Positions 1 through 41,870 of a stretch of 41,870 nt of DNA are shown in pieces; positions within the stretch are counted from its first letter, which is position 1; the number at the start of each line of letters is the position of its first letter. Both the position numbers and the translations under genes were made by a program. This DNA is from Thermococcus sp. (lineage in GTDB: Archaea > Methanobacteriota_B > Thermococci > Thermococcales > Thermococcaceae). Under the pieces are notes generated by a model. That model was not told the origin of the DNA. It searched no databases and was given only the letters and a program-made list of their open reading frames with translations. The stretch covers positions 1 through 41,870 of the forward strand of contig NZ_WANV01000025.1 in NCBI RefSeq assembly GCF_015521605.1, in the 5' to 3' direction.

Positions 1-643
1 CCCTAATGCTCCGGACGAGGACGCTGCCGGTTCCGACCTGGTAGATTTCAATGCTCTCAAGCTCGTAGCCCCTCGTGATGGAGTACATCTTTTCGACCAT
101 CTGTGGGACGTCCATCCTGGTCGTCTTCCCGTTTCCGGTGTAGAAGAAGTCGCCCCTTGGGCTGTAGAAGGCCCCTATCGGCTCGCCGGTGGTGGCGTTC
201 TCCCAGTAGGCCTTCTCGACAGCGCTTATACCGACGGCTGACCTGAGGTTGAGGAGCTCGTAGTACCTCAGTCTGGCGAGGTCATAGAGCATTGCAGTCC
301 TCTGCCTGGGGTCTGTTTCTTTATCCGCTTTCTTCCTCAGCTCTTCCGCCTTTGCGTCCCAGTTCGAGAACTCACCATCCTTTATTTCGAAGCCGGTCTT
401 CTGGAGCTGAGCCTTCTCGTCTTCTATCGCGTTCTCATACTGGCCCACGAGGGCCAGGATTTTCTCATCGGTCGCCCTGGGAGGTTCGGTCGCTGTGCTC
501 TCTGCGGGTGTTCCCGTCGAACTCCCGGTTTCCGGCGACACCGTCCTGGTTACGTTTCCCTGGTCAATACATCCAGATATAAATGCGCCGAGCATCACGA
601 CGCTTAAAAGCAGGGCAAAGCCTGCAAGCTTTCCAATTTTCAT
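1..643 (-). CDS. Lipoprotein, C-terminus cut off by window edge
   Basis: The reading frame starts at ATG 643, behind a GGTG ribosome binding site, and runs off the left edge, leaving about 214 residues. The N-terminus has a lysine, a hydrophobic stretch and then a lipobox ending in Cys (ISGC near residues 22-25), so it should be exported and lipid-anchored on the outer face of the membrane. A Ser/Thr/Pro-rich linker follows, then a mostly helical, charged region (residues about 60-130) and a mixed region with several Tyr. I do not recognise the family. A TATA-like element (ACTATAAG on the minus strand, near 700-708) fits a promoter of its own. Export is well supported; function is unknown. 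Confidence 0.75.
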   Translation of the reverse strand, partial: MKIGKLAGFALLLSVVMLGAFISGCIDQGNVTRTVSPETGSSTGTPAESTATEPPRATDEKILALVGQYENAIEDEKAQLQKTGFEIKDGEFSNWDAKAEELRKKADKETDPRQRTAMLYDLARLRYYELLNLRSAVGISAVEKAYWENATTGEPIGAFYSPRGDFFYTGNGKTTRMDVPQMVEKMYSITRGYELESIEIYQVGTGSVLVRSIR

Positions 644-776
644 TTTTTACACCTTTTTCCAGCCACGGAACGGTAAAAACCGAGAAGAATCCGTCAAGTG
701 ACTTATAGTCGGGGTTAGGCGAGGACGTTATTAACAGTTATGCTTTCAAAGTGGAAAAAATTAAGCGAAAAGGCCT

Positions 777-1310
777 TCACCCCCTAACTGCGACGAGAAC
801 CGTGAAGGCCATCACCAGGGCTATCTCGTAGGTCTCTATCAGCGCCACAGACGGCCAGTTTATGAGTGTCCCCATCACCGCCAGCGCGAAGATAAACCCC
901 GAACCGTAGCGAACGGCCTTATCCTTTGAACCCGCCCCGTAGACAAGCATCCCCAAGAAGAACTGGACGAAGAAGTAGGTCGAGACGAAGGAGTGTGGCC
1001 TGGTACCGGCGTGGAAAACTCCTATGAGGGCCAGGAAAAGGGCCGAGATGCTGATGTACGCCCCACCGACCGTCTGGAGCCTGTTCTCCGATGCGAGGAT
1101 GAGGTAAATGGAGAAGACAAGCATAAACACCGCCGTCACGATGAGGCCGTAGTTGTATATCCACGGCGAGGCGGCCATTTCGAGTGAACCGAGGTCGCTC
1201 AGGGCGTTGTGGAAGAAGGAAAACCACCCGTTACGGCTTATGCTCCAGGCAACGAAGAGCCAGTAGCTCAATCCGGCCAGGATTCCGGAGTACTTGAGGT
1301 ACCGCATCAT
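777..1310 (-). CDS. DUF998-type multi-pass membrane protein
   Basis: This 177-residue protein has about six hydrophobic segments. The pattern fits the DUF998 family: an N-terminal helix with YSGILAG, an N-A-L-S-D-L-G motif in the first loop, and H-A-G-T-R-P-H after the fourth helix. The biochemical function of the family is unknown to me. Two tandem ATGs (1310 and 1307) could both serve as start. The TATA-like ATAAAAG lies inside a GGGGAA/TTCCCC inverted repeat, listed separately. The gene appears monocistronic. The family call is from motif memory and was not tested by a search. Confidence 0.7.
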   Translation of the reverse strand: MMRYLKYSGILAGLSYWLFVAWSISRNGWFSFFHNALSDLGSLEMAASPWIYNYGLIVTAVFMLVFSIYLILASENRLQTVGGAYISISALFLALIGVFHAGTRPHSFVSTYFFVQFFLGMLVYGAGSKDKAVRYGSGFIFALAVMGTLINWPSVALIETYEIALVMAFTVLVAVRG

Positions 1311-1328
1311 GATATCTACTGAACCTTA

Positions 1329-1347
1329 GGGGAAATAAAAGTTCCCC
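1329..1347 (-). promoter_or_regulatory. Promoter with inverted repeat around the TATA box
   Basis: GGGGAA (1329-1334) and TTCCCC (1342-1347) flank a 7-bp A/T core that reads CTTTTAT on the minus strand and sits about 25-30 bp before the DUF998 start. An inverted repeat centred on the TATA box is what a repressor site would look like. It could also be chance in a short intergenic region. Confidence 0.4.
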
Positions 1348-1378
1348 TTAGAAGTGGCAGTCAAAGAGAAAAAAGAAG

Positions 1379-1980
1379 TCAGAGAAGCACCTTCATCGCC
1401 TCGTAGCCCAGCTCAAAGGCCTTAACATTGGCCTCCATTGCTTTCTCCGGTACGCTGGCCTTCACGGCTTCGAGCATGGCCTCTTTGTCTATCGGGAAGT
1501 CCGGCAGAGCTGTCAAAGCCCCCACAAGGACGACGTTCTGGGCCAGTGCAGTTCCGGCCTCTTCGGCCAGCTTGAGGGCGTCTATCTCGTAGAGCTTAGC
1601 TCCAGACTTTTTGATGTTTTCGACTATCTCATCGTAGGTCACGTATTTGTCTATCTTACCCTTCACGAAGTTCTCGGTCTCGTAGGGGTGGTGTATGAGG
1701 CGCGTGTTCGTTATCACGGTCCCCTCGGGCTTCAGGAAGTATATGTACCTCAAGGCCTCCATGGGTTCGAGGCGACCTTTTCATTGGCGGCGATTTCGAC
1801 AACAATGTCGTCGCGGTAGTGGGAGACCCCCTCAACGGTGTCGAGAATCTCCGTCTGGGGCGAGCTGGGGTAGAAAGCTGTCACCTTGACGTCGGCCTCC
1901 AGGGCAGCCCTGACAATCGCTTCGTTGGTCAGCATGTAGCCCACATGGGGCTCCTCCTTCAGAACCTCTTTTAGGGACAT
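1379..1980 (-). pseudogene. Deletion remnant of an indolepyruvate oxidoreductase-like iorA-iorB pair
   Basis: Two pieces are joined. From ATG 1980 to about 1773 the frame encodes about 70 residues resembling the N-terminus of an IorA-type alpha subunit (FYPSSPQTEIL, then ANEKVA). From about 1771 a different frame encodes 127 residues matching the C-terminal two thirds of an IorB-type beta subunit (EPMEALRYI, then NVVLVGALTALPDFP). The iorA frame stops at 1750 just past the junction, and the iorB frame has lost its N-terminus. The simplest explanation is one internal deletion removing most of iorA and the start of iorB, joined out of frame near 1771-1773. The enzyme normally oxidises aryl-pyruvates to aryl-acetyl-CoA with ferredoxin; neither piece can do so. 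Good frames on both sides suggest a recent event. Confidence 0.8.
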
Positions 1981-2010
1981 AAAGACACCGTAGGGTTTTG
2001 GAAGCGAACC

Positions 2011-2018
2011 TATATATC
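2011..2018 (-). promoter_or_regulatory. TATA box of the ior remnant
   Basis: ATATATA on the minus strand lies about 30 bp before the ATG at 1980, the expected archaeal spacing. The promoter looks intact although the genes behind it are broken. Confidence 0.5.
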
Positions 2019-2145
2019 ATTTTTCTGGATGGAAGGGGACAGTGTTAAACATTTTTGAGTGTGAAAACAAACAATGTTAATTTTTCAAGCCCTGACCTCA
2101 AACACTTTCCGAAACCACCAAAAATATGAAAAATCCTAAAAGAAA

Positions 2146-2625
2146 TCACGGGATATTCGATTCTATAGTCTTTATCTCTTCGTCCAGGATGTCTCGTATC
2201 TTCTTCAGAAGCTCCAGGTACTCTTTGACGGCCTCTTTGTCCATCCCCTTTTTCTCGCCAAGGGCGTCGAGCTTCTTCTTGAGGGCCTCGTGATAGTTCA
2301 CAGACGTGTATAGAACCCGCAGAGCAAGATCGTTCGAGACCTTCAGATACTCGAGCCCCTTCGGGGTGAGACTGTACTTGACGCGCCTCACCCTCCCGCG
2401 GTACTCCTCCCTCGGCTCCAGAAGGCCCTCCTCAACCATCTTGCTGAGGAGGGTGTAAAGGTTGCTGTGACTCGGCTTCCAGAGGCCGATTGCAAGCTTC
2501 TCAAGCTCCTTAAGTATCTCGTAGCCGTGGGCCTCACCCTTAAGCCCAACTATCACCAGGATTATATCCTTCAAGGGGACAGTAAACAACCCCTTGATGA
2601 TTCTGCGTTCCACGTCAGTTCCCAT
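2146..2625 (-). CDS. PadR-family transcriptional regulator
   Basis: The N-terminal winged helix has the PadR signature: a K-G-E-A-H-G-Y-E-I-L run, the S-N-L-Y-T-L-L-S-K-M recognition helix and a wing with R-G-R-V-R-R-V-K-Y. The C-terminal half is a charged helix suited to dimerisation. I chose ATG 2625 (159 aa) because GGGTGA sits just before it; an in-frame ATG at 2640 would add five residues. It lies about 120 bp downstream of the oleate hydratase gene on the same strand but has its own TATA (minus-strand TTTATAAG near 2662-2670). PadR proteins are usually repressors responding to small molecules, often of the adjacent gene. The ACAT array in front of the hydratase is an obvious candidate target, but that link is inference. 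Confidence 0.85.
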   Translation of the reverse strand: MGTDVERRIIKGLFTVPLKDIILVIVGLKGEAHGYEILKELEKLAIGLWKPSHSNLYTLLSKMVEEGLLEPREEYRGRVRRVKYSLTPKGLEYLKVSNDLALRVLYTSVNYHEALKKKLDALGEKKGMDKEAVKEYLELLKKIRDILDEEIKTIESNIP

Positions 2626-2681
2626 TGTTTTCACCCGCATTTTGAAACTATCTGTGAAACCCTTATAAAAGCATCTTCAAC

Positions 2682-2695
2682 TCGGAAAGTTCCGA
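2682..2695. promoter_or_regulatory. Palindrome upstream of the padR promoter
   Basis: TCGGAA-AG-TTCCGA is a perfect 6-bp-arm palindrome 12-20 bp upstream of the padR TATA box, where an archaeal activator or autoregulator could bind. It shares no obvious half-site with the ACAT array of the oleate hydratase promoter. Confidence 0.35.
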
Positions 2696-2742
2696 AAACG
2701 ATTGGATTATTAGAGTATAAAGGAGATTAAAAGAAAATGTCA

Positions 2743-4416
2743 TCACAGCCTTCCGGCGAGATAAAGCATCATGGTGTGCTTGAACAGCTCCTTCTTGTCG
2801 TTGTCGACGAGCGTCTCTATAGCTTTCACCAGAACAGGGACCTCCTGATAGGGCGTGTGCGCCGGTGGAACCTCCCTGCCGAGGTCTAAGAGGCTGTAGA
2901 CGCCCATCATGGCCGACTTAACCGAATACTCGACGGTGAAGACACACTCACCGGGTATCTCGACATACTGGCCCATCAGGGCAAGGTTGGCATAGTTCTC
3001 CGGGATGACTGGTGGCCTGTCGCCGGGCTTCCTCGGCATGAAGTGGGCGGTGATATAAGGCATCATGGCCGTGCGGACGTTAATAACAGTCTCCATGAGC
3101 TCGTCCTTCTTCTCAAGCCAGCCGAGGTGGTAGAGAAGCTCCAGGAATATCTCCCTGCCCGTGGCCTGGCTCATCGGCTTCTTGATGTAGTCTCCCTCCC
3201 TGTCGACGAACAGCCCATAGCCCCAGAGGACGGTAACGTCCTCCGGCTGGTTCCTGAAGTGCGGCTGCCTGAAGGCCACGATGGACATCAGCCATGAGGA
3301 GTCCCTGAAGGTAACCAGGCCCCCGGTTCCGGTCCTGTTGCCCGTGAACTCCTCGAGCATCTTGAGGAACTTATCTCCCTTGAAGGTTATCGTGAAGGAC
3401 TCCCACTTGGTCTTGTCGATGTCGCCCGCGAAGACGTCGGGGTTTCCGAGGGACGGGTCCTTCTCGACGAGCTTTCTCCAGAGTTTCCAGCTGTCGCCCT
3501 CGCCCCTGTTGAGAACCGGCGGGTGGTCGAGGTCGCCGTAGGTGGAGTTGTCCACCATCGAGCCGAGGGTTATGAAGACGAGGTCCTTCTCCCCGACCTC
3601 TATGACACCCTCACCGTTCTGACCCTTGGTGTAGAGCCGGGTGATGTACTTCCTGCCGTCCCTCTCGGTTATCTCGACGTCAACCACCTTGGTTCCCATT
3701 ATGAAGTTGACTCCCCTCTCCTTGAGCCACTTCTGTATCGGAAGGATTATCGAGTCGTACTGGTTGTAGGGAGTCCTCTTGACGCCCTCTATCCTGTTGA
3801 GGCCGGGGACGAGGTGCATGAAGCGGAGCATGTAGCGCCTCATCTCGGCAACGCTGTGCCAGGGCTGGAAGGCGAACATCGTGGCCCAGAAGTACCAAAA
3901 GTTCGTCTCGAAGAAATCCTTGGAGAACCACTGCTCTATAGTTATTCCGCCGAGCTTCTCCTCAGGCGTCATGATGAGTTCGTTCATCTCGTTGAGGTGC
4001 CGGAAGGTCAGCCCGTATTTGCTGAAGTCCACCTTTTTGCCCGGCGTTCCGACGAGGCGACACTTGGAGGAGCCAACGTACTCCTTATTGAACTCCACAA
4101 CCTCGTCGAGGATGGTCTTCTCCGGGTCGTCGAGCGAGGGGATGCTGCCGAGGAGGTCCCAGGTTGCCTCGTAGTGCTCCTCGAACATCCTGCCGCCCCT
4201 GAGCAGGTAGCCGTTCTCCGGGTCGCCGGAGCCGTCAAGGCAGCCGCCGTTGACCGGGGTCTTCTCGATTATGTGGATGTTCTCTCCAGGCATTTTGGCG
4301 TCCCTTATGAGGAAAACCGCCGCCGCAAGGGAGGCTATGCCGCCGCCTACCATGTAGGCCTTCCTCTCTTTGATGTCCGGTATCTTCCTGGGGGTTACGC
4401 GCTTGTAGTTTAGCAT
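2743..4416 (-). CDS. ohyA: Oleate hydratase (myosin-cross-reactive antigen family)
   Basis: This 557-residue protein fits the FAD-binding fatty-acid hydratase family across its length. There is an FAD Rossmann motif (VGGGIAS, residues 23-29), the family loop RGGR (73-76), SIPSLDDPEKT, the YNQYDS motif carrying the proposed proton-donor Tyr, and a conserved C-terminal region (AMMPYITAHFMPR, then YSVKSAMMGVY). Characterised members add water to the cis-9 bond of oleate to give 10-hydroxystearate. In the RGGREM motif of the common enzymes the residue after RGGR is Glu, thought to activate water; here it is Met77. From memory, a minority subgroup also has Met there. ATG 4416 follows GGTGAGG; a GTG at 4425 is less likely. 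Archaeal membranes lack acyl chains, so the substrate may be environmental fatty acid. Acquisition from Bacteria is likely but not shown. Confidence 0.93.
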   Translation of the reverse strand: MLNYKRVTPRKIPDIKERKAYMVGGGIASLAAAVFLIRDAKMPGENIHIIEKTPVNGGCLDGSGDPENGYLLRGGRMFEEHYEATWDLLGSIPSLDDPEKTILDEVVEFNKEYVGSSKCRLVGTPGKKVDFSKYGLTFRHLNEMNELIMTPEEKLGGITIEQWFSKDFFETNFWYFWATMFAFQPWHSVAEMRRYMLRFMHLVPGLNRIEGVKRTPYNQYDSIILPIQKWLKERGVNFIMGTKVVDVEITERDGRKYITRLYTKGQNGEGVIEVGEKDLVFITLGSMVDNSTYGDLDHPPVLNRGEGDSWKLWRKLVEKDPSLGNPDVFAGDIDKTKWESFTITFKGDKFLKMLEEFTGNRTGTGGLVTFRDSSWLMSIVAFRQPHFRNQPEDVTVLWGYGLFVDREGDYIKKPMSQATGREIFLELLYHLGWLEKKDELMETVINVRTAMMPYITAHFMPRKPGDRPPVIPENYANLALMGQYVEIPGECVFTVEYSVKSAMMGVYSLLDLGREVPPAHTPYQEVPVLVKAIETLVDNDKKELFKHTMMLYLAGRL

Positions 4417-4429
4417 ATTCCTCACCTTA

Positions 4430-4465
4430 ACATGTCTTTATTATACATGTCATTTTCTAACATAT
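4430..4465 (-). promoter_or_regulatory. Triple ACAT(G/A)T operator array of the oleate hydratase gene
   Basis: ACATGT at 4430-4435, ACATGT at 4445-4450 and ACATAT at 4460-4465 are spaced exactly 15 bp apart. Each neighbouring pair also reads ATGT-N9-ACAT, close to the ATGT-N8-ACAT layout I recall for PadR operators. The array lies between the likely TATA (TTTTTAAG on the minus strand, about 4474-4485) and the start codon, covering the predicted transcription start, as expected for a repressor. The PadR protein encoded just downstream is the natural candidate. Confidence 0.6.
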
Positions 4466-4578
4466 CTTGCTAACTTAAAAATATTTCGGAAGCAGTTCAT
4501 TAAGACAGGTCCGTAGAGTAGTGTGAAACATCACAAGCACTCGAAGAATTCAGGATAAGTGGATCCAAAAAAGAAAGC

Positions 4579-5718
4579 TCAGAGGAGCTCCTCGACGAGC
4601 TCCGCGGTGGCGCTTCTTGCCTTGCTCCTCAGTCTCTCAAGGTGACCGCTCAGGGCCTCGCCAATGCCGTGGACGAAGAGGCTCATCGCCTCATCACTGT
4701 CCAGGCCCCTCGACCGGAGGTAAAAGAGCGCATCTTCATCGAACTGCCTTACAGCCGAGGAGTGGAATGCACTCTCTATCTCCCCGGTGTCGACCTCAAG
4801 CATCGGCACGCTCACGCCGAGCGAGCCCTCGTCCATTATGGTTATCTGGGACACAACCCCGCTCGATGAGTTCCTGGCGCTCTCAAAGACCTTTGCAACG
4901 CCCCTGTGAACCGTCCAGCCGTTTTCGTAGGAGAAGCCGTGAACCCTCGTCTCGCTGGCCGTTTTTTCCCCGTACTGGAGGACGTTGGTGAGGTAGTCGA
5001 CAGCCGAGCCTATAGCTATCGGCATTCCCCTCAGTATCAGCTCGCTCCCCTTACCCTCAAGGGAGTAGTCCTCGCGGTGGTGGCTCATCCCCCCGGCGCT
5101 TATGACGGTAAAGGCCCTGACGCTCGCACCCTCTCCGAGGCTCGCCCTGAGGAGGTAGTGAGAAAGGCTCTCGTGCCTCCCAACGGTCAGGATCTCAAGC
5201 TCGGCGTTTCTGGCTTTCAGCTCGACCACGAGGGACTTTGCTCCTTTCCCGGCGAAATCGTAGATTATTATCGGGGCCTTAACGTCCTCGGCCTCGATGC
5301 TGATGTGGTGGCTGATGAAGGCCCTCCTTGAGAGATGGGAGGCTATGACGAGGGGCTCCACCAAGTCCCTAGTAATCTTCACCCTGTAGGCCTTTTTAAG
5401 GGCGTAGAAGTGGAATCCGAGGATCCTCGACTCCTCCGGCTGGGAGAGGCCGAGCGTCCCTTCGCCAAGTTCGACTCCATCCGGAAGGTCAAAACTCGCT
5501 TCGCTTCCCGAAAGGGTTATGTTCCCCCTTATCGGAACCTCCCCTGCTTTTGCTTCGGTTGGAAGCCTGAGCGGTGAGTTCTCCTCGAAGAGCTTCCACT
5601 TGGTGTAGCTCTTTATGGTTGGACTGTCGCCGTACTTCTGGTAGGTGAGTTTCTCCAGTGCCTCGCGGGTGATGAGAGGCTCGTTAGAGCGCTCGTCAGA
5701 GAGTCTGGAAGGACGCAT
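4579..5718 (-). CDS. sufD: SufD-like Fe-S cluster assembly scaffold protein
   Basis: This 379-residue protein has the SufB/SufD beta-helix core, with conserved C-terminal features: A-R-N-S-S-S-G-V-V, the acidic D-T-G-E-I-E-S-A-F-H-S-S-A motif, and the final helix around L-R-S-R-G-L-D-S-D-E-A. It partners SufB and the SufC ATPase in cytosolic Fe-S cluster assembly. The start overlaps the sufB stop by one base (TGATG), so the pair is translationally coupled. It is the last gene of sufC-sufB-sufD, and no sufS or sufU follows. The sufD label rests on position and divergence from sufB. Confidence 0.9.
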   Translation of the reverse strand: MRPSRLSDERSNEPLITREALEKLTYQKYGDSPTIKSYTKWKLFEENSPLRLPTEAKAGEVPIRGNITLSGSEASFDLPDGVELGEGTLGLSQPEESRILGFHFYALKKAYRVKITRDLVEPLVIASHLSRRAFISHHISIEAEDVKAPIIIYDFAGKGAKSLVVELKARNAELEILTVGRHESLSHYLLRASLGEGASVRAFTVISAGGMSHHREDYSLEGKGSELILRGMPIAIGSAVDYLTNVLQYGEKTASETRVHGFSYENGWTVHRGVAKVFESARNSSSGVVSQITIMDEGSLGVSVPMLEVDTGEIESAFHSSAVRQFDEDALFYLRSRGLDSDEAMSLFVHGIGEALSGHLERLRSKARSATAELVEELL

Positions 5719-7145
5719 CAGCCAACACCCCCTACCTCGCTGAACTCCAGCTCTATGACCTTCTTCAGCACCTCGACGTACTCGAAGGGTAGTCCTTCAA
5801 GGATTTCGCTGATGAAGCCGAGGACTATGAGGCTCTTCGCCTCTTCCTCGCTTATTCCCCTGGAGTTCATGTAGAACAGCTTGTCCTCACCGAGCTTCCC
5901 TGTGGTTGCCTCATGGATTATGCTCGCGCTCGGCTCGTCACTCTGGTTGTGCGGGTAGGTGTAGGCCTTGCTCTCCTCGTCGAGGATGAGCGAGTCACAA
6001 GATACAGTCGCCGTCGAATTTTTAGCTCCCTTCAAGATCCTCACCAGGCCGCGGTAGATGTTTATCCCGCCGTTGGCACTTATGCTCTTGGAGACTATCT
6101 TCGAGCTGGTGTTGGGGGCGAGGTGCCAGGTCTTTGCCCCGGTGTCCTTTAGATACGGCCCGTTGCTCAGCGAGACGACGTACTGGGCTGTCCTTGCCCC
6201 TTCGCCCTTCAGGACGCTCGACGGGTAGGTGTAGGTTATGTGGCTCCCTATGCTCCCCTCGATCCACTCAACGTAGGCGTTCTCCTCTATTATCGCCCTC
6301 TTGTTGTTGAAGTTTATCACGTTCCTGCTCCAGTTCTGTATGGTGGTGAACTTGACCGTGGCGTTCCTGTGGGCGTAAATCTCGACCATGCCGTCGTGGA
6401 AGGAGAAACCCTTGTACATCGGTGCGCTGCAGCCCTCTATGAAGTGGACGTAGCTCCCCTCGTCCGCTATTAGGAGGGTGTGCTCAAACTGGCCCTCCAA
6501 CGCGGAGCCTATGACGAAGAAGGCCTCTATCGGGAAGGGCACCCTGACTCCCTTCGGGATGTAGACGAACGCCCCACCGCTCCATAGGGCGTGGTGTAAA
6601 GCTGAAAACTTGTGCTCTCCAGCCGGAAAGACCCTGCCGAAGTAGCGCTTAACGATGTCCGGGTACTTCTGAACCGCTTCCTCCATGGGCACCATTATTA
6701 TGCCCTTCTTCTCGAACTCCTCCTTGAGCTGAGAATAAACGCTCTCGCTGTCGAAGACCGCCGTAAGGCCCGAGAGGAATCTCTTCTCTATCTCCGGGAT
6801 GTTGAGCCTCTCAAAGGTCTTCCTGATGTTCTCCGGCAGGTCGTCCCAGTCCTTAACTTCGTTGCCCACCTCAGGCTTTGAGTAGAGGGAGAAGCTCTCC
6901 AGGTCAAGCTCCTCGATTCCGACCACCCACCTGGGCATCGGGAGCTTCTTGAAGAGCTCCAAAGCCTTTAGCCTGTGCCTCAGCATCCACTCGGGCTCGT
7001 TCTTTATGCGGGATATTTCCCTGATGACATCCTCGGTGATCTCACCGCGCAGCTCGATTTCCTTGGGGTAGGGGACGGCGGTTCCCAGTATCTCCTCCAG
7101 CGAACCGGCCTTGAGTATCTCCTCAAGCCTTGACTGCTGTGCCAT
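5718..7145 (-). CDS. sufB: SufB, Fe-S cluster assembly scaffold
   Basis: This 475-residue protein carries the classic SufB landmarks: YFGRVFPAGEHKFSALHHAL, the IPKGVRVPFPIEAFF stretch, EGCSAP, and the C-terminal D-E-P-S-A-S-I-I-H-E-A-T-T-G-K with D-K-L-F-Y-M-N-S-R-G-I. SufB binds the nascent cluster in the SufBCD complex. ATG 7145 follows GGTGG; a GTG at 7151 is possible. Its start lies inside the end of sufC (23-bp overlap) and its stop overlaps the sufD start, so all three genes form one operon. Confidence 0.95.
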   Translation of the reverse strand: MAQQSRLEEILKAGSLEEILGTAVPYPKEIELRGEITEDVIREISRIKNEPEWMLRHRLKALELFKKLPMPRWVVGIEELDLESFSLYSKPEVGNEVKDWDDLPENIRKTFERLNIPEIEKRFLSGLTAVFDSESVYSQLKEEFEKKGIIMVPMEEAVQKYPDIVKRYFGRVFPAGEHKFSALHHALWSGGAFVYIPKGVRVPFPIEAFFVIGSALEGQFEHTLLIADEGSYVHFIEGCSAPMYKGFSFHDGMVEIYAHRNATVKFTTIQNWSRNVINFNNKRAIIEENAYVEWIEGSIGSHITYTYPSSVLKGEGARTAQYVVSLSNGPYLKDTGAKTWHLAPNTSSKIVSKSISANGGINIYRGLVRILKGAKNSTATVSCDSLILDEESKAYTYPHNQSDEPSASIIHEATTGKLGEDKLFYMNSRGISEEEAKSLIVLGFISEILEGLPFEYVEVLKKVIELEFSEVGGVG

Positions 7146-7866
7146 TACCACCCACCGCCGCGAAGCCCTTCTCCTCGATGAGCTTTACAAGCTCCATCCC
7201 GCCAGAGACTACGAGTCTGCCCTCCTTGAGCACGTGAACCCTCTGGGGGTTGAGGTACTCCAGTATTCTGCCGTAGTGCGTGATGAGGAGTATCCCGGTG
7301 CCCTCTTTGTGGAGCCTCGCTATTACCCCGGCTATGACCTTGAGCGAGTCAACATCGACGCCGCTGTCCGGCTCGTCGAGAATGAGCAGCTTGGGCTTCA
7401 CGAGGTACGCCTGGAGCATCTCAAGCTTCTTCCTCTCGCCGCCGGAAAAGCCGACGTTCAGCTCCCTTGAGAGCATCGAACTGTCAAAGCCGAGCTCCTC
7501 GACTGCCTTGAATATCATGTCATAGGCTTCAACCTCCTCTATGCCCCGGAGGTTCTTCAGAGTCCTCTGGAGGAAGTTTATGACCTTGACTCCCTCGACC
7601 TCTACGGGGTGTTGGAAGCTCAGGAAGATGCCCTTCTTGGCTCTCTCCTCTGGCTTTGCGTCGGTTACATCCTCCCCGTCGAAGATTATCCTGCCCTTGG
7701 TGACAGTGTATCTTGGGTGGCCCGCTATGGTCAGGGCAAGCGTTGACTTTCCTGAACCGTTCGGCCCCATAACGACGTGGAGCTCGCCCGATGCGAGTTC
7801 AAAGTCCACTCCCTTCAGAATTTCCTTATCGGCAACATTAACATGGAGGTTTTCCACTTTCAGCAT
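7123..7866 (-). CDS. sufC: SufC ABC-type ATPase
   Basis: This 247-residue ABC ATPase has a Walker A (GPNGSGKST), a SufC-type Q-loop region (FLSFQHPVEVEGV), the signature FSGGERKK, a Walker B (LLILDEPDSGVDVDSL) and the switch His (ITHYGR). It drives conformational change in SufB/SufD and is not a membrane transporter. ATG 7866 is favoured because GGTGAT lies at the right distance; longer reading frames extend into the promoter. A TATA box (GTTTTAAAAG on the minus strand, about 7911-7921) precedes it, making it the first gene of the operon. Confidence 0.95.
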   Translation of the reverse strand: MLKVENLHVNVADKEILKGVDFELASGELHVVMGPNGSGKSTLALTIAGHPRYTVTKGRIIFDGEDVTDAKPEERAKKGIFLSFQHPVEVEGVKVINFLQRTLKNLRGIEEVEAYDMIFKAVEELGFDSSMLSRELNVGFSGGERKKLEMLQAYLVKPKLLILDEPDSGVDVDSLKVIAGVIARLHKEGTGILLITHYGRILEYLNPQRVHVLKEGRLVVSGGMELVKLIEEKGFAAVGGNGTAVKA

Positions 7867-7985
7867 GAGCATCACCGTTTTTTCTTTACCCGCGTTTGGG
7901 TAGAAAAGCACACTTTTAAAACCTTTCTTCGCAAAACTGTGTATTTCGGGAAGACCGGAAGAAGAACAAATGAGGGAGAAAAACC

Positions 7986-8510
7986 TCAGCCTCCGGCCTG
8001 AAGGAGAAGTCCCGGAAGCTGGGGCTGTCTCTGGCCGAGCTCCTGGTCAAGCATGAAGATGACCTGCGGGCTGTCCTTGGCGAACTTGAGTTTATCGACG
8101 ATCTTCTTGACGTTTGCCTCCTCCTCGACCTGCTCGTTGATGAACCACTCAAGGAACGCCCTCGTCGAGTAGTCCTTCTCCTCCTCGGCAAGGGCGGCGA
8201 GCTCGTGTATGTGCCTGGTTATGAACTGCTCGTGCTCGTAGGCGGCCTCAAAAGCGGCAAGCGGTGAGTCCCACTCCTTGGGCGGCTCTTGGACTGCCTT
8301 CAGCTCTACCCTGCCGTTGCGGTCGTATATGTAGTTGTAGAACCTCAGGGCGTGGCCAAGCTCCTCCTCGGCCTGGGCCTTCATCCAGTTGGCAAAGCCC
8401 TCAAGGTTCATGTCCTCGAAGTAGGCCGCCATCGAGAAGTACAGGTAGGCCGAATAGAGCTCCCTGTTCAGCTGCTCGTTGAGGGCCTTCAGCATCTTTT
8501 CACTCAGCAT
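7986..8510 (-). CDS. ftnA: Ferritin (24-mer iron-storage type)
   Basis: This 174-residue protein closely resembles Thermococcales ferritin. The ferroxidase-centre ligands are visible: Glu17 in helix A, and Glu50 and His53 in the E-E-E-L-G-H motif, with further acidic ligands in [11 protein letters not shown]. It oxidises Fe(II) and stores Fe(III) mineral in the cytoplasm. ATG 8510 follows a GGTGG site; a GTG three codons earlier is less likely. A TATA (CTTTTAAAG on the minus strand, about 8545-8553) gives it its own promoter, between thiI and the suf operon. Confidence 0.96.
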
Positions 8511-8559
8511 CTCCACCACCTCCAGGTATAGTTACACCGGGTTACTTTAAAAGCTTTCC

Positions 8560-9651
8560 TCATACCAGCCCTTCCCGCTCCAGCACATCCAGAACCCTCT
8601 GGAACTGCTCAAGCTTCCCGCTCGTAACGACCCTTTCCGGGCGGAACGGGCAGTCGCAGTAGGGGTACTCAAGGAACGCCTGATACGTCCCTATCTTTCT
8701 CGCTATCGCCACTATCTCCTCCTTGTCCATCCCCAAAAGCGGCCTGTGGACAGGGAAGCGCACGCTCATGGTCTCGAAATACAGGTTAGAGAGGGTTTGT
8801 GAGGCCACCTGTCCGAGGCTGTCTCCGGTGACTATCCCCAGCGCACCCTTCTCCCTCGCTATCTCCGCGGCTCTCCTCAGCATCGCCACCTTGCAGACCA
8901 CGCACGTCCACTCGCGGAGATTGGCCTTTACCAGGGCCGAGACGTAGGGCTTCAGGATCTCAAAGTGGTTCTCCACTATCAGCTCTATCGGCTCAGGGGA
9001 GTAGTCCTCAAGTATGTCAACGACCTTCTCGACGACGTTTCTCGCGTTCAGCCCCTGGTCAAAGTGCACCGCGATGACTTCAGCCCCCCTCTTGAGCATG
9101 AGGAAGGCGGCAACGGGAGAATCTATGCCCCCGCTCAGCAGGACGACGACTTTGCCCTGCGTCCCAACCGGCAGGCCGCCAACTCCCCTGAGCTTCTCAA
9201 GGAAGACGTAGGCCTTCCCGGCTATTATCTCTATCCCGACAACGAGCTCCGGGTTTTTTAGGTCAACCTTCCAGCCGAAGTTCTCGACGATGAAGGCCCC
9301 GATCTCACGGTTTACCTCCATGGAGGTCTTGAGGAAGGTCTTGTCGAGCCTCTGGGTTTCGACCTTGAAGCTCTTCGGGTTGAGGCCCTTCAGGGCATCC
9401 ATCAGGTAATCCGGAACCTCTTCGTAGTCCATCTCCCTCGCTGGAGATACCGAGACCACGCCGGGAACCTTGGCTATTATCTGGGCCGCCTCGTCGGGGG
9501 CATCGACCAGTATCCGCCCCTTGATTATCTTCGCCCGTCCCTCTATGCCCTTCCTCCTCAGCGCGGCGAGTATGTTGTCCCTGAGCTTCCTCTCGAACTC
9601 CCTCCTTTTGCCGCCCTTGATGCCGACCTCGCCGTAGCGCACGATTATCAC
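8560..9651 (-). CDS. thiI: ThiI, tRNA 4-thiouridine synthetase / sulfurtransferase
   Basis: The 363-residue protein has the ThiI order: an N-terminal ferredoxin-like domain (VRYGEVGIKGGKRREFE), a THUMP domain (about residues 60-165) and a PP-loop ATPase (LLSGGIDSPVAAF). A conserved T-C-V-V-C-K motif and a C-terminal CDCPFRPERVVT follow. It lacks the C-terminal rhodanese domain of the E. coli enzyme, as archaeal homologues usually do, so sulfur must come from another donor. The start is either GTG 9651, favoured by GGTGG five bases earlier, or GTG 9660. It follows the ThiF-like gene almost without a gap, so both are probably cotranscribed. Confidence 0.93.
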   Translation of the reverse strand: MIIVRYGEVGIKGGKRREFERKLRDNILAALRRKGIEGRAKIIKGRILVDAPDEAAQIIAKVPGVVSVSPAREMDYEEVPDYLMDALKGLNPKSFKVETQRLDKTFLKTSMEVNREIGAFIVENFGWKVDLKNPELVVGIEIIAGKAYVFLEKLRGVGGLPVGTQGKVVVLLSGGIDSPVAAFLMLKRGAEVIAVHFDQGLNARNVVEKVVDILEDYSPEPIELIVENHFEILKPYVSALVKANLREWTCVVCKVAMLRRAAEIAREKGALGIVTGDSLGQVASQTLSNLYFETMSVRFPVHRPLLGMDKEEIVAIARKIGTYQAFLEYPYCDCPFRPERVVTSGKLEQFQRVLDVLEREGLV

Positions 9652-9652
9652 T

Positions 9653-10609
9653 TCAACCACCTAGGTAGCGGGCGAAGAAGTTCTTGGCCTCCTTCTCGTC
9701 CTCGGCACCGCGGATTACCATTCTGCCCGTCCTGAACACCAGTATCTCGGCGTAGTCGTCCTCGAACTGGATGAACTGGCTCGTCTTCAGGTACTCGATG
9801 CCGAGCTTCTCAAGCCTCTCCGCGAACTCGTCGAGGTTTATGCTCATGGGTACGGGCGGCGTCACCTGTATCGAGCCGTCGCACATGCGCTCGACCTTTA
9901 TCCGCTTTTCGAGAAACGTGAGTTCCTTCCTCACACAGGCGGGACAGTCCTCCCTCCTCGGTATCCTGACCTTCTCGAAGTCCATGCTCTTGAGGTCAAA
10001 GAATAACAGTTCGCTCTCGACCTCCTCGCCGAGCAGAATCTTCGCCGCCAGGGCAACGGCCAGTGATGCCGCGAAGCTTGGAACATAGCTCATTATTCCC
10101 GCTATCGCACAGGTCGGCAAAGGCCTTTCGGGGAGTTTGGGCATCAGACAGCGGAAGCAGGCGGTTTTTCCGGGGATTATCGGCATTATGTTGCCGTAGG
10201 TTGCCAGGACACCCACGTAAATCCAGGGCTTGTTGTTTTTGACCGCGTAGTCGTTTATGACCTGCCTCGTGTAGATGTTGTCAGTCCCGTCGATTATCAG
10301 GTCAGCTTCGTCCAGGAGACCCACCGTCCCGGGGTTGAGGTCTTCGAAGTGCCCCACGACCCCGAACCGCTCCTTCAGAACCTCAACCTTCGGCTTTCCG
10401 ACGTCCTCCTTGGTGTATACCGTCCTGGGGAGGTCGCTCTCGTCCACGAAGTCCCTGTCGATAACGATTATCCTTCCAACACCGAGCTTGTGGAGGAAGT
10501 AAACCTCCCAGCTGCCCAGAGCGCCGGCTCCGACAACGGCAACGGTGCTCTCGCTCAGCTTTCTCTGTCCCTCGATTCCTATGATCGGGAAGTGCCTCGA
10601 AAAGTCCAT
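9653..10609 (-). CDS. ThiF/MoeB/UbaA-type E1-like adenylyltransferase
   Basis: This 318-residue protein has the E1 fold: nucleotide motif VVGAGALGSW, D-R-D-F-V-D-E-S-D-L-P-R-T, D-G-T-D-N, the candidate catalytic Cys in P-L-P-T-C-A-I-A-G, and zinc-binding pairs CFRC and CPAC. Such enzymes adenylate the C-terminal Gly of ubiquitin-like sulfur carriers for thiolation or protein conjugation. After the second zinc pair, about 85 further residues form an alpha/beta extension I do not recognise, perhaps a small carrier-like or regulatory domain. Pairing with thiI points to tRNA thiolation or cofactor sulfur transfer. ATG 10609 follows a GGTGGGGG site. Confidence 0.88.
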   Translation of the reverse strand: MDFSRHFPIIGIEGQRKLSESTVAVVGAGALGSWEVYFLHKLGVGRIIVIDRDFVDESDLPRTVYTKEDVGKPKVEVLKERFGVVGHFEDLNPGTVGLLDEADLIIDGTDNIYTRQVINDYAVKNNKPWIYVGVLATYGNIMPIIPGKTACFRCLMPKLPERPLPTCAIAGIMSYVPSFAASLAVALAAKILLGEEVESELLFFDLKSMDFEKVRIPRREDCPACVRKELTFLEKRIKVERMCDGSIQVTPPVPMSINLDEFAERLEKLGIEYLKTSQFIQFEDDYAEILVFRTGRMVIRGAEDEKEAKNFFARYLGG

Positions 10610-10662
10610 CTTTACCCCCACCATACTCTCACCACTGGGGGCTCTGTGGAGGGGATAAAAAG

Positions 10663-10675
10663 GGTTTTGGAAACC
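10663..10675 (-). promoter_or_regulatory. GGTTTCCAAAACC element next to the TATA box of the ThiF-like gene
   Basis: On the minus strand GGTTTCCAAAACC directly precedes CTTTTTATCC, the likely TATA box about 40-50 bp before ATG 10609. The same 13-mer, in the opposite orientation relative to transcription, directly precedes the TATA box of the arsenite transporter gene (15210-15222). The matching placement suggests a shared regulator. Confidence 0.45.
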
Positions 10676-10767
10676 AAAGGTTGCATGGTTCTAAAGCCAT
10701 TATGCGCCACCTGACTCGACCAAAAGGAATTTCTACCCGAATGGCCAACGATGCAGTGGGGGTTAAA

Positions 10768-11331
10768 ATGCACCGCTTCAGTCCCGAGCATGCGGGTGTG
10801 CTGGACTCCGAATGGAGGCGGAGGGTCTTTCCGGCGGAGGAGGTGATAGAGTTCGCCGTCCGCGAAGTCCCTCAAAGAGGAACCGCCGTGGACGTTGGCG
10901 CAGGTACCGGCTATCTGACCGTGCCCCTGGCCAGGGCCTTCAAAAAGGTGTACGCCATCGAGATAAGCCCGAAAATGGCGGAGAAGCTTGAGGACAGACT
11001 CAGGCGGGAGGGAATAACAAACGTGGAGGTCATAGTGACCGAGGAGCCCCCCGATGTGGGGGAGTTTGACTTGGCCGTTTTCTCCAGTGTTCTCCATGAG
11101 ATGGAGAGGCCCGGGGAGTACCTCCGCTGGGCCGGGAAGGCCTTCGTCCTCGTGGCCGAGTGGAAGAAGGAGCCGATGCCCTTCGGGCCCCCAGTGGAGG
11201 AGAGGCTCTCCCCCGAGGACATCGTGAGGCTTGCCGAGAACTTCGAGCCGGTAAAATACAGGGAGCTGGAGTACCACTATCTGATGCTCCTGAGACCGAA
11301 GGTGCGGGGTGGGCGGAATGGAGTTCTTTGA
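10768..11331 (+). CDS. Class I SAM-dependent methyltransferase
   Basis: This 187-residue protein has motif I (VDVGAGTGYLTVPLA), the acidic end of strand beta2 (YAIEIS) and motif IV (FDLAVFSSVLHEM), the layout of small Rossmann-fold methyltransferases. The substrate is unknown. ATG 10768 follows GGGGGTT; upstream in-frame starts would add residues of non-coding character. Its 3' end overlaps the nitroreductase start by 14 bases, so the two are translationally coupled, perhaps for detoxification. Confidence 0.85.
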   Translation: MHRFSPEHAGVLDSEWRRRVFPAEEVIEFAVREVPQRGTAVDVGAGTGYLTVPLARAFKKVYAIEISPKMAEKLEDRLRREGITNVEVIVTEEPPDVGEFDLAVFSSVLHEMERPGEYLRWAGKAFVLVAEWKKEPMPFGPPVEERLSPEDIVRLAENFEPVKYRELEYHYLMLLRPKVRGGRNGVL

Positions 11332-11854
11332 AGTTCTGAGAAAGAGACGGAGCGTGAGGCGCTTTCAGGACAGGCCCGTGCCGCGTGAACTCGTGGAAAA
11401 GCTGCTTGAGGCGGCCTTTCTCTCGCCGAGTTCCTTCAACAAGAGGCCCTGGCACTTCATCGTTGTGGACGACGGGGAGAAGCTCAAGGCACTCTCAAAG
11501 GCAAAGCTTGGCGCCTCCGGTCTGGCAACGGCCCCCCTGGCGATCGTCGTGACCGCGGACGAGGGCCGGAGCGACGTCTGGGTGGAGGACGCCAGCATAG
11601 CGGCGGAGCATATACAGCTGGCTGCCTTTGACCTTGGCCTAAGCTCCTTCTGGGTTCAGATAAGGAACAGAATGCACGGCGAAGGGAAAACCGCCGAGGA
11701 CTACGTCAGGGAGCTCCTGGGGATTCCGGAAAACTACCGCGTGCTCTGCATCATAGGTGTTGGCTATCCCGCGGAGAAAAAGTCCCCCCACGGGGATGAG
11801 GTCTTCGAGTGGGGAAAGGTGAGCCTCAACCGCTTTGGCGAGCCCTGGAGGTAG
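11318..11854 (+). CDS. Nitroreductase-family flavoprotein
   Basis: The 178-residue protein starts with the FMN-phosphate motif RKRRSVRRF and contains AAFLSPSSFNKRPWHFIVV, S-I-A-A-E-H-I-Q-L-A-A and the C-terminal I-I-G-V-G-Y-P. This is the homodimeric NAD(P)H:FMN nitroreductase fold, reducing nitro-aromatics, quinones or flavins; the natural substrate is unknown. ATG 11318 follows a GGTGGGCGG site. It is coupled to the methyltransferase gene upstream. A T-rich stretch after the stop (about 11868-11872) may end the transcript. Confidence 0.88.
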   Translation: MEFFEVLRKRRSVRRFQDRPVPRELVEKLLEAAFLSPSSFNKRPWHFIVVDDGEKLKALSKAKLGASGLATAPLAIVVTADEGRSDVWVEDASIAAEHIQLAAFDLGLSSFWVQIRNRMHGEGKTAEDYVRELLGIPENYRVLCIIGVGYPAEKKSPHGDEVFEWGKVSLNRFGEPWR

Positions 11855-12011
11855 CTTTCCATTTTTAATTCTTCCTTAGGCATATCCATGCTACCCCTCT
11901 GCCACCTGATACGGGCAGATATAAACTGTAAAATTTCCTGGCACTGACCTTTCTATAATGGCAAAGATAAACCCAATAAGAAGTCCAGAGTATAAAACAC
12001 CGGTGGTGCTC

Positions 12012-12257
12012 ATGGGTGAAAATGGATGCAACGTCTTTCCAACCGCAAAGGTGTGCAAGTTCTGCGCCGGAGAGCGCCTTGACGACGTCGTCGCCCTGCT
12101 GAAAAGGAAGGGGTACGAGGTGAGCGTCGAGGGCTGCCTTGGCCTGTGCGCCAAGTACGACTGCGGCAACATAAACGTCATAGCCGGAGGGAAGGAAATA
12201 TCTGCCCCAGACATAGAGGAGCTCGGGGCTCACCTCGGCGCGACTGGGATGGGTTAA
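12012..12257 (+). CDS. Small Cys-rich thioredoxin-fold-like protein, possible [2Fe-2S] binder
   Basis: From ATG 12012 the product has 81 residues and six Cys: one in N-G-C-N, a C-x2-C pair (VCKFC) and a C-x3-C-x4-C set (GCLGLCAKYDC). The second half resembles the C-L-x-x-C region of thioredoxin-like [2Fe-2S] ferredoxins and of small DUF1450 proteins. GGTGGT sits just before ATG 12012. An in-frame ATG at 11958 would add 18 residues but has no ribosome binding site, and the extra stretch contains a TATA-like GTATAAAA. A role in electron transfer or cluster binding is inference. Confidence 0.6.
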   Translation: MGENGCNVFPTAKVCKFCAGERLDDVVALLKRKGYEVSVEGCLGLCAKYDCGNINVIAGGKEISAPDIEELGAHLGATGMG

Positions 12258-12337
12258 GAGAACATGGCGTTTTGATGAAAAAAGCTTCAAAAAAAGGCTT
12301 TTTAACCACTCCATTAATCTTTTTTCAGGTGAAAGGA

Positions 12338-13639
12338 GTGCGCAGGGCGCTTTTGATGCTCGTGATTCTGTCGCTGCTCATACCGCTGGCCAGCGCTGGG
12401 ACCGTCAGATACGGGAACATGTCTTTTCATGACGTCACGACCGAAAAGGAACTTCGGGAACTGGTCTCCTCGAACGGAGGGAGGTACTTCTTCATCTTCT
12501 ACCACTCCGAGAGCTGTCCCGCCTGCCAGTACATGAAAACGAACGTTTTTCCAACTGCCACCGCAGAAAAGGCGCTCAGCGGGTTCGTGCTCGTCTCCGT
12601 GGACGTGTACAGAGGCCGCTCAATAACGACGCTCCGGTACAGGGTTTACAGCCCCGTGGTGGTCATCCAGCCGGACAACGCCGGCTACTACCGGCCCAAA
12701 ACCCCAGGAGAAGAGATAAGCGTCGGCGTTCCGGGGACGCCGACCATGGTCGTCTTCAAGGCCGTTAACGGGACGATGGTTCTGAAAGGGGTGGCGGTAG
12801 GCGCTCTGAACCCAGACGGGCTGGCCTACTTCCTGGAGAAGGCAACGGAGGGGGAAGAACTCCAAACCGCCCCCCGGCCAGAGGGGCAGGGGTCATCCGC
12901 CGGGGACGGATCAGAGGCCTCCAACGGGGGAAGCAACCTCAGCCTCGCTGTCCTGCTCCCGATATTCTCCGCAGGGATCGTCAGCGTTTTCTCACCCTGC
13001 GTTCTCCCCGTCATAGTCGGGACGCTCTCCCTGACCTTCGCGAGGAGGAAGGTCGAGGCGATAATAGCCGGAATGGTGGCCTCCTTTGCCCTGCTCGGTG
13101 CCCTCGTCGGAAGCCTCGGCAACTACGCGTCCCAGATACAGGGAGCCCTCTACCTGATTGGAGGGGCTGGCTTCATAGCCATAGGAGCAAGCCTTGTGAG
13201 CGAGCGCGTCAGTGCGGGACTCGAAAGGCTCCTCAGTTTCTCCCCCGCCGACAGGGTATCCGGAAAGAAAGGCGTGGCCTACGACTTCGCCCTCGGCTCG
13301 GCCCTGGGGGCGACGTGGCTCGGCTGCATTGCTCCCTACGTGGGCTTCGCGGTGATAACCGCCGCCCTAAGCGGGGACACGCTGAGCGGGGTCATTGTCA
13401 TGGGAACCTACGGCCTGGGGATGGGCCTCACCGTCTACCTGCTGACGGCATCGAAGGACCTGGGAGAATGGGTGAACAGGAAGCTCCTCTCCGGAAGGCT
13501 CTCCCTGAGCGGGAAGGGCAGGGCGAGGTGGGAGATCGTCCTCGGGGTGGTTCTGATCCTGCTCGGCCTGATGATGCTCACAGAGCTGACGCCGCTAAAG
13601 CTCTGGAGCTCGCTCTTTGAATCGCTCTCACAGCTTTGA
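12338..13639 (+). CDS. Secreted thioredoxin domain fused to CcdA/DsbD-type membrane domain
   Basis: From GTG 12338, behind GGTGAAAGGA, the protein has 433 residues. A signal sequence (about 1-22) leads to a thioredoxin-like domain with active site SCPACQYM near residue 62 and a cis-Pro region VPGTPTMVV. After a Ser/Gly linker come about six membrane segments of the CcdA/DsbD family, with the conserved S-P-C-V-L-P-V and W-L-G-C-I-A-P Cys motifs. CcdA passes electrons from cytosolic thioredoxin to the outside; the attached domain is the likely first acceptor. This order, with thioredoxin in front, differs from E. coli DsbD, which has its thioredoxin domain at the C-terminus. It may keep extracytoplasmic proteins reduced. 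TTTTTAA near 12298 is the likely TATA box. Confidence 0.88.
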   Translation: MRRALLMLVILSLLIPLASAGTVRYGNMSFHDVTTEKELRELVSSNGGRYFFIFYHSESCPACQYMKTNVFPTATAEKALSGFVLVSVDVYRGRSITTLRYRVYSPVVVIQPDNAGYYRPKTPGEEISVGVPGTPTMVVFKAVNGTMVLKGVAVGALNPDGLAYFLEKATEGEELQTAPRPEGQGSSAGDGSEASNGGSNLSLAVLLPIFSAGIVSVFSPCVLPVIVGTLSLTFARRKVEAIIAGMVASFALLGALVGSLGNYASQIQGALYLIGGAGFIAIGASLVSERVSAGLERLLSFSPADRVSGKKGVAYDFALGSALGATWLGCIAPYVGFAVITAALSGDTLSGVIVMGTYGLGMGLTVYLLTASKDLGEWVNRKLLSGRLSLSGKGRARWEIVLGVVLILLGLMMLTELTPLKLWSSLFESLSQL

Positions 13640-13651
13640 GGAGGTGGTTTG

Positions 13652-14005
13652 ATGTACAGGTACAGGAGAAAACTCGATATGGGCCTCAATGAGGCCGAGG
13701 AGAAGTTTAAGGCAAAGCTTGAGGAGAAGGGCTACAAGGTCGTGCTGGAGTTCACGCCGAGCGACGTCGTAAAGGCCAAGGTCGGCGTCGATATGGAGCC
13801 CTACAGGATCCTCTGGGTCTGCAACCCCAAGATATTCTACGAGATGACGAAGGAGGACTACGAGATCGGATCCTTCGCTCCGTGCCCGGTGCTGTTCTAC
13901 AAGAAGGACGGCGATACCTACGTCGCAATAAACACCGCCGACGACGTGCTGGACATAATCAAGGAGCCCCTTGAGGTCGTCAGAGGGGTCATAGAGGAGC
14001 TCTAA
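13652..14005 (+). CDS. DUF302 domain protein
   Basis: This 117-residue protein fits the DUF302 family: an N-terminal helix (AEEKFKAKLEEKGYKVV), a central YRILWVCNPKIFYEM segment and G-S-F-A-P-C-P-V-L-F-Y. It has two Cys, at W-V-C-N and A-P-C-P. ATG 13652 follows GGAGGTGGTT, and the gene is 12 bp after the CcdA fusion, so the two are probably cotranscribed. The function of the family is not established. CcdA and DUF302 proteins both occur near redox and sulfur or arsenic genes. Confidence 0.75.
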   Translation: MYRYRRKLDMGLNEAEEKFKAKLEEKGYKVVLEFTPSDVVKAKVGVDMEPYRILWVCNPKIFYEMTKEDYEIGSFAPCPVLFYKKDGDTYVAINTADDVLDIIKEPLEVVRGVIEEL

Positions 14006-14010
14006 GCCCC

Positions 14011-14022
14011 TCCTTTTTATTT
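14011..14022 (+). terminator. T-rich terminator after the DUF302 gene
   Basis: CCCCTCC followed by TTTTTATTT begins shortly after the stop codon. Archaeal RNA polymerase ends transcription at such T tracts. Confidence 0.45.
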
Positions 14023-14104
14023 GCAGAGTTTATGCAGTAGCGCCTCTCCCGAGACGGAATCAACGTAAACTCCATTTTTTGCGACCGTCCCCGCACTTGA
14101 AGAC

Positions 14105-14126
14105 TTCTGGACAGAACCGTCCAGAA
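14105..14126. repeat. 8-bp inverted repeat upstream of the ferredoxin gene
   Basis: TTCTGGAC (14105-14112), loop AGAACC, GTCCAGAA (14119-14126) is a perfect inverted repeat. CAGAACCG also occurs twice in tandem across it. It lies about 30-50 bp upstream of the A/T-rich promoter (14152-14166) of the ferredoxin gene and has no T tract behind it, so a protein-binding site fits better than a terminator. Confidence 0.45.
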
Positions 14127-14200
14127 CCGATGGTTAGAAACAAAAACATATGAAAAATATTTTATATGAAAATTTTTTCTTGATTAGTGGGGTGAATGAA

Positions 14201-14635
14201 ATGTCTAACGTGGAAGCTCCCATCATAGGGAAAGACGCCCTTGGAAGGCCCGTTAAGGATCTGAGCGTTGTTCCCTGGTGGGGGATTGAGAGGAAGGAGA
14301 TAGAATGGTACCCGAAGATCAACTACGACGTCTGCGCGGGCTGCGGAATCTGTTTCGTCACCTGCGGGAGGAGGGTTTTTGACTGGGACTCAGAGGAGGG
14401 AAAGCCCGTAGTGGCAAGGCCCTACAACTGCATGGTCGGATGCAACACCTGCGCGATGATATGCCCCTGCGACGCCATAGAGTTCCCACCGAGGGAGTAT
14501 CTGAAGAAGTGGGTGGCAAAGGGCCGTGTCACGAAGAAGGCCTTTGAGATAGTGAGTCAGATCACCAAGAAGGGCAACATGAGCGGGGAAGAGATAACGG
14601 CAACGCCCGATCAGAACCCTCCAAAGAAAGGATGA
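14201..14635 (+). CDS. 2x[4Fe-4S] ferredoxin-domain protein
   Basis: The 144-residue product has two cluster motifs, CAGCGICFVTC and, 30 or so residues later, CMVGCNTCAMIC followed by Pro. The first 45 residues include W-W-G-I-E-R-K-E-I-E-W-Y-P, and the last 45 are polar. ATG 14201 follows GGGGTGA, and a strong A/T-rich promoter lies at 14152-14166. It should be a cytosolic electron carrier or a subunit of a reductase. It converges on arsC 26 bp away; its partner is not evident here. A larger reading frame starting at 14150 begins inside the promoter and was not used. Confidence 0.85.
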   Translation: MSNVEAPIIGKDALGRPVKDLSVVPWWGIERKEIEWYPKINYDVCAGCGICFVTCGRRVFDWDSEEGKPVVARPYNCMVGCNTCAMICPCDAIEFPPREYLKKWVAKGRVTKKAFEIVSQITKKGNMSGEEITATPDQNPPKKG

Positions 14636-14661
14636 GGTATCAGAAGCATCGAGGGTATCCA

Positions 14662-15114
14662 CTATTCAATCTTGAAAAGACCCTTTCGCCCTATTATCTC
14701 CTCCCTGCTCTTCCCGGTTTTTAAGTCATCGATGAGCCCCAGGACGCGGCGCCTTATCTCGTCCCTGACCTCCCGGTACTTCCCAATGGGCTTGCCATAA
14801 GGGTCATCCAGCCCCCAGTCCCACGTTTTTTCGGGGGGAGCGTAGGGGCACTTGTCGAGGCAGCCCATCGTTATCACGAGGTAGGCTTTATCCGCCATCT
14901 CCTCGGTGTAGAGCTTTGAGTACTGACCATCGAGGGAGATCCCAATCTCTTCCATGACCATCCTCGCGAACGGGTCTATCTCGTCGGCCGGTTCTGTGCC
15001 GGCGCTCATCGCCCTAAAGCGCGGGTCGTCGTTAAAGCGGTTGAAGAAGGCCTCCGCCATCTGGCTCCTCGCTGAGTTCTTGACGCAGACAAAGAGGATG
15101 AGCTTCTCCACCAT
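14662..15114 (-). CDS. arsC: Arsenate reductase, low-molecular-weight phosphatase type
   Basis: This 150-residue protein has the P-loop FVCVKNSARSQMAEAF with the C-x5-R signature of LMW phosphatase/ArsC proteins. A second Cys pair (M-G-C-L-D-K-C-P-Y-A-P-P) is where the thioredoxin-linked arsenate reductases carry their relay Cys. D-W-G-L-D-D-P-Y-G-K supplies the general acid. It would reduce arsenate to arsenite in the cytoplasm. ATG 15114 follows GGTGAG. It is divergent from acr3, which exports arsenite. A TATA (ATTTAAAG on the minus strand, 15144-15153) precedes it. Confidence 0.87.
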   Translation of the reverse strand: MVEKLILFVCVKNSARSQMAEAFFNRFNDDPRFRAMSAGTEPADEIDPFARMVMEEIGISLDGQYSKLYTEEMADKAYLVITMGCLDKCPYAPPEKTWDWGLDDPYGKPIGKYREVRDEIRRRVLGLIDDLKTGKSREEIIGRKGLFKIE

Positions 15115-15196
15115 TTTTCTCACCGGAAAAGGCTCCAGGGCGGGCTTTAAATCCTTTGCCGCAGTAGTCTATGTAGGCTATATAGTTCTCGGGAAA

Positions 15197-15231
15197 GTGG
15201 TAAACCTAAGGTTTTGGAAACCCTTATATTT
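15197..15231 (+). promoter_or_regulatory. acr3 promoter with overlapping AAACC/GGTTT inverted repeats
   Basis: AAACC-TAA-GGTTT (15202-15214) overlaps GGTTT-TGG-AAACC (15210-15222), and the TATA box TTATATT follows immediately (15224-15230). The stretch GTG-N3-AAC-N5-GTT from 15197 to 15213 differs by one base from the GTTn3AACn5GTT motif I recall for the Thermococcales redox regulator SurR. Position just upstream of the TATA box fits activation. Confidence 0.45.
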
Positions 15232-15262
15232 GAAATTTTTTTAGTCGGTCTGGTGGAAAAGA

Positions 15263-16357
15263 ATGGAGAGGAAAGGGCTGAGTCTCTTCGAAAAGTACCT
15301 TTCGCTGTGGGTTCTCCTCTGCATAATCGCAGGCATAGCGGTTGGGAAGTTCTTTCCAGCGCTCCCGGAGGCCCTCTCAAAGCTCACCGTTGCGAACGTC
15401 AACATGCCCATAGCGGTGCTGATATGGGCGATGATATACCCCATGATGGTCAAGGTGGACTTCTCCGCGATAAGGAGGGTGCACAAGGGGCAGATGCTGA
15501 AAGGATTGACGGTCACGTGGGTCACCAACTGGCTGATAAAGCCCTTCAGCATGTTCCTCATAAGCTCGTTCTTCATAGGTGCGCTCTTCTCGGCGAGGCT
15601 CGGTCTCATCGAGCCCTCGCTGGCGAAGGAGTACATAGCAGGAGCGATACTCCTCGGGGCCGCGCCGTGCACGGCGATGGTCTTCGTGTGGAGCTACCTG
15701 GCCGATGGAGACCCGCTCTACACACTTGTGCAGGTCGCTACCAACGACCTCATAATCCTCTTTGCCTTCGCCCCCATAGTGGGCTTCCTCATGGGGCTCA
15801 ACGAGGTTCCCGTGCCCTATGACACGCTCCTACTTTCGGTTATCCTCTTCGTGGTGATTCCCCTCACGGCAGGCTACGTCTCCAGAAGGCACATTCTCAG
15901 GACTAAAGGACGGGAGTGGTTCGAGAGGGAGTTCCTCCCGAAGCTGGGCACCGTCTCAATCATCGGCCTCCTCCTCACGCTGATACTCCTCTTCTCCTTC
16001 CAGGGAAAGATAATCCTGGAGAACCCGCTCCACATAGTCCTCATAGCTATCCCGCTGACCATACAGACCTACTTCATCTTCGCCATAGCCTACGGATGGT
16101 CTTGGCTCTGGAAGCTCCCGTACAAAGTTGCTGCCCCGGCGTCATTAATCGGCGCCAGCAACTTCTTCGAGCTGGCTGTGGCGGTGGCGATAGCCCTCTT
16201 CGGTCTTGAGAGCGGCGCGGCGCTTGCGACGGTCGTCGGCGTTCTGGAGGAGGTGCCCATAATGCTCAGCCTCGTCTGGATAGCCAACCGGACGAGGGGA
16301 CTTTTCACAGCAGAGTTTGAAGCGGGGAGTGCCGCACTGGCACTCACGGAGGAGTGA
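15263..16357 (+). CDS. acr3: ACR3-family arsenite efflux transporter
   Basis: The 364-residue protein has about ten membrane segments. It carries family hallmarks: the conserved Cys in GAAPCTAMVFVWSYL, the T-N-D-L-I-I-L motif, GASNFFELAVAVAI and the conserved Glu pair in VVGVLEEVPIM. ACR3 carriers extrude arsenite (and often antimonite) using the proton-motive force. ATG 15263 follows GGTGG. The divergent arsC gene completes a minimal arsenate-resistance pair. No ArsR gene is adjacent, so control may fall to the inverted repeats in front of the TATA box. Confidence 0.95.
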   Translation: MERKGLSLFEKYLSLWVLLCIIAGIAVGKFFPALPEALSKLTVANVNMPIAVLIWAMIYPMMVKVDFSAIRRVHKGQMLKGLTVTWVTNWLIKPFSMFLISSFFIGALFSARLGLIEPSLAKEYIAGAILLGAAPCTAMVFVWSYLADGDPLYTLVQVATNDLIILFAFAPIVGFLMGLNEVPVPYDTLLLSVILFVVIPLTAGYVSRRHILRTKGREWFEREFLPKLGTVSIIGLLLTLILLFSFQGKIILENPLHIVLIAIPLTIQTYFIFAIAYGWSWLWKLPYKVAAPASLIGASNFFELAVAVAIALFGLESGAALATVVGVLEEVPIMLSLVWIANRTRGLFTAEFEAGSAALALTEE

Positions 16358-16465
16358 TTCTCTCCCCACCCCCCAACTATTTTTGGTTCACAAAAGAAAG
16401 TTATATAAGCCTAATTCACAAACCTTATGATGTCGAAAGTCGAACTTAGATGAGAGTGATGTGAT

Positions 16466-18178
16466 ATGGAAGGGTTCAGAGAGGACGTTTCTATAGTTCT
16501 CGGTGGAGCGGCCGGACAGGGAATTCAGACCGTCGAAGGGATTCTGACGTACTCCCTCAAGAAGTCCGGCTACCACGTCTACGCAAACAAGGAGTACATG
16601 TCCCGCGTGAGGGGCGGGATCAACACCACGGAGATAAGGGTTTCTTCAAGGCGCGTCAGGGCCTTCGTGAGGAGGATAGACATCCTTGTCCCCTTCAAAC
16701 AGGGCGTTCTGAGCTGGGTGGAGGACAGGATCTCGGACACTACCGTCGTCCTCGGCGAGAGGGAAAACGTCGAGGAAGAGTTTGCTGAAAAGGTGAACCT
16801 CGTCGAAGTGCCCCTCACAAAGCTCGCCCTCGAAACCGGGAGCCAGCTCTACCTCAACACAACTGCGGCGGGCCTTATAGTAGGCCTCTTCCACGGCGAC
16901 TTCGGGGCTGTCGAGGAGTACGTAAGGAAGCGCTTCGGGAGCAAGGGCGAGAACGTTGTTGGGAAGAACATTGAAGCCGCCAGAAAGGGCTACGAGCTGG
17001 GCGTTAAGCTCTGCGAGGAAGGAACGATAAAGGTAGAAATTGAGGGGGACGAGAAAGTCAGGGAGGAAATCCTCCTCAGCGGGACGGAAGCGGTTGGAAT
17101 AGGTGCCCTGGCCGGGGGCATGAACTTCCTGAGCTTCTATCCGATGAGCCCCTCTACAGGCGTTTCGACATTCGCGGCCCAGCACGCCGAGGAGTTCGGG
17201 ATAATCGTCGAGCAGGTTGAGGACGAGATAGCGGCGATAAACATGGCACTGGGAGCGTGGTACGCTGGAGCTAGGGCAATGGTAAGCACCTCAGGAGGAG
17301 GCTTTGCCCTCATGAGCGAGGCGCTCAGCTTAGCAGGAATGGCCGAGAATCCGGTTGTGATACACCTCGCCCAGAGGCCTGGACCGGCCACCGGCCTGCC
17401 AACGAGGACGATGCAGGGCGACCTAAACCTCGTCCTCCACGCCGGCCACGGCGACTTTCCCAGGATAATCCTCGCCCCAGGGAGCATGGAGGAAGCCTTC
17501 TACCTGAGCGCTGAGGCCTTCAACCTGGCGGACAGGTATCAGGTGCCCGTGATAATCCTCACCGACCAGTACTTCGTCGACACCTACTACAACCTCCCAG
17601 CCCCGGACGTGGGCAAAGTGAAGTTTGAGAGGCACATCGTCGAGGCGAAGCCCGGCTACCGGAGGTACGAGCTTACGGAAGATGGAATATCGCCCAGGGC
17701 AGTTCCCGGCTACGGCGAGGAGGTAGTGGTAGCCAACGGCAACGAGCACGACGAGTGGGGGGACATAACTGAAGATGCAGAGATGACGGTGAAGATGCAG
17801 GAGAAGAGGGCAGTCAAAAAGCTCGAAACGATACGGAAGAACGCGCCCCTGCCGAGGCTCGTTGGGAGAGAGAACGCTGAGTACCTCGTGGTCTCGTGGG
17901 GGTCAACGCTTCACGCCGTTGAGGAGGCCCTTGAGAGGCTCGGAAGCGGGAAAGTTGCCCACCTGCACTTCAGCTGGGTCTACCCGCTCAACCCCAAAAC
18001 AGGGAAGCTCTTCGAGGGCAGGAGGCTCATAGTTGTTGAGAACAACATCACCGGTCAGTTCGCTGACCTCCTTTGGAAGGAACTGGGCGTTAAGGCCGAC
18101 CACAGGGTTCTGAAGTACGACGGGAGGCCGTTCTCGGTGGAAGAGGTCTTAGCTGCCCTCAAGGGGGTGATAGAATGA
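16466..18178 (+). CDS. 2-oxoacid:ferredoxin oxidoreductase, fused gamma-alpha subunit
   Basis: The 570-residue protein joins a gamma domain (GGAAGQGIQTVEGIL, then residues to about 185) to an alpha pyrimidine-binding domain (from about 205: GTEAVGIGALAGGMNFLSFYPMSPST, then VSTSGGGFALMSEAL) and a C-terminal transketolase-like domain. This matches KorA-type subunits of two-subunit OFORs, which oxidise 2-oxoacids to acyl-CoA with ferredoxin reduction. The substrate cannot be told from the sequence. The start ATG overlaps no other gene, and TATA TTATATAAG lies at about 16399-16407. The beta gene overlaps its stop (ATGA). Confidence 0.92.
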   Translation: MEGFREDVSIVLGGAAGQGIQTVEGILTYSLKKSGYHVYANKEYMSRVRGGINTTEIRVSSRRVRAFVRRIDILVPFKQGVLSWVEDRISDTTVVLGERENVEEEFAEKVNLVEVPLTKLALETGSQLYLNTTAAGLIVGLFHGDFGAVEEYVRKRFGSKGENVVGKNIEAARKGYELGVKLCEEGTIKVEIEGDEKVREEILLSGTEAVGIGALAGGMNFLSFYPMSPSTGVSTFAAQHAEEFGIIVEQVEDEIAAINMALGAWYAGARAMVSTSGGGFALMSEALSLAGMAENPVVIHLAQRPGPATGLPTRTMQGDLNLVLHAGHGDFPRIILAPGSMEEAFYLSAEAFNLADRYQVPVIILTDQYFVDTYYNLPAPDVGKVKFERHIVEAKPGYRRYELTEDGISPRAVPGYGEEVVVANGNEHDEWGDITEDAEMTVKMQEKRAVKKLETIRKNAPLPRLVGRENAEYLVVSWGSTLHAVEEALERLGSGKVAHLHFSWVYPLNPKTGKLFEGRRLIVVENNITGQFADLLWKELGVKADHRVLKYDGRPFSVEEVLAALKGVIE

Positions 18179-19050
18179 ACCTTCCCACGGGCAGGGATGC
18201 CTTTGAGCCCAAGAGGCCGGGAAGCGAGGACGTCGCATGGTGCCCCGGCTGCGGCAACTTCGGCATAAGGAACATACTCATCTCGGCCCTCGCCGAGCTT
18301 GGACTGAGGCCCAGCGAGGTGGCGATAATCAGCGGGATAGGACAGGCCGCGAAGATGCCCCACTACATCAACGCCAACGGCTACCACACGCTCCACGGCA
18401 GGGCCATACCGATAGCGACGGGCGTCAAGGCGGCAAATCCTGAGCTGACGGTCATTGCTGAAGGCGGAGACGGCGACATGTACGCCGAGGGCGGAAACCA
18501 CCTGCTCCACGCGATAAGGAGGAACCCTGACATAACCGTCCTCATCCACGACAACCAGATATACGGCCTCACCAAGGGGCAGGCGTCGCCGACGACGATG
18601 GTGGGGATGAAAACCCCGACCCAGCCTTGGGGAGTTTTTGAAGAGCCCTTCAACCCGGTTGCGCTGGCCATAGCCATGAACGCCTCCTTCGTGGCGAGGA
18701 CCTTCATGGGCTACTTCCGGGAGAGCGTCGAGATAATCAAGAAGGCGATCCAGCATAAAGGCCTCGCGATAGTTGACATCCTGCACCCCTGCGTCAGCTT
18801 CAACAGGGTGAACACCTACGCCTGGTACAGGGAGCACACCTACTGGATGGAGGACGGGCCCTTCGACAGGGAAGAGGCCTTCAGGCGCGCGATAGAGGTC
18901 GACCCGCTCCCGCTGGGAATCTTCTACGTCAACGAGAGGCCGACCTTTGAGGAGAGCGTCCCGGCCTACAGAACCGATAAGAGCCCTCTGTGGAAGCGCG
19001 GGCCTAAGCTCGACCTCGTTGAAAAGTTCCTCGAAAGTAAGAGGCTTTGA
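18175..19050 (+). CDS. 2-oxoacid:ferredoxin oxidoreductase, beta (TPP-binding) subunit
   Basis: This 291-residue subunit carries the cluster-ligating CPGCGNFG, the TPP motif (E-G-G-D-G-D-M-Y-A-E-G-G-N, then H-D-N-Q-I-Y-G-L-T-K-G-Q-A-S-P-T) and a further conserved Cys in H-P-C-V-S-F-N. It pairs with the gamma-alpha gene by a 4-base ATGA overlap. No delta (ferredoxin-like) subunit gene follows, so the enzyme is probably a heterodimer of the two-subunit type. It sits directly upstream of the oxygen-defence genes. Confidence 0.92.
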   Translation: MNLPTGRDAFEPKRPGSEDVAWCPGCGNFGIRNILISALAELGLRPSEVAIISGIGQAAKMPHYINANGYHTLHGRAIPIATGVKAANPELTVIAEGGDGDMYAEGGNHLLHAIRRNPDITVLIHDNQIYGLTKGQASPTTMVGMKTPTQPWGVFEEPFNPVALAIAMNASFVARTFMGYFRESVEIIKKAIQHKGLAIVDILHPCVSFNRVNTYAWYREHTYWMEDGPFDREEAFRRAIEVDPLPLGIFYVNERPTFEESVPAYRTDKSPLWKRGPKLDLVEKFLESKRL

Positions 19051-19065
19051 GAAACCTTTCATTTT

Positions 19066-19079
19066 TTTCTAATTTGAAA
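19066..19079. promoter_or_regulatory. Peroxiredoxin upstream site resembling the Fur/PerR-region operator
   Basis: TTTCTAATTTGAAA differs by one base from TTTCTAATTAGAAA, the perfect palindrome at 29346-29359 between the Dps-like and Fur/PerR-like genes. It lies 20 bp before the peroxiredoxin ATG, overlapping the T-rich end of the preceding operon. A shared regulator for the peroxide-defence genes would explain both sites. Confidence 0.5.
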
Positions 19080-19098
19080 GCACTGGAGGTGTGCCCTT

Positions 19099-19551
19099 AT
19101 GAAAATCGGAGACCAAGCCCCTGATTTTGTCCTCAAAGACCAGAACGGGGAAGAGTTCAGGCTGAGCGATTTCAGGGGGAGGAAAGTCCTGCTGTCCTTC
19201 CATCCACTGGCCTGGACGGGGATATGTGAGAAGCAGATGAAGGCCCTTGAGGAAAACCACGAACGCTTTGAAAGGCTGAACGTCGTTCCCGTCGGGATAA
19301 GCGTCGACGCCGTGCCGAGCAAGAAGGCCTGGGCCGAGCACATCGGCCTCAAGAAGCTCAGGATTCTGAGCGATTTCTGGCCTCACGGGGAGGTTGCGAA
19401 GCTCTACGGCCTCTTCCGCGAGAAGGAGGGCTTTTCAGAGAGGGCAAACGTCCTCATAGACGAAGATGGAAAGGTTGCGTTCTTCAAGGTCTACCCGATA
19501 AGGAAAGTGCCCGACCTGGAGGAGATATTCGGACTCCTGGAGGGAGGGTGA
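19099..19551 (+). CDS. Peroxiredoxin (BCP/AhpE-like, single Cys)
   Basis: The 150-residue protein has the AhpC/TSA fold: G-D-Q-A-P-D-F-V-L-K-D at the start, the peroxidatic site HPLAWTGIC near residue 40, and a W-A-E-H region. The Cys at T-G-I-C is the only one in the protein, so recycling must use an outside thiol or protein partner (1-Cys mechanism). Known members reduce H2O2 and organic peroxides. ATG 19099 follows GGAGGTG. It is followed by the flavodiiron gene, which has its own promoter. Confidence 0.9.
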   Translation: MKIGDQAPDFVLKDQNGEEFRLSDFRGRKVLLSFHPLAWTGICEKQMKALEENHERFERLNVVPVGISVDAVPSKKAWAEHIGLKKLRILSDFWPHGEVAKLYGLFREKEGFSERANVLIDEDGKVAFFKVYPIRKVPDLEEIFGLLEGG

Positions 19552-19588
19552 GTCCCCTTTCAGAATTTTAACTCTACCCAATTTCGTC

Positions 19589-19618
19589 CTTAACTTTTTG
19601 GTTAAGAAAGCCTTTTTA
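19589..19618 (+). promoter_or_regulatory. Flavodiiron promoter with CTTAAC/GTTAAG inverted repeat
   Basis: CTTAAC (19589-19594), six-base spacer, GTTAAG (19601-19606) ends just before the TATA-like CTTTTTAT (19612-19618). The arrangement resembles the GTT/AAC repeats in front of the rubrerythrin, rubredoxin and acr3 TATA boxes. Confidence 0.45.
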
Positions 19619-19650
19619 TGTTCCCGCACCAAGTAGGTTCGGTGATGAAA

Positions 19651-20880
19651 ATGCCCAAGATATGGGTCGAAAAGATACTCGACGAACCCGAACTCTACAT
19701 TCTGAGGATTGACGATGACAGGATAAAGTACTTCGAGGCCACCTGGGACATCCCGGAGGGGATAACCTACAACGCCTACCTTATGAAGACTGGCGATGCG
19801 GTGGTTCTCTTCGACGCCTGGAAAGGGGAGTACACCAAGGAGTTCCTTGAGACCCTGGGGAAGCTCGTTGACCCGAAGGAGATAACCCACATCATAGTTC
19901 ATCACACGGAGCCCGACCACAGCGCTTCCATCCCGGCGCTCCTTGAGGCCAACGGCTATAGGGCCAGGCTCATAGGCACCACCTTCGCCAAGCGCTTCAT
20001 GGAGGGCTTCTTCGGGGAAAAGGTCGTCGAGAACTTCCACACGATAGCGGACGGTGAGGAGATTCAGATCGGTGGGAGGACGTTCCGCTTCATAACCGTC
20101 CCCTGGCTTCACTGGCCGGACACGATGATCACCTACGTCGTCGAGGACAGGCTCATATTCAGCTGCGACGCAGGCGGCGGCTACTCAATCCCGCCGGCCA
20201 TAGACGACAGCGATGAGGAGGTCGTGAAGAACTACCTGCCGCACGTGACGAAGTACATAGTGACCGTCATTGGCCACTACCACAAGTATATCGTCCAGAA
20301 CATCAAGAAGCTCAAGAGCCTCGGAATAGTCGAGGAGGCGAGAATGATACTCCCCGGGCACGGTCTCATATGGAGAAAAGACCCGATGAGGATTTTTAGG
20401 CACTACGAGGACGTGGGCTCGGGGAGGAGCAAAAAGGGCAAGGTTCTCGTTATCTACGACTCCATGTACGGGTTCGTTGAGAGGAGGATGGAGATAGTCA
20501 TAGACGAGCTCAAGAAGCACGGGATGAAGCCCGTCGTATACAAGTTTACGGACAAGGAAGCCCCCGCGGTGAGCGACATACTCGGAGAAGTCCCGGACAG
20601 CGAGGCAATAATAATAGGAGCCTCGACCTATGAGGCCGAGATACACCCGAGGATACGCTACACCCTCTACGAGATTGTTGACAAGGCCAACTACGAGAAA
20701 CCTGTGCTCATCGTTGGAGCCTTCGGATGGGCGGGGGTTGCAGGTAAGAAGATAGAGACCATGATAACGCGCAGCAAGTTTGACCACGTCGACACCGTTG
20801 AGAGCCGCGGTATGCCAAGGCCAGACGACGAGGAGCGGCTCAGGGAGGGCGTCAGAAAGCTCGTGGCCTGGATCTCGTGA
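19651..20880 (+). CDS. Flavodiiron protein (FprA/FDP family)
   Basis: This 409-residue protein has an N-terminal metallo-beta-lactamase-like diiron domain and a C-terminal flavodoxin domain. Diiron ligands can be seen in order: H-H-T-E-P-D-H, the His in W-L-H-W-P-D, the Asp in F-S-C-D-A-G-G, and the His in L-P-G-H-G-L-I-W. The flavodoxin domain starts near residue 265 (VLVIYDSMYGFVE) and includes G-A-S-T-Y-E and G-A-F-G-W-A-G. The family reduces O2 to water, or NO, with electrons from rubredoxin; NROR and rubredoxin genes lie just downstream. ATG 19651 follows GGTGATG; ATG 19645 is the alternative. Confidence 0.93.
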   Translation: MPKIWVEKILDEPELYILRIDDDRIKYFEATWDIPEGITYNAYLMKTGDAVVLFDAWKGEYTKEFLETLGKLVDPKEITHIIVHHTEPDHSASIPALLEANGYRARLIGTTFAKRFMEGFFGEKVVENFHTIADGEEIQIGGRTFRFITVPWLHWPDTMITYVVEDRLIFSCDAGGGYSIPPAIDDSDEEVVKNYLPHVTKYIVTVIGHYHKYIVQNIKKLKSLGIVEEARMILPGHGLIWRKDPMRIFRHYEDVGSGRSKKGKVLVIYDSMYGFVERRMEIVIDELKKHGMKPVVYKFTDKEAPAVSDILGEVPDSEAIIIGASTYEAEIHPRIRYTLYEIVDKANYEKPVLIVGAFGWAGVAGKKIETMITRSKFDHVDTVESRGMPRPDDEERLREGVRKLVAWIS

Positions 20881-20950
20881 GGCAATTTTCCTTTTTCGCC
20901 CCACGCATATTTAAATACTTCAATAAAAAATATAGAAGATGGTGATGTGA

Positions 20951-21490
20951 ATGGAAGATGTTCTTGACAGACTTGCCCAACTCCCGCCGAGGGAGATACT
21001 GGGCTACGCCATAGCCTCTGAGGAAGACGCAAAACGGTTCTACGAGACCCTTGCATCAAAAAGCGGGTCCCTTCTTGGAGATTTCTTCAGGGAGCTGGCC
21101 AAGGCCGAGGAGGGGCACAGGACAATACTTCTCAAACTGCACGAGAGCCTCTTCGGGAACACCGACTACACCGTCCCGGAGGGCATACCCTTTGCCGAGA
21201 CCTCGGTCAGCGTGGACACCGTGGCAAACCTCATCGAGGCAATGAGGGTCGCACTCGTCAATGAAAAAACCGCCGAGAGGCTGTACAGCCATCTGGGCAA
21301 GATACTGCCCGAGCACAGGGGGATATTCGGATTCCTGGCGGCACAGGAGAGGGCACACTACGCATCGATACGGAGCCACGTCGAGTACCTCGAAGACGTC
21401 ACCCAGGGACAGCCGGAGTACGTGAACGCCCCGGTGGAGTTCTTCGGCGCCCAGCTGGAGCTCTACCTGGGCCCGCGCACAAGGAAGTGA
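20951..21490 (+). CDS. Ferritin-like (rubrerythrin-domain) protein
   Basis: The 179-residue protein is a four-helix diiron bundle with no rubredoxin domain. Ligand motifs are visible in both halves: SEEDAKRFYE with A-E-E-G-H, and N-E-K-T-A-E-R-L-Y with Q-E-R-A-H. It is a clear paralogue of the protein at 25257-25778: both have a Y/H-E-S-L/M-F linker after helix 2. The likely role is peroxide reduction or iron handling. ATG 20951 follows GGTGATGTGA, behind a TATTTAAATA promoter element near 20909. NROR follows 9 bp after its stop. Confidence 0.85.
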   Translation: MEDVLDRLAQLPPREILGYAIASEEDAKRFYETLASKSGSLLGDFFRELAKAEEGHRTILLKLHESLFGNTDYTVPEGIPFAETSVSVDTVANLIEAMRVALVNEKTAERLYSHLGKILPEHRGIFGFLAAQERAHYASIRSHVEYLEDVTQGQPEYVNAPVEFFGAQLELYLGPRTRK

Positions 21491-21499
21491 GGTGACAGC

Positions 21500-22582
21500 G
21501 TGAGGGTCGTTATAGTCGGCAACGGGCCGGGTGGTCTTGAGCTCGCCAAGAACCTGAGCAAAGAGTTTAACGTGACCATAGTCGAGAAGGAGAAGCCACC
21601 CCACTACTCCAGGCCAATGCTTAGCCACTACATAGCGGGCTTCATCCCCGAGGAGAGGCTCTTTCCGTATTCCCCCGAGTGGTATGCGGAGAAAGGGATA
21701 AACCTGCTCCTCGGGGCGGAGGCAAAGCTGATCGACAGGTTCAGGAGGGTTCTGGTGACGGACGGGGGCGAGATACCCTACGACGTCCTCGTCATGGCGA
21801 CCGGAGCGAGGGCCAGAGAGCCGCGAGTTCCCGGAAAGGATCACATCCTAACGCTCAGAACCCTTGACGATGCAAGGCTGATAAAGGAGCGCCTTGAGGA
21901 GGAGGGCGAGATAACGGTTCTCGGCGGGGGCTTCATAGCCCTTGAACTCGCCGGAAACCTCGCCAAGGCCGGCCACACCGTGAGGGTGGTTCACAGGGGG
22001 GAGACCCTGCTCGGTCTGGACGGCGAACTTAGTGACCGCATCAGGGAGGAGCTTGAGAGGACTGGAGTTGAGTTCCACCTGAAGTCAAAAGTCATAAGCG
22101 CCGACGAAGACGGTATAAACACCGAAACGGGCTACATCCCCGGGAAGCTGAAGGTCTGTGCCTTCGGGATAGTGCCGAACAGGGAGCTCGCCCTGAAGAG
22201 CGGCATCCACGCCGGCAGGGGGATACTGGTCGATGACCACCTCAGGACATCAGCCAGGGACGTCTACGCCATAGGGGACTGCGCGGAGCTTGGGGGCGTC
22301 GTTGGGGGGACGGCCAGAACAGCGGTGGAGCAGGCGAAGGTTCTCGCGAGAATACTAAGGGGGGAGGAGGCCAGCTACGTTCCGTTCAGGTCGGCGTTCT
22401 TCAAGTTCGCCGACTTTAGCGTAGCCATCATCGGAAGGACGAAAGGGAGGGGAGAGTGGCTCAATGAGAACACCAAGGTCTTCTACGATGGGGAGAAAGC
22501 CACCGGCGCCGTCGTCCTCGGTGACCTCAGGGAAGCCATGAGGCTCGAAAAAATTATCAGAGAAGGACTACCTATTGACTGA
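21500..22582 (+). CDS. nroR: NAD(P)H:rubredoxin oxidoreductase
   Basis: This 360-residue FAD/NAD(P)H disulfide-reductase-fold protein begins [17 protein letters not shown] (FAD motif). It has a second nucleotide motif [16 protein letters not shown] near residue 140 and a C-terminal FAD motif [11 protein letters not shown]. It matches Thermococcales NROR, which passes electrons from NAD(P)H to rubredoxin for superoxide reductase, rubrerythrin and flavodiiron protein. The start is GTG 21500 with GAGGTGA before it. It is 9 bp after the ferritin-like gene, so both share a transcript. Confidence 0.92.
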
Positions 22583-22596
22583 AGTGCAGGTTTCAT

Positions 22597-22626
22597 CAAA
22601 CTTTTGGTTTGGAAAATCGTTATATA
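22597..22626 (+). promoter_or_regulatory. Rubrerythrin promoter with CAAAC/GTTTG inverted repeat
   Basis: CAAAC-TTTTG-GTTTG (22597-22611) precedes the TATA box TTATATA (22620-22626). AAC-N5-GTT-N3-AAA is one base off the reverse complement of GTTn3AACn5GTT, the SurR motif as I recall it. Confidence 0.5.
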
Positions 22627-22673
22627 CCCTTGGCACGGAGATATTAATGCAACAACGTTTGTAGGTGATATGC

Positions 22674-23189
22674 ATGGCGGTGAAAAGGAAAATGACCCGG
22701 AAGTTTCTGGAGGATGCCTTTGCCGGCGAAAGCATGGCGCACATGAGGTACCTGATTTTTGCCGAGCAGGCCGAGAAGGAAGGATTCCCCAACATAGCCA
22801 AGCTCTTCAGAGCCATAGCCCACGCTGAATTTGTCCATGCCAAGAACCACTTCATAGCCCTTGAGCACCTGGGCAAGACCCCAGAGAACCTGCAGGCGGG
22901 TATAGACGGCGAGACCTACGAGGTCGAGGAGATGTACCCGGTCTTTAAGAACGCCGCCGAGTTCCAGGGTGAGAAGGACGCGGTGAGAACGACCCACTAC
23001 GCCCTTGAGGCAGAAAAGATACACGCCGAACTTTACGCCAAGGCGAAGGAGCTCGCCGAAAGCGGAAAGGACATCGAGATAAAGAAGATATACATCTGCC
23101 CGGTGTGCGGCTACACCGCCGTGGACGAGGCCCCCGAGTACTGTCCGGTCTGCGGTGCCCCGAGGGACAAGTTCGTGGTCTTTGAGTGA
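22674..23189 (+). CDS. rbr: Rubrerythrin
   Basis: At 171 residues this has the size and sequence pattern of Pyrococcus rubrerythrin. The diiron bundle has A-F-A-G-E-S-M-A-H-M-R-Y, A-E-F-V-H-A-K-N-H and A-L-E-A-E-K-I-H-A-E. The C-terminal rubredoxin domain has two C-x2-C pairs (ICPVCGY and YCPVCGAP). It reduces H2O2 to water with electrons from NROR via rubredoxin. ATG 22674 follows GGTGATA; a GTG at 22665 is the alternative. It is the first of the rbr-rd-sor group, each of which has or shares redox-linked promoters. Confidence 0.97.
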   Translation: MAVKRKMTRKFLEDAFAGESMAHMRYLIFAEQAEKEGFPNIAKLFRAIAHAEFVHAKNHFIALEHLGKTPENLQAGIDGETYEVEEMYPVFKNAAEFQGEKDAVRTTHYALEAEKIHAELYAKAKELAESGKDIEIKKIYICPVCGYTAVDEAPEYCPVCGAPRDKFVVFE

Positions 23190-23190
23190 G

Positions 23191-23203
23191 TTTTTCGCTT
23201 TTT
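23191..23203 (+). terminator. T tracts after rubrerythrin
   Basis: TTTTT-CGC-TTTTT directly follows the rubrerythrin stop and precedes the rubredoxin promoter, so the two genes are probably separate transcripts. Confidence 0.45.
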
Positions 23204-23212
23204 CATTTCTCA

Positions 23213-23235
23213 GGTTTGAGGCGCAAACCTTATAA
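23213..23235 (+). promoter_or_regulatory. Rubredoxin promoter with GGTTTG/CAAACC inverted repeat
   Basis: GGTTTG-AGGCG-CAAACC (23213-23229) is a perfect 6-bp-arm inverted repeat that abuts the TATA box TTATAAG (23230-23236). It should control the rubredoxin-superoxide reductase pair. Confidence 0.5.
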
Positions 23236-23268
23236 GGTCGAACTAATAACATTAGGGTGGTGAAAGAA

Positions 23269-23430
23269 ATGGCCAAATGGAAGTGTATAGTATGCGGATA
23301 CATCTACGATGAGGATGAGGGCGACCCCGACACGGGGATCGAGCCCGGAACCAAGTTCGAGGATCTTCCCGAGGACTGGGTCTGCCCGCTCTGCGGCGCT
23401 CCCAAGGACATGTTTGAAAAGATAGAGTGA
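23269..23430 (+). CDS. Rubredoxin
   Basis: This 53-residue protein is a textbook rubredoxin: K-C-I-V-C-G-Y (Cys6, Cys9) and W-V-C-P-L-C-G-A-P (Cys39, Cys42) bind one iron. It also has the usual D-P-D-T-G-I and P-G-T-K-F-E-D-L-P turns. It carries electrons from NROR to superoxide reductase, rubrerythrin and probably the flavodiiron protein. ATG 23269 follows GGTGGTGAAAG. The superoxide reductase gene starts 10 bp after the stop. Confidence 0.97.
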
Positions 23431-23440
23431 GGTGGTCGGG

Positions 23441-23788
23441 ATGATAAGCGGAACCATAAGGAGTGGAGACTGGAAGGGGGAGAAGCACGTCCCCGTTATA
23501 GAGTACGAGAAGGAGGGCGACCTCGTCAAGGTCGAGGTTCAGGTCGGCAAGGAGATACCGCACCCGAACACTCCGGAGCACCACATCGCCTGGATCGAGC
23601 TATACTTCCACCCGGAGGGAGAGAACTTCCCGGTTCTCGTCGGCAGGGTTGCCTTCACCAACCACGGCGACCCGCTCACCGAGCCGAGGGCGGTCTTCTT
23701 CTTCAGGACGGGCAAGAAGGGCAAGCTCTACGCCCTCAGCTACTGCAACATCCACGGCCTCTGGGAGAACGAGGTCACGCTTGAATGA
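23441..23788 (+). CDS. sorA: Superoxide reductase (neelaredoxin type)
   Basis: The 115-residue protein has the full iron site: Glu14-Lys15-His16, His41 and His47 in the first half, and Cys102 and His105 in S-Y-C-N-I-H-G-L-W. It reduces superoxide to H2O2 using rubredoxin, without releasing O2. No N-terminal desulforedoxin domain is present. From memory, the Pyrococcus furiosus enzyme is 124 residues; the nine missing here fall in the loop between F-T-N-H-G and T-E-P, away from the iron ligands. ATG 23441 follows GAGGTGGTC, and the gene is cotranscribed with rubredoxin. Confidence 0.97.
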   Translation: MISGTIRSGDWKGEKHVPVIEYEKEGDLVKVEVQVGKEIPHPNTPEHHIAWIELYFHPEGENFPVLVGRVAFTNHGDPLTEPRAVFFFRTGKKGKLYALSYCNIHGLWENEVTLE

Positions 23789-23810
23789 CTCTTCCGCCCC
23801 AACCCCCTCT

Positions 23811-23818
23811 CTTTTTTG
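23811..23818 (+). terminator. T tract after superoxide reductase
   Basis: CCCCCTCTC followed by TTTTTTG, 22 bp after the stop, fits the end of the rubredoxin-sorA transcript. Confidence 0.45.
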
Positions 23819-23898
23819 ATGTTCTGCCTGAGCAACATCCGGAAGGTTTATTTATACTGCCGACGAGAGTGTTCTACAATGAATTATTGAGATGATAG

Positions 23899-24507
23899 AT
23901 GATGTACCAGTACCACGTTGTCATGAGCGTTGGCGGAATCCTGGTTCTTCTCGGGATTTTCCTGACGTGGAACCTCTCAAGGAATATAGAAAAGTTCCGG
24001 CTCGGAACAAGGAGTATTTCCTGGTTCATGTTCCTCGGCGGGCTCCTGACGGCACTTGGGTTCATCGAGCTTATGATAGGGATGGGAACCGAGACAATGG
24101 CACTTCCAGCCATCCTCGGACCAGCCCTGATAGTTTACGCACTCTCCGAAAGCGGCCTTGTGAGGGCAAAGCCGGAGATGCTCGTCCAGGTGGCGGTGAT
24201 AGTGGGCTCACTCGTGCTGAGCGGGGACAGGATCCTGTACGTTATCGAATCATTCTCTGCCATAGCCATCGTGATCCTTATGGACGCCGCCGCGTTCTAC
24301 GTCCACACCCCCGAATCCTACAGCAGGGGGGCGAGGCTTTCGGCGTGGCTGTTCACCCTCTTCGTGCCCTTGAACGCATATGAACCAGGAAGTCCGCTGG
24401 CCATGGGGCTGTACCTAATCTCGACCACCCTCTGGGTCGCAATACTCATCGGACTCCACGGCGTCCTCAGGGAACGCTTCCCCAGAACTGCCCAGGAAAG
24501 CTTATAA
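23899..24507 (+). CDS. Multi-pass membrane protein of unknown function
   Basis: The 202-residue product has about six to seven hydrophobic segments linked by short loops. One has a possible acidic charge in a membrane stretch (GFIELMIGMGTE). I recognise no family; the overall shape resembles the N-terminal membrane half of the DUF835 protein at 25911-26957, but I see no clear sequence match. Tandem ATGs (23899, 23902) make the exact start uncertain; the TATA-like TTTATTTATA is near 23848-23857. The promoter of the next gene (CTTATAAC, 24501-24508) overlaps its 3' end. Confidence 0.65.
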   Translation: MMYQYHVVMSVGGILVLLGIFLTWNLSRNIEKFRLGTRSISWFMFLGGLLTALGFIELMIGMGTETMALPAILGPALIVYALSESGLVRAKPEMLVQVAVIVGSLVLSGDRILYVIESFSAIAIVILMDAAAFYVHTPESYSRGARLSAWLFTLFVPLNAYEPGSPLAMGLYLISTTLWVAILIGLHGVLRERFPRTAQESL

Positions 24508-24539
24508 CGGGACACTCCAACTCCCCTCAGGTGAGAAAA

Positions 24540-24899
24540 ATGAAGGTTTACATGCCGGGCAGGGAGTGGCCTGAGCACTATAAGGCTGTTCTCAATGAAC
24601 TCGCGGAGATAACCGACCCCGTCACGGGGGGAGACATCCTCGACTCGGGTGTTGTTGCGGGGCTTGAGGTCTCGGACGACACGCTCAAGGTCTGGCTCAA
24701 CTTCGAGAGCCACGCCGAGTACAACATAACGGGTGCGAGTGCGATAGCGTACTCCAAGATAATCGGCGACATAATCGAGCGCTTTGCCCTGGTCAGGTTC
24801 CAGAACGTCTACGTCTACGACCTCAAGAACAACCCCGTCGGAGTTTTTGAGAACAAGAAGGGATATAAGATTGAGGATATAAGCACGGAGAAGGTCTGA
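24540..24899 (+). CDS. MIP18/DUF59-like protein lacking the conserved Cys
   Basis: The 119-residue protein has the MIP18 outline: an N-terminal helix, then ITDPVTGGDILDSGVVAGLEV, a V-W-L-N-F strand and a final helix. Family members (SufT, PaaD, Cia2) help deliver or assemble Fe-S clusters, usually using a Cys just after the third strand. Here that position reads F-E-S-H-A-E-Y-N and the protein has no Cys, so it may be structural or bind another partner. ATG 24540 follows GGTGAG. It is followed after 3 bp by a second MIP18 protein that has the Cys. Confidence 0.7.
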   Translation: MKVYMPGREWPEHYKAVLNELAEITDPVTGGDILDSGVVAGLEVSDDTLKVWLNFESHAEYNITGASAIAYSKIIGDIIERFALVRFQNVYVYDLKNNPVGVFENKKGYKIEDISTEKV

Positions 24900-24902
24900 G
24901 CC

Positions 24903-25253
24903 TTGGGACTCTTTGAACTTTTTAGGGCAAAAAAGAGGCCCGAAAAGGGGCCCAGGAAGGACCTGCCCCCCGAGGTCTCCAGGGTAGTTGGGATTTTGCG
25001 GAACGTTCACGACCCCGAAACCGGGCTCAGCATAGTCGATGAGGGTCTCCTCTACGGCTTAACAGTGGAAAGGGACGAGGTCGATGTTTTCCTTCTGATG
25101 GCCAGGTCAACGCCGGAGTGCCATTTCTGCCAGATGCTGGCAATAAACGTCCAAAACAGAATTCTGAGAGAGATAGTGGACGCCCTGAAGAGGGAAGGGT
25201 TTAATAGAATAAGAATCTACAACGAAATTGGACTGTTGCTTGCGGAGGGATGA
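24903..25253 (+). CDS. MIP18/DUF59 family Fe-S assembly protein
   Basis: This 116-residue protein starts at a TTG three bases after the previous stop. It has the family signature VHDPETGLSIVDEGLLYGL and the strand V-F-L-L-M-A-R-S-T-P-E-C-H-F-C, with the conserved Cys and a second one three residues on. Known members act in Fe-S cluster maturation. It stands between a Cys-less paralogue and a ferritin-like gene (3-bp gaps), so the three form one operon that probably couples iron handling to cluster assembly. Confidence 0.8.
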   Translation: MGLFELFRAKKRPEKGPRKDLPPEVSRVVGILRNVHDPETGLSIVDEGLLYGLTVERDEVDVFLLMARSTPECHFCQMLAINVQNRILREIVDALKREGFNRIRIYNEIGLLLAEG

Positions 25254-25256
25254 TTT

Positions 25257-25778
25257 ATGGTTCAGGAACTTGACGAGGGGCTTCCCCTCGAAAAGGTTAA
25301 GGATTTCTCCCTTGAGGAGCTCCTCGGAATGGCCATAAAGGCCGAAATCGGGGCAAGAAAGTTCTATGAAAGCCTGGCTGAAAGGCTCGATATCCAGGCC
25401 CTGAAGGAAAAGATTGAGTGGCTTGCCGACGAGGAAGGCAAACACGAGGCGCTCCTAAGAAACCTGTACGAGAGCATGTTTCCCGGAAAGGAAGTGGTCT
25501 TCCCTGGGGAGCACATAGGGCCCGAGCTTCAGCCCGTTGCAAGGGAGCTCCACGGGGCCGAGGACATCATAGAGCTGATACGCTGGGCAATGAGGGCCGA
25601 GGAGATAGCGGCCAACTTCTACGCCGAAATCGAGAACATCGTCGAAGCAGAGGACAAAAAGAGGCTCATGCGCTACCTAAGCGACATGGAAAAGGGGCAC
25701 TACTACACCCTGAAAGCCGAGTACGAACTCCTCCTCGACTGGTCGATGTACAGCCAGATGATGAACCTCGGCCCGTGA
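25257..25778 (+). CDS. Ferritin-like (rubrerythrin-domain) protein
   Basis: The 173-residue four-helix bundle carries two E-x6-Y and E-x2-H-type half-sites: KAEIGARKFYE with D-E-E-G-K-H, and RAEEIAANFY with D-M-E-K-G-H. No rubredoxin domain is present. It is paralogous to 20951-21490, sharing the short Y-E-S-M-F-P-G linker and overall length. The expected role is diiron chemistry with peroxide or O2, or iron binding. It is third in the operon after the two MIP18 genes. Confidence 0.83.
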   Translation: MVQELDEGLPLEKVKDFSLEELLGMAIKAEIGARKFYESLAERLDIQALKEKIEWLADEEGKHEALLRNLYESMFPGKEVVFPGEHIGPELQPVARELHGAEDIIELIRWAMRAEEIAANFYAEIENIVEAEDKKRLMRYLSDMEKGHYYTLKAEYELLLDWSMYSQMMNLGP

Positions 25779-25910
25779 TTTTACCTTCATTAGGTATTCC
25801 CTTATTATGTTACAATACGTTTTTGATAATATCAGGATAATGCGACATTCAGAGAAAAATTTATAAATCCATAACTAAATCCCGTAGCAACACGTGAAAA
25901 GGGGGTTTAA

Positions 25911-26957
25911 ATGGGTGACAATCTAGTGATCTTTATACTCTTTCTTAAAATTGGAATGGGAATTATATTTTTGAATGCTTTTTTCAGAAGTAGTCGAAAA
26001 TCGGCTCTTTTGATATCCCTTGGGTGGATAACCAGTGCTACCTTGCCTATAAAGCGCGTGCCTTTCCATGGGATATACCTGGATTCCGTCATCATGGGAG
26101 TATCCACTGCACTTACCCTTGTCGGGATATTACTTCTGATTGAGGAGGAGACCGGCAGACACTCCCCCACCGCCATGCATTTAACCCTCCCAGTAATTCC
26201 AGTCGCCTATGGGATTTTTGAGAGCCTCATGAAAGAAAACTGCGCTTGTGTCTACGCAACATCGGGAGTTCTCCTAGTTATAGGTGGGGTGGTGATCATA
26301 GAATTTCTTTCCAAATACTACCACAGTCAAGCAAAGCTGTTTGGCGTGACTATTCTTCTTTCAGGAGTCGCTAGTATGGCATACCCCAGTCTGTATTTTA
26401 ATGGAATGATGCCGGAGCAAATAGAAATGTACGGTGCAACATTATTGGCGCTCTTAACGGCCTATGCATATTATCAAATCATATACAGCAAGAGGTTCCT
26501 CGAAATCCACAAGATACCCACAAATTCTTCTTCGGGGCCCGATATATCCCCCGGGGTATACATAATGTCTCTCACTGAGTTCAAAGAGATTCGCCAGAAG
26601 TTAAGAAGATACCCCGTGCTTGCATTTTTGAGAACAACCCCTGGGGAAGAGGGTTGGATAACGTACTGGATACGAACTATTGAAGGTCCTGACACAATAC
26701 CTCCCACATCTCTCTACAGAATAACACAACTCACCTCCCAGTATTTGAATGAGATGACACAGGCCAAAAAGAATGGGATTGTGGTTTTAGAGGCTCCTGA
26801 ATTCTTAAAACTGTACAACGACTTCAGGAGTGTGTTAAAATTACTCTCCAGTCTCAGGGATATCTCCATAATATTTAGAGCAACCCTAATTGTGGTAACT
26901 GAAAAAGATACCTGGGAAGACAAAGAATGGCCCCTTCTAGTCAGGATACTCCACTAG
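25911..26957 (+). CDS. Membrane protein with C-terminal DUF835 domain
   Basis: This 348-residue protein has about six to seven membrane segments (residues 5-205) and a cytosolic DUF835 domain (about 215-348), marked by G-V-Y-I-M, W-I-T-Y-W-I-R-T, the I-V-V-L-E-A-P-E-F-L motif and a final L-I-V-V-T. DUF835 proteins are common in Thermococcales; their function is unknown. Codon use and base composition are clearly more A/T-rich than in the surrounding redox genes (many AAA, ATA and TTT codons), which suggests separate arrival. ATG 25911 follows GGGGGTTT, with a TATA (TTTATAAAT) at about 25859-25867. Confidence 0.78.
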   Translation: MGDNLVIFILFLKIGMGIIFLNAFFRSSRKSALLISLGWITSATLPIKRVPFHGIYLDSVIMGVSTALTLVGILLLIEEETGRHSPTAMHLTLPVIPVAYGIFESLMKENCACVYATSGVLLVIGGVVIIEFLSKYYHSQAKLFGVTILLSGVASMAYPSLYFNGMMPEQIEMYGATLLALLTAYAYYQIIYSKRFLEIHKIPTNSSSGPDISPGVYIMSLTEFKEIRQKLRRYPVLAFLRTTPGEEGWITYWIRTIEGPDTIPPTSLYRITQLTSQYLNEMTQAKKNGIVVLEAPEFLKLYNDFRSVLKLLSSLRDISIIFRATLIVVTEKDTWEDKEWPLLVRILH

Positions 26958-27060
26958 ACTGCAAGAGATAGAACTTCCCTTCCAGTTTCATTTCTTAGCG
27001 GCTATAATAAAAAATAATTAGGAAGCCACCGAAGAGTCCCTGCGGAACCCCTCGTGAGTT

Positions 27061-27504
27061 TCACTCCTTGTACTTTGATATCAGCTCCGCCAGAATCCTG
27101 TGGTGCTCCTTCTCGTTCTCGACCAGGGCCTCGGCGAGGCTCTTGAACAGGGGGTGGGTCATCTTCTCCGCCATCTTCTGATAGGTCTCTATCATGTCCT
27201 TCTCTATGTCCAGGTGCATCTCGGCAAAGCGCTTGACTAGGGCTTTCTGCTCGGGCACAAGTTCGACCTCTTTGGTCTCCTCTATGGGCCCCTCGCCCGC
27301 GAGCTTCTCCAGCTCCTTTTGGGCCTCCAGAATGGCCTTCATCAGGTGCTTGTGGATTATCGTGTCGACGGCTATCCTGCCAACGACCTTCTCAACGCCG
27401 GTGTACTTAAGTCCCTGACCGCGTATCCTTCCAAGGCCATCGGTGTAGCTTGACGCGGCCTTTTTCTCGGTTTCGTAGGCCTTCTTAACGAGGGGTTCAG
27501 CCAT
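27061..27504 (-). CDS. Ferritin-like domain protein
   Basis: The 147-residue protein is all helical with ligand-type residues at ferritin-like positions: E-T-E-K-K-A-A in helix 1, D-T-I-I-H-K-H in helix 2, an E-M-H-L-D-I-E-K-D helix 3, and E-N-E-K-E-H-H in helix 4. The specific family is unclear to me. ATG 27504 is favoured by GGTGATG; ATG 27510 is possible. A TATA box (GTTATATATTTC on the minus strand, about 27535-27546) lies before it. It is downstream of the encapsulin gene on the same strand with its own promoter and could act as an encapsulin cargo, but I see no recognisable cargo-loading tail. Confidence 0.7.
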   Translation of the reverse strand: MAEPLVKKAYETEKKAASSYTDGLGRIRGQGLKYTGVEKVVGRIAVDTIIHKHLMKAILEAQKELEKLAGEGPIEETKEVELVPEQKALVKRFAEMHLDIEKDMIETYQKMAEKMTHPLFKSLAEALVENEKEHHRILAELISKYKE

Positions 27505-27628
27505 GGACATCACCGGTTATACGTTTGGCGTTCGAAATATATAACACTTTTTGCATAAATCCGGGGTGTAGCATCAGAACAGGAGGAATCTGAAAAACAG
27601 AAGGACAAAAACAAAAAACGAAAGGGGC

Positions 27629-28666
27629 TCAGCCCAACACCACGATGGAGCCTGGGTCCTTAACCCTCAGGGCGAGTGCTTCACTCACAAGGAATGCAAC
27701 CTCCTCCCCTTCCGGACCGAGTTCCTTGAGGTCGGGCTCCTGGCCTATTACGATGTCGAGAACGGCTGGGGTGTTCGCGAACACCACTACCTTGTTCTCG
27801 TCCAGGCTCGGCGTTACGAATATTCCTCCGCGGAAAACCCCTTTGAGGACCTCAATCAGCATCTTCCCTCCCTGCTCGTGAACGCGGAGGAGCTTTGCGT
27901 ACCTCTTGGGGTTGATCACAAGGGCAAAGGGCCCAGAGGAGGACTCGCTGGCCATCTGCAGGGCCGTCATCAGGCTGTCGAGGGCGCCTTCAGTGGACTC
28001 CCAGTCTCCCAGGGGAGCGCTCTTTGAGCCGGCCGAGAGGAGTTCTCTTATAAGGAGAGCCTCCTCGTCCTTAACCAAGAGCTCCCCGGCCTTTACGGCA
28101 ACGGCCGGATCAAAGGAACCGTCGCTGAGCTCTCTCAGGCCAACGTAGAACTTCTTCGTCAGCAGGGGGATCGGCCTGTACTCCTGCCTTGCGACCCTGA
28201 CACCGTCCTTCTCCTCTATCACGTCCACCCTGTAGGACTGGAGGCCGAGCATCTTGGTTCTTGGGAGGGCGTTGTAGAGCACCCTGCTCCTCTCAACTGC
28301 TCCCAGGAACGCGTCCCTCAGAACTTTCATGTAGTCAGCGACCCCGGCCTCTGGATCGCCCGAAGAGAGCTCAGTCCTAATGCCCGTCATCTCCTCGACC
28401 TCTTCAAAACCGTCCTTGAGCTCCCCTACCTGCTCGGAGTCCAGGTGGAGGAGCAGTGCCATGAACTCGCCCACATGGGCCTTCTCTTCCCTAGCGACGT
28501 CCAGGAAGACACTCTTAAGCTTTTCGTCCTCGATAAATCGAGCGAACTGCTCGTAGAAGTTTATGGCATCGAGTTCTGCCTCAATGGCCCAGCGAAGGGC
28601 CTGGGCTATTTCCTCCTTGGATAGGGGTTTCTCCCGGGATATCGAAATGGGGTTCAGACCCAGCAT
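27629..28666 (-). CDS. Encapsulin shell protein with fused N-terminal ferritin-like domain
   Basis: This 345-residue protein has two parts. Residues 1 to about 100 form an encapsulated-ferritin domain with Glu31, Glu61 and His64 (E-E-K-A-H), the same spacing as the ferroxidase ligands of EncFtn. The rest is an HK97-fold encapsulin shell protein, recognisable by D-Y-M-K-V-L-R-D-A-F-L, V-E-R-S-R-V-L-Y-N-A, the central R-E-L-S-D-G region and the C-terminal L-V-S-E-A-L-A-L-R-V-K-D-P. The same fusion and length are known from the virus-like particle protein of Pyrococcus furiosus. It should build an iron-storing nanocompartment with the ferroxidase inside. ATG 28666 follows GGTGAT; TATA GTTATTTAGG lies near 28696-28706. 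Confidence 0.93.
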   Translation of the reverse strand: MLGLNPISISREKPLSKEEIAQALRWAIEAELDAINFYEQFARFIEDEKLKSVFLDVAREEKAHVGEFMALLLHLDSEQVGELKDGFEEVEEMTGIRTELSSGDPEAGVADYMKVLRDAFLGAVERSRVLYNALPRTKMLGLQSYRVDVIEEKDGVRVARQEYRPIPLLTKKFYVGLRELSDGSFDPAVAVKAGELLVKDEEALLIRELLSAGSKSAPLGDWESTEGALDSLMTALQMASESSSGPFALVINPKRYAKLLRVHEQGGKMLIEVLKGVFRGGIFVTPSLDENKVVVFANTPAVLDIVIGQEPDLKELGPEGEEVAFLVSEALALRVKDPGSIVVLG

Positions 28667-28734
28667 GGGATCACCACCATAAGGTCTCGTTCTTCCTAAA
28701 TAACCTTTTTCGCCAAAAAAATGTAGAGGGAAAA

Positions 28735-29286
28735 TCACTTCAGAAACTTCGAGACGTATGGACTTTCACCGGGCTTTCCGCGCCTGAAGTGGCCGCTCGG
28801 CTTGCCGGTGAGCAGTTCCTCAAACCAGGCCTCGTGCTCTATCTCCTCGTGGAGTATCGCCAGAGCGAGGTCATAGGTCCTCGGGTCTTTGCCCATCGTG
28901 TAGTTACATATCTCGGTGTAAACACCGACTGCACAGCGTTCTGCCTCAAGGAGAACCTTAAGGATGTTCTCGATGGTGGGCTCCTCCGGCAGATAAGCGT
29001 CGCGGCACCAGGCCATGTTTGCGAAGTCCCTTATGTCCCTGGGGAGGTCTCCGCCAAGTTCGTATATCCTCGGCACGAGGGCCTCGAAGTGGTTCCTGTC
29101 CTCTATCCTGGCGTCCTCAACTATCTCCTTTATTGCCTCCCCCTCGAGGCCTGCCGCGTAGTTCCTCAGAATCGTGTAGTAGTAATAGGTCGTAAACTCC
29201 GCAGCGGCTGCCCTCAGCAACATATCCAAAAGCTTTTCCACGTCTATTCCTGCCCTTTCAACCAACCTTCTGTTGTGTTCCGACAT
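28735..29286 (-). CDS. Dps-like protein (DPSL / thioferritin type)
   Basis: The 183-residue protein matches archaeal Dps-like proteins. Diiron ligand candidates are Glu30, E-D-R-N-H near residues 62-66, Glu117 and E-E-I-E-H near 147-151. Cys94 (A-W-C-R-D) and Cys118 (E-A-E-R-C) sit where Sulfolobus DPSL has its characteristic Cys pair; Cys127 is extra. Members form 12-subunit cages that use H2O2 to oxidise iron. ATG 29286 follows GGTGA. It is divergent from the Fur/PerR-like gene across a periodic operator, and upstream of the encapsulin gene, so the two iron stores are neighbours. Confidence 0.92.
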
Positions 29287-29312
29287 AGGTTTCACCAGAT
29301 TTTAGTTGTAAC

Positions 29313-29359
29313 TTCTACTTAATAAACTTTTCTATTTAGAAGTTATTTCTAATTAGAAA
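29313..29359. promoter_or_regulatory. Periodic TTCTA/TAGAA operators in a divergent promoter
   Basis: Three 12-bp elements start at 29313, 29330 and 29347, exactly 17 bp apart: TTCTACTTAATA (degenerate), TTCTATTTAGAA and TTCTAATTAGAA. The last lies inside the perfect palindrome TTTCTAATTAGAAA. TAACTTCTA (29309-29317) and TAGAAGTTA (29337-29345) also form a perfect 9-bp inverted repeat. The array overlaps the Dps-like TATA (TTTATTAAG on the minus strand, about 29318-29327) and abuts the regulator's TATA (CTTATAAAG, 29362-29370). It should repress both genes. Confidence 0.7.
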
Positions 29360-29390
29360 GACTTATAAAGTTCCCCGAGAATTGGGACAC

Positions 29391-29768
29391 ATGTGGAGGG
29401 AAAAAGCGGTAGAAAGACTCAAGAGGGGTGGCTACAAGCTCACACCCCAGAGGCTCAGGCTGATAGAGGTTCTCGATGAGCTCGGGAAGTCCCACCCATC
29501 GCTCACCGAGCTCCTGGAGGAGATAAGGAAGGAGTTCCCCACGATGAGCTTTTCGACGCTCTACTCCAACCTCCTGACCCTGAGGGAGCTCGGGTTAGTT
29601 GAGCTCTTCTCCCTCGAAGGTGAGACCAGGGTAGAGGTAAACACCGAGCCTCACGTGAACATCATAGAGGGGGAGAGGATAATCGACGTTAACGACCCGG
29701 AGATAATAGAGGCCATAAGGAGAAAAACGGGGAGAAGGGTTAAGCTCGTCAATGTGCTAGTCGAATAA
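29391..29768 (+). CDS. Fur/PerR-family transcriptional regulator without Cys
   Basis: The 125-residue protein has the Fur-family winged helix (GGYKLTPQRLRLIEVL, then M-S-F-S-T-L-Y-S-N-L-L-T-L) and a short dimerisation/metal domain (T-E-P-H-V-N-I-I, then R-I-I-D-V-N-D-P). His35 and His88 match PerR-type regulatory-site His residues, with Glu86, Asp99 and Asp102 as possible further ligands. There is no Cys, so the structural Cys4 zinc site of bacterial PerR/Fur is absent. ATG 29391 is about 25 bp after the TATA box, so the mRNA is probably leaderless; an upstream TTG start is unlikely. It probably controls the divergent Dps-like gene and itself. Confidence 0.87.
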   Translation: MWREKAVERLKRGGYKLTPQRLRLIEVLDELGKSHPSLTELLEEIRKEFPTMSFSTLYSNLLTLRELGLVELFSLEGETRVEVNTEPHVNIIEGERIIDVNDPEIIEAIRRKTGRRVKLVNVLVE

Positions 29769-29842
29769 AGCTCCTTCCGAACCCATCAGTCCACCTCAAG
29801 GCTGAAGTCCTGATAGTCCATCCATATGCCTGTCTTCATGAC

Positions 29843-30265
29843 CTAGTCGTACTGAGCCTTCAGCAGCTCGTAGTGGGCCTTTTCCACCTTCGCCAGCTCC
29901 TCGAAGATCCTCCTAACGCTCTCGTGTTCTGCTTCCTTCGCTGCTCTCTCGTAGAACTCCCAGGTGAGCTTCTCCTGTTCCATGCCGATCTTCACCGCAT
30001 CGACCTCGCTTAGGTTTTCCTCCTCGACCTTGACGAGGAGCCTGTCGAGGGCCTCCATGTCCACCGCGGGAAGCTCACACTTCTCCACCAGGGCCCCCGC
30101 GAACTTCTCCTCAAAGATATCCCAGTGCTCCGCCTCTTCCCCGGCCAGGAATAGGAACATCTTCTTTGCCCTCTCGTCGCTGGCCTTCTTTGCCAGCCTT
30201 ATGTAAAACTTCAGCTCGGCCTTTTCGACCTCAAGGGCAAGAGCAAGGGCTTCAAGTTCGTTCAT
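29843..30265 (-). CDS. Ferritin-like (erythrin-type) protein
   Basis: This 140-residue four-helix bundle has both diiron half-sites: V-E-K-A-E-L-K-F-Y with E-E-A-E-H, and E-Q-E-K-L-T-W-E-F-Y with K-V-E-K-A-H. No rubredoxin domain follows. It is shorter than the other ferritin-like proteins nearby and has one Cys, in V-E-K-C-E-L in the linker. ATG 30265 follows GGTGAT; a TATA (GTTATTAGG on the minus strand, about 30296-30305) is shared with, or back to back with, the acetyltransferase promoter. Confidence 0.83.
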   Translation of the reverse strand: MNELEALALALEVEKAELKFYIRLAKKASDERAKKMFLFLAGEEAEHWDIFEEKFAGALVEKCELPAVDMEALDRLLVKVEEENLSEVDAVKIGMEQEKLTWEFYERAAKEAEHESVRRIFEELAKVEKAHYELLKAQYD

Positions 30266-30320
30266 GTTATCACCAAAAGACTTTAGGGGGTTTGGCCCTA
30301 ATAACCTTTGGTGGACAGAG

Positions 30321-30848
30321 ATGGGGATTGAGAGGGTTGAAAGGCCGCTTGAACTGAAGGGAGAGCTTCTCGGCTTCGTTTTCCGTGTCTACCAGGGCAC
30401 CGGTGGGGCTTACCCGGCCCTTGAGTGGGTCGAGGAGAAGCCTTCAACGGACGACTTCGAGGGCTTCAGAAAGGTCTACGAGCCCTTCCTGGAGTTCAGA
30501 CTAGGGAAGGAGTTCGACGAGCTCTACGTCCTGAGAGAGGACGGGCGAATAATAGGTACGGTGGCGCTCGTCTACAACCTTGAAGGTAAGGACGTCTGGT
30601 GGGTGCCTGAGGAAATAAAAAACGAGAAGACCGGCCTCATCGAGTTTTTCATGGTCGATCCGTCTTACAAGGGCAAAGGCTACGGCTCGAAGCTCCTCGA
30701 GTTCGCGGTGGGAAGGCTAAAGGAGTTAGGCAAGGAAGCCTACGTGATAACCTTCCCGCATCTTGAGGCATATTCATATTATATGAAAAAGGGCTTCACC
30801 AAGGTAATGGACTACGGGGAGTTCGTCGTGCTGAAAAAAGAAAGCTAG
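30321..30848 (+). CDS. GNAT-family N-acetyltransferase
   Basis: This 175-residue protein has the GNAT core: a F-F-M-V-D-P-S-Y strand followed by the acetyl-CoA pyrophosphate loop KGKGYGSKLLEFA near residue 120, then Y-Y-M-K-K-G-F-T-K-V close to the end. The substrate is unknown. ATG 30321 follows GGTGG. The gene is divergent from the ferritin-like gene, and its 3' end overlaps the convergent b561-like gene by four bases. Confidence 0.85.
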   Translation: MGIERVERPLELKGELLGFVFRVYQGTGGAYPALEWVEEKPSTDDFEGFRKVYEPFLEFRLGKEFDELYVLREDGRIIGTVALVYNLEGKDVWWVPEEIKNEKTGLIEFFMVDPSYKGKGYGSKLLEFAVGRLKELGKEAYVITFPHLEAYSYYMKKGFTKVMDYGEFVVLKKES

Positions 30849-31198
30849 AGGACGTAGAGGTAGAGGGCGGCAAGTATCTGGAGGAAGAGGAGCAGGACCG
30901 CCGATAATGCAATCATTTTGTGCGTATTCCTTGTTAGTTTCCTCCCCCAAAACAGCCTTCCGCTCGCTGCGGCAAAGAGGACGTAGGCGTAGACGAAGAG
31001 CCCGAACCTGCCGTGGGCCGACGGTACGCCGACGACGGTGTAGAGCATGTAGGCAACCCCCGCCGTGAGCAGGCCCACCGCGGAGTAAACGAAGTAATGG
31101 TGAACCCGGCGATCGTGCTTTCTCGCGTAATAAATCCCAAAGAGCAAGAGAAGGAGCGCCGTAACCTGCACTATTGCGTGAACCTGGAAAGGCTCCAT
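30845..31198 (-). CDS. Four-helix membrane protein, cytochrome b561-like
   Basis: The 117-residue protein has four membrane helices with His residues placed as possible heme ligands: His7, His33/His34 (R-V-H-H-Y-F), His62 (S-A-H-G-R-F-G) and His93 (N-T-H-K-M). This resembles the b561 core that shuttles electrons across membranes, but heme binding is inferred. ATG 31198 follows GGGTGAT, five bases after the DOMON lipoprotein stop, so the two genes are one operon. In eukaryotes DOMON and b561 domains are often fused in one polypeptide, which supports a joint role here. Confidence 0.65.
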   Translation of the reverse strand: MEPFQVHAIVQVTALLLLLFGIYYARKHDRRVHHYFVYSAVGLLTAGVAYMLYTVVGVPSAHGRFGLFVYAYVLFAAASGRLFWGRKLTRNTHKMIALSAVLLLFLQILAALYLYVL

Positions 31199-31203
31199 TA
31201 AGA

Positions 31204-31833
31204 TCACCCGTCGAGCTTAAGCTCCCCGTAGCCCCTCGCTATGTTGTGCTTGGTCGTGAAGTCGTCAGCATCTGCCATCGCGAAGATGAACTTGACCTTC
31301 TGCCCGGGCGTGAAGGCCTTGTCGTACTGGTCGCCGGTGTTGAGCTTTCTCTTGAACTCTATCACCGTGTAGCCGTTCTCCTCCTTTCCGGCATACTCGA
31401 TTATGTCGCTGCTCCCACCGAGCTTCTCGTCGGGCGGGTGGGGCCCGTAGGTTCCGGTTGAGTAGGCATCGATCACAACGGCATTGCCTTCCTGAACCCA
31501 GCCGAAGACCATGTCGGCGTCTTTCATCTTGTCGGTGGGCTCGAAGCCTATGGCAACCCAGCCGGTCGTCTGCCCCTTAAGGGCCATGTAAAGATATTCA
31601 CCATCGTTCCTCCAGTAAACGACCAGCTTTCCACCCGCCAGGGAAAGCTGGTGGGCGTACTCATTTTCGCCTATCACACCGTCGGCCTTCCACTCCCCGA
31701 GCTGGGGCGGGGAAGCTGTGGAAGAAGGAGTCGTTTGAGAGGGTGAGCTCGTACCACCTCCCCCTGTGCAGGCGCTCAAAAATACAACCCCCACCAAGAG
31801 AAGGGCAACAATGCCAAAATTTTTCGGCTTCAT
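31204..31833 (-). CDS. DOMON-domain lipoprotein
   Basis: This 209-residue protein has a signal sequence with lipobox LSAC (Cys22) and a Ser/Thr/Pro linker. A DOMON beta-sandwich (about 50-205) follows, recognisable by Y-L-Y-M-A-L-K-G-Q-T-T-G-W-V-A-I-G-F, M-K-D-A-D-M-V-F-G-W-V and F-A-M-A-D-A-D-D. DOMON domains bind heme or sugars; heme use is suggested by the b561-like gene that follows. It should sit on the outer face of the membrane. ATG 31833 follows AGGTGAT; the TATA (GTTTAAATAG on the minus strand, about 31867-31876) faces the divergent secreted-repeat gene across TTGTACC repeats. Confidence 0.82.
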   Translation of the reverse strand: MKPKNFGIVALLLVGVVFLSACTGGGGTSSPSQTTPSSTASPPQLGEWKADGVIGENEYAHQLSLAGGKLVVYWRNDGEYLYMALKGQTTGWVAIGFEPTDKMKDADMVFGWVQEGNAVVIDAYSTGTYGPHPPDEKLGGSSDIIEYAGKEENGYTVIEFKRKLNTGDQYDKAFTPGQKVKFIFAMADADDFTTKHNIARGYGELKLDG

Positions 31834-31894
31834 GTAGTATCACCTAATAATTTTCCACCTTCATGCTATTTAAACCTTTTCATTTATGTAACAT

Positions 31895-31925
31895 TTGTAC
31901 CCAATTTGTACCCTATTTTTGTACC
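31895..31925. promoter_or_regulatory. Three TTGTACC repeats between divergent promoters
   Basis: TTGTACC occurs at 31895-31901, 31906-31912 and 31919-31925, between the TATA boxes of the DOMON lipoprotein gene (left) and the secreted-repeat gene (CTTTTATAG, about 31939-31947, right). Spacings are 11 and 13 bp. A single regulator could act on both transcripts; the winged-helix protein encoded at 33247 is a local candidate. Confidence 0.5.
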
Positions 31926-31988
31926 AATAATAAAAAATCCTTTTATAGTTTGGGGACACATTGTTACATGCATATGGAGATGTTAAGA

Positions 31989-33206
31989 ATGGACGTAAAA
32001 GTTTGGGGATTCCTTCTGGTGGGGCTCCTCATCGGAGCCCTCGTGGGGTACGGGCTCGCGCCAAAGGGTATGAGCCAGGAGGACTACAACGCCCTCCAGG
32101 GGCAGGTCAAGGAGCTTCAGGGGAAGGTAGGCCAGTATGAAAGCCAGATCAGTGACCTCAAGGGAAAGGTAAGCGACTACGAAAAGCAGCTCGGAGAGCT
32201 CAAAGGAAAGGTCTACACCGTCAACATAGCCTACAAGGAGGGCATAGGCTATTATCTAGTGGACAGGGACGGAAGGGCACTCTACTACTTCGCCAAGGAC
32301 GTGCCCAACTCAGGGGAAAGCGCCTGCTATGGGGACTGTGCCCAGAAGTGGCCCGTCTTCTATGAGGAAGAGCTCAACCTTCCGCCCGGGCTCAACAAGG
32401 ACGACTTCTCCGTTATAACACGCGACGACGGCAGCAAGCAGCTCACCTACAAGGGATGGCCGCTGTACTATTTCTTCAAGGACGAAAAGGCCGGAGATAC
32501 GAACGGTGAAGGCGTTAAGGGCGTTTGGTTCGTCATGAAGCCGGACTACACACTCATGATAGCTTACAAGGACGGTATAGGCACCTACTTCGTTGACCCG
32601 AAGGGCATGGCCCTCTACTACTTCGCGAAGGACGTGAATGGAACGAGCGTCTGTTACGGCGAATGCGCCCAGAAGTGGCCAGTGTTCGCTCCGGAAGAGG
32701 TCTCCGCCCCCTCAACACTCGACCCGAGCGACTTCAGCTACATCACGAGGGAAGACGACACCAAACAGCTCGCCTACAAGGGATGGCCACTCTACTACTT
32801 CTTCAAGGACGAGAAGGCAGGGGACACCAACGGAGAGGACGTCAAGCACGTCTGGTACGTTATGAGGGACTACGACGTTATGATCGCCTACCAGCCCAGC
32901 GTGGGGACTTACCTCGTTGATGATATGGGAATGACCCTCTACTACTTCGTCAAGGATTCGAACGGTACCAGTGTATGCTACGGCGAATGCGCCCAGAAAT
33001 GGCCGGTGTTCTACCGCGAGAACCCTGTGGTGCCTTCGGTGATAGCGAACGACTTCGGCGAGATAACGAGGGACGACGGGAGCAAGCAGACGACCTTCAG
33101 GGGCTATCCGCTGTACTACTTCTTCAAGGACGGGAAGAGGGGAGACATAAACGGCCAGGGTGTCAAGAACGTGTGGTTCGTGGTCAACCCCTTCAACTTC
33201 CCGTGA
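31989..33206 (+). CDS. Membrane-anchored protein with three secreted-repeat (PF03640-like) domains
   Basis: From ATG 31989 the protein has 405 residues: a membrane anchor (about 5-23), a coiled coil rich in G-K-V and Q/E/K (about 30-75), and three repeats of about 100 residues. Each repeat has the order Y-x-V-D, L-Y-Y-F, C-Y-G-[DE]-C-A-Q-K-W-P-V-F, T-R-[ED]-D, and G-[WY]-P-L-Y-Y-F-F-K-D with G-D-x-N-G. Each keeps one C-x3-C pair, probably a disulfide. The family is seen as surface lipoproteins next to redox genes in bacteria, function unsettled. Upstream ATGs (31968, 31974, 31980) are possible but 31989 fits the TATA position and membrane start best. Confidence 0.83.
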   Translation: MDVKVWGFLLVGLLIGALVGYGLAPKGMSQEDYNALQGQVKELQGKVGQYESQISDLKGKVSDYEKQLGELKGKVYTVNIAYKEGIGYYLVDRDGRALYYFAKDVPNSGESACYGDCAQKWPVFYEEELNLPPGLNKDDFSVITRDDGSKQLTYKGWPLYYFFKDEKAGDTNGEGVKGVWFVMKPDYTLMIAYKDGIGTYFVDPKGMALYYFAKDVNGTSVCYGECAQKWPVFAPEEVSAPSTLDPSDFSYITREDDTKQLAYKGWPLYYFFKDEKAGDTNGEDVKHVWYVMRDYDVMIAYQPSVGTYLVDDMGMTLYYFVKDSNGTSVCYGECAQKWPVFYRENPVVPSVIANDFGEITRDDGSKQTTFRGYPLYYFFKDGKRGDINGQGVKNVWFVVNPFNFP

Positions 33207-33208
33207 CC

Positions 33209-33222
33209 CCCTTTAATTTTTT
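33209..33222 (+). terminator. T-rich stretch after the secreted-repeat gene
   Basis: CCCCCTTTAATTTTTTAAGG begins just after the stop. It may end the transcript, or the TTTTTTAAGG may be the TATA box of the next gene. Confidence 0.35.
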
Positions 33223-33246
33223 AAGGATTAAGGACAACCCCCAATC

Positions 33247-33537
33247 ATGGACAGAAAGCTCAGGAACGTCCTTCTCTGGCTACTGGTCGGCTCGAAGGGC
33301 GGAAAGACGAGGGTCAAAATCCTCAAGCTAGTCCGAGAGAGGCCCTCTAACGTGCACCAGCTCGCTAAGGAACTCAACCTTAACTACCGCACGGTAAAAT
33401 ACCACCTCGAACTCATGCTCGAGCACGGAATCGTTGAAAGGGTTGGCGAGGACTACGGGGCGATCTACGTGCTCTCCGAGGAAGTTGAGAAAAACTGGAA
33501 TGAAATAGAAAGCATAATCGGGGTGAACGGAAGGTGA
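33247..33537 (+). CDS. Winged-helix (ArsR-like) transcriptional regulator
   Basis: This 96-residue protein has a compact winged helix: K-T-R-V-K-I-L-K-L-V, V-H-Q-L-A-K-E-L-N-L-N-Y as the helix-turn-helix, R-T-V-K-Y-H-L-E-L-M as recognition helix, and a wing ending Y-V-L-S. A short charged C-terminus follows. No metal-binding Cys cluster is present. It begins a four-gene run with overlapping ends (33247-34755) and is the obvious candidate to control that cluster. ATG 33247 appears to have little or no leader. Confidence 0.82.
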   Translation: MDRKLRNVLLWLLVGSKGGKTRVKILKLVRERPSNVHQLAKELNLNYRTVKYHLELMLEHGIVERVGEDYGAIYVLSEEVEKNWNEIESIIGVNGR

Positions 33538-33815
33538 TGGGGATTTACTGGCAAATTAACCTGCTCATAGTGCTAACTGAGTTAATCCTGGCCCTCATGC
33601 TCCTCAGAAACTATCTGGAGATGAAGGACACGAAACTCGGGAAGAAGCTCTTCGGGGTGTCCCTGGTCTTCGTGATCCAGAGCCTGCTCGCGATAGTTTT
33701 CTACGTCCGCTGGGCAGGTATGGGAATGGGGAAGGAGGTTGCGGGGCCGCTCCTCCTGCTCTCGCTGAGTGGCCTTTTTGGGGTCAGTCTGCTGTACTCA
33801 ATTTCGAGGATGTGA
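33537..33815 (+). CDS. Small three-helix membrane protein
   Basis: The 92-residue product has three hydrophobic helices, with a charged loop after the first (E-M-K-D-T-K-L-G-K-K) and a Met/Gly-rich loop (R-W-A-G-M-G-M-G-K-E) after the second. I do not recognise a family. ATG 33537 overlaps the regulator's stop (GTGATG) and its own stop overlaps the next start, so it is cotranscribed with both. It could be a signal partner of the winged-helix protein or an accessory to the redox pair that follows. Confidence 0.6.
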   Translation: MGIYWQINLLIVLTELILALMLLRNYLEMKDTKLGKKLFGVSLVFVIQSLLAIVFYVRWAGMGMGKEVAGPLLLLSLSGLFGVSLLYSISRM

Positions 33816-34402
33816 TTGGTTTGAGAAAAGAAATATTTGCCCTTTCCATACTTCTCCTGCTGGTCGCCACCACGTACTGGCTCGGCGGCGGCAAAAACAC
33901 AACGCAGGTGCCGAAAGAACAGCTCTCCAGCGGGCAGTCTGGAGTTATCCAGATCACCGGACTCGTCGAGAGGCCCTACAACATAACCTACGAGGAGCTC
34001 AGGAAGTTCCCCTCCAGGGAGGTGGAGTCGCCCCTCTACTGCGTGAGCCAGCCCGACCAGGTCAGGAAGAACGGGACGTGGAAGGGAGTCCCGTTAAAGG
34101 CGATTCTTGAACTGGCAAGGCCCAGGGGCGGGGCGTACAAGGTGGCCCTCTACGCGAGCGACGGTTTTACAACGGACTTCTATCTCGACGCTGTGATGGC
34201 GGACGAGGACATCATCATAGCCTACGAGTTCAACGGTGAGCCGATAACTCCCCGAATAGTCGCCCCTGGCCGGTGGGGTTACAAGTGGATCAAGTACCTG
34301 ACGAGGATAGAGCTTGTAAGCTACGACTTCAAGGGCACGTGGGAGAGCGCGGGTTATCCCGACGACGCGCTGATACTGGACGGCTCTTCACCGGGAAGGT
34401 GA
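33812..34402 (+). CDS. Sulfite-oxidase-fold molybdopterin-binding protein, membrane-anchored
   Basis: This 196-residue protein has an N-terminal membrane anchor (about 8-25) and a single oxidoreductase molybdopterin-type domain. Landmarks are V-I-Q-I-T-G-L-V-E-R-P, the Cys in S-P-L-Y-C-V-S-Q as candidate metal ligand, T-W-K-G-V-P-L-K-A-I-L, S-D-G-F-T-T-D, and G-R-W-G-Y-K-W-I-K-Y-L. It resembles the catalytic part of MsrP/YedY-type enzymes without the dimer domain. The following gene encodes a cytochrome-b-like membrane protein, matching the MsrP-MsrQ layout. The metal would be W or Mo. Start: GTG 33812 (GTGA overlap) or TTG 33821. Confidence 0.8.
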   Translation: MIGLRKEIFALSILLLLVATTYWLGGGKNTTQVPKEQLSSGQSGVIQITGLVERPYNITYEELRKFPSREVESPLYCVSQPDQVRKNGTWKGVPLKAILELARPRGGAYKVALYASDGFTTDFYLDAVMADEDIIIAYEFNGEPITPRIVAPGRWGYKWIKYLTRIELVSYDFKGTWESAGYPDDALILDGSSPGR

Positions 34403-34407
34403 GCGCC

Positions 34408-34755
34408 TTGAGGACGAAAACTGCACTGGCGATAGTGGAGTGGACGTCGCTTCCGCTCCTCCTCCTGGCTGGACTGCTGGTCATCAGCGGCTACGGGCTG
34501 ACGAGTGAGGCGGCGAGAAGCGCATCACTCGGCCTGCTGACCTTCTCCCGCTCCCAGGCGATACACCTGAGCAGGGTCGTAAAACTCGGCTTCGTTTTCC
34601 TTTTACTCCTCCACACCTACGCCGGGACGGGGGTGCTGGCAAAGAAGGTGAAGAAGAGCGGCCACCAAGGGCTCGCGGCTATTATGGAGTATTCTGTGCT
34701 GGCGTTTCTGCTTTACGTCGGCTGGATAGCGCTGAACGGGGAGTTCGGAGGATAA
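34408..34755 (+). CDS. Cytochrome-b-like membrane protein paired with the molybdopterin protein
   Basis: From TTG 34408, behind GGTGAGCGCC, the product has 115 residues and three membrane helices. His53 (A-I-H-L-S-R-V-V-K) and His69 (L-L-L-H-T-Y-A-G) sit at opposite ends of one helix, as in b-type cytochromes, and His85 follows in the loop. It would pass electrons to or from the molybdopterin domain outside the membrane. The family is not certain; the genomic pairing is the main support. Confidence 0.62.
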   Translation: MRTKTALAIVEWTSLPLLLLAGLLVISGYGLTSEAARSASLGLLTFSRSQAIHLSRVVKLGFVFLLLLHTYAGTGVLAKKVKKSGHQGLAAIMEYSVLAFLLYVGWIALNGEFGG

Positions 34756-34770
34756 AGAGAACAGAGGGAT

Positions 34771-35466
34771 TTACTCAGTGGCAACCGACGGCGGCCGGAA
34801 CATGGCCTCAACGTCGTCCCTGATGTCGGCAAACGGGCCCGCCAGGTAGACCTTCCCGCCGCTGATGACCACGCCGTAGTCGGCCAAGTTCTCGAAGGGC
34901 TCCCAGATGTGGCTTATGATAACGAAGCTCTTCCCCCTGCCCTTCCACTTCCCGATGACGCCGACTATTTCAGCGACGCTCTCGAAGTCCACGTTGGCAA
35001 GGGGCTCATCGAGGAAGATGACGTCAGGTTCGCCAACGAAGGCCTGTGCAAGGCTCAGCCTCTTGAGCATCCCCGAGGAGTAGCCCTCTATCCTCCTGTC
35101 AAGGGCGTCCTCGATGCCGAACAGCCCGGCGGCTTTCTCGACGTCCTCCTCACTGGCTCCCCGGCCCTTCGCTATGAACTCCAGCCACTCCCGCCCGGTC
35201 GTCAGCTTGGGGAACCTCCCGGGGTCGAAGGCGACGCCGACGCTTTTCCTGGCCTCGGGACTTTTCCAGGGGTCTTTTCCCAGGAGCTTCACGCTCCCCT
35301 TCGTCGGCCTGTAGAGCCCGAGGGCGACCTTCATGAACGTGCTCTTTCCGCCACCGTTCGGGCCAAGGATTAGCGTTAAGCCCTCCGGAATTTCAACGGT
35401 CACCCCCTGGAGGGCCTTTATCGGGCCGAAGTACTTGTGCAGGTTTTCCGCCCGGATTACGGTCAT
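34771..35466 (-). CDS. ABC transporter ATP-binding protein
   Basis: This 231-residue ATPase has a Walker A (GPNGGGKST), Q-loop region (V-G-V-A-F-D-P-G), signature (YSSGMLKRLSLAQAF), Walker B (VIFLDEPLANVDFE) and switch His (I-I-S-H-I-W). It energises the permease encoded at 35897-36649. The substrate is unknown; the permease type is that of simple ABC-2 exporters. ATG 35466 follows GGCAGGAG and overlaps the stop of the preceding small membrane protein gene by four bases (ATGA). Confidence 0.92.
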   Translation of the reverse strand: MTVIRAENLHKYFGPIKALQGVTVEIPEGLTLILGPNGGGKSTFMKVALGLYRPTKGSVKLLGKDPWKSPEARKSVGVAFDPGRFPKLTTGREWLEFIAKGRGASEEDVEKAAGLFGIEDALDRRIEGYSSGMLKRLSLAQAFVGEPDVIFLDEPLANVDFESVAEIVGVIGKWKGRGKSFVIISHIWEPFENLADYGVVISGGKVYLAGPFADIRDDVEAMFRPPSVATE

Positions 35467-35900
35467 CTCCTGCCACCCCCGAGGAGCGTTACGGCCAGCA
35501 GCCCGCCGAAGAGGACAGCTGTCCACAGGTGTGCCGTCTTCTGCCTCCCGGGAAAGCCCACCTCCACGGGCGTTATCGTTATCGTAATGCCCTGGCTGGA
35601 GTTCCCGCTGAACTCGTAGAAGCCGGGGTGGGGAAACACCACCGCGAAGGCCCCGTTGCCGTTAACCCTTCCGGAGAATATCACCTCACCGGTCTGAATG
35701 TCTCTCACCCTGAATTCTCCAATGCCAACGGCGTAGAGCTTTGCCGAGGAGGCCGAGGAGATGTAAACCGCCGTCGCCTGCCTGCTGGACAAGAAGGCGT
35801 TGTGGTAGTGGACGTCGCTGGGTTCGAGGCCCGACTGCAGACCCAGGCTCAGGAGTGAGACCAGCATGAGGGTGAGGAGGAGAACCCGAAAGAGCCTCAT
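35463..35900 (-). CDS. Exported protein with C-terminal membrane anchor, ABC operon
   Basis: The 145-residue product has a signal-type N-terminus (about 5-22), a beta-rich middle that should lie outside the cell (Y-H-N-A-F, then F-R-V-R-D-I-Q-T-G-E-V-I-F-S-G-R-V) and a C-terminal hydrophobic anchor followed by basic residues (G-G-G-R-R). I do not recognise a family. ATG 35900 overlaps the permease stop (ATGA), and its stop overlaps the ATPase start, so it is an integral part of the operon and may be an extracytoplasmic accessory of the transporter. Confidence 0.7.
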   Translation of the reverse strand: MRLFRVLLLTLMLVSLLSLGLQSGLEPSDVHYHNAFLSSRQATAVYISSASSAKLYAVGIGEFRVRDIQTGEVIFSGRVNGNGAFAVVFPHPGFYEFSGNSSQGITITITPVEVGFPGRQKTAHLWTAVLFGGLLAVTLLGGGRR

Positions 35901-36649
35901 CTCACGTCCCTCCAGTTGCCGATAAGGAGGTAGAGCGCCGTGAGAACGAGGGCGGGGAGGAGCGATGCTTTGATGAACTCCCGGCCAAAGACCGGATCCA
36001 TGCTCAGGGATATCGTGGCCCACATATAGTTGGTCAGTGCATCCCTCCACTTCAGGAGCCAGAACCACCCGGCGCCCAGGAACTCGGGGAGGTAGAGGAG
36101 CACGAAGCCGCCGAAGATCGAAACGTAGGTGTTGGGTGAGGCTATGGCAACCACTGCCGCGACCGAGACCATGAAGAGAAGGGCCGAGAGGTAGAAGAAA
36201 GCCATTGGGATGGTCTGGACCTTCAGCACCTCGATGACGGCTTTGGGGGTGTCCGCGAAGTGAAGGTAGAAGAGCAGCAGATGCACCGAGAAGACGAAGA
36301 TGAAGAGCACCAGGAAAGCCGCCAGGAACTTGGCGAGGAGGATTCTAACCCTCGAAACCGGGAGGGAATAGACGGAAAGCGCGACCCCCTCGTCCCTTTC
36401 GAGCCTCACCGCCAGGGTGACGAGGAAGGGAACGAGGAGGGCCAGGAGGAGGTAGACGTCACCGGTGAACGCGTCGCGAAAAACGGAACCCAGTATATCA
36501 ACCCCGTACGGCCCCTGGTGGGAGCTCGCACTCCAGGTCATGTAGTACCGCTTCATGACCAGTCCTATCAGAACCGCACCCCCGGAGGCCATCGCAAGGT
36601 TTAGGGGGGAGCGGAGCTCCCAGCGGAGGATTTCCCTCAACGCCTCCAC
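35897..36649 (-). CDS. ABC-2-type transporter permease
   Basis: This 250-residue protein has six hydrophobic segments and the usual ABC-2 features: an amphipathic N-terminus (E-I-L-R-W-E-L-R-S-P), then a cytosolic loop with R-L-E-R-D-E-G-V-A-L-S-V-Y-S-L-P-V-S-R, typical of permeases that contact the ATPase. Substrate unknown. Its 5' end overlaps the upstream exported protein gene by 13 bases. Confidence 0.85.
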   Translation of the reverse strand: MEALREILRWELRSPLNLAMASGGAVLIGLVMKRYYMTWSASSHQGPYGVDILGSVFRDAFTGDVYLLLALLVPFLVTLAVRLERDEGVALSVYSLPVSRVRILLAKFLAAFLVLFIFVFSVHLLLFYLHFADTPKAVIEVLKVQTIPMAFFYLSALLFMVSVAAVVAIASPNTYVSIFGGFVLLYLPEFLGAGWFWLLKWRDALTNYMWATISLSMDPVFGREFIKASLLPALVLTALYLLIGNWRDVR

Positions 36650-37719
36650 CTCCAGAGGGCGAGAGCTACGAGGATTGCTGCCACTCCAACCGCCGCCGCT
36701 ATGGCGGTCTTTGACGGCCCCTCGTCGGGGAGCTCAGCCGGCTTCGTGAAGTCGATGTTGGTCTCGGCTAAGACGAGGCCAAAGGGTGGCATCTTGTTGC
36801 TCTTCTGGATTTCATCTCTGTATTTCATTTGGAGGTATGTATCTGCTATAGATGTCCCAGACACTCCCATAATCTCCCACAGTGGGCTGAAGGGCATGAA
36901 AAGTGATATTACAAGACCGCTTGATCCATCATAGAAGAAAAGATCCTTTCCGGAGAGCCCAATATCACTAACGCTTATCATATTAGTTTGGGCCATATAG
37001 ATCGGAGCGTTGAAGTCGCCATAATATGTGAGTATAGTGGAATTTATTTCCCGGACATCTTCAATTTTCAGACCTGAAAGTATCTCAAGCCCGGTCATGT
37101 TGGCCGGGTTTTCGGCCCAGAGGAAGTTCTTTCCCACAGGACTCCCGTTGACATAGATATCGCTCGTCTTCAGGTTGAGCTCAAAGGTTCCACTCCGAGT
37201 AAAGTTTTCAGGTATGTATGACTCATTGAATAAATAGCCTCTTCCTTCCGCTATTCCCAAAGCGGCCCTATAACGCTCCGTCTGCTCCATGTAACTGTCT
37301 TCACATACCGTGGCGTTTATTGTTTCAGACTCCACCGTTATGCACCCCCCGCCGGTGAAGTTGTATCTCTCTTGGTACCCTTGGAGCAACTCTCTGGCAA
37401 TGTCTTCATCCAAAACATCCCACTTTTTCCTTGTGCACCTGAATCCTTGAAGCAGAACCCCTATCTGTGCCTTATCGTCGGTGACCTTGAGGACGCGCCA
37501 CGTGAACTCAATTTGATGACAGTAAAAAACAATTGCTTCACTGTCTGAAATCTTAATTTTTATCAAATCCATTCCTTCTGGTTCTTTTGAGATATATTTT
37601 GCATAAATCCCTTCCTTGAACCAGTATGGGGTTGCATTAACTAGCAGGGTTGACTTTTGGAAAGAGAGGGTAACTATGACAATTAATATAATAATAGTTT
37701 TTTTGCTGACCCTAATCAT
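36637..37719 (-). CDS. Exported protein with C-terminal membrane anchor, ABC operon
   Basis: The 360-residue protein has an N-terminal signal or anchor (about 5-25), a large outside domain with several N-glycosylation-type N-x-[ST] sites and six Cys, and a C-terminal membrane helix followed by W-R-W-R-R. I do not recognise the family. ATG 37719 follows GGAGGTG. Base composition of the 5' two thirds is more A/T-rich than the permease and ATPase genes behind it, although all four overlap. It is the likely first gene of the operon. Confidence 0.72.
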   Translation of the reverse strand: MIRVSKKTIIILIVIVTLSFQKSTLLVNATPYWFKEGIYAKYISKEPEGMDLIKIKISDSEAIVFYCHQIEFTWRVLKVTDDKAQIGVLLQGFRCTRKKWDVLDEDIARELLQGYQERYNFTGGGCITVESETINATVCEDSYMEQTERYRAALGIAEGRGYLFNESYIPENFTRSGTFELNLKTSDIYVNGSPVGKNFLWAENPANMTGLEILSGLKIEDVREINSTILTYYGDFNAPIYMAQTNMISVSDIGLSGKDLFFYDGSSGLVISLFMPFSPLWEIMGVSGTSIADTYLQMKYRDEIQKSNKMPPFGLVLAETNIDFTKPAELPDEGPSKTAIAAAVGVAAILVALALWRWRR

Positions 37720-37791
37720 CAACACCTCCCTAGTTCGTGATAATTTAGTTTAAGCAAGATATAAAAAATTGTAAAGTAACCACGTAATATA

Positions 37792-38172
37792 TCATCCAGG
37801 AACCCAAGAAATTTCAGCATAGATTATACGTACATCATAGCACCATCCCTTTGTAGAAATCTGGGCTGAGAACCATGCTTTATGAAGTGTACTGACAGTA
37901 GATGGATCAAAACTGTATGTATATACTTCGCAAATCCCAGAGTCCCCAGCTCCTCCGTATACATTATACAAGAGGCCAGGGTTACTTTGACTTGCATATC
38001 CACTTATCCATGTATATAAGTCCCCTTGGGGTATTGAAAAGCTTCCAGTATCCCGTACTAACGGATCCGAAATCACTTGCGGCGCAATATCGCTGAGGTT
38101 AGTCGCTACCACAGCAGTCGCTGCAAAAATCAAAACACCAACCAAGACTAGAGCTAATACTCTCCTTGGCAT
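37792..38172 (-). CDS. Small exported protein of unknown function
   Basis: The 126-residue product begins with basic residues and a hydrophobic signal stretch (V-L-A-L-V-L-V-G-V-L-I-F-A-A), then a Ser/Gly/Tyr-rich outside part with two Cys (G-I-C-E and G-W-C-Y), which may form a disulfide. No family is recognised. The gene is A/T-rich and precedes the ABC operon by 72 bp on the same strand. Its ribosome binding site is a run of nine G, listed separately. Confidence 0.6.
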   Translation of the reverse strand: MPRRVLALVLVGVLIFAATAVVATNLSDIAPQVISDPLVRDTGSFSIPQGDLYTWISGYASQSNPGLLYNVYGGAGDSGICEVYTYSFDPSTVSTLHKAWFSAQISTKGWCYDVRIIYAEISWVPG

Positions 38173-38174
38173 CG

Positions 38175-38183
38175 CCCCCCCCC
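38175..38183 (-). promoter_or_regulatory. Nine-G ribosome binding region
   Basis: A run of nine C on the plus strand (G on the sense strand) lies two bases before ATG 38172 and acts as the only purine-rich ribosome-binding sequence. Such a run is prone to slippage, which would alter the binding-site spacing. It could also be a sequencing-length artefact. Confidence 0.35.
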
Positions 38184-38326
38184 AACGGGGTTTTGCACTT
38201 AAAGTTACGTTGCTGTCATTTATTAGGCTTTCGGTGTTCTAAAGTTCACAGCAAACAACTTACAGGAGCAACAGTAGGCCCCAAAAATCCGGATAATCCA
38301 AAATACAAAGGAAGGTAAGAAGGCCG

Positions 38327-38851
38327 TCAGAAGTTGAAGTTTACATCCTTCATCAGCTGGTCGTAGAACTCCTCCTTGTATATCTCCGGGTAGCGCATGA
38401 TGTAGTCGTACTGCTTCTTCAGGATGTTGTAGTGGTTGTGCTCCATGTCCGCGAGCATCTCAAGGATGAGGCGCGTGTTGTCGGTGGCGGCGTAGCCGGC
38501 TAACTCCTTGTAGAGCTTCTCGCTGACGACTTCTGCCTTCATGGCTATCTCGTAGACCTCGTCGATGTTGATGTCAGGCTTCTTAATAGCCTCCGCCATC
38601 TTCTCGGCGATGACCCTGAACTCACCCATGACGTCGATGTCTATCTTCTTAGGCTCTGTCCTGGTGCCCTCGAACTTCTCGGCCATCTTTTCTATTATCT
38701 CGCGGTGCTTGTCCTCTTCCCTCGCAAGAAACAGGAGCTCGTCGCGTATTATGTCGCTCTTGGTCATGGAGGCCAGCTTCTCGTAGGCCTCCCTGGCCCT
38801 AATCTCGGAGCTTATCGCTATCTCAAAAACCTCTTTGTCGGTTATCTCCAT
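38327..38851 (-). CDS. Ferritin-like (rubrerythrin-domain) protein
   Basis: This 174-residue four-helix bundle has both half-sites: S-E-I-R-A-R-E-A-Y-E with R-E-E-D-K-H, and K-A-E-V-V-S-E-K-L-Y with D-M-E-H-N-H. A Tyr-rich C-terminal tail (Y-D-Y-I-M-R-Y-P-E-I-Y) follows. No rubredoxin domain is present. It is the ninth ferritin-like protein in the window, separated from the others by the redox cluster and the ABC operon. ATG 38851 follows GGTGATTCTTG, with a TATA (GTTAATAG on the minus strand, about 38888-38896). Confidence 0.84.
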   Translation of the reverse strand: MEITDKEVFEIAISSEIRAREAYEKLASMTKSDIIRDELLFLAREEDKHREIIEKMAEKFEGTRTEPKKIDIDVMGEFRVIAEKMAEAIKKPDINIDEVYEIAMKAEVVSEKLYKELAGYAATDNTRLILEMLADMEHNHYNILKKQYDYIMRYPEIYKEEFYDQLMKDVNFNF

Positions 38852-39051
38852 CAAGAATCACCACTATATTGTAGTCGGAGATGGCTATTAACCTTTTGGA
38901 TATGTCAAGCGAACAAGCGAAAATTGACACCACCTTCCGCCTCCGCCATGATGACAGTTATCAGATGAAAAGCTGACTAAATGACAATAAATTGAGGGAT
39001 AATATTTTAAACCCCTTCAACCTATGGGGGGCACCAGTGGAGGGAAAGGAG

Positions 39052-39150
39052 ATGTTCGGAAAAAATACCAAAGTTGGAACGTATTTCAAGGAGCCAAACG
39101 CGAGGTGCCTTAGCGTACCGGCTTTTCTGGTGACTTACCGCCATCATTGA
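39052..39150 (+). other. Short leader reading frame ending in His-His
   Basis: ATG 39052 follows GGAGGGAAAGGAG, a better ribosome binding site than most here, and opens 32 codons whose last three are CGC-CAT-CAT (Arg-His-His) before TGA. It lies between the likely his promoter and hisZ. Leader peptides with terminal His codons control bacterial his operons by attenuation; two His codons are few and no such case is known to me in Archaea, so this is a hypothesis. Confidence 0.3.
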
Positions 39151-39164
39151 CTCTTCTGGAGCTT

Positions 39165-39188
39165 CGTTAGACCTGGATAGTTCTAACG
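39165..39188 (+). other. Stem-loop before hisZ
   Basis: CGTTAGA (39165-39171) pairs perfectly with TCTAACG (39182-39188) across a 10-base loop. It follows the short leader frame and precedes hisZ by 37 bp, with no T tract behind it. It might be a regulatory RNA element or a protein site. Confidence 0.35.
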
Positions 39189-39225
39189 CCGCTGATCCTT
39201 TGAATAAAACTCAGGAGGGGTTAGT

Positions 39226-40116
39226 GTGAGAAAGGGTTTACTTGCCGAGTCAGAGAGGTTATCCGAGATTGGAAAGTACCTGAGGAGAACCTTCGAGCTG
39301 TGGGGCTACCGCGAGGTCTTTCTGCCCGCGATCGAGGAGTACCGCGAGGGCCTCAGGAAGGGGACGAAATTCGCCTACAACAACGAGTTCTACGTCATCA
39401 AACCAGACATAACGTCGCAGATACTGGAGAACATCAAGGAAGTTCCGGAGAAGCTCAAGCTCTACTACATCAGCGAGGTGCTTGACGGCGGCGTGAGGGG
39501 GCAGTGGCAGGCCGGGGTGGAGTACATAGGCGGGGACGTCACGAAGATGGCCGCCGAGGTGCTTCTCACGGCCATAACCGCCCTCGAAGCGGTCGGGATA
39601 GAGGAGTTTTACATAGACATAGGGAGCCTGAAGGTCTGGGAGAAGGCCACAGAAGACGTGGAAGAGTTCCGGGCGGAAATCTACAGGGCACTTGTGAGGA
39701 GAAACTTTGAGATAATAGAGCGTCTCCCGATAAGCAAGGAGAAAAAGGAGGAGCTGTGGGAGCTTTTCAACTTCTGGGGGAAGGAGAGCGGCTATCGGAA
39801 GCTCGACAGGATAGTCGAGGCCGTCAACGACGAGAGGCTGTTCATCGACTTCGGAACGGTTAGACCGCTGCCCTACTACCGCGACGTGCTCTTCGAGGTC
39901 TATTCACCCGAGCTGGGGAAGCCCCTCGGTGGCGGTGGTGAGTACACGTTCAAGGGGAAACCAGCCTTCGGCTTTGCCTTTGATATGGGGGCGCTCTCGA
40001 AGCTCTTCAGGAAAAAGGGGGACAGGAACAGGAAGAGGCTGAGAGGTGAGCCCAGGGATGTCTTTGCAGAGGCCAAGAGGCTCGTGAGAATGGGCATCCC
40101 GGTGGAGGTGGAGTGA
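39226..40116 (+). CDS. hisZ: HisZ, ATP phosphoribosyltransferase regulatory subunit
   Basis: The 296-residue protein resembles class II histidyl-tRNA synthetase catalytic cores: F-E-L-W-G-Y-R-E-V-F-L-P at motif 1, R-K-G-T-K-F-A-Y-N-N-E-F-Y-V-I-K-P-D-I-T at motif 2, and G-F-A-F-D-M-G near the end. It lacks the anticodon-binding domain, as HisZ does. It forms the allosteric octamer with short HisG for the first step of histidine synthesis. The start is GTG 39226 behind AGGAGGGG. hisG begins at the base after its stop. Confidence 0.9.
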   Translation: MRKGLLAESERLSEIGKYLRRTFELWGYREVFLPAIEEYREGLRKGTKFAYNNEFYVIKPDITSQILENIKEVPEKLKLYYISEVLDGGVRGQWQAGVEYIGGDVTKMAAEVLLTAITALEAVGIEEFYIDIGSLKVWEKATEDVEEFRAEIYRALVRRNFEIIERLPISKEKKEELWELFNFWGKESGYRKLDRIVEAVNDERLFIDFGTVRPLPYYRDVLFEVYSPELGKPLGGGGEYTFKGKPAFGFAFDMGALSKLFRKKGDRNRKRLRGEPRDVFAEAKRLVRMGIPVEVE

Positions 40117-40758
40117 ATGAAGCGCTCCAACGGTTCCCCGATAAGGTTCGTCCTCCCCAAGGGGAGGCTCCTTCAGGGTTCGCTGGAGATCCTCAGAAAG
40201 GCCGGAATAGAGCTGAGACCTCCCGCGGAAAGGAGGCTGATCGAGAGGGTCGGCAGTTACGAGGTTCTCCTCGCGAGGGCCTTTGACGTTCCGGTTTACG
40301 TTGAGTACGGAATCGACGTCGGCATCTCCGGGAGCGACGTCGTTGAGGAGCGCGGGAGCGACGTCCTCATACCCCTCGAACTGCCCTTCGGGAAGTGCAG
40401 GCTGAGCCTGGCCATGCCGGCGGAGAGGGTCGTCGGGCCGGAAGAGATGGACGGCTACAGGATAGCCACCAAGTACCCGGGGATAACGAGGCGCTTCTTC
40501 GAGGGCCTCAACGTCGAGGTGGAGGTACTGAAGCTCCACGGGAGCATCGAGCTGGCGCCCAGGATAGGGATAGCCGACGCGATAGTGGACATCGTGGAGA
40601 CAGGGAACACGCTCCGCGCCAACGGGCTCGTCGAGGTGGAGAAGATAATGGACGTCTCCGCTTTGCTCCTCGTGAACAGGATAGCCCAGAAAACTAAGTT
40701 TGAGGAGATAAACGAGCTTGTCTTTGCGATAAAAGAGGTGATTAAGGATGGATTTTGA
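40117..40758 (+). CDS. hisG: ATP phosphoribosyltransferase, short form
   Basis: This 213-residue protein is a short-form His[18 protein letters not shown] at the start, [22 protein letters not shown], and the phosphoribosyl-binding [18 protein letters not shown]. It condenses ATP and PRPP. Lacking the C-terminal regulatory domain of long HisG, it needs HisZ, encoded directly upstream. Its 3' end overlaps hisD by 11 bases. Confidence 0.96.
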
Positions 40759-41870
40759 GCTTGAGAGCTACGTCGCCGGAATGCTGAGGGACATCCGCGA
40801 GAGGGGGATCGAGGCGGTCAGGGAGTACTCCAGGAGGTTCGACGGCTACGACGGCCCCTTCAGGGTCACGAGGGAGGAGTTCACCGAGGCCGTGAGGAGC
40901 ATCCCGCAGAGGGACAGGGAGATAATCCTCCGCACGATAGAACGCCTGTGGGAGTACCACGAGAAACAGATGGAGAAGGAGAGGCTGTTCCTCAAGAACG
41001 GCTCACTCTACGGCCTGATATACCGCCCGATAAGGAGGATAGGCATCTACGTCCCCGGCGGAAAGCCGCTCCCCTCGACGCTGATGATGGTGGCCGTGCC
41101 GGCGAAGATAGCAGGCGTTAAGGAGATAGCGGTGACTATTCCGCCGAAGGAGGGCAGAGTGAACCCCTACGTGCTCTACGTCGCCGACCTGCTCGGCATC
41201 GACGAGGTCTACAAGCTGGGCGGCGTCCAGGCGATAGGGGCGATGGCGTACGGCATCGGGATGAAGAAGGTGGACAAGATATTCGGGCCGGGAAACAGGT
41301 TCGTCAACGAGGCCAAGAGGCAGGTCTTCGGCGTTGTTGGAATAGACAGCCTGGCCGGGCCGTCGGAGATAGCCGTCATAGCTGACGGGACGGCGGAGAA
41401 GGAATACGTCCTGGCAGATCTACTCAGCCAGCTTGAGCACGGGAAGGACAGCAAGGCGTGGCTCCTCACGACCTCAAGGGAGCTGGCGGAGTACTGCTCG
41501 CGCGAGGGAATAGAGGTCATGCTCTGCGAGACCCTTGAGGAGTGCGCCGAGAAGGCCAACGAGATAGCGCCGGAGCACCTTGAGATAATCACCGCCCGGC
41601 CGATGGAGCTCGTTGACCTGATCGAGAACGCCGGGGCAATTTACCTCGGCCCCTACACGCCGGTGCCGGCGGCGGATTACTTCCTCGGCGTCAACCACGT
41701 CCTCCCGACGGGCGGAGCGGCCAGGTTCAGCGGTGTCCTCACGGTCAGGGACTTCCTCAAGCCGATAAGCGTCGCCCAGGTGAGCAGGGAGGAGTTCCTC
41801 GCCGAGAGGGAGCTGGGGCTGAGGCTGGCCGAGATAGAGGGAATGGCCTTCCACAGGAGGAGCATGGAGG
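40748..41870 (+). CDS. hisD: Histidinol dehydrogenase, C-terminus cut by window edge
   Basis: About 374 residues can be read from ATG 40748 to the right edge with no stop. Family features are clear: [10 protein letters not shown], the [12 protein letters not shown] region, [15 protein letters not shown], the [10 protein letters not shown] loop, the catalytic and zinc-site stretch S-Q-L-E-H-G, E-A-P-E-H-L-E as A-P-E-H-L-E, and [11 protein letters not shown]. It oxidises L-histidinol to histidine in two NAD-dependent steps. It overlaps hisG and continues the hisZ-hisG-hisD operon. Confidence 0.97.

What the first reader, a model, noticed from the sequence alone, without database searches (positions are those of the whole stretch)
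2743..4465. Oleate hydratase in an archaeon, with Met replacing the usual Glu
A full-length member of a family best known from bacteria stands in a Thermococcales genome whose own lipids have no acyl chains. The residue after the RGGR loop, Glu in most characterised enzymes, is Met77, while the YNQYDS motif and FAD site are intact. This could be a variant subgroup with altered water activation, used to detoxify environmental unsaturated fatty acids.
Basis: partly seen in the sequence, partly recalled or inferred. Interest (0 to 1): 0.7.

Follow-up and report, generated by a model that had tools for sequence, protein, structure and literature searches.

The report
Archaeal oleate hydratase under exporter-linked repressor
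A Thermococcus archaeon, whose own membrane lipids contain no fatty acids, carries a fatty-acid-hydrating enzyme whose promoter shares a DNA control site with a hydrophobe efflux pump in related species, which suggests an archaeal defence against toxic environmental fatty acids.

Summary
An intact oleate hydratase (PF06100) lies at 2743-4416 on the minus strand, with Met77 in place of the usual Glu. The Met by itself is not new. It occurs in about 30% of the family (HFam1, HFam3) and is characterised in Rhodococcus; archaeal members are also known. The Thermococcus enzymes form a separate deep lineage, at most 53% identical to any other sampled sequence, at the Glu/Met boundary. They are patchy within one genus, under strong purifying selection, and exchanged among Thermococcus species.

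The new result is regulatory. A palindrome, CATGTC-N7-GACATG, overlaps the hydratase promoter in every copy examined. The same palindrome lies between a PadR-family repressor gene and a divergent MMPL/RND exporter gene in relatives. All 27 exact hits in 434 kb of Thermococcus sequence lie at these two kinds of site. In the window organism the PadR gene sits directly behind the hydratase, and the exporter is missing from its ancestral locus.

The best reading is that PadR controls an unsaturated-fatty-acid (or similar amphiphile) defence made of exporter plus hydratase. It parallels the oleate-induced ohyA/farE/tetR response of lactobacilli. Substrate, induction and PadR binding are inferred, not shown.

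The parts
2743..4416 (-). Oleate hydratase (ohy) coding sequence, 557 aa from ATG at 4416 (an in-frame GTG at 4425 lies inside the SD)
   Evidence: PF06100 E 1.7e-209 and NF010584 over cut-off; model matches 7kaw at TM 0.95; dN/dS 0.02-0.09
4183..4200 (-). RGGRMF activation loop, residues 73-78; Met77 codon at 4186-4188
   Evidence: alignment with Glu-type and Met-type members
3751..3768 (-). YNQYDS motif; Tyr220 corresponds to Y241 of EmOhy / Y201 of SaOhy
3259..3279 (-). Substrate-carboxylate region VAFRQPH: Val380, Phe382, His386 where EmOhy has T436, N438, H442
   Evidence: Phe382 in all six Thermococcus rows of that alignment and one Glu-type Clostridium only
4264..4356 (-). FAD-binding Rossmann motif (residues 21-51, GGG...E)
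4420..4426 (-). Shine-Dalgarno-like GGTGAGG, conserved in most Thermococcus copies
4431..4449 (-). Operator CATGTATAATAAAGACATG (consensus CATGTC-N7-GACATG), between TATA box and start codon
   Evidence: conserved in the Thermococcus ohy promoters and found upstream of PadR/MMPL in relatives
4446..4464 (-). Second, imperfect operator-like palindrome TATGTTAGAAAATGACATG overlapping the first
   Evidence: 2 mismatches
4475..4483 (-). TATA box TATTTTTAA of the ohy promoter (position conserved)
2146..2640 (-). PadR-family winged-helix regulator, 164 aa, directly downstream of ohy; orthologue of the regulator next to the MMPL exporter in relatives
   Evidence: PF03551 E 4.4e-15; 73-90% identical to PadR proteins at the MMPL loci

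Best explanation
The gene encodes a functional FAD-dependent fatty acid hydratase of the Met type. It probably adds water to a cis double bond of free unsaturated fatty acids (or similar amphiphilic acids) that leak into the cell from bacterial or animal debris, making them less membrane-active. Its promoter carries a palindromic operator between the TATA box and the start codon. A PadR-family repressor most likely binds it; in related species the same palindrome controls the divergent gene pair of that PadR and an MMPL/HAE3-type RND exporter. Exporter, repressor and hydratase would thus form one regulon: the amphiphile releases PadR, the pump expels it and the hydratase converts it. The hydratase is the mobile, optional part of the regulon; pump and repressor are inherited with the chromosome. 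In the window organism the repressor gene sits directly behind the hydratase and the pump is gone from its old locus. Shown: enzyme family, fold, active-site residues, selection, distribution, operator sharing, gene order. Inferred: substrate, PadR binding, induction, benefit.
For: Family, fold and intact active-site elements. Purifying selection, dN/dS 0.02-0.09. Operator CATGTC-N7-GACATG: 27 exact hits in 434 kb of Thermococcus sequence, all in ohy promoters (11) or PadR-MMPL intergenic regions (16); one further ohy promoter and one further PadR-MMPL region with 1 mismatch. The flanking promoter DNA has diverged except TATA, operator and SD. The divergent gene is PF03176 MMPL, with partial matches to HAE3 and HpnN models and solved MmpL5/MmpL4/MmpL3. 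Among genomes at least 90% complete, all 10 with ohy have the PadR orthologue, against 23 of 40 without (Fisher p 0.009). Lactobacilli induce ohyA, farE (RND exporter) and tetR together on oleate, with farE vertical and ohyA horizontal (PMC11429459); here too pump and PadR track chromosomal genes while ohy does not.
Against: No activity, binding or induction data. Fatty acid supply in hot vents, and fatty acid toxicity to ether-lipid membranes, are not documented here. Thermococcus has Phe382 where EmOhy has the carboxylate-binding N438, so the substrate may differ. In the window genome the MMPL gene was not found in the window or in C16:8000-72877, the only stretches examined, so the full regulon is shown only in relatives. 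MMPL exporters carry many hydrophobic cargos. The Fisher test ignores relatedness.
Confidence: 0.6

Rival explanations
1. The regulon acts on an isoprenoid or other endogenous archaeal lipid: the Met-type enzyme hydrates a double bond of an unsaturated isoprenoid or its acid, and the MMPL pump moves the lipid (MMPL relatives include hopanoid and mycolate carriers).
For: Thermococcus makes no acyl lipids (established knowledge). Position 438 is Phe rather than a carboxylate-binding Asn. The exporter also matches the HpnN hopanoid-transporter model partially.
Against: The gene is present in only 12 of 61 Thermococcus genomes and absent from sister genera, unlike a lipid-biosynthesis gene, and it circulates horizontally. 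The family hydrates straight-chain fatty acids wherever tested (literature). His386, Tyr220 and the overall fold are kept.
Confidence: 0.13
2. The gene is a hydratase used in reverse or for growth: it stores or scavenges environmental fatty acids (as the 10-hydroxy acid) for catabolism rather than detoxification.
For: In lactobacilli OhyA sequesters oleate reversibly and was not needed for resistance in L. gasseri (PMC11429459).
Against: No catabolic gene neighbours in the loci examined. The shared operator partner is an exporter, not an uptake or activation gene. Thermococcales lack acyl phospholipids into which to build the acid.
Confidence: 0.12
3. The operator is bound by another regulator, or the PadR-MMPL pair and ohy share a site for a global stress regulator; the link to PadR is only positional.
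For: The window PadR promoter itself lacks the palindrome. No binding was tested. Some genomes hold PadR paralogues with about 50% MMPL relatives and no operator.
Against: No off-target exact copies in 434 kb, which argues against a global regulator. The site lies within the PadR-MMPL intergenic region in 17 of 17 genomes with the close PadR-MMPL pair (16 exact, 1 with a mismatch). In the window PadR is behind the operator-bearing ohy on the same strand.
Confidence: 0.15

Closest known systems
Met-type oleate hydratases of HFam3 (Rhodococcus erythropolis ReOhy, 5odo) and HFam1
   Same: FAD fold (model vs 5odo TM 0.87-0.92), Met at the position of E122/E82, Val at position 436, RT-x-YNQYDS signature (PMC7306040, PMC8994360)
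   Different: No 10-residue FAD-lid extension of HFam3; loop after Met one residue shorter than in most Met-type rows; Phe at position 438 instead of Ala (HFam1) or His (HFam3); at most 53% identity to any sampled non-Thermococcus sequence
Glu-type oleate hydratases of Bacillota (Alicyclobacillaceae, Paenibacillus, Clostridium)
   Same: Highest sequence identity outside Thermococcus (53%), same loop length, same short lid
   Different: Glu in the loop; mostly Thr at 436; most have EYNQYDS/KYNQYDS contexts
Oleate-induced ohyA / farE / tetR response of vaginal lactobacilli; FarE-FarR of Staphylococcus aureus
   Same: Hydratase plus RND/MMPL exporter plus a small repressor next to the exporter; exporter vertical, hydratase horizontal (PMC11429459)
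   Different: Archaeal; PadR-family instead of TetR-family regulator; hydratase and exporter linked here by a shared operator rather than measured induction; host has ether lipids

Membership tests
Oleate hydratase family (PF06100, EC 4.2.1.53) | Full-length match to the MCRA / oleate hydratase models | tested here: met
   697 bits, positions 2-495/495; NF010584 745 bits over its 567 cut-off
Oleate hydratase family (PF06100, EC 4.2.1.53) | Fold of solved family members | tested here: met
   TM 0.95 to 7kaw, 0.93 to 4uir, 0.87-0.92 to 5odo
Oleate hydratase family (PF06100, EC 4.2.1.53) | Active-site Tyr (Y241 Em / Y201 Sa) and FAD motif | tested here: met
   Tyr220, GGG...E motif
Oleate hydratase family (PF06100, EC 4.2.1.53) | Catalytic Glu of the RGGREM loop (typical, but absent in HFam1 and HFam3) | tested here: not met
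   Met77 in the window and all Thermococcus copies; not an absolute family requirement (PMC8403116)
Oleate hydratase family (PF06100, EC 4.2.1.53) | Hydration of oleate, FAD dependence | not testable with these tools
   needs an enzyme assay
HFam3 | FAD lid of 25-27 residues with GXXXG | tested here: not met
   short lid GGCLDGSG without the extension seen in L162 (PMC8994360)
HFam3 | Met in place of Glu in the activation loop | tested here: met
HFam1 | RGGRML motif with Val/Ala at 436/438 (as in Rhodococcus HFam1) | tested here: not met
   RGGRMF with Val/Phe (PMC7306040)
Any existing HFam | About 62% identity to its members | tested here: inconclusive
   best non-Thermococcus sequence in the sample 53%; the HyED database itself could not be searched
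ohyA / farE / repressor fatty-acid response | MMPL/RND exporter with adjacent repressor | tested here: met
   in relatives, PadR-MMPL divergent pair; in the window genome the exporter was not found in the stretches examined
ohyA / farE / repressor fatty-acid response | Common regulation of hydratase and exporter | tested here: inconclusive
   shared operator is strong sequence evidence but no expression or binding data
ohyA / farE / repressor fatty-acid response | TetR-family regulator | tested here: not met
   PadR family, PF03551
ohyA / farE / repressor fatty-acid response | Induction by unsaturated fatty acids | not testable with these tools
   needs RNA-seq or reporter assays

The most novel reading that the evidence does not exclude
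Thermococcus species have a PadR-controlled fatty-acid (amphiphile) stress regulon, made of an MMPL/RND exporter and a mobile Met-type hydratase and read through the operator CATGTC-N7-GACATG. It would have been assembled independently of the TetR-controlled ohyA/farE systems of Bacillota, in an organism whose own lipids contain no fatty acids.
Probability: 0.5. Interest if true: 0.65.

Novelty: new variant of a known kind. Interest (0 to 1): 0.52.

Why it matters
The Met substitution alone is an already known subtype. What would matter is an archaeal counterpart of the bacterial exporter-plus-hydratase fatty acid response, under a different repressor family. It would imply that ether-lipid archaea meet harmful free fatty acids in nature and defend against them, and that hydratases are repeatedly recruited as the optional, transferable arm of an exporter regulon. 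It also offers a heat-stable Met-type hydratase in which to test how the family works without the catalytic Glu, an open question in the field (PMC8994360, PMC13422127).

Tried and rejected
Recent transfer from a named bacterium: rejected, no non-Thermococcus sequence in the sample above 53% and a long stem of about 0.7 changes per site. Archaeal vertical clade with haloarchaea: rejected by AU test, p 1.5e-5. Independent Glu-to-Met change in Thermococcus: not decided. The best tree puts all Met rows on one side of a branch with support of only 51/49, and the active-site neighbours (Val at 436, RTPYNQYDS) side with the Met group. Membership in HFam3: rejected on lid length. Exporter or regulator beside ohy in the other genomes: no MMPL match found in the flanks held. 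The window's own conserved neighbourhood (Suf operon, DUF998, POR fragment): not conserved around ohy in relatives, so not functionally linked. Papers on oleate hydratase in Thermococcus: none in the library; papers on PadR/MMPL in Thermococcus: none relevant.

Full report
OBSERVATION. The ORF at 2743-4425 on the minus strand is real and intact. The SD-like GGTGAGG at 4420-4426 and its conservation in relatives make the ATG at 4416 the likely start, so the protein has 557 residues and the loop Met is Met77. It is a full-length oleate hydratase by Pfam (PF06100, E 1.7e-209) and NCBIfam (NF010584, above cut-off). The nearest solved relatives are oleate hydratases. An AlphaFold model (mean pLDDT 89, pTM 0.90) matches S. 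aureus OhyA at TM 0.95, E. meningoseptica at 0.93 and R. erythropolis at 0.87-0.92.

MET77 IS A KNOWN SUBTYPE. Reviews state that Glu122 is replaced by Met in about 30% of the family, mostly HFam1, and strictly in HFam3. The R. erythropolis enzyme has Met77 and M77E lowers its activity (PMC8403116, PMC8994360, PMC13422127). Archaeal members are also recorded, at about 2% of the family (PMC11669549). The residue is therefore not a novelty in itself.

WHAT IS PARTICULAR ABOUT THE THERMOCOCCUS ENZYME. The 12 copies from the genome search, and two further contigs, carry RGGRMF. In the unconstrained alignment the loop has the same length as in Glu-type enzymes, whereas most Met-type rows (haloarchaea, HFam3-like and several Bacillota rows) are one residue longer. 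The HFam3 lid extension is absent. The carboxylate-site residues are Val380 and Phe382, where EmOhy has T436 and N438; Phe here is otherwise seen only in one Glu-type Clostridium in my sample. Published frequencies for position 438 are N 48%, H 22%, A 12%, P 9% (PMC7306040). A bulky residue here might shift the regiochemistry or chain-length preference; that is inference.

DISTRIBUTION AND ORIGIN. Within the Thermococcus genus 12 of 61 genomes have the gene; none of 33 genomes in the five other genera of the family have it, and a phylum-wide draw added none. Outside Thermococcus the best identity is 53%, to Bacillota Glu-type enzymes, with haloarchaeal Met-type enzymes at 52%. In a careful tree with the loop columns removed, the Thermococcus clade is a long-stemmed lineage between the Glu and Met sides of the family. 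A clade uniting it with haloarchaea is rejected (AU p 1.5e-5), while a single Glu/Met change cannot be excluded or shown. In 11 of the 12 genomes the gene lies at one place. Where the flanks were resolved, it stands between a cupin gene and a racemase-like gene that almost touch in genomes lacking ohy, which reads as a clean insertion. ohy distances between species correlate with none of eight neighbouring or chromosomal genes (r -0.05 to 0.33), whereas most of those genes correlate with each other (mostly r 0.4-0.9, the cupin excepted). So the gene is old in the genus, under strong purifying selection (dN/dS 0.02-0.09), and exchanged among its species.

THE OPERATOR. The promoters of the Thermococcus ohy genes have diverged except for the TATA box, the SD and a palindrome, CATGTC-N7-GACATG, just upstream of the start codon. 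In the window it reads CATGTATAATAAAGACATG (4431-4449), with a second imperfect copy overlapping it (4446-4464). The TATA box (4475-4483) places the transcription start close to or inside this pair, a typical repressor position (inference). A count over all fetched loci showed the same palindrome in front of the orthologues of the window's PadR gene.

THE PARTNER. In relatives that PadR gene is divergent from a roughly 1350-residue MMPL/RND exporter (PF03176; best PDB relatives MmpL5/4/3), and the palindrome lies between the two. In 434 kb of Thermococcus sequence there are 27 exact copies: 11 in ohy promoters and 16 in PadR-MMPL intergenic regions, none elsewhere. The remaining ohy promoter (L171) and one PadR-MMPL region (L212) have one mismatch each. 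PadR-MMPL paralogues of about 50-57% identity in other genomes lack it. Among genomes at least 90% complete all 10 with ohy have the PadR orthologue, against 23 of 40 without (p 0.009; relatedness not corrected).

THE WINDOW ORGANISM IS REARRANGED. In its genome the cupin-racemase site is empty (contig C16). The place where MMPL and PadR stand in relatives is closed up: the neighbouring 292-residue gene is 141 bp from the ArsR-type gene (C16). PadR instead sits 103 bp behind ohy on the same strand in the window, between ohy and a truncated oxidoreductase gene. It has its own TATA box but no operator, so it could also be transcribed from the ohy promoter (inference). The exporter was not found in the window or in C16:8000-72877; the rest of the genome could not be searched.

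MECHANISM. The most economical reading is a PadR-repressed defence against membrane-active amphiphiles, with unsaturated fatty acids the likeliest because they are the known substrates of the enzyme family. Lactobacilli induce exactly an oleate hydratase, an RND exporter (farE) and the exporter's repressor on oleate, and there too the exporter is vertical and the hydratase horizontal (PMC11429459). Steps shown: family, fold, residues, selection, distribution, operator sharing, gene order. Steps inferred: substrate, PadR binding, ligand, induction, benefit.

VERDICT. Its emphasis on Met77 is on a known trait, while its guess of detoxification gains unexpected support from regulation. I rate the enzyme a new member of the Met-type hydratases and the regulon a new, archaeal variant of a known kind.

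Noticed in passing
window 1379-1762 (-): 127-aa C-terminal half of an indolepyruvate/2-oxoacid ferredoxin oxidoreductase beta/gamma subunit (profile matched from about position 70 on), apparently a gene fragment at the rearranged ohy-PadR site.
   Followed up: no
window 9653-10624 (-): ThiF/MoeB-type E1-like protein whose C-terminus (residues 255-320) matches the TBP domain model PF00352 at E 9e-07; an unusual domain combination, or a chance resemblance.
   Followed up: no
L101 (Actinomycetota genome) and L112 (Halobacteriota genome): PF06100 proteins without the RGGR loop and without YNQYDS (RGDRKV / HAAWKV; HHNYDS / YTLYDS), forming their own fully supported clade; L112 has an in-frame TAA. 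They may have lost or changed the hydratase activity.
   Followed up: partly
L106 (Halobacteriota), L143 (Bacteroidota), L132 (proteobacterial MAG): A second set of short-loop Met-type hydratases with RGGRMHE, found in both archaea and bacteria.
   Followed up: partly
L198 and L211 (G030, G067): MMPL exporters of the PadR locus enlarged (about 1590 residues in L198) by an inserted stretch resembling coiled-coil proteins.
   Followed up: no
L168-L178 versus L193, L199-L201: ohy separates a cupin gene from a racemase-like gene that almost touch in genomes lacking it: a clean insertion site for an accessory gene.
   Followed up: yes
L209 (G020) and L218 (G062): PadR-MMPL pairs of about 50-57% identity without the palindrome: probably paralogous systems with another operator.
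   Followed up: partly

What the first reader, a model, noticed from the sequence alone, without database searches (positions are those of the whole stretch)
2743..4465. Oleate hydratase in an archaeon, with Met replacing the usual Glu
A full-length member of a family best known from bacteria stands in a Thermococcales genome whose own lipids have no acyl chains. The residue after the RGGR loop, Glu in most characterised enzymes, is Met77, while the YNQYDS motif and FAD site are intact. This could be a variant subgroup with altered water activation, used to detoxify environmental unsaturated fatty acids.
Basis: partly seen in the sequence, partly recalled or inferred. Interest (0 to 1): 0.7.

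Follow-up and report, generated by a model that had tools for sequence, protein, structure and literature searches.

The report
Thermococcus oleate hydratase under PadR control
A heat-loving archaeon carries an ordinary full-length fatty-acid water-adding enzyme of the already known methionine type, and its promoter carries the same rare DNA switch site that in related species controls a lipid-type export pump, which points to a defence against toxic fatty substances.

Summary
The ORF is real: window 2743-4416 (-), 557 aa, a full-length oleate hydratase (MCRA family) with Met77 where characterised enzymes mostly have Glu. On the tree Met and Glu types need a single change, so Thermococcus need not have 'replaced' anything.

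Two findings go beyond it. (1) ohyA is an accessory gene. It is in 12 of 61 Thermococcus genomes, usually inserted inside a racemase-cupin gene pair. The window's genome has that pair intact and carries ohyA elsewhere, 92.6% identical to the copy of a species whose flanking genes are only 73-80% identical: recent transfer. (2) All 12 promoters carry ATGT-N9-ACAT at -32. The exact palindrome CATGTC-N7-GACATG occurs 32 times in 61 genomes: 10 at ohyA, 22 between a PadR regulator and an MMPL/RND pump. The window's ohyA sits next to that PadR's orthologue. This resembles S. aureus FarR/FarE fatty-acid efflux, with an added hydratase. I infer an inducible lipid-detoxification regulon. Substrate, inducer and DNA binding are untested.

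The parts
2743..4416 (-). ohyA, Met-type oleate hydratase, 557 aa (stop codon included)
4186..4188 (-). codon of Met77, aligned with EmOhy E122
4431..4449 (.). operator-like palindrome nearest the gene (ATGT-N9-ACAT at 4432-4448, starting at -32 from the ATG)
   Evidence: same place and spacing in 12/12 carriers
4447..4463 (.). second, overlapping ATGT-N9-ACAT (starting at -47)
   Evidence: also in G022 and G044
4475..4481 (-). TATA-like box TTTTTAA at -65
   Evidence: at -62 to -65 in all carriers
4420..4426 (-). ribosome binding site GGTGAGG
   Evidence: conserved in most carriers
2146..2640 (-). padR, orthologue of the PadR gene that is divergent from the MMPL pump in other Thermococcus
   Evidence: PF03551; 73-86% identical to those PadR proteins

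Best explanation
ohyA encodes a genuine FAD-dependent unsaturated-fatty-acid hydratase of the Met type. It is an accessory gene that came into the genus Thermococcus by transfer and still moves between its species. It is under a resident PadR repressor that also governs its own gene and a divergently transcribed MMPL/RND exporter. Proposed mechanism: free unsaturated fatty acids or similar amphiphiles from other organisms enter the ether-lipid membrane; PadR binds them or otherwise senses the stress and leaves the ATGT-N9-ACAT operators, which lie at the expected transcription start of ohyA and between padR and MMPL; the pump expels the lipid, and OhyA adds water to its cis double bond, giving a less membrane-active hydroxy acid. 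Met77, with Val380 in place of EmOhy Thr436, works as in OhyRe, where Met is needed for full activity. Shown here: family, fold, promoter anatomy, shared operator, PadR orthology, insertion site and transfer between species. Inferred: DNA binding by this PadR, inducer, substrate, reaction and detoxification.
For: Full family match and fold. Catalytic Tyr, R76 and FAD motifs kept in all 12 carriers. ATGT-N9-ACAT occurs only twice in the window, both in the ohyA promoter, expected 0.08; it starts at -32 in 12/12 carriers with a spacer of exactly 9. The longer exact palindrome: 32 sites in 61 genomes, reversed control 0; 10 at ohyA, 22 between padR and MMPL. MMPL family confirmed. PadR operators are ATGT/ACAT with spacers of 8-10 (PMC3506622, PMC5428041). 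A divergent regulator/RND-MmpL pair for unsaturated fatty acids is known: FarR/FarE (PMC12671165). Transfer. OhyRe M77E loses activity (PMC8403116).
Against: No binding, expression or enzyme data. Two pocket positions of EmOhy differ (T436 to V380, N438 to F382), so the headgroup or substrate may differ. The window's padR has no ATGT-N9-ACAT of its own, and no MMPL lies on this contig. MMPL/PadR also exists in genomes without ohyA, so the pump's role does not depend on it.
Confidence: 0.6

Rival explanations
1. The PadR/MMPL/ohyA regulon answers some other hydrophobic stress (solvents, isoprenoid breakdown products, antibiotic-like compounds), and the enzyme hydrates an alkene that is not a free fatty acid.
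For: PadR-family repressors often serve drug and phenolic stress (PMC3506622, PMC5428041). EmOhy T436 and N438, part of the substrate site, are V380 and F382 here; EmOhy with these two and Q265 changed to Ala turned over esters better (PMC8403116).
Against: Q219, Y195 and H386 are kept. All other Met-type proteins sampled also have Val at 380, and OhyRe of that kind hydrates oleate (PMC8403116).
Confidence: 0.2
2. The protein acts on the cell's own unsaturated isoprenoids (polyprenols, unsaturated archaeol), for lipid adjustment and not for defence.
For: The host's lipids have no acyl chains (established knowledge); isoprenoid double bonds are the only abundant internal alkenes.
Against: Absent from 49 of 61 Thermococcus genomes and from all other Thermococcales searched; it comes and goes as an accessory gene; the promoter is shared with an exporter and a PadR gene.
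Confidence: 0.08
3. Met77 marks a protein without hydratase activity, for example one kept for flavin or lipid binding.
For: EmOhy E122 / SaOhy E82 is described as activating the water (PMC8403116).
Against: OhyRe with Met is active, and M77E lowers its activity (PMC8403116, PMC8994360). Met and the other active-site residues are kept in 12/12 Thermococcus proteins and in 39/39 Met rows.
Confidence: 0.07
4. The palindrome belongs to another transcription factor, and the position of padR beside it is incidental.
For: The PadR gene in the window lacks the site in its own promoter; no binding data.
Against: 22 of 22 sites away from ohyA lie between padR and MMPL, and the half-sites are those of known PadR operators (PMC3506622, PMC5428041). 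The relocated window copy lies next to padR.
Confidence: 0.12
5. ohyA in this window is a contaminant or a misassembly.
For: Its place beside suf genes and padR is unique among carriers, and the usual site is empty in this genome.
Against: The sequence is distinct from every other copy (96.4% at most) and has its own promoter with two intact operators. Other Thermococcus carry the gene, some on chromosomes assembled as single contigs (G014, G022). The genome is 99.7% complete with 0.7% contamination.
Confidence: 0.03

Closest known systems
OhyRe, oleate hydratase of Rhodococcus erythropolis (HFam3, PDB 5odo)
   Same: Met at the same place (also numbered M77), Val at the EmOhy T436 position, same fold (VIA Z 46.5, rmsd 1.5 over 505).
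   Different: OhyRe has a long FAD lid and GxxxG (PMC8994360) and no C-terminal extension; the window protein has the short lid, GGxxxG, a C-terminal extension, and lies elsewhere on the tree.
SaOhy, EmOhy and LaOhy (HFam11 and HFam2; PDB 7kaw, 4uir, 4ia5)
   Same: About 40-43% identity, closest by fold (VIA Z 49), short lid, C-terminal extension, catalytic Tyr.
   Different: They have the catalytic Glu, and Thr at the V380 place; the window protein has Met and Val.
FarR/FarE, the unsaturated-fatty-acid efflux system of Staphylococcus aureus
   Same: A regulator gene divergent from an RND/MmpL pump gene (PMC12671165).
   Different: FarR is TetR-family, here PadR; FarE-type function of the Thermococcus pump is untested; no hydratase is named as part of the FarR regulon in the paper read.
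LmrR/LmrCD of Lactococcus lactis
   Same: PadR-family repressor of its own gene and of a multidrug pump; ATGT/ACAT operators (PMC5428041).
   Different: The pump type differs (MMPL here), and no hydratase is involved.

Membership tests
Oleate hydratase / MCRA family (PF06100, NF010584) | Full-length profile match above the curated cut-off | tested here: met
   697 bits over positions 2-495 of 495; 745 against 567 bits
Oleate hydratase / MCRA family (PF06100, NF010584) | Oleate hydratase fold | tested here: met
   model pLDDT 88.7; VIA Z 46-49 to solved members, next family 24.6
Oleate hydratase / MCRA family (PF06100, NF010584) | FAD-binding motifs and catalytic Tyr (EmOhy Y241) | tested here: met
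   G24xG26, E51, GGCLDG; Y195 invariant
Oleate hydratase / MCRA family (PF06100, NF010584) | Hydration of oleate | not testable with these tools
   needs the purified enzyme
HFam2 and HFam11 | Glu at the EmOhy E122 position | tested here: not met
   Met77
HFam3 | Met in the activation loop | tested here: met
   Met77
HFam3 | Extended FAD lid of 25-27 residues with GxxxG | tested here: not met
   short lid with GGCLDG, 22 residues where OhyRe has 34 in the compared stretch (PMC8994360)
HFam3 | Groups with OhyRe on the tree | tested here: not met
   OhyRe lies among other Met rows; Thermococcus joins the Glu clade side
Any HFam of the HyED database | At least 62% identity among members (PMC8403116) | tested here: inconclusive
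   best relative outside Thermococcus about 53%; HyED itself and HFam1, 4-10 not held
PadR-regulated gene | ATGT/ACAT inverted repeat with a spacer of 8-10 in the promoter | tested here: met
   spacer 9 at -32 in 12/12 carriers; twice in the window, expected 0.08
PadR-regulated gene | Binding of the PadR protein to the site | not testable with these tools
   needs gel shift or footprint
FarR/FarE-like efflux pair (PadR/MMPL genes of other Thermococcus) | Regulator gene divergent from an RND/MMPL pump gene | tested here: met
   22 sites in 22 genomes; PF03176 E 1e-65
FarR/FarE-like efflux pair (PadR/MMPL genes of other Thermococcus) | TetR-family regulator | tested here: not met
   the regulator is PadR-family, PF03551, so it is not filed as FarR/FarE

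The most novel reading that the evidence does not exclude
Archaea whose ether lipids lack acyl chains run an inducible defence against foreign unsaturated fatty acids: one PadR sensor controls an MMPL exporter and, in strains that acquired it, a Met-type hydratase. The hydratase moves between species as a promoter-operator-gene unit that plugs into the resident PadR circuit.
Probability: 0.45. Interest if true: 0.68.

Novelty: new variant of a known kind. Interest (0 to 1): 0.5.

Why it matters
No oleate hydratase from an archaeon had been successfully expressed by the 2021 review (PMC8403116), and the most stable of four bacterial enzymes compared melts at 54 C (PMC13422127), so a Thermococcus enzyme is a natural thermostable candidate and a test of how Met-type hydratases activate water. 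The shared operator turns a vague 'perhaps detoxification' into a testable claim about how archaea whose own lipids have no acyl chains meet free fatty acids. The empty and filled insertion sites make it a clear case of an accessory gene moving together with its regulatory site.

Tried and rejected
A Met-for-Glu change as a Thermococcus invention: rejected as novelty (PMC8403116, PMC8994360) and not required by the tree. Membership in HFam3: rejected (lid, motif, tree). One vertical archaeal clade: rejected by AU tests. Thermococcus as sister of the Alicyclobacillaceae sequence L017, which would make Met a parallel change or reversal: not rejected (p 0.12). Conserved suf or PadR neighbourhood of ohyA: rejected, the window's arrangement is unique. 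Remnants of ohyA in genomes with odd racemase-cupin gaps (G019, G033, G070, G023, G029): none found. Two searches with a locus as centre failed. Literature searches for a Thermococcus oleate hydratase or an archaeal PadR/MMPL pair found nothing relevant.

Full report
Observation. The reading frame is real and complete: window 2743-4416, minus strand, 557 residues from an ATG that follows GGTGAGG. It matches the whole Pfam MCRA profile (697 bits) and passes the NCBIfam oleate hydratase cut-off (745 against 567 bits). The residue after RGGR is Met77 and aligns without a gap with EmOhy E122. The tyrosine in YNQYDS is not the published catalytic one: EmOhy Y241 maps to Y195 here, which is invariant in 79 of 79 rows. 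The FAD motifs are present.

What is already known. Reviews state that the catalytic Glu is a Met in about 30% of family members, mostly in HFam1, and in the HFam3 enzyme OhyRe, where the residue is also numbered M77; changing it to Glu lowers activity (PMC8403116, PMC8994360, PMC13422127). Archaeal members are on record (about 2% of entries, PMC11669549), none expressed successfully by 2021 (PMC8403116). The headline of the finding is therefore known biology in a little-studied host.

Place in the family. I collected relatives from Thermococcales (12 of 94 genomes, all in one genus), from 393 genomes of the phylum of a Methanoregula relative, from bacteria and from plasmids. In the main tree (79 rows, loop columns left out) the Met/Glu state needs one change. 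A second tree with more near relatives gives the same. Thermococcus is one clade (100/100), joined to the Glu clade with 100/98 and 99/97 support in the two trees, but its order relative to L017 and the remaining Glu rows is open. It combines the Met loop with a C-terminal extension that nearly all other Met-type proteins lack. Met goes with Val380: all 39 Met rows have Val where 33 of 40 Glu rows have Thr (EmOhy T436, a substrate-binding residue; PMC8403116). It is not HFam3, because the lid is short, the motif is GGxxxG and the tree places it elsewhere. The archaeal sequences do not form one clade (AU p 0.003 for the Met-type archaea, 5e-6 with Methanoregula added).

Structure. The AlphaFold model (pLDDT 88.7, pTM 0.90) matches solved oleate hydratases far better than any other flavoprotein (VIA Z 49.0 to 7kaw, rmsd 2.1, 549 aligned; 46.5 to OhyRe; next family 24.6).

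Where the gene sits. In nine other carriers ohyA begins 96-98 bp from a divergent gene of the Asp/Glu racemase family. Eight of these have a cupin gene on the other side, and the ninth contig ends there. Two more carriers (G054, G064) keep the cupin side only. In 38 genomes without ohyA the racemase and cupin genes lie about 2-21 bp apart in one direction, so ohyA was inserted into an operon-like pair. The window's genome has this pair intact on another contig, 8 bp apart (C16:67289-67978 and 67987-68328), while its ohyA lies between sufD and padR. Its ohyA is 92.6% identical in DNA to that of G048 (81.5% at third codon positions), whereas six flanking genes of the two genomes are 73-80% identical (44-55% at third positions). 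This is the largest excess among the pairs compared and indicates recent transfer between species to a new site.

The promoter and a regulon. Upstream similarity between carriers is confined to a TATA-like box at -62 to -65 and a palindrome just before the ribosome site. The palindrome core ATGT-N9-ACAT starts at -32 in all 12 carriers; no other spacer from 5 to 14 occurs there. In the window this core occurs twice in 41,870 bases, both in the ohyA promoter (expected 0.08). The longer exact form CATGTC-N7-GACATG was sought in all 61 Thermococcus genomes: 32 sites, with none for the reversed control. Ten are at ohyA; the other 22 lie between a divergent padR gene and an MMPL-family transporter gene (PF03176, E 1e-65). 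The window's PadR is 73-86% identical to these PadR proteins. ATGT/ACAT with a spacer of 8-10 is the known operator of PadR-family repressors, which control detoxification and drug efflux (PMC3506622, PMC5428041). In S. [quoted passage not shown]

Interpretation. The best reading is an inducible lipid-detoxification circuit in Thermococcus: PadR holds down its own gene, an exporter and, where acquired, the hydratase. The operator in the ohyA promoter lies where transcription should start, about 25 bp after the TATA-like box, so simple blocking is likely (inference). What the circuit senses and what OhyA hydrates are not shown. The pocket differences at V380 and F382 leave room for a substrate other than a free fatty acid.

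Limits. There is no experiment. The trees cannot say which way Met/Glu changed, since the root is unknown. The transfer into Thermococcus has no identified donor. The MMPL gene of the window's genome was not located.

Noticed in passing
L255-L259 (racemase-cupin junction in G019, G033, G070, G023, G029): The junction into which ohyA inserted also holds other DNA (0.6 to 2.4 kb) in five genomes without ohyA; in G029 the last 28 codons of the cupin gene are duplicated beside the racemase gene. It looks like an insertion hot spot.
   Followed up: partly
window 1379-1980 (-): A 76-aa IorA-like N-terminal piece and a 127-aa IorB C-terminal piece lie next to padR, like the remains of a deleted indolepyruvate oxidoreductase pair.
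   Followed up: no
L155 and L168 (G209), L153 (G277): Decayed oleate hydratase genes with stop codons in two genomes of the phylum of Methanoregula.
   Followed up: no
L108, L110, L119, L121, L126: Met-type oleate hydratase genes on bacterial and cyanobacterial plasmids lie beside P-type ATPase or metal transporter, stress protein, chloride channel or phosphoketolase genes, which suggests a general stress island.
   Followed up: no
window 3277-3279 (codon of V380): Val at the EmOhy T436 position accompanies Met77 in 39 of 39 Met rows, against Thr in 33 of 40 Glu rows: a second marker of the Met type.
   Followed up: partly
L084: Two oleate hydratase genes in tandem in a Microbacteriaceae genome.
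   Followed up: no

Follow-up and report, generated by a model that had tools for sequence, protein, structure and literature searches.

A Thermococcus locus with a possible Sec-exported analogue of MsrPQ beside a putative DOMON-type redox module

How could a lineage without heme synthesis equip conserved heme-type sites, and how could a pterin enzyme be exported without Tat? These questions are posed by seven genes at positions 30845-34755 of a Thermococcus sp. contig (NZ_WANV01000025.1), of which positions 1 to 41,870 are called the window in the following. A preliminary description, made from the sequence alone, had read these genes as one extracytoplasmic redox cluster. The seven open reading frames (A to G) lie where it placed them, in the two divergent transcripts it proposed, with A-B on the minus and C-G on the plus strand; A and B, D and E, E and F, and F and G overlap by 4 bp each.

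30845..31207, minus strand: A, predicted four-helix membrane protein (helix prediction, conserved histidines; Pfam matches below cut-off only)
31204..31833, minus strand: B, DOMON lipoprotein (PF03351, 1e-29; lipobox Cys22)
31886..31970, no strand: divergent promoter region, candidate operator (GTAAC/GTACC boxes at 31888, 31897, 31908 and 31921; GTTAC at 31963)
31974..33206, plus strand: C, membrane-anchored coiled coil with three PF03640 secreted repeats (1.4e-83)
33247..33537, plus strand: D, ArsR-type winged-helix regulator (4e-11)
33534..33815, plus strand: E, small histidine-free membrane protein (no family match)
33812..34402, plus strand: F, single-domain sulfite-oxidase-fold protein with N-terminal anchor (PF00174, 1.7e-25)
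34399..34755, plus strand: G, small b561/DUF4405-type membrane protein, partner of F (family profile matches, invariant histidines)

Five of the earlier assignments were borne out. B, described as a DOMON lipoprotein, scores above the PF03351 gathering threshold (103.7 vs 32.7 bits) and has its lipobox cysteine; the six PF03640 stretches of C make up the triple secreted repeat; D is a winged-helix regulator of the ArsR type; E is a small membrane protein, with no family assigned; and F, called a sulfite-oxidase-fold molybdopterin protein, matches PF00174. The idea of a single seven-gene cluster did not hold. In 13 of the 22 F-bearing genomes of the genus, F-G is present but A is not; C was found in 6 of 101 genomes, and several genomes that retain C-G have a broken A or B or lack one of them. 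The genes are real but belong to separate modules (F-G, A-B and C-D-E), and one seven-gene pathway was rejected. A multiheme export chain was likewise rejected, as there is no multiheme protein among the genes examined. A DOMON protein, a small two-histidine (2TM) protein, F and G also stand together in Chloroflexota (L161, L189), so the combination is not limited to this archaeon; in L161, SOD and ferritin genes lie upstream.

The genes C, D and E make up an accessory cassette whose promoter element is conserved. The boxes upstream of C are conserved in six genomes, and the double box was found once in the genome. C exceeds the cut-off for the SCO0930 lipoprotein family (NCBIfam NF040526; 377 vs 275 bits, 5.3e-113); structure prediction for three C sequences was poor, with a mean pLDDT of 43.8.

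PF00174 is the sole domain of F, with no second domain following. The invariant cysteine of the PF00174 catalytic domain is the pterin-metal ligand, and the corresponding Cys77 of F is present in all 10 aligned rows. MoaA is present. No twin arginine of a Tat signal occurs in the 10 aligned rows, and one was found in 1 of 76 F proteins of a second set. F looks damaged in at least three genomes (G027, G010, G057). In counting F across the genus, weak matches in G041 and G045 (~1e-7) were set aside as other PF00174 proteins.

Against NCBIfam, F matches SorA (1.1e-13) and SoxC (1e-10) ahead of MsrP (5e-8), and against the PDB it matches SorA (3.5e-12) ahead of YedY (9e-5). F might accordingly be read as an extracytoplasmic dehydrogenase of sulfite or another sulfur compound, sending electrons inward via G for detoxification or energy and not for repair, since its best curated and solved relatives are SorA and SoxC. 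We consider this unlikely. F shares the PF00174 fold and the cysteine with SorA, SorT and SoxC, but it is single-domain and falls far below the curated cut-offs of all these models (SorA 50.8 of 600 bits, SoxC 41.1 of 420, SorT 18.8 of 570), as it does for the MsrP model PRK05363 (32.6 vs 207 bits). The linkage and fusion of F relatives with MsrB and MsrA and the linkage to peroxide-defence genes, described below, also speak against this reading.

F was identified in 22 of 61 genomes of the genus, and G accompanies it in all 22. G is about 115 amino acids long, and two histidines, H53 and H69 (numbered from the TTG at 34408), are invariant in 28 of 28 family members. The label "cytochrome-b-like", given to G from the window, does not follow from that protein alone, which does not match PF01292 (cytochrome b561) at E<=0.1, but 22 of the 28 members of its family do (best 2.7e-8). 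DUF4405 is matched by 16 of the 28, and PF01794, the MsrQ-type ferric-reductase-like domain, is not among the matches listed for G members. Because G reaches 24% probability against the small DUF4405 profile, we do not call it DUF4405. Under a strict rule requiring a G homolog directly downstream of F, 28 of 80 loci qualify, a count that omits the Thermococcus loci L120-L122 (extended ORF starts) and L141 (other strand) and includes L166, possibly a chance match.

In archaea, Chloroflexota and Patescibacteria, genes for methionine sulfoxide reductases and b-type cytochromes lie next to those of F relatives or are fused with them. A set of 80 F loci, spread over many phyla, yielded 10 msrB genes, of which 8 lie within 250 bp of F on the same strand; 20,000 random placements gave a mean of 0.33 and a maximum of 4; 6 of the 9 msrA genes found lie within 750 bp. 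L181 encodes an MsrB::F fusion behind msrA, and DUF4405::F fusions occur in L137 and in L171, where msrB and msrA follow. Because the Msr genes had first been sought after they were sighted in L181 and L171, we also ran an unselected Pfam count. Among 246 genes near F (ORFs of 70 to 600 amino acids, with seven Thermococcus loci left out), PF01292, DUF4405, MsrB and MsrA were among the commonest families; among 125 distant genes, drawn from 589, all four fell outside the 25 commonest.

In a tree of F, a long branch (0.87) separates the Thermococcus clade from the msr-linked rows. The msr label requires seven changes for seven rows, L150 and L154 having been dropped for their short domain matches, and is therefore scattered. 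Within the genus, F is present in 8 of 17 genomes with MsrA and in 14 of 44 without (p 0.37); the presence of the two is independent, which gives no sign of replacement, and complementarity between MsrA and F was sought there and none was found.

The usual setting of F-G in the genus is an oxidative-stress island, which in the window comprises the following genes.

27629..28738, minus strand: ferritin-like::encapsulin protein (PF04454, 1.5e-17; PF02915, 8e-7)
28735..29295, minus strand: archaeal Dps (NF009990, 5.6e-95; NF040955, 5.6e-92)
29382..29768, plus strand: Fur/PerR-type regulator (PF01475, 4.6e-22)
29843..30265, minus strand: rubrerythrin-like protein (PF02915, 2e-14)

In two genomes (L101, L102) the Fur gene directly precedes F-G. 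The suggestion that the locus repairs oxidised surface proteins is supported for F-G, both by the msrB and msrA neighbours and fusions of F relatives and by the Dps/PerR/rubrerythrin surroundings of F-G in the genus. Our preferred reading, for which we put the chances just short of even, is that F-G would be an MsrPQ analogue exported by Sec, repairing proteins outside the cytoplasm and working with a cytochrome other than MsrQ, A-B being an optional second route and C-D-E accessory. This reading is weakened by the distance of the window's F from msr-linked F proteins, by its better scores against SorA and SoxC than against MsrP, by the strict count of G following F in only 28 of 80 loci, and by the broken A-B genes of several genomes.

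A had been called b561-like, which Pfam alone does not bear out: DUF420 (5.5e-4) and Cytochrom_B561 (PF03188; 0.035, 14.8 vs 23 bits) both remain below cut-off. Support comes from its four predicted helices and from H10, H36, H37, H65 and H96, conserved in the 8 intact rows of 9. The four helices form a predicted bundle whose paired histidines presumably lie towards either side of the membrane. Foldseek gave no match for the four-helix model at E<=0.001, and the matches listed by VIA-align are generic helical bundles, with cytochrome b561 not among them, an absence that carries no weight against a b561 fold. In B, Met103 and His196 are invariant in 20 of 20 rows, and Met/His is the known heme axial pair of DOMON cytochromes. 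B probably carries heme b and A is probably a b561-like heme relay. Together, A-B would form a probable heme relay, which in Chloroflexota is again found next to F-G. For A-B and G, the conserved heme-type ligands make the proposed electron transfer between the membrane and the outer surface plausible. A-B is nevertheless dispensable and often decayed. Elsewhere in the genus, diverged DOMON proteins are encoded in a different setting, next to glycine dehydrogenase, HAD and transport genes.

A-B, with C, could instead export electrons for the surface reduction of Fe(III), oxygen or peroxide, F-G being a separate neighbour; we regard this as a minority possibility, though a serious one. A Met/His DOMON protein beside a four-helix, multi-histidine protein resembles a two-gene version of CYBDOM, the plant and animal DOMON-cytochrome b561 ferric reductases, as the available parts of two studies describe them (PMC10784544, PMC10784552). 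Common to both would be an outer DOMON heme domain, predicted in B, coupled to a diheme-type membrane protein, predicted for A; the difference is that A and B are separate genes and that A has four helices and stays below every Pfam cut-off. The neighbourhood includes the iron-storage genes for Dps and the ferritin-like::encapsulin protein, and two genomes, G045 and G055, have A-B but no F. Against a separate role, F is present in 9 of 12 genomes with A vs 13 of 49 without (p 0.005, not corrected for kinship), and in Chloroflexota the DOMON gene stands in line with F-G.

The window's organism is apparently unable to make heme. HemB was found in 0 of 61 genus genomes and TatC in 0 of the 49 searched, AhbD gave no match over its cut-off, and the Thermococcus and Pyrococcus rows are empty in the part of a published heme-gene table available to us (PMC3004389). 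The absence of HemB and TatC is awkward both for heme and for the export of a folded pterin enzyme, and the conservation of the predicted heme ligands despite it is a puzzle. No heme might be bound in these archaea at all, the histidines and methionine binding another metal or being relics from heme-using donors in a decaying cassette. The missing synthesis genes and the broken copies of B, A or F in several genomes fit this reading. We hold it to be improbable, as the ligand positions of unrelated families are invariant in intact copies, which would not be expected without heme, and the Met/His pair of B is the one known from DOMON cytochromes.

Under the repair reading, F, carrying a tungsto- or molybdopterin, would be Sec-exported and anchored and would act on surface proteins, reducing their oxidised methionines or similar S-oxides. 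G would be a minimal b561/DUF4405-type cytochrome feeding it electrons, probably as a dimer with heme held between the paired histidines, and the pair would belong to the PerR/Dps/rubrerythrin/encapsulin stress locus. As an optional second electron route, A would be a four-helix, probably two-heme relay passing electrons to the outer DOMON b-cytochrome lipoprotein B. D may regulate the shared promoter, C (with its secreted repeats), D and E forming the accessory cassette. Cofactors, electron direction, substrate and heme uptake from the surroundings are what we infer here.

Like the periplasmic MsrPQ (YedYZ) of Gram-negative bacteria, F is a predicted catalytic protein of the sulfite-oxidase fold with an invariant cysteine, encoded beside a heme-type membrane partner, and its family is tied to methionine sulfoxide reductases and oxidative stress. 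It differs in lacking a Tat signal, in falling far below the MsrP cut-off, in its partner of about 115 amino acids, which is not MsrQ, and in a host without HemB and TatC. According to the accessible portion of one study (PMC11334425), heme b is bound in vitro by both DUF4405 and FezC, and FezC was modelled as a homodimer around heme. G is also a small membrane protein with paired histidines, but it aligns weakly with the DUF4405 profile and is paired with F rather than with a flavinylated protein or ferrosome. Acidophilic archaea have MsrP-like proteins without MsrQ, whose electron donor is reported as unknown in the part of the source seen (PMC8773360). These are likewise archaeal MsrP candidates of the sulfite oxidase family without MsrQ; here, however, linkage and fusion point to a recurrent donor candidate, G or DUF4405. 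Among the papers listed in searches of the open-licence literature, none tied DOMON, DUF4405 or b561 partners to archaeal MsrP in its title or abstract.

A still broader picture, which we consider rather doubtful, is that Thermococcus would use scavenged heme to equip b-type cytochromes outside the cytoplasm (A-B and G), which would deliver electrons to the Sec-exported, pterin-loaded repair enzyme F, and that F, paired with G or DUF4405, would form a surface-protein repair system widespread in archaea and Patescibacteria, distinct from MsrPQ and loaded with pterin without Tat. As stated in the available section of a review of archaeal methionine sulfoxide reductases (PMC6211008), MsrA/B are missing from most hyperthermophiles, which may rely on an enzyme still to be discovered. 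The ties of F to Msr genes and to G or DUF4405, in linkage as well as in fusions, offer a concrete, testable candidate both for this gap in hyperthermophiles and for the donor gap in acidophiles.

The cluster lies in a 2.03-Mb genome in 42 contigs and comprises seven genes (A to G), each found at the place and in the form set out in a preliminary description:

30845-31207, minus strand: A, four-helix membrane protein
31204-31833, minus strand: B, DOMON lipoprotein
31974-33206, plus strand: C, PF03640 repeat protein
33247-33537, plus strand: D, ArsR-type winged-helix regulator
33534-33815, plus strand: E, small membrane protein
33812-34402, plus strand: F, single-domain PF00174 protein
34399-34755, plus strand: G, small two-histidine membrane protein

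The two divergent transcripts proposed there are likely, because the minus-strand genes A and B overlap and C to G form a plus-strand run with 4-bp overlaps at D/E, E/F and F/G. Two labels, those of A and G, both without a family match over the cut-off, are weakly based in the window alone.

We searched 101 genomes, 61 of them from Thermococcus, for A, C and F. Gene F occurred in 22 of the 61 Thermococcus genomes (leaving out weak matches in G041 and G045), always with gene G (22/22 loci); A was found in 12 and C in six of the 61. F was present in 9 of the 12 genomes with A versus 13 of the 49 without it (Fisher p 0.005, not corrected for kinship). In two genomes (G023, G043) A-B stands divergent to F-G with C to E missing, in two (G045, G055) A-B occurs without F, and three (G007, G028, G031) keep C to G with A-B broken or missing. 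G007 and G050 have an interrupted B, and the B match in G043 contains one stop. Since the modules come apart in these genomes, we read the finding as an island of two or three modules; a single fixed pathway of seven genes is unlikely. At three loci (L092 in G027, L098 in G010, L108 in G057) the F gene is broken up or shortened but G and the adjoining genes are kept, which suggests ongoing loss of the pair in some lineages.

The surroundings form an oxidative-stress island:

27629-28738, upstream of A-G: ferritin-like::encapsulin protein (Linocin_M18, 1.5e-17)
upstream of A-G: archaeal Dps
upstream of A-G: Fur/PerR-type regulator (4.6e-22)
upstream of A-G: rubrerythrin-like protein
upstream of A-G: GNAT enzyme
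downstream of A-G: ABC transporter

F-G is usually housed in this Dps/Fur/rubrerythrin island in other Thermococcus genomes as well. The order in L095 and L096 is dps, fur, rubrerythrin, gnat, F, G and ABC genes; in L101 (G039) and L102 (G058) F-G directly follows the Fur gene on the same strand, and L174 has a peroxiredoxin (PF00578) within the island. The ferritin-like domain is fused to the shell in the window, whereas several relatives (L032, L033, L044, L045) match only its ferritin-like part of ~100 aa at this position; it seems that either the fusion or the presence of the shell differs between genomes. The dps/fur intergenic region (29296-29381) contains an AT-rich inverted-repeat-like sequence (TTCTATTTAGAAGTTATTTCTAATTAGAAA), possibly a Fur/PerR box.

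F has 196 aa, with a single PF00174 domain and an N-terminal anchor. Its Cys77, invariant in 10/10 aligned rows, is of the residue type that serves as pterin-metal ligand in proteins of this fold, and MoaA is encoded in the window's genome and in 46 of 49 Thermococcus genomes searched. The closest solved structures are SorA (3.5e-12) and, more weakly, YedY/MsrP (9e-5). TatC was found in 0/49 Thermococcus genomes, the window's included, and a twin-arginine signal in 1 of 76 F rows (lipobox, 29/76). On these features we rejected both a canonical sulfite oxidase and a Tat-exported MsrP as identities of F. Other PF00174-like proteins (~280 and ~540 aa; L109 in G041, L110 in G045), which have a membrane protein of 8-9 helices and an ABC ATPase as neighbours, are a different system.

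For the linkage of F elsewhere, we used the best 80 of 214 F relatives from a scan of genome contigs. Among these 80, the closest named relatives are Thermococcus records, and the lineages include Methanomicrobiales, Thermoplasmatales, Bathyarchaeota, several DPANN lineages, Patescibacteria and Chloroflexota. The 80 loci contain ten msrB and nine msrA genes; eight msrB are on the strand of F and no more than 250 bp away from it (placed at random, 0.33 on average and at most 4 in 20,000), and six msrA lie within 750 bp. The gene order is msrA, MsrB::F fusion, G in L181 and DUF4405::F fusion, msrB, msrA, rubrerythrin-like in L171, and L137 has a second DUF4405::F fusion. As Msr genes had been sought after being seen near F, we also counted every Pfam family in genes within two of F (246 genes). 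Prominent were DUF4405 (6), PF01292 (3+5), MsrB (5), MsrA (2+2) and rubredoxin (3); of these, DUF4405, PF01292, MsrB and MsrA were absent from the top 25 families of 125 distant genes. In Methanomicrobiales-type loci (L138, L139, L151, L183, L186) the gene after F encodes a protein of one recurring size (~450-460 aa), probably the AMP-binding match of this count. Mapped on the tree of F, the msr label takes 7 changes over 7 rows, so the linkage is scattered and not confined to one clade. The Thermococcus clade lies far from the msr-linked rows (branch 0.87), so a repair function of the window's F would be a transfer from distant relatives, helped by the stress-island setting.

The 28 aligned members of the G family (20-74% identity to the window's G) share one invariant glycine and two histidines (H53, H69), nothing else; scanned singly, 22 match PF01292 (cytochrome b561) and 16 DUF4405 (E<=0.1). 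DUF4405 and small FezC are described as binding heme b in vitro, and FezC as a modelled homodimer (PMC11334425). G probably dimerises and holds heme between its helices. A, B and G retain the expected heme ligands although HemB is missing from 61/61 Thermococcus genomes (control genomes, 11/14 matched). No AhbD match in 71 genomes passed the strict cut-off (the window's genome reached 5e-17 at best), and the table in PMC3004389 lists no heme genes for four Thermococcus and three Pyrococcus. The cells would either import heme or fill these sites with something else.

C has three PF03640 repeats, a type of no assigned function, and no convincing relative among solved structures. The B-C promoter carries GTAAC/GTACC boxes whose starts are 9, 11 and 13 bp apart, in a stretch upstream of C conserved in six genomes; the window's genome has the double box a single time. 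D suggests itself as the protein that may bind this promoter.

B keeps Met103 and His196 in 20/20 rows, including Chloroflexota, and A keeps H10, H36, H37, H65 and H96 in the eight intact of nine rows. One histidine site stands at the start of each of A's four predicted helices; this would place two pairs on opposite membrane sides, as expected of a two-heme relay, but the structure model is modest (mean pLDDT 73.7) and its fold matches are unspecific. The genus also has a diverged second group of DOMON lipoproteins (L049, L051, L052, L053, L055 and similar), which has the same Met and His in aligned rows and adjoins genes for glycine dehydrogenase subunits and for HAD or transport proteins, with A and F absent. 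Two Chloroflexota loci (L161, L189) encode in a row a DOMON lipoprotein, a small protein with two histidines, and then F and G; upstream of these, L161 has genes for an Fe/Mn SOD and a ferritin-like protein. The Chloroflexota gene row independently supports DOMON acting with F-G.

The F-G system would work like MsrPQ but departs from it in several defining features that we tested (Tat, MsrQ and the model cut-off), and we therefore do not class it as MsrPQ. That F-G is an MsrPQ-like repair pair has, in our judgement, a roughly even chance, and we rate an optional outward relay through A-B much the same.
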